NCBI RefSeq assembly: GCF_932294415.1
Contig: NC_065538.1
Span: 76,459,834 to 76,523,833, forward strand
Direction: 5' to 3'
DNA: 64,000 bases
Origin: Quercus robur
Taxonomy: Eukaryota; Streptophyta; Magnoliopsida; Fagales; Fagaceae
The translations under genes and the position numbers were made by a program. Positions 1-64,000 of this stretch are shown here, piece after piece (the stretch's first letter is position 1; every line of letters begins with the position of its first letter). The notes under the pieces are model-generated. The model had not been told where the DNA came from and ran no database searches. It saw only the letters and a list, made by a program, of their open reading frames with translations.

Positions 1-232
1 TTATTTACATTACAATTAGTCTATATTAGCATTCAAACTTGCTATATTTATAAATATATAACGTTTCTCTATGCTTAGGATATAGAATTCTCTCTCTAAT
101 TTCTCTTGCACAGTAGAATTGGTTGTCCCTTCTACAAAGGTGCTTTAGTATCCTTGGAGTAACACTGTTATTCCTAGGCTTGTTGGGTTTTCCTTTTAGG
201 GGATTTGGGAAATAGTTTGAGGGAGTGAGAGT
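1..232. other. Sequence before the LINE, no gene seen
   Basis: AT-rich sequence with no convincing coding frame. It may include the LINE 5' untranslated region, because the ORF1-like frame starts at 233. I see no target-site duplication that would fix the LINE 5' end. Confidence 0.4.
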
Positions 233-1595
233 ATGGATGATTTGGTTCAATCATTGAGCTGGCTTACACTCTCTGACAAAGATGGACCGGGTTGTTGTCT
301 GCTTAATGATGATAGAATCGTAGATTTCTCCACTGCTGCGAAGTTTTTAACTAAGCGAGCTATCAATATTGATGTCATAGCTAGAACTTTTAACTTGTTA
401 TGGAGTGCTAGGAATGGTTTTAAGATTCAGAATTTTGGTGATCATAAAATTTTGTTCACTTTTAATAATAGGGAGGATGTTGATAGGATTTTGGAAGGCA
501 AGCCATGGAGTTTTGACAAACACCTAGTGGTCATGCATCGCTAGAAAACGAGTCTCCACTACAAGATATTAAATTTGACAGAACTATTCTCTGGGTAGAG
601 ATGCATGCAATCCCAATCAAATACATGACTATTGAAGCGGCAAAGAAAATTTGTAATGTCATGGGGGAGGTTTTCACGCTAGCTGGCCCAAAACTCTTTG
701 ATGGTGGTCACTTTATACATGTTCAGGTATCCATTGATCTGTCCTTGCCCCTGTGCTGTGGTAGATTAATCTCGCTAGATGATGGGAAACAAGTGTGGGT
801 TTCTTTCAAGTACGAGCAGTTGCCGAATATTTGTTATTGGTGTGGTTGACTTACACACGATGATAGAGACAGCGAGCTTTGGATTGAAAGTGAAGGAACA
901 CTTACACCTGAACAACATGAGTCTAGACCTAACTTGCGAGCACCTCCATTCGTTGCTTCAACAAAGAATGTGATCACAGTCCCTGATTTCTATGCAGCAA
1001 AGAAGAAGATGAATGCTGAAAATATGGTTAGACCGAAATTCAAGCCAGCACTCAGGCTCAGGGAGAGAAAACGTGCCGGAGCAAAGCACAAAAAGAGACG
1101 GCTAGCAGTGAAGCCGAGAATAACTCTCCATCAATGCGTAATGCTTTTGGTGGAGTAAATTGGGCTAGAACGGTAATCCAAAATCAAACAGATATGGTGA
1201 TAATTGAGGAGTTAAAGTCTCCTAATGAGTTTGAAACAACATTGAAGGATATTGATGAAGAGATAGGCTTAGCTGAGAAGTTTGGTTCGGCCAAGAAGTC
1301 TGTCAAGAACCCTGATGCACGTGACAACTTAAGTGAAAATACACAACTTAATATGTCACGTGCACCTCAAGCGGCTAAGGTTTATGATCCAGAAGAAAAC
1401 AAACGTGTTCTCTCAACCTGGACACGAAGAAACATAACACAGACCAGTGAAAATACAATAGAGACTTTACAAACTCTAGGGAAGAAAAGATTAGCAATTA
1501 GAGATGAGGTTCACACAGAGTTGCTAGCCAAATGTTTTCAGGTTTCTCACAGTGAAGGGAAAACATCTTTTATATTGGTGGAGGTAGACAGTTAG
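233..1595 (+). pseudogene. LINE ORF1 remnant (DUF4283 plus zinc knuckle)
   Basis: Frame 233-544 starts MDDLVQSLSWLTL and contains the DUF4283-type stretch with GKPWSFDKHLVV, ending in a stop where the LINE protein normally continues. Frame 601-849 continues with VEMHAIPIKYMT and a knuckle of the type CYWCG-x-LTHDDRD. The knuckle is interrupted by TGA at the position usually held by Arg, and its last Cys is Ser. Later frames (934-1158, 1134-1595) are basic and low in recognisable domains, as in ORF1 tails. Such proteins bind RNA and are needed for LINE transposition. This one cannot be made intact. Confidence 0.8.
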
Positions 1596-1609
1596 CCCCA
1601 CCAACAACA

Positions 1610-4533
1610 ATGAGTTGTTTAGCATGGAACTATCGTGAGCTTGTGAACCTACATACAAGAAGAGAGCTTGTTGAAATTGTACAGGCAAAAGATCCCTCTA
1701 TGGTGTTTTTAGTCGAGACACTTATAGATGATGCAAGGCTAGAGTTTATTCAAAGGAGTATTGATTTTGATCACAGATGGGTTGTGCCAAGGGTGGGGAT
1801 TATATTAGTTCTCTATTGGAGAGCATTAATAAATTTAACAGTGTAAGGTTCAGACAAACATTATATTGATGCTGTGACTGATAAGAATATGGAAAATGAG
1901 TGGAGATTAACTGGTTTTTATAGTGAACCTGATACTGCAAGAAGACACAAAGCTTGGGATAATTTAAGTGCTCTAAACTCGTGACTTAAGAGGCCGTGGA
2001 TGTGTTACGGTGATTTTAAAGAAATTATTAGATGGATGAGAAAGTCGGAGGAGCAAGGCAACCTTACAACCAAATGCAGCAATTCAGGGAGGTGATTGAT
2101 GAGCGTGGTTTCATGGATTTAGGGTACGAGGGCTCAAAATATACTTGGAGTAGGCACTTTGAAATGGCAATTCAATATGGGAGAGACTTGATAGGTGCTT
2201 GGTTACAAACAGTTGGTTCATTAAATTTCTAGGATCATGGGTGCATCATTTGACATGCAATTCATCTGACCATGTTTCTATCTACAATTCACACTTGGGT
2301 TTGGATCCACCTATTTAGAAAAAGGTTTTGTTTCGAACAAATGTGGCTTTCAAATTTTGGTTATGAGGAAGTGGTCCATTCGGCCTAGAATAGTATTGAT
2401 GGAGTCGGGGTTGATGGAGAAATATTGGCTAAGGTTGATAAGTGGGGGAAAGATTTGAGTTGGTGGGATAAAAATGTCTTTGGCAATGTCCAAATGGAAT
2501 TAATTCGTTTGAAGAAATTACTAGCTAAAGAAGAAAGGGCGGCCATGCTTAGTGGGAATAATTTTCGGGTTAAACAAGTAAAGAAGGATAACGAGGTCTT
2601 GCAAGATAGAGAATCAACAATGTGGGCTCAACGGTCAAGGATACTATGAGCAAAGCAGGGAGATAGAAATACCAAATATTTCCATTGTTGTGCCATAAAG
2701 AGTTTTAGAATAAATTCAATGGAGGGAATCAGAGATGAGAGTGAAATATGGAGAGCTAAACAAGAGGAGATAGCTGTGGTTATGGTGAACTACTACAAGA
2801 CACTCTTTTCCTCTATTGAGAAAAGTGTCCCTCAAAGTGTGCTAGCTTGTGCGCCCACAGTTATCAGTGAGGAGATGAATGAAAGCCTTTGCCATGAGTT
2901 TGATGCAAGGGAAGTGGTTACAGCTCTACAACAAATGGTACCTCTCAAAGCTCCAGGCCTAGATGGTATGCCTCTGCCTTTTTATCAACATTATTGGAGC
3001 ATAGTAAATCACGATGTCACAACAACCATATTGTCATGGTTAAACTCAGGTACTATTCCTACAACCTTGAACCATACATACATCACACTTATTCCGAAAA
3101 CAAATTGTCATTTATATGCACACCAATTTCGACCCATCAATCTTTGTAATGTGCTTTACAAAATATATTCTAAAGTCCTTGCCAATCGACTGGAAAAATT
3201 ACTCCCATCCATTATCACAGAACATTAATCAACCTTTACCAAGGGTAGATTAATATTGGACAACATTTTGGTGGCTTTTGAAACCCTACATAGCATACAA
3301 AATTATAAATTGGGCACTTATGGATATATGACATTAAAATTAGATATGAGTAAGGTATATGATTGGGTTGAGTGGTATTTTTTAGAAGAGCTTACAAGGA
3401 AAATGGGTTTCAATGAAAGGTGGATAAATCTTGTAATGGGGTGTGTGAAAATAGTTTCTTATTCTGTTTTAGGAAATGGAGAGCCATGTGGTATGATTTA
3501 TTCTACTAGGGGGATTAGACAAGGAGACCCACTTTCCCCATTCCTTTTCCTACTTTGTACTAAAGGATTGAATGGATTGATCAAGAATGCAGAATTACAA
3601 GGAGATATTCATGGCTTCTCCCTTTGTAGGAGAGGTCCAAAACTAACACATCTGCCTTTTGTAGATGATAGTCATGGAAGAATGTGAAAAGGTGCTGGAA
3701 GTTCTAAATATCTATGAGGAGGCTTCGGGACAAAAAGTAAACAAGAGCAAAACATCTTTATTCTTTAGCAAATCTATCCCTGCCGAAGTGAAGCATTGAA
3801 TTAAGTTGGCTTTAGGAGTTCCAGAAATTATGCAATATGAAAGATATCTTGGGCTTCCTTCTTTCGTTGGCAAAGGGAAAAAAGAAATCTTCAACTACAT
3901 AAAGAAGAGGGTGTGGCAAAAACTTCAAGGATGGGAAGGTAAATTACTTTCTCAAGCAGGAAAGGGAGGTGCTCTTAAAGTCAGTCATACAAGCCATCCC
4001 TACATGCACAATGGGATGTTTCAAATTACTACTGGGTTTGTGTAATGAAATTGAAGCTCTAATCAAGAATTATTGGTGGGGACAAAGAGGAGACCGCAAA
4101 AAAATTCATTGGGTTAAATGGGAGGAGATGACAAAATCAAAAACAATTAGAGGTATGGGTTTTAAAGAACTTGCCATATTCAAAGACTCACTTTTAGGAA
4201 AGCAAGCCTAGCGATTTTTGCACAATAAAACATTATTCTTCTATAAGGTGTTCAAAGCACGTTTTTTCCTAAACACAACAATCATGGAGGCTGCTAATAC
4301 AAGGATGGGATCTTATGCTGGAAGAGTATCCTTAAAGGGAGAGATATCATTCAAAGGGGGGGGGGGGGCAATATGGAGGATAGGAAGTGGAGAAAATCTT
4401 AATATTTGGCAGCAACGTTGGTTGCAAAAGAAGCATCCACCACAGCAAACAATCTACCCCATGGAGAGCTTCGAAAACCACACAATAGACTCCCTGTTTG
4501 ATCCAATCATGAGACAATGGCATGAGGAATCGG
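1610..4533 (+). pseudogene. LINE ORF2 remnant (endonuclease plus reverse transcriptase)
   Basis: It begins MSCLAWNYRELVN, the usual start of plant LINE endonucleases (normally MSCLxWNCRGLGN). The endonuclease part is frameshifted; WRLTGFYSEPDTARRHKAWD is readable near 1900. The RT begins near 2719. It shows KAPGLDGMPLPFYQHYW and FRPINLCNVLYKIYSKVLANRL, then after a stop near 3227 the palm with LKLDMSKVYD, GIRQGDPLSPFLF and a catalytic box changed from FADD to FVDD (near 3660). Sequence after the RT (3806-4533) includes RYLGLPSFVGK and RIGSGENLNIWQQRWL. A run of ten G at 4357 lies in the last frame. Confidence 0.88.
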
Positions 4534-6458
4534 TGTAGTGGGACTTTTTGGTTAAAGTGGGCTTAGCTGCCTCCTGCGGTACTGGGCCCAAGTATTCTGA
4601 GTAAGGGAGTTGAAACTGGTCCAACTGCAACTCAATTTGGTCTGGCTTGTGCACAAACTATGCCTTGTCTGCCAGGAGCACACTTACGACAAGTAGAACT
4701 GTTTCAGATGGGTTACGACAGGCAGATATGATAATAACAAGATAAAATAAAGTACTTTGAGATCTTTATTAAGGTAAACAGATAATCCCTACTTAAGAAA
4801 AAATAATCACAGTTTAATAACAATTATTTTATAAGAAAAGTTAGGGAAACAAGTGGGTAGTATATGAGTTGATTGAGAGAGGAAAATAAATCAGATTAAA
4901 TATAATCTGCAGGACCAAAACCATAGAGGGAAGAATGCCATTTCTCAAAGTGAATAATCTCTCAAGGAGATCCTGCCGTAGAAATTAATCACTTTGAGAG
5001 AAGCGGACCTGAATGGTTGGTACACAAGAACACCCTTTGTTTCCAGTAGAGAGCAAGATTTTGAAAGGGAGAGAGGGAAATCAACCTATTGGTGCATGCC
5101 TGCCGTTCTAACTCTCTATCCTTTTCTTTTCTTCTCTTCTAATATTCCATTTTCTTATCTTTTTTCTTTCTACTTCTTTTTCTTAATCCTTGTTTTCTAT
5201 TTCCTCGTTTACAAATTTCTAATACCGTGGTTCTTGTTGTCTCTCCTTCCTGTACACGACAAGGGCCTCTTTATAGTGCCTGCCGTGACCAGATTTTACT
5301 ATTTTAGCCCTTAACCACCTTTATCTGGTTTGGGTGTACCTACCGACCACCACTGGTTCGTCTGTGTGCCACTCCCCATCACCAGAAAAAAGAAAACTAT
5401 TTTGTTTGTTTACTTGCCGTGACACCCTTTCTTGCTATGGTGTGGGTGCCTTCTCTCTCCCTATCCCTCATGGCGTGCACCTAGTGGTTCCAGCTCAGCT
5501 TTGCTCTTTTGGGGGGTATGTCATCCCAGTAGGACACTTCCCCCAAAAGAGCCTTAGTAGGAACCTCAAAATAGGGTTTTCCCCTCTCCCCACCACCAAA
5601 CCATGCCTTCTTACCTCTGACCCATGACCTCACCGTGTCCTGTATTGGCTGGGTATAGGCTGTGAGGTCTGGGCCGTGCGCGTGCCTCTCTTCTATGTAT
5701 GTCCAAAACCTGTCTGCTGCTCATACGTTTGTCGTGGTTGGCCTGCACAGTCTACCATCCATTTTTGACTATTTTCTGATTTTCCCTTTCTTTTATAGCT
5801 TGCCCTATTCAGGGGCTGGGCCTTGCTTGGCGGTGGGCTTTGCTTTTCTTCAGCCCACCCTTTTTCCTACTACCCTCTCCTGTCATACCACTCTATCATT
5901 CATACTGCGAAATTGTTTTGCCTCAATCTGGATGGGCCTTTTTGGGCCTGCCATTTATTCTTCTCCCAATGGCCCAGTACGGCCATTGGTTCTTTTATTA
6001 TATCACTAGTGAGCTCCTGTGTCCCATTTGTTTTCCTTTGGGCATCCCGAGCCCATTTGCTTCCCTTGGGCTTTCTCGGCCCTTTTCTTAACTTTGCATT
6101 ACCATGGGCTTTTATTGAATTCTTTGGGCTTCCTCGGCCCAATTACATTATCCCTCATCCTTAGGGTTCATGGGCATGCCATCAACCCCTTACTTTCTTT
6201 GCTTTTGTTACTTTGGGCCTGCCGTGGCCCATTCTCACTTTTCCACATCATATACTGCCCATGGTTTACTTTTTCTCTCTTTCCAGGCTCCTTTAAGCCC
6301 ATTTACCTCCTCAACGCCCATTTGTTTATCTCATGGGCCTGTGATCCATTATTTCTGCCGCTTGGGCTTAAAGGGTTTTCTATCCATTTGTCAACTCTTT
6401 TCTGTCCATGTTGCTAGGCTTCTCCCTTACACTTGGGCTTCCGAAATGGCCATCAACA
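4534..6458. mobile_element. Solo LTR, family 1 copy 1 (1925 bp)
   Basis: It starts TGTAGTGGGACTTTTTGG and ends GGCCATCAACA. It shares its start and its terminal CATCAACA with the copy at 9606-12054. The flanks are ATCGG (4529-4533) and ATCTG (6459-6463), a 5-bp target duplication with one mismatch. There is no internal retrotransposon sequence and no second LTR nearby, so it is a solo LTR left by LTR-LTR recombination. It sits against the end of the LINE. The open frames inside (4994-6466) are low-complexity, Phe/Leu/Ser/Pro-rich readings of pyrimidine-rich LTR sequence and are not counted as genes. Confidence 0.82.
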
Positions 6459-6464
6459 ATCTGT

Positions 6465-6600
6465 AAACATGCATTTACGAAAAACATACATATGACCATA
6501 CACATTGAACTAATAAACATGCATTTATAGAAAAACATACATATGGCCATACACATTGAACTAAGAAACATGCATTTACGAAAAACATACATATGAAAAT
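6465..6600. repeat. Short tandem repeat, about 50-bp unit, 2.7 copies
   Basis: Units starting AAACATGCATTTA occur at about 6465, 6515 and 6566. Each continues with AAAAACATACATATG and, in the first two, CCATACACATTGAACTAA. The minus-strand open frame here is just this repeat. Confidence 0.85.
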
Positions 6601-6981
6601 GTGTGGGAGGGCGGTTCGAAGTGGATAACCAATTCCTGAACATTTAGTGAATGTTGAAGCAGCCTTTCAATGCCAGGTACGTCCTACAATCATTTCTGTG
6701 TAGCACCATTAAACTCTTGCAAACTAATGAAGGAAAAGCCAGCCCTTTCATTGCCAGTATTGTTAGAACCGAGGTAAAAAGAAGCAAAATACAATTAAGT
6801 TGAAGTGAATTTATACCAGTTTATTTTATTATTGATCAATTAATATAAATTGGGTAATATAAAATATTCAAAGCAAAATCACATTGTACACTTAATTGCT
6901 TTAGATTACTTTTCACTAAATACAATGGACAGTTAACATCTAATAAAATGTGTGCCCAAACACGTCTTCAGTGGCATGTGG
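6601..6981. other. No gene seen
   Basis: AT-rich spacer between the short tandem repeat and the hAT derivative. It has no coding frame, RNA gene or inverted repeat that I can support. Confidence 0.5.
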
Positions 6982-7139
6982 CAGTGGCAATGCTACCTTA
7001 GGGTGTTCCCAGGAACACCCTGACTTGAAAAAAAAAATTATATATAATAATTAAATTTTTTTTATTTGTTTACCCTTAAATTTTTTTTTTTTTTTTTGAG
7101 GAACACCCTCAAGAAAAATTAGGAACACTCTCAAATTTA

Positions 7140-7184
<45 letters not shown>

Positions 7185-7750
7185 CTACTTTCAAGCAAAA
7201 AATAAATTTTAAAAAAAGGCCCAAAAAATTTTTGAACTAAAATCTAAAAAAAAAAAAAAAATGGTAACAGAGCAAGCCCACAAAAAAGCCCAACATCAAT
7301 CCTAAACATAAAGCAAACCCAATCTAAAAAAAAAAAAAAAAAAAAAACCCATCAAATGGTAAACAGGTAAAGCAAACCCACGGATTCTAAAAAAAACAAA
7401 AAAACAAAACCTAATATACGCTGCAAATTACTAAATCAGAAAACTCAAATCACTAAATCAGATATCACTAAAGCAAACCTAAAGACAAAAACGTCAACAG
7501 AGCAACGCTGCAACACAAGCCAACAGACAGATCAAGCATCGTCGCATCGGAGATTGGTTAGCCAACACAACTCGAGCTCCAGTCTAGTGCACATCGCATC
7601 GGGATTCGGGCATCGGAGATCGTCAATCAGTCACGTCACTCGTCGCTCGGCTTGGTCACGTCACTCGCTCCATCGCTTGTCGCTCAGCTTGCTCTAGTGC
7701 TCCCTCAACCTCAACCTCAAGGTATTTCATAACTTCTCTCTCTTTTTCTC

Positions 7751-7797
<47 letters not shown>

Positions 7798-7851
7798 ATC
7801 TGAAAAATGAAAATGAAAGTGAAATTTGAAATTAGACTAAAATGAAATGAA

Positions 7852-7902
<51 letters not shown>

Positions 7903-8630
7903 CTTTTAAGACTTTAACAGTTTAAATTTAATAATTTATCTGATTCTTTTGAACAACTGTGATTGGCTCAACTTAACTTTAACTTTATTAATATTTTGGC
8001 CCTGTTCTTGACTTTTTCTTTTTGACTTTATCCGTTGGTGTTGGTGAGACTTGGTGAGATACAATTAATTGTCTTATTGTAATTTGTGATTGTGAAATTT
8101 TTTGATTGGCAGCTGGCTCTTGTGATTGAGGGACTTGTCTCATTGTCTGTTGAGTGGGGTGGGGGGTGGATGGGCACATGGCACATGGGACCGGGTGAGA
8201 AATTTGAATTGAGGGAAGTAAATGCACATGGAATGTGTGCTAGTGCAACTAATAAACAATAATTTAATTAACCAATATATTATAAAAGATAAACAAATTA
8301 AATTATGTTAGGCTAAATAACAATTAATAATTTTATAATTAATGAAACAACAATATAACAAATTATAGTTTATAAAAGACAAACAAATTAATGAAACAAC
8401 TAAATAACAATAATTAATAATTTTATTAATATTTCAAATGAACTTATAGTTTATTCTTTATTCTTTTGCTAGAATTATGGACAAATATTTATTAAAAAAA
8501 CCACCTACCCAAGATTCATCTCCTATGCAAGATTCATCTTCATCTTCTTGATGATGGCTTTGGATCTTTCAACTAAAAAAAAAAAAAAAAAATAGGAACA
8601 CCCTCGGAAAAATTCCTGGAGTCGCCACTG
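6982..8630 (+). mobile_element. hAT-type deletion derivative (1649 bp) with 8-bp TSD
   Basis: The ends are CAGTGGC at 6982 and GCCACTG at 8630, followed inward on both sides by a GGGTGTTCC/GGAACACCC motif. This resembles plant hAT elements with CAGTGGCGG-type termini. A perfect 8-bp duplication, GCATGTGG, lies at 6974-6981 and 8631-8638. The interior holds poly-A runs, a TA microsatellite (about 7149-7180) and two TC microsatellites (about 7757-7793 and 7857-7897). Near the right end, 8477-8551 reads as a 24-codon frame starting MDKYLLKKPP, which looks like the first codons of a hAT transposase before the rest was deleted. It would need an autonomous relative to move. Confidence 0.88.
8477..8551 (+). 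pseudogene. Possible N-terminal remnant of a hAT transposase
   Basis: A 24-codon frame begins MDKYLLKKPPTQDSS and ends in a run of Ser before TGA. Transposases of TTF-type plant hAT elements often start with Met, an acidic residue, an aromatic residue and several Lys, so this may be the leftover N-terminus. It is too short for certainty. Its place near one end of a confirmed hAT element is the main support. Confidence 0.45.
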
Positions 8631-8638
8631 GCATGTGG

Positions 8639-9600
8639 TTATGACATATTCCCCCATCTGTTGTGTACAAAGAGAACTTGAAAAGTGTAATAGCCATACT
8701 CGAAGATTTTGGGATTTAAGCAGTACTCTGTTTGTCTAACTTGTCGCATGACTAAATCAAGTGACAAATTAATTGATATTGCAAGCCCATTAACTAATTA
8801 AGAAGTGCAGCCTATTCTAGTCCATTGATTTGAGTAGATAACTAGTTAAACATTATTGATATCATGCTTATATATTTTTTAAATCTTTAAAAAGCCTTGT
8901 AAGATTATTATTAGGTAGAAAATGTAAATTGTCCATATTTTAAAAAATATATATTTTCATTAATTCTAAACTCTTTGGTTTTTGAATGGTACTTTACTTT
9001 CAAAAAATTAAGTATTGGGTAAAAAAAAAATTCACTTTTTTTTTCTTTTGTAAATTTTATATTATTAAGTGGATCATTATAAATATTTAAGATAGTAATT
9101 AGTATTTAGATTGTGGATTATGGAGTGATTTATTTTTATCTTTTTTTCTTTTCTTTTTGTATGGTGCTTTACTTTCAAGAAATCAAGTACTAGATATTTT
9201 TTTTTCACTTTTTTTTTTTCTTTTGTAAATTTTATATTATTAAGTGGATTATAAATATTTAAGATAGTAATTAGTATTTATAGTGTGGACTATATAGTTA
9301 TTTATCTTTATATTTCTTTTTGTTTTTGTGTGGTACGTTACTTTTAAGAAATCAAGTACTTGGTAAATTTTTTTTTTTTTTTTTTTTTTTGTAAATTTTT
9401 TTCATTTATACATTTCTAGCAACAATATTTTTCAAATTCTCAACCACTATATTTTTTAAATCTCCCAAGGTTATCATTTTTGGTAACATTTTAATTTGAA
9501 AATTATCAAATCTACATAATTTAGAATGAAATTATTCATTACTTTTTCCCTACAAAATTCATTAATTTTTTTGCTTAGTTTTATTTTTTAGGTTATGATT
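8639..9600. other. AT-rich spacer with 170-bp tandem repeats
   Basis: There is no gene. From about 8980 to 9400 a unit of roughly 170 bp recurs about 2.5 times. Each unit has a GGT(A/G)C(T/G)TTACTTTCAAGAAAT-like start (near 8985, 9163 and 9332), then a T-rich stretch, then TTTTATATTATTAAGTGGAT. The rest is T-rich filler. Confidence 0.65.
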
Positions 9601-9605
9601 ATTAT

Positions 9606-12054
9606 TGTAGTGGGCCTTTTTGGTTGTATCAGGCTAGGCTACCTCTTGCAGTATTAGGCCCAAATATTCTAAGTAAGGGAGTTGAGACCGGTCCAACTGC
9701 AACTCAATTTGGTCCGGCTTGTGCGCAAACTATGTCTCATCTGCCAGGAGCACGCTTACGGCGGGCAGAATGTGGTGCTTATCCTCTGTTTCTGCAGCAA
9801 AAGGAACTTTTCTCCAGTTTCTGCCGCAAAAGGAACTTTTCTCCAGTTTCTGCTGTAGGACTGACTTTTTTGCTATGTAGCAAAACTTTCTGCTGTGCAA
9901 TAAAGCTTCCTGCTGTGCAGTAAAGCTTTCTACTGTGCCTTGAAGTTGTCTGCTGTGCATTAAAGCTTTCTACCATAAAGCCTTTTGCTGTGCAATAAAG
10001 CTGTTTGCTATGCATTAAAGCTATCTGCTATCATTTAAAGCTATCTGTTGTGCTTTAAAGCCTTCTGCCGTGCAGTAAAACCTTTTGCAATGTGAATGAC
10101 TACTCTTCGTTTTTACTGCAGAAATACTTTTCTACTTCCTGCACATAAACAAATCTAAAACCCAAAGAAAATACCCATCAAACAAATATTAGTTTAAATG
10201 GGTTAGCATATTCTCAAATATATGCATACATATATGAGTATATATACTTATACGTATTCACATATACATATATAAAATATATTTTGCAGAACATGAGAAA
10301 CAAGATATATGTATATATATACTTATGGCAGGATAATGATTAGTTTGTGTCAAAAGTAAAACACGTAATAACAAATAAAGAAGAAAGCTTCCGCAGAAAA
10401 GGTTTAGCTAGTATAATAAACACAGTAAATATAATGAAAAGGTGCTACAACAGAATAACTAGTACAAAAAGTAAAGATACCACAACAGGACAACTGATGC
10501 AGCAAACGTGATAAAAAAGTGTTTCAGCAGAATGATTAAATATAGCAAATATAATTTATAATGAGAGAAATCAAATATATTTGCAATCAAAATAGAGTAT
10601 TGAATCTTCCCATAGGATAAGTAAACCAAGAAAGAGCCCAAACCCCAACTTGAACAACCTTGTCATAGGATTTTGCCATCAAAGTTGTGCATTTTGGAGA
10701 ATAAGCCTAAATGGCTACTAGCTATTACTTTTGAGGACATCAAAGAGTGGGTTTGCTAAGAGGGAGGGAAAAGATGATCTATTGATGCACGCCCCTATTC
10801 CTGCCATATTTTCTCTCTTTGTTTTACCACTTTCTTTCTTTCTCTCCGTTCTTCTTTTACTTTTGATTTCTTACTACTCTCCTGCCGTGGGTTGTTCCCC
10901 CTTTTTGGTCTTTCCTTTTCTTGGGTCCTTCTCTCTAAGTGCTTACTACTCTCTTACCATGAGTTTCCCCCCTTAAGTGCTTCCCCCCCGTTCGGTCTCT
11001 CTCTTTCTGTGTTTTTCTATCTTCCCTGTTTTTCCTCCTCCCCTTTCTGTCATGGTTACCTCTTCCTTTTATAGTAAACTAATTCAATGGGATTTCTCCC
11101 TTTTACCCCTAGGACTTTCACCAACTGTTTTTGGTTTGTTGTGGGCATCCCTTCAAGATTACCCACCCACCCATTAGTTGCCCTTGCCATTCCTCAGTAT
11201 ATGTTTGCTGCACCACTACTCATTTCACGACAAAATTCCATTTTGTTTATTCCTGCTGTATACCTCTACCTTTAGGTGACTAACCAATAAGAATTGGGCT
11301 ACCTCACTACCTAGCTCTATGGCATGCATCAGATAGTCTCAACCATTTATTACTTCTTTTGGGTAAGATACCATCCCAGCAAGATATATTCCCAAAAGAA
11401 GTCACGGTAGGAAACCAAATATAGACCCTCTTTTCCCCCCACCACCAAACCACGCCCTCTGAATCCCCTTGACCATGGGCCCACCTCCCTTGTATTGACT
11501 GGGTACAGGTCGGTGGTGCTCTGACCCTTATGTGCTTGCTCCACTATCTTCTGTGTTTACCTCCCACGCCGTTTCTGCCGTAGAAGATTAGCTTTGTTTC
11601 GGTCTGCTGCGTGTCTCTGTCTTATTTCTTCACACGTTTCCTGCTGTGTTTGTCTTTTCCTTTAGTTTGGCTATTCTTTCCTTCATGCGTTTCCTGCTGC
11701 TGACACTTCCTGCTGTTCCTTGTTTCTTTTCACCGTGCTTTTTCATATTAGTTTTCACGCCTATCTTTTATACAAAAGGATTTGGGCCTTTGTGGGTCAA
11801 ATAATGTTGATTGGATCAAAAGGGTCTTGGGTCCAAGTTATCTTCATCTGCAGAAGCCATTCTGCCACTGTATTCTGCAGCAAAGCTGAATTTTGCAGCA
11901 GATTTGTATTCTGCTGCAGATCGCTTTCCCTTGCATTTCTTTCTTTGGACCTCTCTTGCCCTTTGTCTTCTTGGTGGGCCTTTGGGACTTGCTTTTTATT
12001 AGGCTTTCCTCCATATAAGCTTTTGGGTACGGATTCAAAAAATGAGCATCAACA
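9606..12054. mobile_element. Solo LTR, family 1 copy 2 (2449 bp) with perfect TSD
   Basis: It starts TGTAGTGGGCCTTTTTGG and ends GAGCATCAACA. It is flanked by a perfect 5-bp duplication, ATTAT (9601-9605 and 12055-12059). The first 180 bp match copy 1 closely. It is about 520 bp longer than copy 1, partly because of an internal tandem array at about 9890-10090. There is no internal coding domain. Long pyrimidine-rich frames inside (10731-11275, 11720-12118) are not gene-like. The complete 5-bp duplication shows that both ends are intact and that this is a true solo LTR. Confidence 0.92.
9888..10090. repeat. Minisatellite inside solo LTR copy 2
   Basis: Units of roughly 20-25 bp of the form CTGCTGTGC-ATTAAAGCTTT recur about nine times with many substitutions. 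The array is absent from copy 1 of the same LTR, so it expanded inside this copy or its lineage. Confidence 0.75.
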
Positions 12055-12181
12055 ATTATTCATTAACTTATCATTATCCCTTTCTAATTTTTCTTTTAAA
12101 AAACCTATTAAATTTTAATTTAAGAGATCATTATTACTATTTATTAGAAAATATCTCAGATCATAATCTAGTATTCTTCAA

Positions 12182-12585
12182 CTAGCCTCTGAGCACGCGC
12201 TCATGCACTTGCTCAGAGGCTTTTTTATTTTTTGGGTAAAAGTTAATAATTTGAATCTATTATAAGCATGTGCTCAGAGACTCTTTTATTTTTTGGGTAA
12301 AGGTTAATAATTTGAATCCATTATAATTTGAGGTTACTACATTTTATAATCATAAAATATCTAGAGGTGTGATGAGTGTTATGCATTTGTTGATGAAATA
12401 TTTTTATCATCACACTCCTATGTATTTTATGATTAGAAAATGTAGTAATCTCAAATTATAATGGATTCAAATTATTAATCTTTACTCAAAAAATATAAAA
12501 GCATCTGAGCACTTTTACTAGAAAAACATCTGTGCACTTTTACCCAAAAAATAGAAGAGCCTCTTAGCACGTGCTCAGAGGCTAG
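12182..12585. mobile_element. Foldback MITE, about 400 bp
   Basis: The element begins CTAGCCTCTGAGCACG and ends CGTGCTCAGAGGCTAG, exact inverted complements. The complementarity continues inward through CTATTTTTTGGGTAAAAGT-like, AATTTGAATCCATTATAATTTGAGGTTACTACATTTT-like and ATCATAAAATA-like segments, so most of it can fold into one hairpin. The left arm contains a second copy of its own outer segment (around 12264-12330). No transposase is present. I could not fix a target-site duplication, so the superfamily is not assigned. Confidence 0.82.
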
Positions 12586-13024
12586 TATTATATTTATTGT
12601 TTTGTGTTTGATTGACTCAAAAAAATGATCTTATGAACCGCAAGAAAATCATCAATATGACAGAAGTGATGGTAGCAATGGAAATGGAAAAGGTGGTGTG
12701 GTAGATATGGGAGAGACAACAATAGTGTGGTGGTAAAGCAGTGTTGGACAAAGAGTGGTGATGGTGGCAGTGGAAATATTGGAGTGAGCGAGTGATGATG
12801 GTAGTGACAACATTGCAGATACGTGGTGATGATGGTCGTAGAGAAACGAACGCGATAGTGTAGACAATGGTGACAATAATGATGAACTGTGGTATTGGCA
12901 ACATTAAGGAATGGAGGAGGTGGGGGTAGCAGGGAATTGCAGGTAACATTTTCCACTATTTTAAAGCGGAAAACAGTTTTCACCTTTTTTGACTTGCTTT
13001 AAATTTTATGAACAATAATCATGT
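12586..13024. other. Simple GGTGATGG-rich sequence, no gene supported
   Basis: Minus-strand open frames (12594-12983) are His/Tyr/Ser-rich readings of a degenerate GTGGTGATGGTG repeat. They overlap in three frames, as expected of low-complexity DNA, so I do not call a gene. Confidence 0.6.
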
Positions 13025-13135
13025 TTCAAGATTAAATATAATCATGATCTATAAAAATCTCTAGCACAGTTTTGAATGAAAATAAATAATAATAATTAAA
13101 AAAAAAAAAAAGAAAGAAAGAAAAAGAAAAGAGGA

Positions 13136-13310
13136 ACACGGCAAAACTTACGCCACTATAGGGTACATATAGTGGCGTTTTTGACAAACGCCACTAAAAA
13201 AAACGCCACTATAGTTTGAATTTTGGGCCAGAACTCGAGTTTGGCAAACTCGAGTTCCAAAATCAGTCCAACTACCTAAATAGTTTGACGCGCATACTGT
13301 TCACAAAATT
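13136..13310. repeat. Remnant of a TATAGTGGCG-type inverted-repeat element
   Basis: It contains ACGCCACTATAGGG...TATAGTGGCGTTT as a small inverted repeat, then AACGCCACT units and an ACTCGAGTTTGGCAAACTCGAGT palindrome. The same motifs build the interior and ends of the MITE at 17020-17863, so this is probably a decayed relative. It is absent from duplication unit B. Confidence 0.55.
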
Positions 13311-14092
13311 TTTTCTGAAAACAGTCTAAATACCAAATTTTGCCAAAGGAACACTCTTTGAATCTGACTCTATTTCAATTTTTGCTTAACTTCAACCAAC
13401 ATTCTAGTGTTAGTATCACTTTACTTATATTCTGTTATGTGCCACATAATGCAGAAATTTTAGTTTGATGTGGTATTGATATATGGACAGCAAAAGGGGA
13501 TAGAGTTAATGCGGTACTTCTATGTTTCAGTCTCACAAAAAGCCCTTTCAAGCCTCCACAAAACAAGCCTGTCGGAAGAGACTAGCAAGTAGACTACTAT
13601 GCATCCACCAAAGATATCCCCTAGACCAAAACACAGCACCAACAAAACTATCATAACCAAGTCATTTCTCTTTATAACACAAGTTAAGCTGCATGGACCA
13701 CCTTTGTGATGGCTCCATGACAGCGATTTGATCTCCAGTGGCTTCACCAGCCAGAAGAAAAGGCTGAATGAAATTTTTTAAACAGATATTCAATTAAAAA
13801 AGTTAACATGAATTTCATATGCTGATTTTGTTTTGTATTTTAGAAATGACATGGACTTCGAAAAAAGCCAGACAGATGACAACCATACCAAAAACATAAC
13901 ATCAAGCAGACATGCACTAATGGTTGGAGGATCTTAAAATTAATTTTCAATCCAGCAAAGAAGAGAATTCCATAACAGTAATTTACAGACCTAGCATGTG
14001 AAAAGGTAGATGCCTAACATGTCATTCAATTTTGTTATACCATGAAATAGCCAGCCATGTTCTTATTTGAAAAGTTGGAACCATCAGAAGGG

Positions 14093-15945
14093 TTAACAGA
14101 ACTCAATGATTTTCTTCTTCTTCGGTGGACAAGATATAGCTATAAGACAACTTGAGGACCCTCTAGGAAAAGATAGTACTTGTTCCTGAACCTCCTGTTG
14201 CTTCTTTAAGCCATCTGCGTCTTCAAATTCCCAGGGATTAAAGGAAATAACCATCTTCTCTAAGATTGTTGCACTTTTAAGCAAAATCTTAACTGCAAGT
14301 AGCTCAATTTCTGATCCATTAAACATAGAGATTTCAATGGTCTTGAGGTGTGTCAAGAGACATCCAGGCACAGGATCCAAAGTCCAATCATATGTTCCAG
14401 AATAGCAGAGCATGCATGACAACTACATGGATAACAAAGAAGACAAATTTAAGTTGTAATAGCAATTGTTTATGCTAGTCAGAAACACACACAAAAAGAA
14501 AAAGAAAAAAGAGAGATTAAGTTCTAGAAGAGTTACCCCTTCAAACTTAAGGGAAGAAAGACAAGGTGACTTCCGGAGTATCGTCAGTAGTGCTTCACGT
14601 TGTTCTTTGTAGATCAAGACCACCCAATCAATATGTATATGAGTCAAACTATAAAACATAGGCAGATGGTCTAATAATTCGTCTGCATCAGCAAGAGACT
14701 AACACAAATATCATAATTCAAAAGAAATTCAGATGAACCTCTTAGGAAAATAATTGGATAAAATGAACAAAATCAAAGGAAAAATATTTCATCCGATTCA
14801 GGAAATAAACATACCTCACCTGCATTGTCATCTAGTTCTAGGCTCTTGGCATTAGAGAGCCCCCAAAGGAGCTTCAATTCACGATAACCAATTTTTCTGT
14901 CTCCATTATATGCCTGAAGATGTGCTTCAACGATTGAGGATGAGTCTTGAATGTGACAACCATGAACAAAATCACCCATGTAAGAAAAGTACTTCAGACT
15001 AGTCCCAAAAACCGCAAACTGACAACCATCTGAATCACATTGATCATCGGCATCATCACTTTGTTCATCTGAACTATATACGTCATCTATGTCATCATTA
15101 AGGTAAACCGGACTATTCTGATCATCTATGTTATCACTCTCATTATCTGAATCATTATTCTGGTCAACTGAATTATTCTCACCATCCTCGTCTTCCATAT
15201 CAGTACAATATGAAGGATCTTTTTCTTGTATGTACAATTTCTGAATCTTGGGACTGGAAATACAAACAGCCTTGACATTCTCCCAACTACAAAAAATTAA
15301 ATACAACTCCTCCAAGATGGAGCAAACTTTAAAGAGCTTTTGTGCTGAATGATCATCCGGAAATACAATGCGGATAAGAGTCAAGATCTTGAGATTTGAG
15401 AATGATACAAAAGAAGGAAGCTCAAGAAGATTGAGCATGTTGAGATGTAACTCTTGTAATGATTCACAACTAAAAAGGCAACTAGGCAACATGAATGGTT
15501 CTCCAATTTTATAAAGGCGAATATTTAATACTTGAACCTTATGCTTCACTGCAGCAGATATCCACGTAGTAATGCGAGACGAATCAGATAGGACATTGCA
15601 TGTGAGTGAGAAGTTTGTTATGGTTGAGGGTTCACGAAGCAAAAGAACTCTTTCCACAAAATCCATAAAGAGCTTCCTTTTATGTGGTGGCTCCTCAGCA
15701 TCAGTAAAATGATATGCCCCATCATGAAAATCAAGAACTGGGACTGACAACCATAAGTATTTCCACCTATTTGATATTATACTAGTTTTAGCAGCATCTT
15801 TTGTTGGAAGGAAGGACAGGATGTGTTGAACAATTGCATCTGCCAGATTGCCTATTCTATTTTCACCTTCACCCACATCATGTTCTTTGCTAAACTTTTG
15901 GTTCTTGGTGTTACATATTGAAGAACTTACATCCATTCTCTCCAT
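14093..15945 (-). CDS. F-box/LRR/FBD protein, gene A
   Basis: Probable substrate receptor of an SCF ubiquitin ligase. Exon 1 is 15945-14815 (377 codons), exon 2 14698-14537 (54 codons), exon 3 14422-14093 (109 codons plus stop). All junctions are phase 0 with GT/AG ends, giving about 540 residues. The F-box lies at residues 29-75 (NRIGNLADAIVQHILSFLP, then NRWKYLW). Degenerate leucine-rich repeats follow, and the last exon is an FBD-type end (DWTLDPVPGCLLTHLKTIEI; LLKSATILEKMVIS). An acidic Asp/Asn/Ser/Gln-rich stretch interrupts the LRR region at residues 249-307. The start is the ATG after the conserved GGAAACTAAAAGACT acceptor region. Family proteins bind SKP1 through the F-box; the target is unknown. 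A MITE separates its TATA box from the transcribed region. Confidence 0.9.
15025..15201 (-). repeat. Asp-rich coding insertion in gene A
   Basis: About 59 codons rich in GAT/AAT encode repeated DDQN, DNIDD and SDD motifs. On the plus strand this reads as degenerate ATCATC and TCATCTATG repeats. Genes C and D have only a few residues at this place, so the segment grew by expansion of an acidic trinucleotide or short-unit repeat. Confidence 0.85.
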
Positions 15946-15960
15946 AGTCTTTTAGTTTCC

Positions 15961-16915
15961 CTAAGACACAATATACATTATCAAAGTGCTAAAACCAAAA
16001 AACTAATGGGAAGGAACACATGCATCCATTTGTACATGACGCCAAAAGAAAAATAAAATACAAAGTAATAAGAATTCAACGAGGAAAATTTATTCAAATT
16101 ATTACAATTATGAGATACTCCTTGCTCTGTATCTCATCTCATCACATTGACTCATGTCATGTTCTTCACTTGATAATTTTCCAATTGTCCCGAAAGCTTA
16201 GGCTGTTAGAAATTTGTGAATTTAATCGTTTAATCAAATGTTTAACACTCCCCCTTCATGTGTTAGCCTATACTTCCTCTTAATAAGGCCCAACACGTGG
16301 GACTTCCAACTTCTTATATGGGAGGTAAAGCAGAGGCAAATTTTGAAACTCAAGAGCACTTTCTCTAAAACCATGATAAATTACATATTGTCCCAAAAGG
16401 TTCGAACGTTGAGAAAGGGTGAATTTAATCATTATTATAAAATCGTTGACCTTTTGTTTTTGTTTCTAAAATTTGATCTTGGACACTTTATACATTTTTC
16501 TGATTCACTATGACATATCAAAATGCCAAAATAAGAAAAACAATAGGCAGGGACCCATGCATCCATTTATAAATAACATACCAAAAAAAAAACAAACAAA
16601 CAAACAAAAGAATTACAAAGCAAGTCAGCAAGAAGAGGATATAAAGAGCACAAACACATTGCATTTTTCACAAATATGAGGTCCTCTTGCCCTATATCCC
16701 ATCTTATCTGCCCCTTTTTTGACTAAAATTACATACCCACTTGACAGTTTTTGTTGTTCTCCAAAACAACAAATACAATTGACTATTTAGAAGCAGCCTT
16801 GGCTACACTGAACTATAACAGGACAAAAAATTAAGAACCCAGAAACCAAATTGAGTAATCAAGCTAAAAGAACGTAACTTTTTATATTTCAGAGAGAGAG
16901 AAAGAGAGAGAATAC
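15961..16915 (-). other. 5'UTR intron of gene A (predicted)
   Basis: On the minus strand the donor is GGAG|GTATTC (16916/16915) and the acceptor CTTAG|GGAAAC (15961/15960), 15 bases upstream of the ATG. The same arrangement is present in gene B, and a similar acceptor ahead of GGAAACC in C and D. The intron holds an internal duplication: a segment near 15950-16070 recurs at about 16500-16610. Confidence 0.65.
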
Positions 16916-17019
16916 CTCCGTGCATGAAGGTGGTGCTATTGAAGTCGCTGAGACCGAGAGAGAGTGAAAAGAGACTTTTATTAATTTCTTCTAATTCAGT
17001 TTTGATAGTGTGTATTCTC

Positions 17020-17863
17020 GGAGATTCTGGCATTTTACCCTTAATTTTTTAAAAAAATTGGCAATATGCCCCTGTTTGCAAACTATATAGGAGCGTGCCC
17101 CTGTTTTGATACTCGATTATCCTAAAATCGAGTTCAATTAAATACTCGATTTGTAGAAAATCGAGTTATGCCCGATCAAACTTAAAAAAATAAAAAATAA
17201 ATTTCCATGGAACTCGGGTTTCAGGAAATCGAGTTCCATGCAAAAAAAAATTTTTACAAGTGCAATTGCCCCATATTCAGGGAGACCTATAGTGGCGTTT
17301 CTAAGCCCTATAGTGACGTTTTAGATCCCTATAGCGGCGTTTTCATGCAAATTTTTTAAAGGGTAATTGGCCCATATTCAGGGTGCCCTATAGTGGCGTT
17401 TTTAATCCCTATAGTGACGTTTTAAGACACTATAGCAGCGTTTTCCTGCAAAAATTTTTTAGCATGTGTAATAATGCTTTGTTCTAGGTGTCCTATAGTG
17501 GCGTTTCTAGGCCCTATAGCGACGTTTTAGAGCCCTATAGCTGCGTTTTCCTGCAAAATTTTTTTAGTCCCATACCATCTTGAAGGGGCCCTATAGTGGC
17601 GTTTTTAAGCCCTATAGTGGCGTTTTTAATCCCTATAGCAGCGTTTTGGAACTCGACTTCCCTGAAATCGAGTTCCATGCTTTTTTTTTTTTTTTTTTTT
17701 TTAATTTATTCGGTATAACTCGATTTTCTACGAATCGAGTATTTCATTGAAACTCGATTTTAAGGTAATCAAGTATCGAAACAGGGACATATCCTTATAT
17801 TGTTTCGAAATAGGGGCATATTGCTTAATTTTTTAAAAATTAAGGACAAAAGGCTAGAATCTC
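17020..17863. mobile_element. Mutator-like MITE in the core promoter of gene A
   Basis: About 844 bp with inverted ends of roughly 150 bp: GAGATTCTGGCATTTTACCC at the left and its near-complement, ending AGAATCTC, at the right. Both arms carry the ACTCGATT...AATCGAGT motifs. It is flanked by an 11-bp direct repeat TGTGTATTCTC (17009-17019 and 17864-17874), in the size range for Mutator-type insertions (9-11 bp). The centre holds four degenerate units of about 100 bp, each with CCTATAGTGGCGTTT (near 17287, 17388, 17492 and 17589). There is no transposase. The homologous place in unit B (about 22090) lacks the element. Confidence 0.9.
17280..17650. repeat. Four internal units of about 100 bp in the MITE
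   Basis: Each unit has the pattern CCTATAGTGGCGTTT, CCCTATAG(T/C)GACGTTTT, CTATAGC(G/A/T)GCGTTTT, then a spacer with CATGCAAA or CCTGCAAAA. The array is bounded by the ACTCGA-rich inverted arms. Confidence 0.8.
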
Positions 17864-17874
17864 TGTGTATTCTC

Positions 17875-17882
17875 TATTTATA
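17875..17882 (-). promoter_or_regulatory. TATA box of gene A, displaced by the MITE
   Basis: The minus strand reads TATAAATA, matching the TATA box of gene B at 22094-22101 in the duplicated promoter. In A the MITE with its duplicated target begins directly downstream, so this TATA box is now about 860 bp from the original initiation region. Confidence 0.7.
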
Positions 17883-18010
17883 CATATAGGATTGGTTTCT
17901 CGCACAGAATTTTTTTAATGTTGTTTTTGTTTTGCGCCTCCATTTAAGGAAGGCAGTTGGAGGCTTGGAGCCAATAATTTCATGTTGCCGCGAAAGACTT
18001 TAAAATTTAA

Positions 18011-18097
18011 ATACTTTCTTTTTCCCCTTTCTGTAGGTATCCGTATATGCAATATGGTGAATGGACCAATGGAGCATTAATTAAAATAAATAAATAG

Positions 18098-18139
<42 letters not shown>

Positions 18140-18614
18140 AATATTAGAAATTTGAATAAAAAAGGAGATTAAGTACAAAGTAGGGGAAGCAATGGTGTTT
18201 TTTTTTTTTTTTTTGATAAATTAGGGGAATAAATGGTTTTGGTAGGGGAAAAAATGGAAAATTTTTTGTAGAAATTTTTAAGAGTTTGTTTAGAATGTGT
18301 TTATTTGCTTCAGTTTATTTGAGTTTTTAGCCTTTTTTTAGTATTATTCACAAGTTCCATTATACTTTTTAGTACTATTCATAGGTCTTATTGTACTATT
18401 CAACTAACTTTTAACTTTTTTTTTTTTCTCTACACTTTTAGCAAAAAATTTTCAGTTTCAACTAAATAAGTTGTTCCTAAACTATTACTAAATCATATAG
18501 TTTAGAGTGAGTTTTGTTGTTTAACTAGAATCTTTGGTATTTCCAATGAAAATATACAGGATTCAAATCTATATTCTCAACTAACAAATTATCACAAAAA
18601 GAAAACCATAGCTT
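18011..18614. other. Spacer between duplication units, no gene
   Basis: It contains a TA microsatellite (about 18105-18136), T-rich runs, and an AT-rich stretch. There is no supported gene, RNA or element. Confidence 0.55.
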
Positions 18615-19392
18615 GAAAAATTAAATATAATCATGATCTATGAAAGTGAAACTTTTTTTTGGCTGACTCTCCCTCTCTGACTCTAACGGTTGCTTTTCTA
18701 TTTGGTAATTCGAAAGTAGTTTCTTAATCTTCTGCCAACATTCTAGTGTTACCAACCATCACTTTATTTATATCAAGAGTCCTGTTATGTGCCACAGAAT
18801 GCAAAAATCTTGGTTTGACCTAGCATTGATATATGGACAGCAAAAGGGCATCGAGTTGATGCAGTACTTCTAGGTCAGAGTCTCACAAAAAGCCCTTACA
18901 GGCTTCCACAAAACTATCATAACCAAGTCAATTCTCTTTCTAACGCAAGTTAAGCTGCATGCAATAATTGTAAATGTCCTTTTCGCCTATAGGCTCCTCT
19001 ACCCTTGTGATGGCACCAGAACCAGGATTTGATCTCCAGTGGCTTCACTAGCCAAAGGAACATTTTGAATAGAATTATTTAAACAGGTATTCAATTAAAA
19101 AAGTTACATGAATTTCATATGCAGATTAGTATTTGTATTTTACAAATGGCATGGAGTTCCAAAAGGCATGCTAATGCAAACATACAAAAAAAATAACATC
19201 AAGCACAAGTTAAGCTTGGAAAACTAAAACTAATTATCAATCCAGCAGAGAAGAAGAGAATTCCATAACTGTAATTTCTAGACCGTGTATGTGAAAGAGT
19301 AGATGCTAATTGCTAAACATGTCATTCAATTTTGTTATACCATGAAATAGTCAGCCATATTCTTATTTTAAAAGTTGAAACCAGCAGAAGGC

Positions 19393-21187
19393 TCATAAGA
19401 AGAACTCGAGGCGTTTCTTCTCTTTTGGTGGACAAGATATGGCTATAAGACAATTCAATGATGCTCTAGGAAAAGATAGTATTTTTTCATGAGCCTCCTG
19501 TTGCTTCTTTAAGCCATCAGCATCTTTTAATTCCCAGGGATTAAAGGAAATAATAATCTTCTCTAAGACTGTTGCACTTTTAAGCAAAATCCTAACTGCA
19601 TGTAGCTCAATTTCTGATCCACAAAACATAGAGATTTCAATGGTCTTGAGGTGTGTCAAAAAACATCCAGGCACGGGATCCAAAGTCCAATCATATGTTC
19701 CAAAATAGCGGAACATGAATGACAACTACATGGATAACAAAGAACACAAATTTCAGTTGTAATAATAATAGTAAATAATGGTTAAAAAAGAAGTTTAGGT
19801 TCTAGCAGAGTTACCCCTTCAAACTTAAGGGAAGAAAGACAAGGAAACTTCTGGAGCATGGACAGCAGTAATTGACGACTGTAAAACAAGACCACCCAAT
19901 CAAAATGTACGTGGGTCAAACTATTAAACACAGGCAGATGGGCTACTAACTCGTCATCGAGGGCCTAGCACAAATATCACAATGCACACATCAGGAATTC
20001 AGATGAACCTCTTAGGAACAAAAATAAAATCAGGGAAAAATATTTCATCTAATAAAAAAATAGCAACATACCTTGACTGCAAACTGATCTAGTTTTAGGC
20101 TCTTGGCGTTAGAGAGCCCCCTGAGAAGCTTAAATGCACGATAATCAATTTTCCTGTCACTATAGCATGCCATAAGGTCTGCTTCCAGTATTGAGGATGA
20201 GTCTTGAATATAACAATCAAGAAAAAATCCACCGAAGTAAGAAAAGTACTTCAGAGTAGTCCCAAACACTGCAAATTGACAACCACCTGAATCACTCTGA
20301 TCATCTGTGTCATCACTTTGGTCATCCGAACTATGTTGATCATCTATGTCATCATTCTGATCATCTATGTTATCACTCTCATCATCTGAATCATCATTCT
20401 GGTCAACTGAATTATTCTCACCATCCATATCATCATCCGTAACATAATTGGGCGGAGGTTCTTTGTCTTCTATGTGCAATTTATGAATCCTGGGGCTAGA
20501 AATACAAACAGCCTTGACATTCTCCCAACTGCAAGAAATTAAATGCAACTCCTCCAAGATGGAGCAAACTTTAAAGAGCATTTGTGCAGAATGATCATCC
20601 GGAAATACAATGCGGATAAGTGTCAAGATCTTGAGACTTGAAAATGATACAAAAGAAGGAAGCTTGAGAGGATAATAAATATTGAGTTTTAACTCTTGTA
20701 ATGATTCACAGGTAAATAGGCAACAAGGCAATATGAATGGTTCTCGAATTTTATAAAGGCGAATATTTAAAACTTGAACCTTATGCTTCACTACAGCAGA
20801 TATCCACGTATTAATGCGAGACGAATCATTTAGCACATTGCATGTGAGTGAAAAGTTTGTTATGTTTGAGTAATCACGGAGCAAAAGAACTCTTTCCACA
20901 ATATCCATGAAGTGTTTCCTCTTATATGGTGGCTCATCAGAATCAGAATAATGATTTGCCCCATCATGAAAATCAAGAACTGGAATTGACAACCATAGGT
21001 ACGTCCACCTTTTTGATAGTATACTAGTTTTAGCAGCATCTTTTGTTGGAAGGAAGGACAGGATGTGTTGAGCAATTGTATCTGTCAGATTGCCTATTCT
21101 ATTTTCACCTTCACCCACATCATGTTCTTTGCTAAGCTTTTGGTTCTTGGCGTTATGTATCGAAGAACTTGCATCCACACCCTCCAT
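19393..21187 (-). CDS. F-box/LRR/FBD protein, gene B (paralogue of A)
   Basis: Exon 1 is 21187-20072 (372 codons), exon 2 19964-19815 (50 codons), exon 3 19725-19393 (110 codons plus stop). All junctions are phase 0 and the product is about 532 residues. The F-box (residues 29-75) keeps the family form TSILSKRWTYLW, where A has NRWKYLW. LRR-like segments follow (LPCCLFTCESLQELKLN, FSSLKILTLIRIVFPDDHSAQ), then an acidic insert at residues 251-302, then an FBD-type last exon (DWTLDPVPGCFLTHLKTIEI). Exon 2 is four codons shorter than in A. The promoter has an undisturbed TATA box. It is expected to act in an SCF ubiquitin ligase; the target is unknown. Confidence 0.9.
20282..20437 (-). repeat. 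Asp-rich coding insertion in gene B
   Basis: About 52 codons with repeated DDQ, DSDDES, NIDDQNDDIDDQ and QSDDTDDQSD motifs, at the same LRR position as in gene A but differing in length and order. The repeat has therefore kept changing since the duplication while staying in frame. Confidence 0.85.
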
Positions 21188-21202
21188 ACTCTTTTAGTTT
21201 TC

Positions 21203-21999
21203 CTAAGACACGTTACACATTATCAAAATGCGAAAACAAAAATCCAATAGGAAGGAACACATGCATCCATTTGTATATGACATGCCTAAAATACAAAATA
21301 CAAAGCGATAAGAGTACAATGAGGAAAACTCATTCAAATTTCAAATTATTACAAACATGAGATACTCCTTGCTCTTTATTTCATGTCATGTTCTTCGCTC
21401 GACAAATTACCAATTGTCCTAAAAGTTTAAGCTATTAGAAAATCATTAACTTAAACACTTAATAATAATTTTAACACTCCCCTACGGTGTGAGCCTAGAC
21501 TTTCTCTTAATCCGTGAGGTCCTTTTAAATGTGAGTTAAAGTGGAGACAAGGTTCTCCCTAATACCATGAAAAATTACAGATTCTCCCAAGAAATAGTTA
21601 ATTTAATCTTTATTCTAGCATCTCTGACCTTTTGTTTTTGTTTCCAAATTTTTGTCTAGGACACTTACACATTTTCTGATTCACTATGACATATAAAAAT
21701 GCGAGAATAAGAAAATCGATAGACAGAGACACATGCTTCCATTTATACATGACAGACCAAAAATCAAAACAAAAGAATGACAAAGCAAGTCAGCAAGAAG
21801 AGGATATAAAGAGCACAAACACATTGCATAGTTTCACAAATATGACTAAAATCACATACCTATTAGCTAGTTTTTGTTGTTCACTAAAAACAACAAAGAC
21901 AAACGACAAAAAATAGAGAACCCAGAAACCAAAAAGAGTAATTTAGGTAAAAGAATGTAACTTTCTACGTTTTAAAGAGAGAGAGAGAGAGAGGATTAC
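21203..21999 (-). other. 5'UTR intron of gene B (predicted)
   Basis: On the minus strand the donor is TGAG|GTAATC and the acceptor CTTAG|GAAAAC, 15 bases before the ATG. It aligns with the gene A intron, including the internally duplicated AGGAACACATGCATCCATTT segment. Confidence 0.65.
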
Positions 22000-22093
22000 C
22001 TCAGTATATGTCATATGATGGTGGCGCTGGTGAAGCGGCTGAGAGAGTAAGGGGAAATGAGTTACAGAGACTTTTAGGGTTCGATTGAGTGTG

Positions 22094-22103
22094 TATTTAT
22101 ATA
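22094..22103 (-). promoter_or_regulatory. TATA box of gene B
   Basis: The minus strand reads TATATAAATA, about 100 bp upstream of the predicted 5'UTR donor, a sensible place for a plant core promoter. It is followed directly by CACACTCAATCG, the sequence into which the MITE inserted in copy A. Confidence 0.65.
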
Positions 22104-22183
22104 CATCAGAATGGTTTTTTCTCGACGATGACATTGCCGTCGCCAATGTTAATCTCTCTCAATCAACGACGAACTTTGTGTTC

Positions 22184-22218
<35 letters not shown>

Positions 22219-22336
22219 GAAGGCACGAATGTAATAAACTCGGAGCCACAATTTCATGTTGCCCGCGAAAGACTCAAAAAACTGTAGATATTGTGCCTGT
22301 TCGAGGCTATTTTATTTTTAATTAGTATTATAATTT

Positions 22337-23164
22337 AGGCAAAAATTCAAAATTAACTATTTAACTTTCAGTCTTGTTTCATTTCAATCCTCTAATTTTC
22401 AGTTTTATCATTTCAATCCTCTAACTTTCAATTTTTTTCAATATAGTATTCTGTTAGAGCTCAGTTAGCTGCTGTAGTTAAGGGTGCTGAAACTATGCCA
22501 TTTTGGTTATTTTTTATAAATTTTGGAATTAAAGGAAAATAAGAAAAACGATGTCGTTCCCCTTCCCCTGAAATCAAAACAAAGAACACGATGGTATGAC
22601 ACCCAAATCCCTAATTGTGTAAATTTGGGGATAATGGGTCGGTTTGAGAGAGAGAGAGAGACTGAGTTGAGAAAGAGACCAAGATGAAGATTGATTTGCA
22701 GAGATAGATAGATTGAGACCAAGATAGACCGAGAAGGTGATGAATTTCTTGATCAAGAAGGTTGTCATTTTTCCAAAGCCACCTCCTGCATTGCTTCCTT
22801 GGGAACATCTTGGACTTTTTCTTACCTTCAAAAACAGCAACATCTAAAGTCTTCTTGTTGAGAACTCTTCATCTTTATTTTGATTTCAGGGGAAGGGGAA
22901 CGATGACGTCGTCGCCTTAAATGTTTTTTTTTTATTTTATAGATTTTTCTTATTTTCTTTTAATTCCGAAATTTATAAAAAAAAAAAAAAAAATAGCCAA
23001 AATGACATTGTTTTAGCACCCTTAACGACAGCAACTAACTGAGCTTTAACGGAATACTATATTGACAAAAATTAAAACTTAGAGGACTAAAACAACAAAA
23101 CTGAAAGTTAGAAGATTGAAATGAAAAATGTTGAAAGTTGAAAGGTCAGTTTTGAATTTTTGCC
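22337..23164. mobile_element. Long-inverted-repeat element (about 830 bp)
   Basis: The left arm starts AGGCAAAAATTCAAAATTAAC and the right arm ends GAATTTTTGCC. The arms are imperfect inverted complements over roughly 230 bp, both containing TTTCAATCCTCTAA-like, CAATATAGTATTC, AGCTCAGTTAG and AAGGGTGCT. TATAATTT occurs on both sides (22329-22336 and 23165-23172), a probable 8-bp duplication, though AT-richness weakens this. A second inverted pair (CGATGTCGTTCCCCTTCCCC and its complement near 22890) lies inside. The open frames inside are not gene-like. Confidence 0.8.
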
Positions 23165-23172
23165 TATAATTT

Positions 23173-24857
23173 TTCACTTATTCCAAAAGTATCATAAAGC
23201 TAGCTTTAAAAAATAACACTAAAATAACATTGAAATATGTTTATTATTTTTTTAATCTGATATACGACAGTTTTTTTTTTTTTTTAATTTTTTAATAGAA
23301 TGTGGGATGGTTTTTTTTAGTCGTAGGTGGGGATCGTGAAGAGTTTTTATTTTTCAGTTTTTTGTTATTAATTTTTGTCGATTTTTTTTTTTTTTAAGAA
23401 TAAGGATAAGTTAATTAAATTAAAGGTATTTTTGTAAGTCAAAAAGACATTAACTAACTTTCTGAATCCTCTTAATATATAAAGAAGAGATGATGATTGT
23501 TTTTTTGGTAAGAGGATTTAAATTTAAATACAATTTTTTTATAGGACAATTTTTTTTTTTTTTTGGGAAACAATAAAACGATGAGTCCCGCACTTGAATT
23601 TATTGTTGGCTAATGTTTTTTTAAAATGAGATTAAATTCTATAAGGATTTGGTGTAAAAATCAAGTTTTACCTATCTAATCCTAACATATCACATCATTA
23701 TACTACATATTAAAGTATAAGTGCTTGTGGGGTGTGGGGGACAAGGGTCGGGGTTCAAGTCTCCAGGAGGGAGCTTTACACACATATATACTTAGATTAA
23801 GCTAGAGTAGAATTCTATCTTGTATAAAAAAAAAAAAAAAAAAAAAAAATTCTAATATCCATTTAAAAATCCAATTTAACTATGAGTTTATTGATTATGT
23901 GTAGTAGTATATATTGAGTTTTAAGTAAAAAACTGATGTGACAATTTCTTATTAAATGGTGTAAAACATGGGTTTTACACCCTATTCTTACTGAATTTGG
24001 ACTCTTTTTAAATTAAGGATTTTGAAAACAGTGAAAAGGATGTTTTCAAAATACAGGAAAAAAAAAATTTAATGGCATAGCTTTAAATAAATTGAAAATA
24101 GTGGATTCCATAGATTTGCTCAAACTCTTCTGTCTCTTAAATTAAGAAACTTATCTTTATCACAAAAAGAATTCTCACATTTCAAATTTGAAACTTAGCA
24201 TTATAAAAAATAAAATAAAAAGTACACTAGTTCTATTAGTGATTATCACACTTCAATTTTGAAACTTATCATTATCCAAAAAAAAAAAAAAAGAAGTAAA
24301 GAAGTAAATAGTAATCTATCTACACGTTACTTTCTATAGAACAACTTTTTTTATTAATAAAAAATTTAAAAGTAAAAGTGATTTCCCAAACATAATATTT
24401 TTTGTTTTTAGTATTTTTAAAATTGTTCTTAAAAGTAGAAGCTAAACATGTATAATGTAAAAATTATTCTATGAAAACTAGTTTCACATTCAATTTTTTG
24501 AAAATTATTTTTATATTGTTTTGAAAACAAAAATAAAAATCCTACTACCAAACAAGCCCTAAGTTTTATTATTTTTATTTTTGGGAGAAAATAACAAGTT
24601 ATTTCTTTATTGATATTTAGAATAACATTCTTATGATATATGTATAAGTCTATATTTTTTTATAATTTAAAATAATTATATGAACATAATTTTTTATTAT
24701 CACAAAAAAAAAAAAAATACAAAAGAGAAAAACTTTTTTGGGGAGGAAGAAATGGAATCTAAGCATATTTTTTTAATACGTGTCACATACAACATAATAT
24801 TTTTAAATACATATACAATATAATATACATATTTTAGAATGTACGTAACAAATATTT

Positions 24858-24899
<42 letters not shown>

Positions 24900-25656
24900 A
24901 TATTCATTTTATTTTACTTTTTTTATTTTTATGATGTGGAACCTCATCAAGGCAAGACCTTTAAACCATCCTATGAGAGTAAACCACGGATATATGACAT
25001 GACCCCACCTGCCAAAACTGTGTATCAAGTCATCTAACAAAACTCAGTAAGACTATTTTTTCATCTTCTCTTCTCTTGTGGACTTCCTTCTCAATTGAAA
25101 AAGTAGCATGTCACTATCCTATATTAGCCTCCGACAAGTCAGTTTTGCTAAAAGATCTCCCCAGGTGAAAACCAACCAATATTTACAAAAAGATTTAAGT
25201 TACAGCGGTCAACAACCCCAATGCTCAAGTGCAAAACTTTGAAACAATTGCCATTCATTAGTTTTTCAATTATTCAATCACATGGTTAAATCTTGTGAGG
25301 TGGTTGAATTTAGTTGGGGAACCTACCAGTGTGAAATTATCTCCTAGATGTAACAGGTCAGGAATCTGCATACTACATACCAAAAGGGAGGTTGAGGTTA
25401 AGGGAGCTTTCAAAGCATAAACTTTACAGCTTAGATAATTTGTATCAAACCTAATTCATCAACTACAGTCAAATAGCCAAAGGAAACGCAGAAAAATAGT
25501 TGAAAACAAACAACTCTGGAGCTATGATTGAAATTAGATGACGGAAGTCAAAACATGAAGCAAAAGATGTCCTGCCATAATTCTTACATGTTCTGGATAA
25601 TGTTGGAAACAAACGCTCAGAAATGACCAAACTGTGGTTGGAATTTCAAGAAAGGC
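23173..25656. other. AT-rich spacer, mostly without features
   Basis: It contains a SINE-like segment near 23711-23851, a TA microsatellite at about 24866-24897, several A or T runs, and from about 25320 sequence resembling the 3' flank of F-box genes (CCAAAAGGGAGG; AAAGATGTCCTGCCATAAT). No further gene is supported. Confidence 0.5.
23711..23851 (+). mobile_element. Possible tRNA-derived SINE
   Basis: It has a B-box-like GGGTTCAAGTCTCC near 23751, a plausible but weak A-box-like TGCTTGTGGGGTG ahead of it, and a 3' tail TTGTATAAAA followed by about 25 A. This is the layout of plant tRNA-derived SINEs. I found no convincing target duplication. Confidence 0.45.
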
Positions 25657-27254
25657 TCATGAAAATTCAATTGCACAAGTCCTTGATCGTCTAGATAGCA
25701 TTAGTTGATCATGAACCTCCTTTTGCCGCCCTACACCTCCAGAGAACTTATCAAGTGAACAGGATATGACCAACCTCTCCAAAATTAGAGCACTTTCAAG
25801 CAAAAAGTTCACCACATGTAACTCTCCTTTAGTTCCACCGAACTCCCTAATTGTGATGGACTTGAGGTGTGTTGAGAAACAAGGAGAAACAGGATCCAAC
25901 TTCCATTCACCTTCTTCACAAAATGGAGACAGGAAGATCCCCTGCACGGTCATCAATGAATACGGGGTTTAGACAATGAGTTGTAAAAATTTACTGATGC
26001 TTCCTAAAGGAATAGTTAGTTTTAACAACATTACCACGTTAAATTTGAGAGAATTCACACAAGGAAGCTTCTGAATTATGTTCCCCAGTGCTCCAGAAGC
26101 AAAATTCATTGGCTCCCCAATAAATTTAAGACAGGTCAAATTACAAAACACAGGCAGATGAGTTAACAATTCCTCTGCATAACTGAGACCCTACAAACAG
26201 TAACATACACCTTTGGTAAGAAAAATAATGAAAGGCCAACTGCAAAAATAAAGAAACTCACTCATTCAAACGGCAAGTGAAAACATACCTCAATAATGTA
26301 AGGAGTGATAGCGAGTTCTTTTACTAAAGAGAGCCCTCTGAGAAGTTTATGCACCCGGTAAGAAACTTCTCTCTGTCTGTTGCCCTTTTCTATAGAGTCT
26401 TTTCCACCCAAATAAATAACTGCTTTCATTAGAGATGAAGTTTTATAGAAGAAATATTCATTTCTCAATGCACCTCCATAGTAAAAGTATTTGAGACTTA
26501 TTCCAAAAATCAAGAATTGACAATCATCCTGATCCAGACTGTCTACAGTTTCATATATGGCTAAGGTTTTAAGCATGGGAGCAGAAATACAAACAGATCT
26601 GACATTCCACCAACAGCATGCATCTAAAGTTAAATCCTCCAGGACTGGGACACCAGAGAAAAGCCGTTGCATTGAGCGGTCGTCCGGAAATATAGCAAAC
26701 CTTATTTTCAAAGTCTTAAGACTTGAAAACCGGATGGAAGAAGGAACCTTGAGAAGAACAAACAACTCCAGATAGAAATATGTCAGTGATTCAGAAGTAA
26801 ATAGGCAATGAGGCAGCACGATTGGTTCTTCAGAATTACACCTTGAATCTTCATCACTACCGAGGCCAATAGATAACACTTGAACTTTGTGCATTACTGC
26901 AGCCGAAATCCATGCATTAATGCGAGAGGCATCATTTAGCACATCACATGAAAGCACGAATAGAGTCAAATCTGAGGAGTCACGAAGCACAAGTACCCTT
27001 TCCACAAAATTCATGAATTGCACCCTCTTCTTCCTCTTATCTGGCCCATCCTCCACAAACACAAGATCAGTAATGGACATCCATAGGTACTGCCATCTTT
27101 TTGATAATGTACTTGTTTTAACAGCATCTTTTGTTTCAAGTAAGGTTAGAATGCGCTGAAGAATTGCATCAGGTAGATTGCTTATTCTATCTGTGTTCTG
27201 TTCATCATTTAGCTTCTGGTTTTTGGCTTTGCGTGCTAAAGGACTTACATTCAT
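25657..27254 (-). CDS. F-box/LRR/FBD protein, gene C
   Basis: Exon 1 is 27254-26289 (322 codons), exon 2 26190-26035 (52 codons), exon 3 25941-25657 (94 codons plus stop). Phases and boundaries match A and B, and the product is about 468 residues. The F-box lies at about residues 21-65 (DRISNLPDAILQRILTLLE, LSKRWQYLWMS). LRR-like repeats follow (LPHCLFTSESLTYFYLEL, SIRFSSLKTLKI), then the FBD end (EWKLDPVSPCFSTHLKSITI; LLESALILERLVIS). It has no acidic insertion: only ETVDSLDQDD stands there. It is expected to be an SCF substrate receptor with unknown target. Confidence 0.9.
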
Positions 27255-28330
27255 GGTTTCCCTAAATTACAAAATACATTGTCAAACATGGTAGTGGCAT
27301 AGAAAAGAACTTGACTAAGATAATTATGAGAAATATAGAACTTAGAGCAAACAATATATAAACAGACATTTTGGTTAATTGGTTATACTTCTTTATTTAC
27401 GGATTGGTTGTGAAGTAAACAAAGAACTGCTTTAGTAAGTAGAACTTATGCAGATATGATTGTCATACAATTTTAAATCAAATAGCCAAACCCAAATGAA
27501 GCTATATATTTAAGATTTCTTGAAACCCATAACCAAAGGTTTAAATACCATACTGTATCAACCGTACCGGCCAATAATATGGATATATTCTTAAACTTAA
27601 TGATGCGTTAGATGAAGTTATTTTGTGGTTTCAAATGTGTGTATAACGGTAACCCCAAAATGTTATACCAAATAATAACCGGTATCAAAAAACTTTGTTC
27701 CCGTAATCAAACTGAAACCACCGTGGGTACAGTATTTATAACTTTGCCCGCAACTCTCATCTAAGCAATTTTTTCATATTAACAGCAACAATCTGACCTA
27801 CTTGACCAAAGACAAAGAACAAAATAACTAACATTTCATACTTTAAACATTTTGCACCGGTTTTTCACAAAAAATTTCAACATTTCAAAGCTCCTATAAA
27901 TTTAAAACTCAGAACCCATGTGGCTCATTGAATTCAAACATACATTTTCCTTCTTCTTTTCTTCTTTTCTCTTATTATTATTATTTTCTCCCCCCAAACT
28001 CAAATCAACCCTTCACAAAATGCAAACATTACAATCACCATCTTCTATGAACAAAGGGCTGTAGAAATCACTAATCAGGAGCACATAAAAAGATATGAGA
28101 AACATAAGGAGCATAGAAATATATAAAAATTTTAAAAAGGCTAGAACTTTGAAGGGCTGGCTATATAGAAATGCAGAAACAAAGCATTAAAAAACACACA
28201 CACACACACACCCAACAATTTCATAACTAAGGCAAAGCTACTGGGTACCATTTGAGAAACTTTAAAGAAGAGAGAAAGCAAAAACCAACCCGATTGCACG
28301 GCGTCGCCGGACGATCTCCATAGTGGAGGC
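27255..28330 (-). other. Upstream region and probable 5'UTR of gene C
   Basis: The minus-strand ATTTAG|GGAAACC at 27262/27261 matches the 5'UTR acceptor of the other family members. The matching first exon is probably near 28270-28330, but its donor (GTTGGT) is weak. A CA microsatellite lies near 28195-28211. No other gene is seen. Confidence 0.45.
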
Positions 28331-29584
28331 TCTGACTACCAGACTCTTTTATTCAGGTCCAGTCCAGGTGGGTTGGGATTTCTTTTTTATTAGGCACAGT
28401 TTGATACCCGCCTATACCCACTGTACGAATCTCAAACACAACCTCTACACCCACGTTTTCACAACCGAAGTGAAGGGGTTGATTGGTATATGTGATTTAA
28501 CACGTTTTTAGCTTTTAAAGAACATTATATGTAATTTTATATATTATTTTTATTCATATGTATTTTTAAAAAGATTTAAACTGTTTTTTAAACACACATA
28601 TCAAACGGGTCTAAAGTGTAGGAATTTTTATTTTTAAAACTAATTTTGCAAATATATATATTTTTTGATAAAAATTTTGCAAATATATTGATTATGTGAC
28701 CAAAATTGAAATATATTAGTTCTAAACCTGTGCAATGTACAAAAAAATTATTAAATTATTAAATTTGAAATTTTAAAGAATATATATATATATATATACA
28801 TACACTTTATTTACTACATGTAGCAATTATTCAAGATATTATTATTCAATCATAAAAAATAGCAATAAAATGATTAATAACCTACTATACTATTCAATAG
28901 ACATTGCAAATAATATGTAATCAATTGAAAAATAATTTTTTTTTTTAATTTTCCGTAATTGCAGATAGTGGTGCAAGTTCCGCATTACAGTTTCTGCATG
29001 GTTAGAGGAAATTAATGCACTTTGACAAAGCCAACATAAATTCTATCCTTGTGTTTGTGGGGGGGAGGGGGGGGGGGTTGGGGTTGGGGTGGGTTGTTTG
29101 CAAATTGCAGTTCCTTTACTTGTAGTGGGTCTGAAAGATGAGCAAAAATTTCACATCAACATGCCTCTTTTTTCAGTCCATCCACGTGGTTAAGGACCAT
29201 TCACTTCTTTAGTTCCTTATCTTTTAATCTGACCCTTCCTTTTCTTTTACACTTGGGGCGGTAAGTGAATCAAGCCGTTCATGAACAACTCGGGCTCAGC
29301 TTTGATAAAAAACTTGTTCATGTTTATTTGTTTATAAATATGCCAAGCGTGAACCTTAGTTTTAGGCTCGTTTGATAAACAAACCGAGCCTAAACAAAAA
29401 AAATTGTTAGTGAACAAGCAAGTGAACAATAGGGCTCGATATAAAACAAGCCGAGCTTAGGCTCATTTATAGCTTGATAAAAAGCTTGATATATGTTTGC
29501 CAAATAAACTCATTATTATGACATTACACATATCTTAATAATAACATAGTCCACATGAGATCACTTGCCTACCCATGAATTTTT
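28331..29584. other. AT-rich spacer
   Basis: It contains a G-rich run (29062-29097) and, at about 29265-29520, sequence rich in AAGCCGAGC and GGCTCGTTTGATAAAC. That second stretch resembles one at 37290-37560 and may be a dispersed repeat. No gene is supported. Confidence 0.45.
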
Positions 29585-29589
29585 CTTCT

Positions 29590-30288
29590 TGTTGGAGTGG
29601 GTGTGTTTCAAACACTAAGCCTTTACTTTGTGTCCCACATTGGTTAGGAGTTAACCAAGTTATAGGTTTATAAGCCATTATCCTCCTTAAGTGATAGCTT
29701 GAAATAATGGGCTAGGTGTTGGTCTTGGGCTTTTGATTTTTTCTCTTTCTTTCCTTCTAACCCATTCTTTGTTAAACTCGTTGGCGGTATTTAATGTGCT
29801 ACTTGTTGGACATGCACATTGACCGTTGAAGCCCATCAATCAGCCCATGTGTCCTTTTTTTCTTTGGCTTATAAAACCATTATTCCACTTTTTTTTTTTT
29901 TTTCCAGTTTTTTCCCAGCTCTCACTGCCGCCTCTCTCCCTCTATTTTGCTCTATTTTTTCTGCTTATCTCCTCAAAAATTTTAGCTTAATTTTTTGGTT
30001 TTAAGGAAAGACAAATAAGGTTGTTTTTAGTTCTTCTTGTTTGAGTGTGTGTTTAATTTGAAGAAATCACTATTGTCTAATCCTGGGGGGTTGTTCGGCC
30101 AAAAGAGCCATTTGCACCAAGTTCTAATCTGGATGGTACGAATCAACCTTTAAGGACAACGCATTTTGCATGATTCTATAGTTTGTGAGATCTTTCTAGC
30201 TCTATCTATTTATTTTTTTCATTGCTAATTTTTTTAGGGTTTATATTGTTAAATAAAAAAATTGTTTAGTTTGCCATATTTTCCAACA
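29590..30288 (+). mobile_element. Solo LTR, Ty1-copia-like (699 bp), perfect TSD
   Basis: It starts TGTTGGAGTGGGTGTG and ends ATTTTCCAACA, with perfect 5-bp flanks CTTCT (29585-29589 and 30289-30293). A TATA box-like CTTATAAAACC near 29868 and the downstream GGTTGTTCGGCCAAAAGAGC segment fit a plus-strand LTR promoter and R region of copia type. No internal retrotransposon region is present. Confidence 0.88.
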
Positions 30289-30591
30289 CTTCTTTCCTCT
30301 AATTTTTTTTAACACTCCCTCTAAACTAACCATGGAACACTTTTAGACATAAGCTACATATTTTTTTAATCCAAGTGGGCCCACGTATGGCTATTCTCCC
30401 ACCCACAATCTTTGTAAATTTATGAAATATGTTACTATGTAAGTCTTTCCCATTCAGTTACAAATGTAAGTCTTTCTAAACTTCTAGTCTTTGCCTAACT
30501 TTGCAATCCAGTTCTGTCAAAACTAAGATTCTTAATTGTCACCTTCAATGTCATTGTCCAATATCTATCTTTTGCAGCCTAAAACTATATG

Positions 30592-30691
30592 CTACTTTGA
30601 GAAAATCAAAACTTCTTTGAGAAGCCTTAACCTCTCTCTTTTACCGTCAATTTTTCCCCAATTTTTCACAAAGAAGAATATAGATCCAATG

Positions 30692-30731
<40 letters not shown>

Positions 30732-30984
30732 CAAAAAATTCCACCAAATCTTCCCTAGATCTCTTTGCAACCTCATCAACTGGTGAACAAGTCCTAGATT
30801 TGGATGAGTTTGATGCTAGCGAAGAGGATTTAGAGTCAGTGTTCATTGAATCACTATGTAATCTAAGGGTTCTAGTGGGTGTGCAAAGAGCTCTAGCAAT
30901 GGCTCTAGATCCAATGTTATATTTGGCATCACTACCATCTTCACTCTTTACCTCCAAGACATTCACAGTCTTCACTCACCGTAG
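30592..30984 (-). pseudogene. Unidentified coding-like fragment beside the LTR insertion
   Basis: The minus strand holds an open stretch reading KTVNVLEVKSEDGSDAKYN, then a Ser/Arg-rich stretch, KSRTCSPVDEVAKRSREDL and FFDRE, before a GA/CT microsatellite (about 30691-30728). The residue mix is more gene-like than nearby frames, but I cannot name the family. The LTR retrotransposon at 30990 lies just upstream of it. Across that insertion the restored minus strand reads ATG GAA ACC TAC GGT GAG TGA, so no simple start joins it. It could be a captured or broken exon. Confidence 0.3.
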
Positions 30985-30989
30985 GTTTC

Positions 30990-31601
30990 TGTAAGCTCAC
31001 GATTTGCGTTAAACCTCTGTTGGGTTGGGTTCGCACGTAAATGGGCCCATACAATATCATTTGTAGAGAGTGGGATCGAAAGGCTAAGCCATGTTTACCC
31101 GGCTGTGTTTTTGTTAAGATATTTATGAATGATCTAGAGGTATTCACCCTTTTGGCCCTTTTCTCTGGAAGGATCCGCCCCCCTCCTTTAGGTTGCATAT
31201 TTTCCTTTTATATTAGCATGCGTTCAATTTCCTTCGTCCACGTGTAGGGTCGAACTTTCCAAGACTGATACTTGTCCCATCAGTTTCAGACCCGAGTTGT
31301 TGGGAGTGGTTGAGTGGGCTAAAGAAACACGACCCTGTAAGAGGCAAAGCTCTGTCTAGGGCAGGTAGTATGGGCAGCCTTTCCTAGATATTTTTAGACT
31401 TCTTACAAGATTATCCCTATGCCGCTTTTGCCCCTTTCCTTAGTGTAGCTCTGGGCCATCCGAGGGCTGTACCCTCCTCGGCGCCTTCTCTGGCCCATTG
31501 GTGCTTTGCGTTATTGGGCTTGGACTACTATCTTCTTCGGCTTGGGCCTTAAGTCTTCCTGTGAACAGGTGGATCTGGCCCAATTGTTGTCGGGCCCCAC
31601 A
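30990..31601 (-). repeat. 3' LTR of the minus-strand element
   Basis: 612 bp, from TGTAAGCTCACG to GGGCCCCACA on the plus strand. Differences from its partner by eye: CACCC/CACCA, GGAAGG/GGGAGG and GAACAGG/GAATAGG. Confidence 0.92.
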
Positions 31602-31934
31602 ATAGCCCCTCAAAACCATGCTGTCCGACCCCTTGGTTGGATAGGAGGGTTTTGATAATACCGAGCATTTATAGCGGCTCATTAAATTCGGCCCTTGATC
31701 AACGTCGGCGACTTTTCACCTCCCCAAGGAATGCGCCGGTCTACGAGATGTTTCCCTCGATTTGCGCGTGATGCGTTTATACCGTTTGGTTGTTCGTAGT
31801 GTGCCTTTAATATCTCCCTTTTACGAGGCCTCCCAAATCAAGCGGTTACTGATAACGTGGAGGAACGAAACGGACGCACATTTATTTGGGGATTTCTTGG
31901 GATATCAGAGCGCGTTACGTACCCTTGTCCCCTT

Positions 31935-32235
31935 CCCCTAGGCTTGAGTCCGAGACTTGTGTCTTTATCAGTACTTGGTTTTCCCTTTTAGCTTGAGTCC
32001 GAGGATCATGCAAGCCTTAGGTTCTGTCCGAGACTTATGTCTGCATCAGTACTTGGTTTCCCCTTTTAGCTTGAGTCCGAGGATCATGCAAGCCTTAGGT
32101 TCTGTCCGAGACCAATGTCTGCATCAGTGCTTGGTTTCCCTTTTAACTTGAGTCCGAGGATCATGCAAGCCTTAGGTTCTGTCCGAGACCAATGTCTGCA
32201 TCAGTACTTGGTTTCCCCTTTTAGCTTGAGCATTT
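31935..32235. repeat. 78-bp tandem array, about 3.7 units
   Basis: The units contain TTGGTTTCCCCTTTTAGCTT, GAGTCCGAGGATCATGCAAG and CCTTAGGTTCTGTCCGAGAC, followed by a TGTCTGCATCAGT-like spacer. The core is clearly related to the 81-bp array at 33480-35815 in the same element, but the spacer differs. Confidence 0.88.
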
Positions 32236-33425
32236 CCCGAGGTGCCAAACAGGGGTTGTCCTCGGCCATGGCCACTGCTCGGCGTCGGCCACAGTACCTG
32301 GGCCCTTACACAAAGCGGGCCCGGGGCCACGAATCCACCTAGCCCATGAATTAAGAGATATTTCTGCAACTTCTGGCCACGTGGTACTCTTTGATGTCAC
32401 GGTGACCGAGGTGCGCCTTTACGAGGCTCTTTAATCTTGTGGTTGCAGTTGATGTTGGAAGTTGAGCCAGGACTGTTTTGTCTGTAGCGTTTCTTGGGAC
32501 GCCACGTAAGTTGACTCCCATCACCTTGTCTTTTCCAATAAATGGGAAGGAGAGAAAGTTGCTTTATATACGCACAAATCCTTCAGATTTTCTCCCACAT
32601 CACAGCTTCCATATCCGGAGTTCTCCTTTCTTGGCATAACATGTTGAAAGTGAGGGTTGGGAAGAAAGAACTGTCTCCGCCGCAGAAGCGCCGTGTCTTC
32701 ATGAGGCTTATAACAGTAAGGTATGGGCACAGGAAGCACAAGTTCAGGAGAGTATTCCATCTCCACCGAGGGGGAACGGCGTCTCTCCCTCTTTTAGTCA
32801 AAATCCGAAGCAGGCTCTGTTCATGCCAGCACTTTGATATGACAGAAGAAAGATTTTCCTCCATCAGCGCCTCTGCTTTGCGGCAGGCGTATATTTAGAG
32901 AAAGGCCCACCACCTCCAACTCCCTGCACCTTTTCTTCAACGGTGTCAGGTTCAAGTTGGGTCTCTTTGGCTGCCTGAGTTATGGGCATGTAAGGGTGCG
33001 GGGGAAGAATAAGGCCTCGGAGCTGTAGCCAACCTTTCCTCCGACATACCTCCTCGGCTTTCTCCAGCTTTCTTGTATTTTTCTTTTTCTTGCTTATGTA
33101 GTAAGCTTTGACGTAGGCTGATTCCAGCTTTTCATTTGTACACTGTACTATTTCTTCATTGTAATAAAAATGGAAATTGATTTACATGTTTTAAGCGTTG
33201 ATCTAATGGGCAACACAACTTTGTGAACGAATGTGCTCTATGTATGTGTTGCTTTGAGAATATTTGTGATAAAGCTACTTTGAAGCATAATCTAATCAAC
33301 TCTCATCTGTCAGCACTATCAGGCATTATATCGATAATTTGTAATAAATCAAACTTAAGAAACTAACCGGGATATCAGTTGGATATTCTGTGATAAGCGC
33401 GTGAATATCGTCCAAGGCTGATGAT
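32236..33425. other. Unique interior of the retrotransposon
   Basis: There are no recognisable gag-pol motifs. Overlapping frames on both strands at 32520-32900 show no domain, so I do not call a gene. Confidence 0.5.
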
Positions 33426-35798
33426 TTATAAATAATCCATCCGAGCAATCGACTGGGAATTAGGGAACTCCGATGGCGCTTTCGTGTACTTGGTTTCCCC
33501 ATAGGCTTGAGTCTGAGGACCATGCAATGCCTTGGTTCTGTCCAAAATTTTTTGTTTGGTTTCCCCAGAGGCTTGAGTCCGAGGACCATGCAATGCCTTG
33601 GTTCTGTCCAAAACTTGCATGCTTCTTTTTAAGTAGTTGGTTTCCCTAGAGGCTTGGGTCCGAGGACCATGCAAGGCCTTGGTTCTGTCCAAAACTTGTA
33701 TTCTTCCTTTTAAGTAGTTGGTTTCCCCAGAGGCTTGGGTCCGAGGACCATGCAAGGCCTTGGTTCTGTCCAAAACTTGTATGATTCTTTTTAAGTAGTT
33801 GGTTTCCCCAGAGGCTTGGGTCCGAGGACCATGCAAGGCCTTGGTTCTGTCCAAAACTTGCATGCTTCTTTTTAAGTAATTGGTTTCCCCAGAGGCTTGG
33901 GTCCGAGGACCATGCAAGGCCTTGGTTCTGTCCAAAACTTGCATGCTTCTTTTTAAGTAGTTGGTTTCCCCAGAGGCTTGAGTCCGAGGACCATGCAGGG
34001 CCTTGGTTCTGTCCAAAACTTGTATGATTCTTTTTAAGTAGTTGGTTTCCCCAGAGGCTTGGGTCCGAGGACCATGCAAGGCCTTGGTTCTGTCCAAAAC
34101 TTGCATGCTTCTTTTTAAGTAGTTGGTTTCCCCAGAGGCTTGGGTCCGAGGACCATGCAAGGCCTTGGTTCTGTCCAAAACTTGTATGATTCTTTTTAAG
34201 TAGTTGGTTTCCCCAGAAGCTTGGGTCCGAGGACCATGCAAGGCCTTGGTTCTGTCCAAAACTTGCATGCTTCTTTTTAAGTAGTTGGTTTCCCCAGAGG
34301 CTTGGGTCCGAGGACCATGCAAGGCCTTGGTTCTGTCCAAAACTTGCATGATTCTTTTTAAGTAGTTGGTTTCCCCAGAGGCTTGGGTCCGAGGACCATG
34401 CAAGGCCTTGGCTCTGTCCAAAACTTGCATGATTCTTTTTAAGTAGTTGGTTTCCCCAGAGGCTTGGGTCCGAAGACCATGCAAGGCTTTGGTTCTGTCC
34501 AAAACTTGCATGCTTCTTTTTAAGTAGTTGGTTTTCCCAGAGGCTTGGGTCCGAGGACCATGCAAGGCCTTGGTTCTGTCCAAAACTTGCATGCTTCTTT
34601 TTAAGTAGTTGGTTTCCCCAGAGGCTTGGGTCCGAGGACCATGCAAGGCCTTGGTTCTGTCCAAAACTTGTATGATTCTTTTTAAGTAGTTGGTTTCCCC
34701 AGAGGCTTGGGTCCGAGGACTATGCAAGGCCTTGGTTCTGTCCAAAACTTGCATGCTTCTTTTTAAGTAGTTGGTTTCCCCAGAGGCTTGGGTCCGAGGA
34801 CCATGCAAGGCCTTGGTTCTGTCCAAAACTTGCATGCTTCTTTTTAAGTAGTTGGTTTCCTCAGAGGCTTGGGTCCGAGGACCATGCAAGGCCTTGGTTC
34901 TGTCCAAAACTTGCATGCTTCTTTTTAAGTAGTTGGTTTCCCCAGAGGCTTGGGTCCGAGGACCATGCAAGGCCTTGGTTCTGTCCAAAACTTGCATGCT
35001 TCTTTTTAAGTAGTTGGTTTCCCTAGAGGCTTGGGTCCGAGGACCATGCAAGGCCTTGGTTCTGTCCAAAACTTGCATGATTCTTTTTAAGTAGTTGGTT
35101 TCCCCAGAGGCTTGGGTCCGAGGACCATGCAAGGCCTTGGCTCTGTCCAAAACTTGCATGATTCTTTTTAAGTAGTTGGTTTCCCCAGAGGCTTGGGTCC
35201 GAGGACCATGCAAGGCCTTGGTTCTGTCCAAAACTTGCATGCTTCTTTTTAAGTAGTTGGTTTCCTCAGAGGCTTGGGTCCGAGGACCATGCAAGGCCTT
35301 GGTTCTGTCCAAAACTTGCATGCTTCTTTTTAAGTAGTTGGTTTCCCCAGAGGCTTGGGTCCGAGGACCATGCAAGGCCTTGGTTCTGTCCAAAACTTGT
35401 ATGATTCTTTTTAAGTAGTTGGTTTCCCCAGAGGCTTGGGTCCGAGGACCATGCAAGGCCTTGGTTCTGTCCAAAACTTGCATGCTTCTTTTTAAGTAGT
35501 TGGTTTCCCCAGAGGCTTGGGTCCGAGGACCATGCAAGGCCTTGGTTCTGTCCAAAACTTGCATGCTTCTTTTTAAGTAGTTGGTTTCCGCAGAGGCTTG
35601 GGTCCGAGGACCATGCAAGGCCTTAGTTCTGTCCAAAACTTGCATGCTTCTTTTTAAGTAGTTGGTTTCCCCAGAGGCTTGGGTCCGAGGACCATGCAAG
35701 GCCTTGGTTCTGTCCAAAACTTGCATGCTTCTTTTTAAGTAGTTGGTTTCCCTAGAGGCTTGGGTCCGAGGACCATGCAAGGCCTTGGTTCTGTCCAA
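33426..35798 (-). CDS. 790-codon repetitive open frame from an 81-bp array
   Basis: About 29 copies of a 27-residue unit, consensus around VLDRTKALHGPRTQASGETN followed by YLKRSMQ. Variation is limited to a few positions (S/I before M or I, G/R/E/A before ETNY, and isolated changes). The unit is basic and has no known fold that I recognise. The frame lies on the sense strand of the element, about 260 bp downstream of the primer-binding site, where gag would be. The first in-frame ATG falls in the second unit; 35798 itself is TTG, and a stop lies upstream. Whether it is translated is unknown. A recent array with an 81-bp period stays open by default if one unit is open. Confidence 0.4.
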   Translation of the reverse strand: MDRTKALHGPRTQASRETNYLKRSMQVLDRTKALHGPRTQASGETNYLKRSMQVLDRTKALHGPRTQASAETNYLKRSMQVLDRTKALHGPRTQASGETNYLKRSMQVLDRTKALHGPRTQASGETNYLKRIIQVLDRTKALHGPRTQASGETNYLKRSMQVLDRTKALHGPRTQASEETNYLKRSMQVLDRTKALHGPRTQASGETNYLKRIMQVLDRAKALHGPRTQASGETNYLKRIMQVLDRTKALHGPRTQASRETNYLKRSMQVLDRTKALHGPRTQASGETNYLKRSMQVLDRTKALHGPRTQASEETNYLKRSMQVLDRTKALHGPRTQASGETNYLKRSMQVLDRTKALHSPRTQASGETNYLKRIIQVLDRTKALHGPRTQASGETNYLKRSMQVLDRTKALHGPRTQASGKTNYLKRSMQVLDRTKALHGLRTQASGETNYLKRIMQVLDRAKALHGPRTQASGETNYLKRIMQVLDRTKALHGPRTQASGETNYLKRSMQVLDRTKALHGPRTQASGETNYLKRIIQVLDRTKALHGPRTQASGETNYLKRSMQVLDRTKALHGPRTQASGETNYLKRIIQVLDRTKALHGPRTQASGETNYLKRSMQVLDRTKALHGPRTQASGETNYLKRSMQVLDRTKALHGPRTQASGETNYLKRIIQVLDRTKALHGPRTQASGETNYLKGRIQVLDRTKALHGPRTQASRETNYLKRSMQVLDRTKALHGPRTQASGETKQKILDRTKALHGPQTQAYGETKYTKAPSEFPNSQSIARMDYL

Positions 35799-35815
35799 AA
35801 CTTGTATGATTCTTT
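33480..35815. repeat. 81-bp tandem array, about 29 units
   Basis: The plus-strand unit runs TTGGTTTCCCCAGAGGCTTG, GGTCCGAGGACCATGCAAGG, CCTTGGTTCTGTCCAAAACT, then TGCATGCTTCTTTTTAAGTAG. Units are nearly identical. Two alternating forms of the spacer (TGCATGCTTC and TGTATGATTC/TGCATGATTC) point to amplification in multi-unit blocks. The leftmost units (33480-33620) are the most diverged and one is shortened. Confidence 0.95.
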
Positions 35816-36041
35816 ACTTGCTTATTATTCCGAAGGTTTTGCTCCCCGAATAAGGTGGAGGAAGTCGGCCTGATGTTTGAAGCCCCTAGGCTTGCCCATG
35901 TCGTTGACACCGTGGAACGTAGCCCCTAGTGGGAGCCTATGTTGGAATAGCAACAATGTGTCGCCGGTGATACAGGCATCCTCATAGTCCCTTGTTCGAC
36001 AGAAGCTCAACCTCGCCACCGCTCGAGCTAACACGCAAGCC

Positions 36042-36061
36042 TCCCCACAGACGGCGCCAAT
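36042..36061 (-). other. Primer-binding site of the LTR retrotransposon
   Basis: The minus strand directly inside the right LTR reads ATTGGCGCCGTCTGTGGGGA. The TGGCGCCG core matches the 3' end of plant tRNA-Asp, the primer used by Tat/Athila-type elements; the rest diverges. Confidence 0.75.
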
Positions 36062-36673
36062 TGTAAGCTCACGATTTGCGTTAAACCTCTGTTGGGTTGG
36101 GTTCGCACGTAAATGGGCCCATACAATATCATTTGTAGAGAGTGGGATCGAAAGGCTAAGCCATGTTTACCCGGCTGTGTTTTTGTTAAGATATTTATGA
36201 ATGATCTAGAGGTATTCACCATTTTGGCCCTTTTCTCTGGGAGGATCCGCCCCCCTCCTTTAGGTTGCATATTTTCCTTTTATATTAGCATGCGTTCAAT
36301 TTCCTTCGTCCACGTGTAGGGTCGAACTTTCCAAGACTGATACTTGTCCCATCAGTTTCAGACCCGAGTTGTTGGGAGTGGTTGAGTGGGCTAAAGAAAC
36401 ACGACCCTGTAAGAGGCAAAGCTCTGTCTAGGGCAGGTAGTATGGGCAGCCTTTCCTAGATATTTTTAGACTTCTTACAAGATTATCCCTATGCCGCTTT
36501 TGCCCCTTTCCTTAGTGTAGCTCTGGGCCATCCGAGGGCTGTACCCTCCTCGGCGCCTTCTCTGGCCCATTGGTGCTTTGCGTTATTGGGCTTGGACTAC
36601 TATCTTCTTCGGCTTGGGCCTTAAGTCTTCCTGTGAATAGGTGGATCTGGCCCAATTGTTGTCGGGCCCCACA
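36062..36673 (-). repeat. 5' LTR of the minus-strand element
   Basis: 612 bp and nearly identical to 30990-31601. The minus strand reads TGTGGGGCCCGAC ... GTGAGCTTACA and contains TATAAAAGG as a probable promoter box. Confidence 0.92.
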
Positions 36674-36678
36674 GTTTC

Positions 36679-38295
36679 CATGTTTGGAAATTTTTTATAT
36701 ATTTTTATAGTTGTTTTACACTGTAGTTTTTTTGATATCGCAAAATCATCTTGATTTCCAAGTTATGGTTGTTTATGAAATTTCTATATAATTTAGAGAA
36801 ATCTTGTTGGTTGTATTTATTTGATAATAACTTAGCATTGTAATTAGTTGATTGTGGTTGTGGGAGTTCGGTATATAGTTTGGAATGAGGTTGTGTTTTT
36901 CTTTTCTTTTCTTAAGGTGCAGAGTCCTTTGTGGCTAGCTACTGAAAATGTTATAGTTTCTTTGTAATTAGCTTTGTTTTGTGCTATGTGCTATGTGTTT
37001 TTGGATATTAAATTTTATTTCTTGTTTATTCATATATGTTTTGGAATGTTAATTTATTTAGATTTGTGAAGATTATAGTTGCACAATTGACAAATGTGAA
37101 TGTACAAATTGTATTTTGAACAATTACTCAAGCTATAGACAATGAATGATGAATGGATGGATTTAATTATGTAAAGTTGTAATTTGAACAATTTCTAACC
37201 ATAGGTGGAATTAGAAGCATGATAAATATATATATATTTTTTGTTTAGTTGATTTTTGGAGATATAAGAATTTGATAATACAATTTTTTTGGATCCCAAG
37301 CTAAAAACCTTGACTTGAGCTTAAGTTTGAGCTTGATATTAAGCTTGAGTTTAGCTTGACTAACTCATCAAGACAAGCCGAGCCGAGCTCAAGCTTTTTG
37401 ACATTCTCATAAGCTCGAGTTCAAACATTGTTTTTAGGCTTGTCTCGAACTCAAGCCAAACTTGAGCATTTGATTTTTACTGATGAGCCTAGCTCAAACA
37501 CACACTACTTAGCAAAGTTTGGCTCGTTTACAACCCTATTTACACCTTATTAACTCACTTTGAAACTAACCATGGCATACACTTTACTGATCATACCACC
37601 ATCGCAACAGTTTGTCTAATATTACTTCAATAGGCTCATAAATTCGAATGGCTATTGAGTTTGAATCATTGAGGTCAAAATTTTTGGGTTTATGGTCTTG
37701 AATTATGCTTCATGTGTGAGGAGACTTTATAGCTCACATGCAATGAGATTTCATGGTGTGAGCGCAAACTAATTTTTGCCGACTTGAGAGGTCAAATTTT
37801 CTGGGTTTACAATCTTGAATTAAGCTTTGTATGTGAGGAGACTTCATGGCTTGCCAGAGGAGAGTTTGTTGTTTGCAGAGGCTTTGCAGTTCGCACTCGA
37901 GGTGGATTACTTTGTATTCAAGCTCACAGAGATTTCGTAAGGTTTTCACTATTTATAGTGGGTCTTTATTAGGTTTTCAGTTTGGGGGTAACATACCTCT
38001 CATCTTCCTCCTCCTTCTCTAAAGGGGTTGTCTAAGACAATTTTCTGAATCGGTTGAGAAGATGGGTAGCAAAGAGAAGAATTGTTTCACAAAAATAGTC
38101 GGGTAGCAAGTCGAAGGAATTAAAAACGCTAAAATTATTTATTATTATTTTTTAAATGGATGATGTGGAAAATTGTGAGAGATGCAAAGCTTACGTGGCA
38201 TGCTCTCAAAAGGTCAATAAAAGTAAAAGGCTTTGGTTATATAGTGTTTATAGATTAATTATGTGGCCACATTTAGAATTCGAGTTAATTTCAAT
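36679..38295. other. AT-rich spacer with small repeats
   Basis: At 37290-37560 it is rich in AAGCTTGAG and GCCGAGCC motifs like those near 29265-29520. About 37675-37860 holds two imperfect units of roughly 120 bp (GTCTTGAATTATGCTT and ATCTTGAATTAAGCTT). No gene is supported. Confidence 0.45.
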
Positions 38296-38540
38296 GAAAC
38301 TCGAGTTTTAGAGATTTGAGTTCTAAATGTGACCACATAACTAATATAGTATGTTTCAATATTAGTCACATAACCAATATATTTGCAAAATTAACTTAAT
38401 AAGCCAAAAAACCTGTGGGCATTGTATTGAGTATTGATAATTTTGCTACAAATTTTACACAGAAAATATTTATAAATTGACATGACAATAAGTATGAGTT
38501 GTGAGAATTCAAAAACACACTAAATTTAGTAAACATATGT

Positions 38541-38645
38541 TTGTGGGTTCTAGTTAGCTCAACTAGTAAAGTTTTTTGCTGTTGATTAAGAGAACTGTGA
38601 TTCAAACTTTGTCTACACCAATTGTATATATCTATGTAGTAGTGA
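38541..38645 (+). mobile_element. SINE-like segment, unit 1 copy
   Basis: An A-box-like TAGCTCAACTAGTAAAG and a B-box-like TGATTCAAACTTTG are spaced as in tRNA-derived SINEs, followed by TCTACACCAATTG. No poly-A tail or target duplication remains. The copy at 54071-54178 came from the segmental duplication, not from a second insertion. Confidence 0.5.
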
Positions 38646-39438
38646 TGTTTATAGGGAAGATGTTAAAAGTAGTATTACAAATTTAATACATAAAATTTAC
38701 AAAGTGATATAACAATAAATGTCATAATTTATAACAGTAATGCTACAACTGACAGTTATAAACTATTTTATAACATTTTAAAAAACTCTTAATGTGTCAA
38801 ATTCTTACTAGTTTTCATCTAAGTCCACTACTAACATCACATTTTACTTTTCAATAATCATCCACCATGTCAATAGTTTGTAAAATAGTTTGTGACTTTA
38901 CATTACTTAATTTGTATTCCTAGCATCATTTTTTTTTTATATGAACACAACAAATTCTCACAAATTTTTACAATAGTTGGAGATGTCAACCCACCATAAG
39001 TCAAACTAAAATAAAATAAAATAAAGATATATTATACCTAAATCTACCACAACCCAAAACAAGGATATTGTGGGATTTTGTGGTGTCGCTTGACTTTCTC
39101 AAGATAAAAATGGTATCTTATTATGTGTGGTAGGATGTATTGAGTTTTAAGTAAAAAACTAATGTGATAATATCTTATTGGATGTTGTAAAACATAAGTT
39201 TTATATCATATCCTTACCAAATTCAAACTTATATTAATTAACCAAGAGTTGACACGTTTAAAAGTTATGGCCTTACAATTATCATTTGATATATATGAGC
39301 GGTTGTAAAAAGTGATTCAAAGTGTTGTTGTCATCGTTTGAAATATTCTCATACAAACATACATACACCATCTAAAAAAGCAATTTGTTACAAAATATTC
39401 CTCCCCCTCCCCTCTAAAACTATCACATATATAACCAA

Positions 39439-39472
<34 letters not shown>

Positions 39473-39696
39473 AAATTAAATGACATTGTTATTACTAGGG
39501 GTGTGCAGCCAACCCACCAACCCATCAAAATTGACCCGCACCAACCCAACCCGCTTGGTTGGGTCGGTTTTTAGGGGTTGGTGGGTTGGGTTGGGTTATA
39601 ACAATTTTTTTAACAGTGGGTCGATTGTGTTTGGTGTTTGGATCATAACAATCATAAACCTACCTAACTTGACCCGACCCACCTATATATTTAAAA

Positions 39697-40936
39697 GGGG
39701 AAATTACACTTTACCTACCTACAGTTTGCGTGAAAAACACTTTGCCCACTTGTAGTTTAAAAATTGGCACTTTACCTACCTAATGTAAGCTCTTTTAGTC
39801 TCCTGTTACCCACCTTTATTAAAAACATGGGTAAATTTATATTTTTGCTACCCTTTTATATATATCTCTCTCAAAACATAAAAAATGAAAAAAAAAAAAA
39901 TCAATGGAAAAGAAGATCTAAAAGCTAGGTTTTGTAAAAATTAAAACCTAACTTTTAGATCTTCTTTTCATGTTTCAACTTTAAGTTGTTCTTCTTCATG
40001 CTAGATGAAATAGCTAATATTTGAGCATCATTGTTAAATTTCAGAAATCCACTTTGGTGGTTAGATTTTCTACGGTCTTGATAGGCTTTCTCTTGCCCCC
40101 TAAGAACTCTCTGATGTAAACATTCACATTCCCAGGTTATGGTAACTTCATAGTAATTACAATTTCACTTTGAAGGACTTGTGGCTTGCTATGTACTGCT
40201 CACTCTCTCTCGTAAAAAGACTTTAATTGAAATTCCCTTTTTTTTTTTAAAGGAAAATTGGAACTGAGGAACCAACAGCGTTTGCTATTTTCCACCACCT
40301 CAACTATAGACCTTCGTCAAACAAACATAAATGTCATGTTTGTTACCATCACCTCCAATACCAACGGAACCACCACGAACATTTTCAATCTCAACTGGAA
40401 AGCAAGCTCCATATCATTACCATTTTCTCGTTGCCAAAACCAATGGACATTAGCATAAACATCTCTAGATTCTCTACAACCTGCAAGATATTTATGAAAT
40501 CGATAAAAAGTGCATTTCCATGGAACTAAACTGAATTTATTAGACCATTTGAAGAATCCTCTGCATTTGCATCTACAAGTCTTAAATATTCAAGACATCC
40601 AGGCAACAATTTAGTGCTACTCCTCGCAACAAGGTCTTCATCAGCTTCAACATTCTTGTGGTCTATCTTTTTTGATCTAAATTAAAAGTTAGGTTTTAAT
40701 TTTTACAAAACCTAACTTTTAAATTTTCACTTCTCTTGATTTTTTAGTTTTTTATGTTTTGAGAGAAGAGATATATGAAAGGGTAGAAAAAATACAAATT
40801 TATCCTGTTTTTAACAGAGGTGGGTAACGAAAGACAAACAGAGCCTACCTTAAATAGATAAAGTACCAATTTTTAAACCACAGGTAGACAAAATGTTTTT
40901 CGTACAAACTACAGGTGAGTAAAGTGTAATTTCCCC
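39697..40936. mobile_element. Mutator-type MITE nested in the hAT, perfect 9-bp TSD
   Basis: It starts GGGGAAATTACACTTTACC and ends GTAAAGTGTAATTTCCCC. The arms are inverted complements over roughly 250 bp, including TTTTAACAGAGGTGGGTAAC-like and AAACCTAACTTTTA-like parts. A perfect 9-bp duplication, TATTTAAAA, flanks it (39688-39696 and 40937-40945), the Mutator signature. The 700-bp centre is not terminal repeat and contains coding-like sequence, so it may be a Pack-MULE. Confidence 0.93.
40317..40589 (-). pseudogene. Coding-like fragment inside the MULE
   Basis: A 90-codon minus-strand open stretch without its own ATG at the start. It reads TCRCKCRGFFKWSNKFSLVP, then WKCTFYRFHKYLAGCRESRD and VYANVHWFWQRENGNDMELA. 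It is rich in Cys, Trp and charged residues, unlike random AT-rich frames. CxCxxFFKW faintly recalls a GRF-type zinc finger. An adjacent frame reads NVEADEDLVARSSTKLLPGC (near 40650). These could be exons captured from a host gene. I cannot name the parent. Confidence 0.4.
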
Positions 40937-41400
40937 TATTTAAAATTTAAATTATATATATATATATATTTAATATATTTTTAAAAAAATATTATATAAT
41001 TAATAATTTTTTTAATTAATTTTTTCCCTATTCGGCTCATCCTATATAAAACTTAATTACCTCACAAACCCTAACAGTCTTATTTCTCTATCTGTTGCCT
41101 CCCACTCATCTCCTATTTGTTTATAAGTTAAAACTGAGTTAAGATATTAGTTTATGTATATTTTGTTTATAACTAAGTTGGAATACTAGTTTATGTATAT
41201 TTTGTTTATCAGCTTAGGTGGCAGGTGTGATATTTTTTTTCTTGCTCAATTTAATAATAATAGTAACAAAAAAAAATTGTCCAACCCGTAGGTTCAACTC
41301 GATCCATGTGGAGTGTTTGGGTTGGGTTGGGTTGGATTTTTGTGATGGGTTGGGTTAAAAAATTCCCTCAACGCGACTCATGCACACCCTTAGTTATTAC

Positions 41401-41995
41401 ATAGCTATCATTTTTTTTTCTTTTGTTTTCATGCCTTCTTCTTTTCTCATGTGGTGGAGTGGAAACTTCCATTACAACTTTTGACTCATTGTTTACTTAA
41501 CATATTTGGATAGAAGAACTAGTTTAATTCATTTTGCCAAAGTGATGGACTATGTGGACCAAAATTAAACTTTATGAATTAATTTGGCAATGGAAGTAGA
41601 AGTTAAGGACAAGAATGAAGTTTACCTTTGTTTACACCACTAAATGGTTTTGATTACAACAATCAACAACCCAAAAGTGAAATTAACTTGTATATGTAAT
41701 GGTTTTGGAGTCGGTATTCTACTTCCCAAAAGGCAAGGTGAGAGATTGAAGGAGCATCCAAATCACGAGCTTTATACTTTAGAGAATGGGCAAAATTTAA
41801 GTAAGTTTGCCCTTAGTTAAACAATTAATATGATTTCCATTTAAATTCAAGTATATGATTGTATTGACCAATGAAAAATTATTGAATTATGTGTGTTATT
41901 TCATGTATGTGTATATGTTTATACTTATGTTTATATAGCAAAAGTTACCTTTAAAGTCAAATCCTCATTCTATCACTAAGGAAAAAAAATAATGC

Positions 41996-42033
<38 letters not shown>

Positions 42034-43860
42034 CCATATAAACGATTAAAACAGCTAGAGATGTGACTTATTAGAAATTGGGTGGATGTATCAAAAAAAA
42101 AAAAAAAGAAGTAATTGGGTGGATATTGTAAAAACAAACAATGAGATACAAAAATTCATCATAAGCTTAGGATGAATTAAATAAAGACTATCAATTTGTT
42201 ACATGAATATTTGATTTTGAATTTCATATCAATATAATTGATTGCCCCAATCCCTTAATTTACTCCAACCAATCAATTACTTGATTTTTGCCTTCAATTT
42301 GGGGAAAGTAAATACTTTCTAACATGTATGTTCATTTAATAGTTTTGAGGCACGTACAAGACCCGGTATAAATCACCATTTAGTTATTCACTTTATTTAT
42401 TTTTATTTTTTTGTAAGCTGTTACACCAAGTCGCTTTCCTTGTGAGCAGTGACATAAATTACATACATTATACATTGACCTACTATATAGTCAAGTTTTT
42501 AGATTAAACTCTAATCCTGTAATGTGTTGCACATCATGAGTTTTATTATAATTCCCATTATTGTTAATATTAAGATTTACCTGGCTAGGTACCTTGACAT
42601 TGACATCTTAACCATAATTAAATTACTATTCTTTTCAAGGTCTCATAGTCAAGATATGTGGAACGTATATAATATCCAGTTTTTATGTGCAAGATACTAC
42701 TTTAAAGCAAGGCCAATAATTAACTCAAACCCAAGCGATTTTTTATTTTCTATAAAAAGAAAAAAAGCGAATGAGAATGTAAGATATAGACAATAACATT
42801 TTTTTTTTAATATTGAAGTTCTACAACCAAAAATTATTTATGTATAAACACATCATTTTTTAGATGTATAAATGTGTATTATTTATTATGTCTTCTTGGA
42901 ATTCTTCAATATATAAAGGTGCTTCCTTAGATTTTTATATATATATTTTTTAAATTTAATATGTGCAAACATGTATTAGCTGTCATGTAACTTTAATTAT
43001 TTGAAAATAAGTGCAGACATTGTTGAAAATTAATATGCAAAATTTACATTTGTCAATTTAAACTATTAAATCAATTATAAAACTATATAATAATAAAAAT
43101 TATTTTTATTGATAAAAAAATGTTATAGAATAAACTAGTTAACAAAATAACATTAAAAAAAAAAAATCTTTATTATTATCTTTCAAGACTCATTAAAATT
43201 GCTCTTCTTTATTAATTTTTGTATATAAAAAAACTAAATTTTAAGTCACTAGGGTATATACATATTGTTGAATGTAATGCTTTTTTTCATATGTATGCAT
43301 ATATGTATGTGTATGCTGATGTTTATGTAGTTTTACATTGTGAAATTTGCCCTGTAGAGCCAATCCTCACTCTATCACTTATTGGAATTTGATAATTTTG
43401 TTAATAAAAGCAATGAGATACATAATGTTGATTTCGATTGTTGATTTCAATGTGCTTCAAAAAAATCACAATGCCTCATACATTTTAGCTCGATAAATGA
43501 TTAAATAAATTTAGAAATGAGACTCATTAGTATTGACTAATTGGATGTAAGTTTTGGAAAACAAAGTAAAGAGGTATAGAAATTCATCTTAAGCTTAGGA
43601 TGAATATAAAAAAAGTGTTCTAAAAGTTGTGGGCACTCACATACAAATAATAATAACAATGCAAAAGGGGGAAAATTATAAAATTAATTCATTGAACATT
43701 ATTTAATTGAAGATTTGTAAAAATTGTAAAGCTCTAATTTAAGAACACACTTCCTCTTGGTATGAAGGTTCTTGAGCCAATAAATCCAAATAAAATTTTC
43801 ATATTCACTCAAATCCAAAAAACATTCACAAACTACAATTATATACACTTTTAGACAAAC
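41401..43860. other. F-box 3'-flank relic and AT-rich DNA in unit 1
   Basis: 41430-41830 resembles the sequence downstream of F-box genes (CCAAAAGGCAAGGTGAGAG; ACGAGCTTTATACTTTAGAG), with relatives at 44795-45140 and 56930-57310. A TA microsatellite lies at about 41998-42030. A segment near 41985-42190 recurs in diverged form at 43470-43620. No gene is supported. Confidence 0.5.
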
Positions 43861-44184
43861 ACACACATGAGCAGTGACTCTCTCAGATACACACACATAG
43901 AGCGAGAGAGAAGCAAATCTAAGGAACCCATGGCAAATCCTAGAGAGAAGTGGATCCACCTATGTGCTCACCACCACTGCCACCAACGACAGTGCTTCCC
44001 CTCCCCCCCAATCTCTTTCCTCTTAAACCTCACTCTCTCTCTCTCTCTCTCTCTCGTGTTGGCCTATACCCATGGCGGAGCCTCTTTGCCCGCCTCTCTT
44101 CTTTTGGCACCAAACCACCTCCACTTCTACAATTTCTCTCTTAAACCCTCTTTGTTTTCTATGATCTACATTGAACTCATGGCC

Positions 44185-44236
<52 letters not shown>

Positions 44237-44560
44237 CGATCTTGTTTTGTATTTGCTGTGATCTGTGGGATTTAATTTGTACTTGTTTTAATTTCAAACA
44301 ATTTGGTTTGTAATTGTTTAGAATTTCATTTGTAATGTCCATCCTTTTTTGAAACGCTACTTTTTTTTATTCGTTTTATGTTTGTTCTTGTCTAAAAATG
44401 TGTTTAAATAGTGAAAATAGAGAGGTGGGTTACGAGAGACTAACAGAGCTAATCTCAAGTAGGTAAAGTGTCAAGTTTTGAATCACGAGTAGGTAAGGTG
44501 AAAAGGTACTTAACCATAGGTGGGTTTACTATAAGTTTCCCTTTTTGGAACGATTGTGCC
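43861..44560. repeat. TC microsatellites and truncated MITE arm
   Basis: TC runs lie at about 44032-44055 and 44186-44234, separated by CT-rich DNA whose frames read as Leu/Ser repeats and are not genes. 44395-44545 (GAGAGGTGGGTTACGAGAGACTAACAGAGC-like) matches one arm of the MITE family at 39697-40936, without the other arm. Confidence 0.6.
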
Positions 44561-44789
44561 GGAGTCCTAAAGTATGCTAATCACTTAAGCCTTTGAACTC
44601 CTATGTAGGATGCTACTTAAATGAATTGTCAATTTTATTAATCGAAATTCCACTTTTTTCAGACACCAACAAAATGATGAGAATTAAGAAAATGAGGGAC
44701 AAAAAGGTAGTAAAGGAAAATTTATTTATTAAGTATTTTTAGAATTTATCGGCATTTAAAGATTTTTTCTTAGATTTATAATTTTCTCA

Positions 44790-45725
44790 TATGGTAGAGT
44801 GGAAACTTCAATCACAACTTTTAACACATTGTTTACTTAAAATATTTGGAAAGAAGAACCGGTTTGATTCATTTTGCCAAAATGATAGACTAAGTGGACC
44901 AAAATTAAATTTTATGAACTAATTTGGCAATTGAAGTAGAAGTTAAAGGCCACGAATGAATTTTAATTACCCTTGTCTACACCACAAAATGGTTTTGATC
45001 AACACAAAAGTGAAATTAGCTCGTAGATATAATGGTTTGGGAATATGTATCCTTCCTCCCAAAAGGCAGGGTGAGGATTGAGGAAGCATCCATAGTATGA
45101 GCTTTACACTTTTGAGAATGGACAAAACTTAAGTAAGTTTGCACTTAGTTAAATAATTAATATGATATCTAATTAAATTCAATTATATGATTGTATTGAT
45201 CAATGAACAATAATTTAATTTAATAATCCTCGAGAGAAGGTAACATCTTTTATGCTACATTGATCAATACAATCACATAGTAGAATTTAATTGAGAAACC
45301 TAAGGTACAACTTCTATAACTTTGGTCTATAATTGAAATTAGAAGAGCAACATCAAAACATAAGACTAAAGATGTCCCGCCATAATCTGTTCTGAGAAAT
45401 GTTGGAAATGAACACTCAGAAATGACCAACTGTGGTTGGCAACCCAAGGGCTCAAGGAAAATCAATTGCTCAATTTCATCCAAACATTGTGTTTAATAAA
45501 TCACATTTTGTTTCTGTATGGTATGTGGAACGAAGGCAAATGGAGAAAGTGGAGAGTATAAGGAAACGAGAATGTACTATTCCATCCAAACATAGGGTTA
45601 TGCTTCCCTTGCATTTTAGTTTCAAGGGATAAGAATGATTAACAGTCTTCTCCAAAACTGTCGCATTCTTTAGCAGAACTAGAGAAGATTTTACCACAAG
45701 CGAAAACCAAAACTCAGAATACAAG
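44790..45725 (-). pseudogene. F-box/FBD gene 3'-end relic
   Basis: 45480-45725 on the minus strand reads FSLVVKSSLVLLKNATVLEK, matching the last-exon motif ELHVVKNLLKDATTLEKMVI of gene D and its paralogues. 45320-45470 then matches the 3' flank of gene C (AAAGATGTCCCGCCATAAT; CTCAGAAATGACCAACTGTGG). No exon 1, exon 2 or F-box is present. It is the stub of another family member, about 450 bp from the 3' end of gene D. Confidence 0.65.
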
Positions 45726-46168
45726 TGACTATGAGAACATTAGATTTTTCATAGATGATTGGTAGATCATCAAACAAGGAAAAAAAAGGGGTAGAACCAA
45801 ATTCTAGCTGTTTAGAGCTTATAGCACCAAACCAGATCAAGAAATTTAGCAGCAGATTTGGAGGAGAAGGAAACTGCATCATACCTCTCAGGAGGCAAGG
45901 ATTAAAAATTGATGTGCTCAGCTTAGAGTTTCTGAAGCTATTCAGTCAATAGCCAGAAGATCCTCTAAACAACCAAAAAAAAAAAAAAAAAAAAGAAGAA
46001 TTTATAGAATAGAGAGTGAGAAAAACCACCGGCCTATGATATAATCAGAGGTGTAAAGCCAAAGCTTGAAGTAATGTAAACCTTACAAAAGCATTACATG
46101 TACCAAGAGAATTTGGGATAAAAGGCCCAGGAATAGACAGTCTTGATCGGAACAAACCTAGGAAATAC

Positions 46169-47842
46169 TCATGAAATTTCAATTACACAACTTATTGATC
46201 CTCTGGGAAGCATTAGTAACTGTTCACGAACCTCCTTTTGCCTCCCTGAGCCCACTGAGAACTTTACAAGAGAACAAGATATTACCATTTTCTCCAATGT
46301 TGTAGCATCTTTCAGCAAATTCTTTACTACATGTAGTTCTCCTTCAGTTCCACAAAAATTACATATTTTGATGGTCTTGAGTCTTGTAGTGAAACAAGGA
46401 GGAACTGGAGCCAGTCTCCAATCAGTTTTTTCACAATAAGTGGAAAGGCAGATTCCCTACATTGTCATCATAGAACACATGCTTTACCCATAAGTCCATA
46501 GTGGCAATGGTAGTAAATACAAGTTACTGATGCAGTAGTAAATACAGACAGCAATGTTAAATCAAAAGTTGAGGTTCTAAAAAAGTTACCTCTGCAAAAG
46601 CAAGAGAACTAAGACAAGGCAAGTTTTGGAGTAATCTCAACAGTGTCCCACAAGCAAAATCCATTGGCTCCGCATGAAATTCAAGATGGATCAAATTTGG
46701 AAACACAGGCAAACATGCAATGAATTCTTCTGCATATGTGAGAACCTAAGGAACAGTATCATACTCATCAGAACTAGAAAGCCTCAAATAAACCCTTTGG
46801 AGGATATGCCGATGAAAATAAATTATGAAAATTAGAAACACTTTTATCCATTTAACAAGCAATGGAGTTGTACCTTAAGAGTGTAAGGAGTTAATGCTAG
46901 GTTTTTCACATGAGAGAGTCCTCTAAGAAGCTTATTTGCCCTATAAGCATCTCCTCTGTGTCTTGTGGCCCTTTCAGTAATGAAGCTTCCACATCCCACA
47001 TCAAAATATGCCTTAATTAGTGAGGTTGAATCATAAAAACAATAATCACTTAAGAGTCCACCAATGTAAACGAAGCTTTGAAGACTCGTTCCAAAAATCA
47101 ATTTTTGACAATTGTCTCGATTTTCTGTTTCATAAATGGTCAAGTTTCGAAGCATGGGAGCAGATATACAGACAGCTTCCACATTCTCCCACTTGCAAAG
47201 AGCTAAAGTCAGATTCTCCAGGACTGGGCAACCTGAAAAGAGCCGTTTTGTTGAATAGTCCCCTTCAAACGTAACATACTTAAGATACAAGCTCTTGAGA
47301 CTTGAAAAACATACAGAACGGGGAAGCTTGAGCACACGGCCCATCTTTTGAGTCGAATGGCTCATCTCTAGAGTTAAGTCTTCTAGTGAATCACAATTAA
47401 ATAAACAAGGAGGAAACGTGTGTGCATCTAGGAGTCCACAAAGGGCAAGAAATAACTTTCGAACATTGTGTTGTAGTGCATACAATATCCATGTATTGAT
47501 GCGAGAAGCATCACACAGAACATCACATGCAAGTGCAAAATACTTTATGTCTGAGGAGTCACGGAGCATTAGTACTCTTTCCACAAAATTCATGAAGAGG
47601 TCCCTCTTATAGATCAACTCACACGGCATACAAAACACAAAACTGGTAATGGACATCCATAGGTGTTCCCATCTCTTCGATAATATGCTTGTTCCAACAG
47701 CATCTCTTGTGGGAAGGAATGTTAGAATGTGCTGAAGAATTGAGTCAGGTAATTTGCTTATTCTATCTATGCCTTCATTAGTGCTCCATTTGTCACTAAC
47801 CTTCCTGACTTTGGCATTCCGTGTCCGAGTAATTGCCTCCAT
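46169..47842 (-). CDS. F-box/LRR/FBD protein, gene D
   Basis: Exon 1 is 47842-46874 (323 codons), exon 2 46745-46590 (52 codons), exon 3 46456-46169 (95 codons plus stop). All junctions are phase 0 and the product is about 470 residues. The F-box lies at about residues 25-72 (DRISKLPDSILQHILTFLP, LSKRWEHLWMS). LRR-like repeats follow (FPPCLFNCDSLEDLTLEM, SVCFSSLKSLYLKY, LFSGCPVLENLTL). The FBD-type exon reads DWRLAPVPPCFTTRLKTIKI and ELHVVKNLLKDATTLEKMVI. It is closest in layout to gene C and has no acidic insert. It lies in segmental duplication unit 1; unit 2 has no counterpart. Confidence 0.9.
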
Positions 47843-47858
47843 GATTTTGATGGTTTCC

Positions 47859-48430
47859 CTGAATTACAAAATCCATAAGCCTTAATAAGACCTTTCTTCA
47901 TGGCTTAAATACACTCAGCAGGAGTAAAACTTGTACTTCTCTCTCACTCTCTCTCTGGGATATTTATTACACATTGTGGTTAAGATTTTGAATGTAATTT
48001 TCAGCTGTGAACCAAAAGGTCCAAAAAAAAAAAAAGGGTTGGCTCAGAAATACATATACATCTCATATGTATTCAATTTAATCAATCAAAATGAGTGGAT
48101 CCATTTGATCAAAATTATAACCTGAACATTTTCCTTCCATTTTATTTTGCTTACACAAATATATAAAATTCCAAAGCTTCAAATTTTCTTTTACTTGTAT
48201 TTGTTTGCTCTCTCTCAGCAGCCCAAACACATTGATTGACAGTAATGACAAACACCCAGAAAGATTTTTGAAAGTAAGTAAATTTTTCCAAGACAAAATA
48301 GCAAATCTAAACTCAAAAAATCAGTGACAAAACCCAGTATAGATTTTCTACAGCAAACGCATAACAATAATAAGAAACACATAAAACATATATTAATATT
48401 AAAAAAGCAGTGAGGAATGGCCGGGATTAC
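47859..48430 (-). other. 5'UTR intron of gene D (predicted)
   Basis: On the minus strand the donor is TTCAG|GTAATCC and the acceptor AATTCAG|GGAAACC, 16 bases before the ATG. The position matches genes A and B. Confidence 0.6.
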
Positions 48431-49607
48431 CTGAATAAGAACCTCTAGTTTTGTAGTTCTACATAAAATGGTGATGAGGTTGCTCCAGGGTTTATTCCAA
48501 GATTTCCCTATTGCGAAGTTGGTCAGGCTCGTATAAAGAACAGGAAAAGGCTCTGAAACTTATTGTGGCGACTTGCCTAAAGTGTCGTCTTAAAAGGGTC
48601 CTACTAATGGTACGGTACATTTTAGGACCGATGTTATCGGCTTTTAATAACTATCGCCAAAGACGGCGCCTCAATAATCAATTTTTCAATAAAATAAATT
48701 AAAGATTTAATTGCATATTTGGTCATCATAATTTGAGATTTATTTTAAAATTTTTTTTGGTAACAGATTTATTTTAAAAATCATTCTTATACTTTAAATG
48801 TTTTACTTTAATCCTTTTACTTTCAAAACTGTTTTAAAAATGTCTGGTTATTAGATGGGTAGAAATTATTTATGTGATAAAACAAAACTCATTCTATGAT
48901 TTTAAATTGATCTTAGTTTCCACATCGTTAGATGGGTAGAAATTATTTAGGCTCCACATCGTTAAATTGATCTTAGTTTCATGATTTTTCATCAACCATA
49001 CAAGGATAAGGATCTTTTTTTCGTTGTTCCATTATTTTACGTTTTAAAAAAAAGAAATATTATGTCCATAACATTTTCATAACAAATTTTATGTAGCAAA
49101 TTGTTACTTGTTGTTACTAGTGAGCAAAATAGTAATTTTAGTAGTGAATTTAACTTAAAAACTTGTAATATCCTGCCAACTAGGATTTATTATAAAAATA
49201 TTGTGAGCGTATCACTTCTCTTTTTAGAAATAACGTTAGGAAGATGAACAAACCACTTATAATGATTAATTAAATCATTAGAGAGCATTAGAGCACGATG
49301 GAGAAAAAAAGGGGCTATTAATGTAAGTTTATGTTTAATAAGTGATCAAAGAGGTCTTGAATTCAAGTTTCTTTGTCCAACACATTAAGCAAGGCCTTGC
49401 CCAAGGTTTTTACCAACCACATCGAATAGAAAACCAAAAGGAGTTTGATTCCCAGTTCTCTGGCCTAATCAAGGTCAAATTGGCGATGTTATAACTAATT
49501 TAATCAATTATTATATAATTATGAAAATAAATAATAATAATTTTATAACCAATTATATTTACCAAGCAAACATATTTTAATTTCTAACACAATGTTCATA
49601 TCCTATT
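48431..49607. other. Upstream flank of gene D
   Basis: The promoter of gene D should lie near 48440-48700. About 48602-48690 (GTACGGTACATTTTAGGACC; CTATCGCCAAAGACGGCGCC) recurs at 59090-59165 in unit 2, where no F-box gene follows. The rest is AT-rich with no gene seen. Confidence 0.5.
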
Positions 49608-50136
49608 TGTTGAATACTGCCTCAAATTCCTAATTCTAATTTTTTTTGGTGTGGAAGACAGGGAATCTCCTGGACAAGGAATAAGATTAAAGCCTTATAT
49701 AAATATGTATTGTGGCAAAGGATATGGTAACTTTTGCCCTAGGTTCCTCTCATATGGGGAGAGGAGAGGACTTGTAGAAAAACATGAGTAGATTTCTTTG
49801 AAGAGTAGTTTAATAGATTTTTGGGGTTGAAAGATTACCCGTGGTTATGTGTTTGAGAGTTTGTTGTTTTGTAAGTGTGAGAGAGTTATTGGGTGTATTG
49901 GAGTTTTAAGATTGTGAATTTGAGTTTGTGAGAGATCTTGTTTATGTTGGTGAGGTTTTGTGAGTATTGTTTGTGTGAGTTATGAGTGTAGTGAGGTTTG
50001 GTAAGTCTCATTATAATCCATATCGTTGGTAGTGAATTTTTGGTTGGCATCACCCTTGGATGTAGGCATGGAGTTGTTTGGTGTGATTGTTTATTTTCTT
50101 GTTTGCGTGAATGTGCTTTGCTAGCCCTAAATAACA
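49608..50136 (+). mobile_element. Old Ty1-copia LTR remnant, unit 1 copy
   Basis: It starts TGTTGAATACTGC and ends near CCCTAAATAACA. It is followed by TTGATATTAGAGTT, a decayed version of the copia primer-binding site TGGTATCAGAGC. The copy at 59987-60559 in unit 2 has a clearer site, TTTGATATTAGAGCTTCC. The internal region is missing in both, so the element decayed before the segmental duplication. Confidence 0.65.
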
Positions 50137-50502
50137 AGAATTGATATTAGAGTTATTGGTGAAATGTAATCCAATTACTACTTATAGTGCAAGTTGTGGT
50201 GTGTGACAAAGTGCATCCCTAGATTTTTCCATCTTCTAGTGCACTGCTTAAGCAACCCAAAATATTGTCCCCAAGCCAATAGCTTAGCCATTCCCAAACT
50301 ATGTTTGACCTATGTTGTTTGGTTAAGAATGACTCTACTTAGAGGAAAAACCTGAGGCCGTTTTGGTTGTGTTGCCGAGTTAGACAGTAAGTAACTGAGC
50401 CTACTCGGGCCAAGTTATATAGTATGAAAAAGTATCTAATTTTTCTACTGCATGTAACGGAAACACTAGATACCTCCTCCAATAGTATAGGGATGAATGG
50501 TT

Positions 50503-53500
50503 GTTGAGGGGAAAATTTTGATATTCCCAAATAGAATATGGGGTAGCTAAGCCGAAACTCGATGATGGGCCCATGAAATAAAGCCCAAAGGCTTTCGGTG
50601 TTGCGTAAGTCTGCCCAAGCAAGAGATAGAGGCTGCACCCTAACAAGATGACAACAATAAAGCACAATAAACACGTTACTGTTGTTAGTTTGTTATATTA
50701 TTAGTCCTTTTATAGCATCATAGTTCAAATCAATCTTCTAGCGGTACGATATTATCTCTAGCGGTAGGGTAATTCCAGGTTAATAAATGTGTTTACATGG
50801 TAAAAATCATATATTTTCCTTATTATTATTAAGTCAATATAAGGGAATACTTCCATAGTATCCAAAACACTATGACCTTCATCATAATAATAATAATAAA
50901 CAAGGATTAAAGGCTTCATAGTTACAAATAAAAGAGGAAAAATAGGATGGAATGAAGGGAGAGAAAGATCTCCAGCTCAGTGCAGCAAGTATGAAGCTAA
51001 GATTTTGGTGAGTGTGTATTTATAAGGCATGAATGAGATGAATGTGAGCTATTTTTGAGTGAGTGAGATGGGATGAACGCTAAGATTAAGGCTTTTTGTG
51101 AGTGATGGGCTGTTTATGACTAGTTGAGAGACATTTATGGGTTGTGATTATGTGAAAAGGGAAAAGAGTATCTGAGATTAGATGAGTGTGGGTTAAAGAT
51201 GATGAGTGGTAAGCTTGAGAGAAGCTAGACCACGAGCAAAATAGCAAACAAACCCAGAGTTTCAGAGAGGCTAGTTGTCCTCTGGTTAGTTATGGGACGT
51301 TTATGGAGTAGGAAGGTGTAAGCAAGGTGGTGAATGTTAGTGTTATGGTGACTATAGGTTGAGAAAGGTTGTGAGTGAGCTCCAGAGAGCTTGGGGAAGC
51401 TTAAAGAAAGCTTAATAGGGACTGAATTTTTGCAGAATGTAGTCAATGACAGAAAGTTTTAGAGAGGCTCCCCCCCTGTGGGCTGACGTGTGTATGTTTT
51501 TATAATGGAGCTTTAGAGAAGCATTAATTAATAAGAATCCAAAAACGTATGACTAGTCAGATTTAGTGAATCAAGGTTAATCTTCCTGAGATTTTTGGTC
51601 AGAAATAGGAGATTTACTTTAGGGATTGCCTTGCCTCTTTGGGTAATGATGGGATTTTAGAGTGCTTTGCATTAAATGCCAGGATTTCTAGGATTGAGCC
51701 TAATCAATGGGATTAAGGCGTGTATCAGAAACGAATCCTAATGCTGCAACTGAGATTTGGTCCCCCAAGAAGTGAGATTCAACACCCCAAGCCAGGTGTC
51801 AAACTCCAAGTCCACTTCAGGGGGTTTCGCTGGAGATCCCTTTATGCCTTCCAAACCACATGTTCCCAATTTTTCCCCTTTAGGATTCATGGGCTTGGTA
51901 CATGAATCATGTCTTGAACGTTTTTAACATTTATAGTATCAATTTGTTGAGGTTTGGATAACTTGGTTTCAGCTCTCCTTTCGCTGGAGGTACAGTCTTG
52001 AGGAAGATGATGGAGTTCCATCATCCTTCAAACTTCAGCTGATATGACAACCCTTGTGCATTATTCACGTCAGGTAGAGGGTGGTAGAAAGACTGATGGG
52101 ATGGCCCCTAGTTCATCCTCAAAGGCTTGGTTCTCTTGTAGGGGTCTTTAGTTGTTTTTTGGTTAGGGATGAACAAGGGCTGGTTGCCCATTTTCAAGCC
52201 TCTTGCTGGGGACCATTTTAGGCTGAAACCCTTCTCCATTTTAGCACTTTTAGTTGGGCCACATGGCCCTTTCTTTATTTGGGCTTGTTCCCTACTTCAT
52301 GAGATTCTTGGGCCTACAAAATGGGCATTAAAGACATGCTTTGCCATGGGTTTTTTACTCCTCATGGGCTTTAGTTGTTAGTAGAAATAAAATGAATCCA
52401 TAGGCTTTTATAAAATATTTATGATAGATTTTGGGTATTAATTCTCATGGGCTTTAAATAACAACTTGTTTAGTTACTCGTAATTTTTACTATGGATTAC
52501 TTTGTAAATGATATTTTCTTTGGGGCTTTTTTAAATAATGACCTCCAATATTGTTCTTGAGAATAATATTTAGCATGACTTTTAAATAAATATGGTAACA
52601 ACCACTATAATGGAATAATGTGATGTTCTCATGAGTTTCTCTATAGATAATCATAATGGACATGTAGGATGAATCATTACTATGAGTTTTGGTAATAAAT
52701 ATTATAAATGTTGTGATGTAAGATAGATAGTGAACATGAGTTTATAATATGAAATAAATAAATGTCATGGGTCTAATAATCATTACTTTCCATGGGCTTT
52801 TATAAGATGATTGCCATGAGTTTTGAGAATAGATAATTCATAAATTCCATGAGTTTGTAATATTGTAGTAATAGGTTTAAGAATCCAAAGTATCGTTCAT
52901 TATTGGACTTTTAAGTGAAATAATTACGATATAGTATTTTGTCAAGTATTAATAACCTTGAGTTTTTTATAGAATAGTGCCAAGTAGTTAGCTTGGGCTT
53001 TTAATACTGCCAACGTAAGTTGGGCTTTTGATATTATCAATGAGAATTGGGCTTTGATATTGCCAATGAGAATTGAGTTTTGATGTTGCCAATGAAATTG
53101 GGTTTTAAATATTGCCAGCGAGAACTGGGCTTTGATATTGCCAATGAGAATTGGGCTTTGATATTACCAATAAGAGTTGGGTTTTAAATATTGCCAACAA
53201 GAATTGGGCTTTGATATTGCCAATGAGAATTGGGCTTTGATGTTGCCAATGAGAATTGGGCTTTGATGTTGCCAATGAAAATTGGGTTTTAAATATTGCC
53301 AACGAGAACTGGGCTTTGATATTGCCAATGAGAATTGGGATTTTCAAATATTGCCAAGCATAAGTATTCTTGGGCTTTAAATAGAATATGATGTGTTTTT
53401 TGGGTTTATAGGGCTGGTTTTGGGCTTAGCTAAATAATGATAATAAAATTGAATAAAATAGGAGTTTTTGGGCTTTTTGTGATATTTTATATCATAATCC

Positions 53501-53587
53501 AATTTAGATAATGAGATATGAAACATTTATGATTAACATAATAATAGAGCAAAAAATATTTAGGAACAAAAAAAAAGTACCCTAACA
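50503..53587. mobile_element. Large solo LTR (3085 bp), perfect TSD, absent from unit 2
   Basis: It starts TGTTGAGGGGAAAATTTTG and ends AAAGTACCCTAACA, flanked by a perfect ATGGT duplication (50498-50502 and 53588-53592). The flanking sequence continues collinearly with unit 2 across the site (about 61210), where one ATGGT is present and the 3-kb insert is not. No gag-pol domain was found and no second copy of the ends inside, so a single long LTR is the simplest reading. Open frames within (50339-50674, 51720-51905, 52169-52381) are not gene-like. Confidence 0.82.
52990..53365. repeat. 26-bp tandem repeat inside the large LTR
   Basis: About 12 units of TTGGGCTTTGATATTGCCAA plus TGAGAA, with variant units TTGGGTTTTAAATATTGCCA. 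The minus-strand frame 53105-53347 is this repeat read as protein. Confidence 0.88.
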
Positions 53588-53699
53588 ATGGTTTGACCCT
53601 TCCATAAATAGTGATGTTTCTTTGTATATTTATTCACACAAAGAAACATATTGCATACCACTTATTCTCATCGGTCATCTTACAAATTCATGTGAGTAC

Positions 53700-53826
53700 A
53701 CAATAGATGGAATTACTTACTCTCTCCTCTAATTTCCAATGAAACTCTTTGCCAACATCTGAAAGTCTAGAAGAATCATATGCAGTGAGCTTCTGTGGCA
53801 CTAATATGTCAAGATCGATCTTCTCC
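53700..53826 (-). pseudogene. Truncated pantothenate-kinase-like exon at the duplication edge
   Basis: The minus strand reads KIDLDILVPQKLTAYDSSRL then SDVGKEFHWKLEER, followed by a GTAAGTAATTCC donor. It matches the 3' part of the exon at 62497-62674 but stops at about 53822-53826, where sequence of unit 2 begins. It is not functional and marks the junction of the segmental duplication. Confidence 0.75.
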
Positions 53827-54070
53827 AATTGAACTTGAGTCTTAGAGACTCGTGTTCTAAATGTGACCACATAACTAATATAATATGTTTCAATTTTAGT
53901 CACATAACTAATATGTTTACAAAATTAACTTAATGGTCCAAGAAACCTATGAGCTCATATTGAGTATTGACTAGTTTTGCTACAAATTTTAATACAAAAT
54001 ATTTATAAATTGACTTAACAATAAATATGAGTTGTGAGAATTCAAAAACACAATAAATTTAATAAACATA

Positions 54071-54178
54071 TGTTTGTGGGTTCTTGTTAGCTCGACTAGT
54101 AAAGTTTCTTACTGTTAAATAAAAGATCTAAGGTTCAAACTCTGCCTACACTAATCCTCTGTATCTATGTAGCAGTGA
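54071..54178 (+). mobile_element. SINE-like segment, unit 2 copy
   Basis: TAGCTCGACTAGTAAAG (A-box-like) and AGGTTCAAACTCTGCC (B-box-like) match the unit 1 copy at 38541. Both sit in the same flanking sequence. Confidence 0.5.
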
Positions 54179-54810
54179 TGTTTATATGGAAAATGTTGAA
54201 AGTGGCACTACAAATTTAATACATAAAATTTACAAACCGACATAACAATGAATGTCATAATTTATAACAGTAATGCTACAACCTATAGTTACAAACTATT
54301 TTACAGCAATTTTAGAAACTATTAATGTGTCAAATTCTTAACAGTTTTCATTTAGGTTCACCACTAACATCACCTTTATATTTATCAATAATCATTCACC
54401 ACATCAACAGTTTATAAAATAGTTTGGGACTTTAGCATTACTTAATTTATAGTATCTTTAACATCACTTTTTAATACAAACAAAATAAATTCTCACAAAT
54501 TTTTGCAATAGTCAGAGATGTCAACCCATCATAAGTCAAACTAAGATAATAAAAAATAAAGAAATATTAGACCTAGAACCACAACTCAAAACAAGAATAT
54601 TGTGAGATTTTGTGGTGTCCCTCGACTTTCTCAAGATAAAAATGGTATATTTAGTTGGAGAAATTATTCTAAAAACTATTCATAGAAAAAAAGTTTCTAT
54701 GCAATAGATTATATGGTTTCATATGGAAAAAGAATTTGGTATTTTATAAATCTAATATATATATCCTTCCTCTCAATGACAACATATGGATCTTAAATGA
54801 CTATAGACCC

Positions 54811-55371
54811 TACATTATACAAATAAGATAATGTATAGATTCTTGAGATAATTGTTGACATGGGAGACCTAAAAGGATGTCACCTTTATTTGAGTGGAAT
54901 GTGTAGTATATTGATTGACCAAGAGTTGACACGTTTAAAAGTTATGTCCTTACAATTATCATTTGTTATATATGAGCAATTGTAAAAAATGATTCAAAGT
55001 GTCGTCGTCGTCGTTTGAAACATTCTCACACAAATGTATATACACCATCTAAAAAAGTAATTTGTTGCAAAATATTGCCCCCCCCCCCCCCTACATTATT
55101 CAAATAAGATAATGTATAGATTCTTGAGATAATTGTTGTCGTGGGAGACCTAAAAGGATGTCACCTTTATTTGAGTGGAATGTGTAGTATATTGATTGAC
55201 CAAGAGTTGACACGTTTAAAAGTTATGTCCTTACAATTATCATTTGTTATATATGAGCAATTGTAAAAAATGATTCAAAGTGTTGTCGTTGTCGTTTGAA
55301 ACATTCTCACACAAACATATATACACCATCTAAAAAAGTAATTTGTTGCAAAATATTGCCCCCCCCCCCCC
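54811..55371. repeat. 281-bp direct tandem duplication with poly-C junction
   Basis: Copy 1 is 54811-55091 and copy 2 55092-55371. Both start TACATTAT and end in a long C run (ATATTGCCCCCC...). Unit 1 has a single copy with a mixed CCTCCCCCTCCCC run. Short C homology at the edges probably allowed the duplication. Confidence 0.9.
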
Positions 55372-55404
55372 CTTCCCCTCTGAAACTATCACATATATAA
55401 CCAA

Positions 55405-55446
<42 letters not shown>

Positions 55447-55473
55447 AAAATAAATGACGTCGTTATTACACAG

Positions 55474-56891
55474 TGTGAGTCCCTTTTTTTATAGTTCCCT
55501 AGCCCAATGCTGATAGGGGGTCCTGGGAACTAGGAAGGATGGGTAGATGTTGGTTGGATTGGGCTTGACTCCCTACGACTCACTTGGGCCGTTATATGAA
55601 CCAATTTGTGCAAAAGACAAGTGAACTCCACAATATATATATATATATATATATATAAATATAGGCTGAGCAAATAATGAAGGAACAACAAATACACAAT
55701 GCAAAATAAACAATTTTGATTATGAATGCCTGAAAGAAGGTTATATTTTATTTGATTAAGTCAAGCGTTAGAGTACATTTGGTCCTACCCTTGTGAGGAC
55801 ACTTTACAAGGCTCAATAAGCCTCAAAGATCACAGACTTGGCTAATCCTCTTTTGGGTTCTCAAGACTTTTGAAATTTGAGTCCCTTGAATCTGAGTGGC
55901 TCTTCAAATATCTAGACACAGGACCTTTTTCAATGTCTCTTTTCTTTTAATGAACTTAATACTCAAGAAAAAAAAAAAGAAAACCTAAAACCCTTTTCTT
56001 GTATTTCTCTCTTAGTCACTTGTGCATCTGAATGCCCCTTTTGTCTTTATAGCCTCTCCCTTTTATACTATTCTTGGAGGTTCTTTCAAATTACTGTTTT
56101 CTCCCTTTGTCCTTCTACGTACCAGAGCCTGTCCCCTTTGTCTAAGATGTTGGAGGTTAGTCATTTCCTTATTTCTTCTTATTTTGCTCTTTTGGGAACT
56201 TGTACCTGAAAGTTTGTTCACTAACTTTCTACTCGCAGAAGCTTCTTCCTTAGGGTAAACCTAGATTCTCTTCTGAGTTCAATGCTCCCTAATCTTCTTC
56301 TAAGGCCTTAAAAGGACATATCAAGGGTCCTGGGACCTTGATTTTGATTTCTCACAATTTGGACTTTTCCAAAAATGGGATGGATTCCTTCTCGCAAATG
56401 GTGGACTTGAAAGGCCTTTGACCACCTTCCTTTAACTCCATGTCCTCTGCCTTGCCCGAGGTCCCTTGGTTCCTTCACCAGGTCTTGATCTTGAAGCCAT
56501 CATTTGTCCTTATCACTTCTTTCTACATCTAGGAGATTGACTTTGACAGGAATTTCCACAGTTTCTTTTCCTTTTCGAAATAAGTGTGGCTTGTTCCCAA
56601 ACCAACTTTTGAGCTGTCCATGTCCTACTCAGCAACCTTCAGATTTCCCTAAGGAATCTGCTTCCTGGGAATGGAGAACCCATCCGTAGTCTAAACTCAG
56701 GTCCTCTCCCTTCCTAGGCTTCTTTAGTTTTTTCCCTTCACTCATTGGGCTTTTGGGCCTTCATGGACCTTCTTATTTTTCATGGGCTAGGCCTCCTCCC
56801 GTTAAGGCCCACCCCTCTTTTTTCTGTCTCCATGGGCTGGGCTTCTTTGTCTTCATGGGCTGGGTTTCTTGTCACATTTGGGACCTCAACA
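55474..56891. mobile_element. Solo LTR (1418 bp) in unit 2
   Basis: It starts TGTGAGTCCCTTTTTTT and ends GGGACCTCAACA. The flanks are CACAG (55469-55473) and CACAA (56892-56896). Unit 1 reads TTATTACATAGCTATC at the equivalent place, which confirms the empty site and that one duplicated base has since changed. There is no coding domain. The text is rich in GGGCTTTTGGGCC-like pyrimidine tracts, as in the family 1 LTRs, but the ends differ. A TA microsatellite lies at about 55638-55660. Confidence 0.85.
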
Positions 56892-56896
56892 CACAA

Positions 56897-59800
56897 CTAT
56901 CATTTTTTTTTTCCTCTCGCTTTCATGCCTTCTTCTTTTCTCACATGGTGGAGTGGAAACATCTATCACTGCTTTTGACACATTATTTACTTAACATATT
57001 TGGATAGAATAATCAATTTAATTCATTTTGCCAAAATGATGAACTACATGGACCAAAATTAAACTTTATGAACTAATTTGGCAATGGAAGTAGAAGATAA
57101 AGGACAAGAATGAATTTTACCTTTGTTTACACCACTAAATGGTTTTGTTTACAACAATCAACAACCCAAAAGTGAAATTAACTTGTATATATAATGGTTT
57201 TGGAGTATGAATTCTACCTCTCAAAAGGCAATGTAAGGGATTGAAGAAGCACCCAAATCACGAGCTTTATACTTTAGAGAATGGGCAAAATTTAAGTAAG
57301 TTTGCACTTAGTTAAATAATTAATATGATTTCCAATTAAATTCAAGTATATTATTGTATTGACTAATGAACAATTATTGAATTAATTGTGTTCTTCTATG
57401 TATATGCATATGTTTATATAGCAAAATTTACATATAGAGTCATATCCTCATTCTATCACTAGGGGGAAAAAAATAATGTCTCATACATTTTTGCCCTATA
57501 AATGATTAAAAACAATTAGAGATGTGACTCATTAGTAATTTGATGCATGTTGTAAAAACAAAGTAAGGAGATACAAAAATTCATCATAAGCTTAGGATGA
57601 ATTAAATAAAGACTGAATTTGTTACAAGAATATTAGATTTGAATTTCATATCAATATAATTGATTGCTCCAATCCCTTAATTTACTCTATCCAATCTATT
57701 ACTTGATTTTTGTCTTCAATTTGGGAAAGTAAATACTTTCTAATATGCATGTTCATTTAATAGTTTTGAGGTACATACAAGACACATTATAAATCACCAT
57801 TCAGTTATTCATTTTTTTTTTTATTAACTTTTTTAAGCAGTTACAACTAGGTGTTTTCCTTGTGAGCAAGGTTGTGAGCAAGGTAGTGTGACACATTATC
57901 TTTTGGACTAGTATACTTCATAGAAAGATAAGTACACCAGATTAAGAAGTCGATAATGTGTAGCACACCGTGAGTTTTATAATAATTCCTATCGTTGTCA
58001 ATATTAATATTTACCCGACTACATACCTTAAAATTGACATCTTTACCAATTTAAATTAGTTTTATTTTCAAGATGAAGACAATAATATTTTTTAAAAATA
58101 TTGAAATTCTACGACCAAAAATTATTTATATATAAACATATCATATTTTAGATGTATAAACATGTATTATTTATTTCGTCTTCTTGGAATTCTTTAACAT
58201 ATAAAGACTTTTCCTTAGATTTATATTTTTTTCTAAATTTAATATGTGCAAACGTGTATTAGTTGTTATGTAACTTTTTATTTTTTTGAAAATAAGTGCA
58301 GAAATTGTTGAATATTAATATACAAATTTTACATTTGTCAATTTAGATTATTAAATCAATATTAAAACTATATAATAAAAAAAATTATTTTTATTTATAA
58401 AAAATGTCACAAAAAAAACTAGTTGGCAAAACAACATTAAAAAAGTCTTTATTACTATCTTTCAAGACTCAATAAAATTTCTCTTCTTTATGAATTTTAG
58501 TATATAAAAAAATAAATTTTAAGTCACTAGGATATGTATTTATTATTGAATTTGATGTGTTCTTTCATGCATATGCATATGCATATTGATGTTTATGTTT
58601 ATGTACTTTTACATAGTGAAATTTACCCTGTAGAGCCAATCCTCACTCTATCACTTATTGGATTTTTATAACTTCTTTAATAGAATCAATGAGATACATA
58701 ATGTTGATTTAGATCATTGATTTTTTGCCAATATGTTTGGAAAAACACACAATGCCTCATACATCTTAGCCCAATAAATGATTAAATAAATTTAGAAATG
58801 TGACTCATTAGTAATTGACTAATTGGATGTAAGTTTTGAAAAACAAAGTAAGGAGGTACAAAAATTCATCTTAATCTTAGGAAGAATATAATAAAGTGTT
58901 CTAAAAGTTGTGGGCACTCACATACAAATAATAATAACAATGCAAAAGGGGAAAAACAATTATAAAATTAATTCATTGAATATTATTTAATAAAAATTCA
59001 ACATAAAATTGGTCCACGGAGCCGTTTTGGACTATTAAATTTTTTATCTTTTATATTTGTTTACTTATAAAAAAAAAAAAAAAAAAATTGTACGGTACAT
59101 TTTAGGACCAATGTTATTGACTTTTAACTATCGCCAAAGATGGCGCCTCAATATTCAATTTTTCAAAAAAAAAAAAAAAAAGTTGTATTTGGATACTTAA
59201 ATTTGGATTTGAATTTTAAAGCGATGGATTTAAGGTCCTTAATTCTAAATCTATAAATGTTAAAGTATGTCTTATGGATTTCTAAAATTTTATGGGTTTA
59301 AAAGTTAATTCAAATTCAAGGATTTTAAAGTTTAAAATCCTTGATTGATTTGTCAAATCCATATTTTTTTTTATTCTTTTTAAACTATCCAAATAAGATA
59401 TTAGGATTTTAATCATTCAAATTCAAATCCATGCATGTGCGCAAATTTTGCCATCCAAACACATTGTAAAGGTTAAATTGCATATTTCATCAACATCATT
59501 TAAGATTTATTTAAAGATCATTCTTACACTTTAAAATATTTTACTTTACTCATACTTTCAAAACTATTTAATAAATGTCTTTATATATGGTCATTTGATG
59601 AATATAATGAATTACTTAAATCATTAGAAAGCATTGGAGAATGGAGAAAAAAAAGGGCTATTAATGTAAGCTATAATGTTTAATAAACCCCTAAGTGTTA
59701 GTCTAGTAGTTTTTAGACATCATGTAATTAAAGAGGTCCTCAATTCAAGTCTTCTAACCAAAACCTTAAGCAAGGACTTACGCAAGGTTTTAACAACCAA

Positions 59801-59986
59801 ATCGAATAGAATACTACAGAGGGGACTGATTCCATTATTTGGTCTAATCGAGGTCAAATTTGGTGATGTTATAATTAATTTAATCAATTATTTATAATAA
59901 TGAAAATAAATAATAATAATTTTATAACCAATAATATTTACTAAGCAAACATATTTTAATTTCTAACACAATGTTCATATCATATA
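56897..59986. other. F-box flank relic and AT-rich DNA in unit 2
   Basis: 56930-57310 resembles F-box 3' flanks, as at 41430 and 44795. 57470-59010 continues collinear with 41980-43690. At about 59055-59165 a poly-A run is followed by TTGTACGGTACATTTTAGGACC, which in unit 1 lies upstream of gene D. The gene itself is therefore deleted here. No gene is supported. Confidence 0.6.
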
Positions 59987-60559
59987 TGTTGAATATTGCT
60001 CAAATTCCTAATTATATTTGGTTTGGGTTTTTCCTTTGAGGGGAAGAAAAAGATTTTCCTTAAAGTGGAAGACAAAGATTCTCTTTGGCATAGAAAGAAA
60101 AATATGCTTTATTGAAGAAGTAATGAGTATTCCTTATCCATCAAGGAATAAGATTTAAAACTTATATAAATAACTATTGTTGCAAAGGGGTTGGTGGCTT
60201 TTGACCAAGGTTCGTCCCACATGGGGAGAGGAGAAGACTTGGTTATGTTTTGAACATTTGTTTTCTTGGGAGCGTGAGAGAGTTATTGAGTGTGTTGGAG
60301 TTTGAGACTGTGAGTTTGTATTTGTAAGAGATCTTGTTTATGTTGTTGAGGTTTTGTGAGTATTGTTTGTGTGAGTTATGAGTGTTGCGAGGTTTGGTAA
60401 GTTTCGTTGTAATTCATATTGTTGATGGTGAATTTTTGGTTGGTGTTGCCCGTGAGTTAATTAGGCATGGAGTTAACCGAACCACATTAAATATTATTGT
60501 TTTGTGAAAATGTTTATTGTCTTGTTTGTGTGAATGCGCATCGCCAACCCTAAATCACA
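59987..60559 (+). mobile_element. Old Ty1-copia LTR remnant, unit 2 copy
   Basis: It starts TGTTGAATATTGCTC and ends CCCTAAATCACA. It is followed by TTTGATATTAGAGCTTCC, close to the copia primer-binding site TGGTATCAGAGCTT. The internal region is lost within a few dozen bases. Confidence 0.68.
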
Positions 60560-61610
60560 AAATTTGATATTAGAGCTTCCGCTATTGCACAACACAATAT
60601 TAAGGGAAAAAGAAAAAAACCTAACAAAACATATTAACATTGCAAAAATTATAATCCTTAAACCTTACAAATTGAAAATCAAATATCATAACATTAACAA
60701 ATTCAAAGAATAATGAAACAACTTTTTTGGTGCAGGGTGCTCTAATAATATTCAAGCAATTCTTTTAGGACCGCACATTTTGCTATAACTTACATATATG
60801 TCAATTTGTAATTGGATTATATTTCTTACACATGGATTCACCACTAGCACTAGGTGAAACATAATCCAATTACTACTCAACACATGTGCAAGTTGTGCTG
60901 TGTGACAAAGTGTCCCTCAGACTTTTCCATCTTTGAGTGAACTGCTTAAAGCAACCCAAAATACTGTCTCCAAGCCAATAGCTTAGCAACTCCCAAACTA
61001 TGTACGACATATGTTGTTCGGTTAACAATGACTCAACTCGGAGAAAAAACCTGAGGTTGTTCTGCTTCTGCGTGTGGTGCCAAGTTAGGCAGTAAGTAAC
61101 TGGGCCTACTTGGGCCAAGTTGTATGGTATGAAATAGCATTTGGTGTTAATTCTAGTTTCTACTGCATGTAACAGAATTACAGACACTAGATACCACCTC
61201 CAATAATATATGGTCGATGAAAGGCTTACCCCTTACATTAATAGTGATGTTTCTTTGTATATTTATTCACACAAAGAAACATCTTGCATAGCATGCTTAT
61301 TCTCCTGGACAACTTACAAATTCATGTGAGCTTCATTTAACCAGAGGAAACGTGAGTAATAATAATAAGAATAATAATCTCATGCTGTAGTGTAAAAAAG
61401 AAGTTACACACTTAACACTTTTAATCAATAAGTAATACTATATTACCAAATGACCATAGTGTAGTAATCAATATATGTAAGGTTCAACTGTAGACACTGG
61501 AGCTCGGTTATAATTTTAAGCCATGGTTGAATCTTTCTTCTTTGATGGTTTTCAGCTTTCAGCCATCTATGTGGAACACCATTCCATATTGTTCATCTAG
61601 GAATTTCACC
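60560..61610. other. No gene seen
   Basis: 60850-61210 is collinear with 50160-50500. The frame at 60873-61187 has a partial counterpart in unit 1, but no domain or conserved start. TGTTTCTTTGTATATTTATTC at about 61248 is shared with 53618. Confidence 0.45.
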
Positions 61611-61611
61611 A

Positions 61612-62935
61612 TCATTGGCTTATGTTGCTTGTCTCACAGCTACTGCATAGTTTACTACAGCTACCGCATAGTTTGCATAGTTTACTTTCTAAATTCTTTA
61701 ACTTTTTAACAAGTGTTGCATTGTCATTTTGTAATCTATCGAGTTCAGTTTTTAGTATCTCGTCCTCTCTATTGAGATGATCTTCCACCTGCAAGCAAAA
61801 GGCCATCAACACTCGCAAATTACATTACATCCAGAACTACAATAATAAATGCACTTTTCATTATGAAGAATAAGATTGGTGAAACAGCTTCCTCATAATC
61901 ATCATTTTAAATTTGACTACACTAAGTATTCAAGCATTTTAGTTACCAATGGCTAACAATTTATCACTTGTAGGGGATTCCACCAGTAGACCTGAACTTA
62001 GGATACAGCTTGGCTCTAGTGCTCCAGTGAATTGGACTAAAGCTTAACCCCGAAACTTAATACAAGACTCATACTCGTCCTCATTTAGCTGTTCAATTTT
62101 TATTTTTTATAATTGTAGTAAATCATATGTAGATGAGTAAAGCTATCAATAAATTAAACTTCTAAAGCAAAGTGGGTCCAACCATGAATATGATGATTCT
62201 CATGTTCCCACTCGCATTCGCATATCCATAAATACAGTGCATGTAGAGTAATGGATAGAAAGACACAACACGCACACAATAGATAGGAAGACACAACACA
62301 TGCACATGTGTGCGTGTGGAGAGAGAGGCACAGAGAGAGAGAGAGAGATAGAGAGAGAGAGCACATAATTGTACAAGTCTAATCCAGATACACTATAGTT
62401 ATCTATAAGCATTTCATCTAAATTTAAAATTAATGACAAATGCAAAACAGGTTCATGAACTTCATATACTAGGAAATGGTAGCTGGAATTACTTACTCTC
62501 TCCTCTAATTTCCCATGAAATTCTTCACCAACGTCTGAAAGTCTAGAAGAATCATATGCAGTGAGCTTTGGCAATAATATGTTAAGATCGATCTTCTTGT
62601 AGTTCAGGAGTGCACCAACAGCTCCTAAGAAACCTTCATGTTGCAAAAACACAGCTGCTACTTGACCTTTAGACCTAAGAAAAAATAGAGAAACATAAGA
62701 AAAGGAAACAGATGCTTGATGGCACTTTATATCAAAGGAATAGATTGCTTGATCAAGTTATGACTTTGAAAAAGAATAATTTAAACCACAATCCAAAAGT
62801 GAAATAAGTAGCAAACTCTTACCAGAAGTTCAGTCCGTAAGAAATATTATCCATTGTAGAGGCATGTCCTCGAATGTAAGAACCTCCAAAGCAGATTCTC
62901 TTAATCCCTAAGGGAGCAGCTACAAGGTAGGATAT
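61612..62935 (-). pseudogene. Pantothenate-kinase-like gene fragment joined to a coiled coil
   Basis: Pantothenate kinases phosphorylate pantothenate in the first step of CoA synthesis. Exon P1 (62935-62823) reads ISYLVAAPLGIKRICFGGSY then IRGHASTMDNISYGLNF, and its TG joins the G of exon P2 (62674-62497) to form Trp. P2 begins SKGQVAAVFLQHEGFLGAVG and matches the type II kinase core up to about LLNYKK, then changes to KLTAYDSSRLSDVGEEFHGK. Donor and acceptor sites are good (GTAAGA, GTAAGT, TTAG). A further open exon after TTGCAG (61788 down to 61612) reads VEDHLNREDEILKTELDRLQ, a coiled coil. The ATP-binding N-terminal half of a kinase is absent from the window. It could be a truncated chimeric gene or a pseudogene. 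Confidence 0.6.
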
Positions 62936-63800
62936 CTGGAATTTTTGGGAAAATGAAAATTAATGATTTGTCTCATTAAAATGTGGGGACTAAGCTTCAA
63001 TATGTGTAAAGGAAGTAATACTAATTGTTTTAGCAAATGAGACCATAAAATGAATAACAAAGCATCCAAAAATATGATTTGAAAAAAAATCATGAACAAT
63101 TGTTTGTAGGAAACTTCTCTTTAGAGATTGGCATGTCAAACACCTAAGGACACAACAATTGAGTTCCACCACACTTGACATTCATTTGAGACTTATAGAA
63201 GAATTTGCTAGAGAGCGGTGGTTCCTGCTGCAAACAGTTTCTTGGTTTACAGTTCCTGGTCAGCAATGAGCTATACCAATACTGGCACAGAAGTAGCTGG
63301 AAGATTTTGAGCATCCTCTGAAAAGTCATTGGCCAATGTAGACCCTCTTGACTCTGTTAAAGAAACTCCACCAGAATCACGTTGGGAAACACCAAAAAGC
63401 CACCACCATAACTCATAGCTGCCGACTAGAGCTTCAGTCACGGACCATCAACCCACAAGAACTCAAGGCCCACAAGACCATTGACTTGTGTCATCAAATC
63501 ACCGGCTTGAGCTTCAGCCGCGTCAACAAGTGCCACTGCAAGAACTCATGAATTCCACAGAGAGAAAGGGGGAGGGTGAGAGATTGGAGAATGTAACCAT
63601 TAACAAGTTTCGGAAACCCAGTTCTAATATTTATAAAAGTGACGCCTTTGTAGCAAAACCAAAAAAAGGGGGATCTGAAAACACCAAAACGGTGTACTCA
63701 AAAAAAAAAAAAAAAAAAAAAAAGGTTTGCACGTTAATTTTGAGAACACAATTTTTAAGTTGGGTTTCTAAAACACTTGTAAACTCCAACTATATTTAAC
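62936..63800. other. Upstream of the kinase-like exons, no gene assigned
   Basis: No further pantothenate kinase exon was found to 63800 on the minus strand. Short frames at 62990-63329 lack family features. A poly-A run of about 24 lies at 63700-63723. Confidence 0.45.
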
Positions 63801-63804
63801 TCTC

Positions 63805-63930
63805 CTATGACTTCTATTAAGTTCAATGGTAAGAACTACCTGTATTGGGCCTAATTGAAATATTTTTTGAAGTAAAGGGCTTATTCAATCACCTCTTGTA
63901 TGACAAGCCAATAAGTCATTATCCTCCGCA
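63805..63930 (+). pseudogene. Copia-type gag fragment
   Basis: It reads SIKFNGKNYLYWA, then a stop, then LKYFLK and, after a frameshift, KGL. This is the N-terminal region typical of plant Ty1-copia gag (form KLNGxNYxxWxxxVxxFLxxKGL). It is decayed and may continue beyond the window edge at 64000. Confidence 0.65.
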
Positions 63931-64000
63931 TCTATGATCAATGCAACCAACTCAGATGGCTTGTCTACCTTCACTATATATGTTTTACCTAGAAAAGTCT

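Follow-up and report, generated by a model that had tools for sequence, protein, structure and literature searches.

A Mutator-like MITE inserted beside the TATA box of one of two tandem F-box genes in Quercus robur

The maize Mu1 case to which we compare our locus concerns the gene hcf106. At hcf106::Mu1, an outward-reading Mu1 end has been described on the basis of experiment (Barkan and Martienssen 1991, as cited in PMC4287451 and PMC5765357), and maize Mu elements are reported to prefer insertion near transcription start sites (PMC2774946). In citrus, a 786-bp hAT MITE in the S-RNase promoter is reported to prevent expression, and expression from a transgene lacking the MITE rose ~20-fold in two of three flowering lines (PMC11022811). 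Methylation brought about by promoter MITEs is treated in a review (PMC12595863). The insertion described here splits the core promoter of an F-box gene (gene A) that has a tandem paralogue (gene B); among the titles and abstract openings that our literature search listed, there was no mention of this insertion, which does not prove its absence.

Both genes lie in the window, by which we mean the whole 64,000-nucleotide stretch of Quercus robur DNA that was analysed (G000:C5:76459834-76523833); genome searches covered 786 Mb in 42 contigs. Judged by an F-box domain (29.5 bits in A and 27.7 bits in B; Pfam cut-off 20.5) and an LRR_At5g56370 domain (46 and 40.2 bits; cut-off 27), A and B are probable members of the FBD-type F-box gene family. 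The cluster around them (C5:76.31-76.60 Mb) comprises 15 such genes, A and B included, and a broken fragment, all on the minus strand. Gene B is ~5 kb from gene A, and the two proteins are 78% identical with the next protein at 54%, making them mutually nearest relatives. Their coding sequences differ by dS 0.213 and dN 0.115 over 471 codons, giving a dN/dS of 0.54 that speaks for A having been kept alive but mixes time before and after the insertion, and their leader introns have diverged by 0.195 (802 sites), or ~0.10 per lineage. The parts of the two genes are as follows.

14093 to 14422, minus strand: last exon of gene A, an open frame read from translation, upstream end approximate
14773 to 15945, minus strand: main coding exon of gene A, open, encoding F-box and LRR_At5g56370 domains; its 3' end overruns the predicted donor
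15961 to 16915, minus strand: predicted 5' leader intron of gene A, with splice motifs common to B (~800 aligned sites)
16916 to 17009, minus strand: rest of the predicted non-coding exon 1 of gene A, by homology to B, ending in CACGGAG followed by GTATTC
19393 to 19725, minus strand: last exon of gene B, an open frame read from translation, upstream end approximate
20045 to 21187, minus strand: main coding exon of gene B, open, encoding F-box and LRR_At5g56370 domains; its 3' end overruns the predicted donor
22000 to 22069, minus strand: predicted exon 1 of gene B, by splice motifs common to A

Exon 1 of gene A has a native upstream ATG at 16916-16925 (ATGCACGGAG), whose frame, after the predicted splice, overlaps the main start out of register with it; gene B carries an upstream frame of 7 codons close to the equivalent position. 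Elsewhere in the window, an 81-bp tandem array at 33556-35815 (27.9 copies, 97% matches) keeps open a 766-aa frame on the minus strand (33426-35726), probably by virtue of a unit length divisible by three. A 281-bp unit occurs in two tandem copies at 54808-55373 (97% matches), and a 169-aa frame on the plus strand at 2719-3228 bears a resemblance, judged by eye, to a portion of a LINE reverse transcriptase.

The insertion and the signals around it occupy the following positions.

17010 to 17019: target site duplication, exon 1 side, GTGTATTCTC on the plus strand
17020 to 17864: non-autonomous Mutator-like element (MITE), 845 bp, with arms of ~220 bp and a 101-bp internal repeat in four copies
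17083 to 17089, minus strand: TATATAG, a candidate substitute TATA box oriented toward gene A within the exon-proximal arm; 38 of 41 copies have it
17865 to 17874: target site duplication, TATA side, defined by a fixed-end comparison of 41 copies
17875 to 17882, minus strand: TATAAATA of gene A, upstream of the element at a distance of 10 bp, with TATAAAT kept at the matching place in B
22094 to 22101, minus strand: TATAAATA of gene B, with the empty site directly after it

The inverted arms of the element are 81% alike and flank the 101-bp repeats, and the longest frames wholly inside 17020-17864 are 60 aa. At least 40 other long copies are present in the 786 Mb searched; the best 40 of 2182 first-look candidates were scored and 41 long matches were listed, A's copy included, and among the matches listed the closest relatives of A's element are 90% identical to it. 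One end pattern of the element occurs at 102 exact places genome-wide, against none for a reversed control. Lengths run from 792 to 875 bp in 37 of the 40 other long copies and are 758, 769, and 913 bp in the remainder, in a survey of best-matching copies that would miss shorter ones. The element is a MITE in being short, non-coding, and present in many copies of uniform length; 845 bp is long for a MITE, and size limits vary. Its ends are GGAGATTCT and AGAATCTCC, which served as fixed ends across copies. Mu ends have the form GAGATA..., which GGAGATTCT may resemble. Target duplications of MULEs are ~8-11 bp, and long terminal inverted repeats together with a 10-bp duplication fit a Mutator-like (MULE) element. 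Some end copies are regularly spaced, three on G000:C40 (5869313, 5899421, and 5929532) at ~30-kb steps and four in a row on G000:C4 (75205032, 75276218, 75470142, and 75664297) at steps of ~71, 194, and 194 kb, as if larger duplications had carried them.

An earlier, sequence-only reading had described an 844-bp Mutator-like MITE lying about 12 bp from the TATA box and flanked by an 11-bp duplication. The sequences it quoted are present where it had placed them: on the minus strand, TATAAATACACACTCAATC of gene B at 22083-22101 is the sole match in the window at up to two mismatches (0 in 100 shuffles), and GAGAATACACA occurs exactly in the window only at 17009-17019 and 17864-17874, with two further matches at one mismatch. 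The placement of the insertion between the TATA box of gene A and the leader that follows is borne out, as are the type of the element, its closeness to the TATA box, and the presence of a target duplication; the measurements shift slightly, the element being 845 bp long, TATAAATA ending 10 bp from it, and the duplication being 10 bp. The last figure comes from aligning the ends of 41 copies (A's and the 40 other long ones). Of these, 26 carry a flawless 10-bp duplication and 34 carry one with no more than a single mismatch, while the flanks agree one base farther out in only 3 of 41. This fixed-boundary comparison rejects an 11-bp duplication. A's copy is among those with a perfect duplication. 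GAATCTC is followed by C in 39 of the 41 copies, by A in one, and by T in A's copy, and so the extra T extends the match by coincidence and gives the appearance of an 11-bp duplication. The C that the T at 17864 replaces would have made a CpG together with the duplication's first base, and the T fits deamination of a methylated CpG.

When the element and one duplicate are removed, the promoter of A aligns with that of B on both sides of the site, through GTCTTTCGCGG.CAACATGAAATT upstream and through TCTCAGC..CTTCA and a similar splice-donor context downstream. A carries five more bases than B next to the TATA box, right at the insertion site. With an altered gap cost, a shorter global alignment brings the TATAAAT of A and that of B to the same place, amid poorly conserved sequence; a longer MAFFT alignment of the promoters did not place the TATA boxes together. 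A DNA search of the genome with the promoter and leader of B matched only B and A, finding no further relatives that carry this promoter. The empty paralogous site proposed for B is thus supported by homology on both sides, with a 5-bp difference at the site itself. Because the element is absent from B, homology continues on both sides, and the promoter is confined to this pair, the element most likely entered the A lineage after the A/B tandem duplication, which is the simplest reading; clean loss of the element from B, instead of gain by A, is less likely. As a natural "before" state, B offers the empty site and not a clean control, since dS is 0.21, the leaders differ by several indels, and the upstream ORFs differ.

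Among 80 flanks of the other copies, 15 have TATAWA within 60 bp pointing at the element and 18 have it pointing away; base shuffling gives a mean of 12.2 (sd 3.0), with 104 of 500 shuffles reaching 15. Targeting of TATA boxes by the family is rejected on these counts, the number toward the element being no higher than the number away from it and close to the shuffle mean. Nearness to a TATA box thus counts for little by itself, and the argument for A's TATA box is carried by its conservation at the matching place in B.

At 58 of 840 aligned sites the element of A departs from the family majority; 16 of these changes are private, and only 3 of the 40 other copies are more diverged. Its terminal branch of 0.074, set against ~0.10 for each of the A and B lineages, places the insertion after the duplication and suggests that it is probably not recent. 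Private changes may predate the insertion, so that 0.019 is no firm lower bound on its age, which may fall below that value.

We took the TATA-to-start spacing as 32 bp, counted from the first T of the box. All start sites given here are predictions from TATA distance alone, and leaders were spliced in silico at motifs common to A and B. The old TATA box would start gene A near 17850, ~15 nt inside the element, and gene B near 22069. The predicted B leader is 85 nt long with one upstream ATG (7 codons), and the predicted A leader is 950 nt long with 14 upstream ATGs, 13 of them within the element. Read on the gene strand, the element RNA has a predicted folding energy of -334.8 kcal/mol (20 shuffles: mean -173.8, z -27). 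A leader bearing this hairpin fold and the 14 upstream ATGs should be poorly translated and might give rise to double-stranded RNA. From the TATATAG of the exon-proximal arm, transcripts would instead start near 17057, with a 157-nt leader. Its 10-bp block is 99% conserved across copies against 93% for the whole arm, and another block of the arm is 100% conserved; the conservation of TATATAG may reflect common descent alone. Two upstream ATGs remain after a start near 17057, both out of frame and overlapping the main ORF, and one of them is native to exon 1 of A, implying a faulty splice model or else poor translation of A regardless of the element.

We propose that the 845-bp element, which lies 10 bp downstream of the TATA box of A with its 10-bp target duplication on either side, would cause the old box to start transcripts ~15 nt inside it, yielding a leader that contains nearly the whole hairpin and 14 upstream ATGs and would be poorly translated and prone to small-RNA production. 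Gene A would nevertheless still be functional and expressed, probably weakly or in a changed pattern, with transcription from a start downstream of the hairpin, for which the outward TATATAG at 17083-17089, with a start near 17057, is the best candidate. We hold this reading tentatively, at a little short of an even chance. A substitute start at such an element-end motif would perhaps resemble the outward ends of Mu1. A stronger version, in which the element gave A a new core promoter and expression pattern with B keeping the old one, is unlikely; if true, the ~100 exact end copies genome-wide would make the family a supply of portable promoters.

The main rival to continued expression is that gene A is silenced or nearly so, its core promoter split, the hairpin drawing RNA-directed methylation, and its frame open because the insertion is fairly young. 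The fold of the element and the 14 upstream ATGs favor such an outcome, as do reports that promoter MITEs often repress (citrus S-RNase, PMC11022811; review, PMC12595863) and the perfect 10-bp duplication in A. So too do the residues common to no outgroup, of which gene A has 21 and gene B 15; this count leans slightly against equal constraint. However, the coding frames of A are open, and clearly faster protein evolution of A than of B was not found with nine outgroups, derived replacements numbering 13 in A and 12 in B (56 of the 81 differing sites could be assigned to neither); together these features argue mildly against a long-dead gene. We simulated an unconstrained A over the 1434 nt of its two exons, with 4000 runs at each of the divergences 0.0095, 0.019, 0.035, 0.05, and 0.074. 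The probability of remaining intact was, respectively, 0.13, 0.018, 0.00075, 0.00025, and 0 at the intron indel rate, 0.27, 0.070, 0.007, 0.0005, and 0.0005 at half that rate, and 0.54, 0.31, 0.12, 0.044, and 0.016 with substitutions alone. Intactness would thus be improbable for a gene unconstrained since a divergence of 0.019 or more once indels are included, suggesting that A was of use during some of the period after the insertion; the model's support for this is weak for a young insertion and strong for an old one. In A's element, C-to-T changes of the CG type affect 5 of 72 sites, a level that is not unusual and is exceeded in 14 of the 40 other copies, so the element sequence bears no special sign of methylation. 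On balance we regard silencing as somewhat unlikely.

Expression might alternatively persist from the old TATA box or from just inside the element, with the element spliced out, skipped, or tolerated in a long leader. TATAAATA is unbroken at 10 bp from the element, placing the predicted start near 17850, and the acceptor-like motifs TTTTGCAG are seen by eye on the minus strand in the element's repeats; against this, a retained hairpin with 14 upstream ATGs should hinder scanning, and we consider such a route quite improbable. It is about equally improbable that the TATA box is the working promoter of neither gene and that the start is set elsewhere, for instance by the leader intron, such that the insertion changes little. 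TATAWA near insertion sites of the family is not rare by chance (the 15 of 80 flanks above), and in plants an intron can reportedly affect where transcription starts (PMC6760150, which cites Gallegos and Rose 2017). Yet TATAAAT is kept at the matching place in A and B amid poorly conserved surroundings, and the TTNGATYTG motif of stimulating introns, with 8 matches in the window, has none in either leader intron, leading us to reject intron enhancement through this motif. Functional expression from a start downstream of the hairpin is the reading we favor, with the same reserve.

The locus presents a base-precise split of a core promoter by a transposon in one of two tandem genes, and can test whether a gene survives such an event via the transposon's promoter, via a downstream start, or not at all. 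Events of this kind are well known in plants, and the insertion clearly adds a new case to them. Like the Mu elements of maize, with arms of ~215 bp (PMC2774946), A's element is of Mutator type, has long inverted arms, and lies at the 5' end of a gene; maize Mu is reported to make 9-bp duplications (PMC2774946), whereas the duplication here is 10 bp and the flanks of the other copies show no TATA preference. As in citrus S-RNase (PMC11022811), a promoter MITE of similar size can be compared with an insertion-free version, which in citrus is an allele. In contrast to the citrus hAT MITE, whose effect is reported to be proven by transgene, the element of A is Mutator-like, sits at the core promoter, and is known from its sequence. 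The parallel with maize hcf106::Mu1 lies in an insert at the 5' end of the gene with a TATA-like motif facing it; there the outward-reading end is reported from experiment, whereas gene A carries a diverged MITE copy seen in sequence alone.
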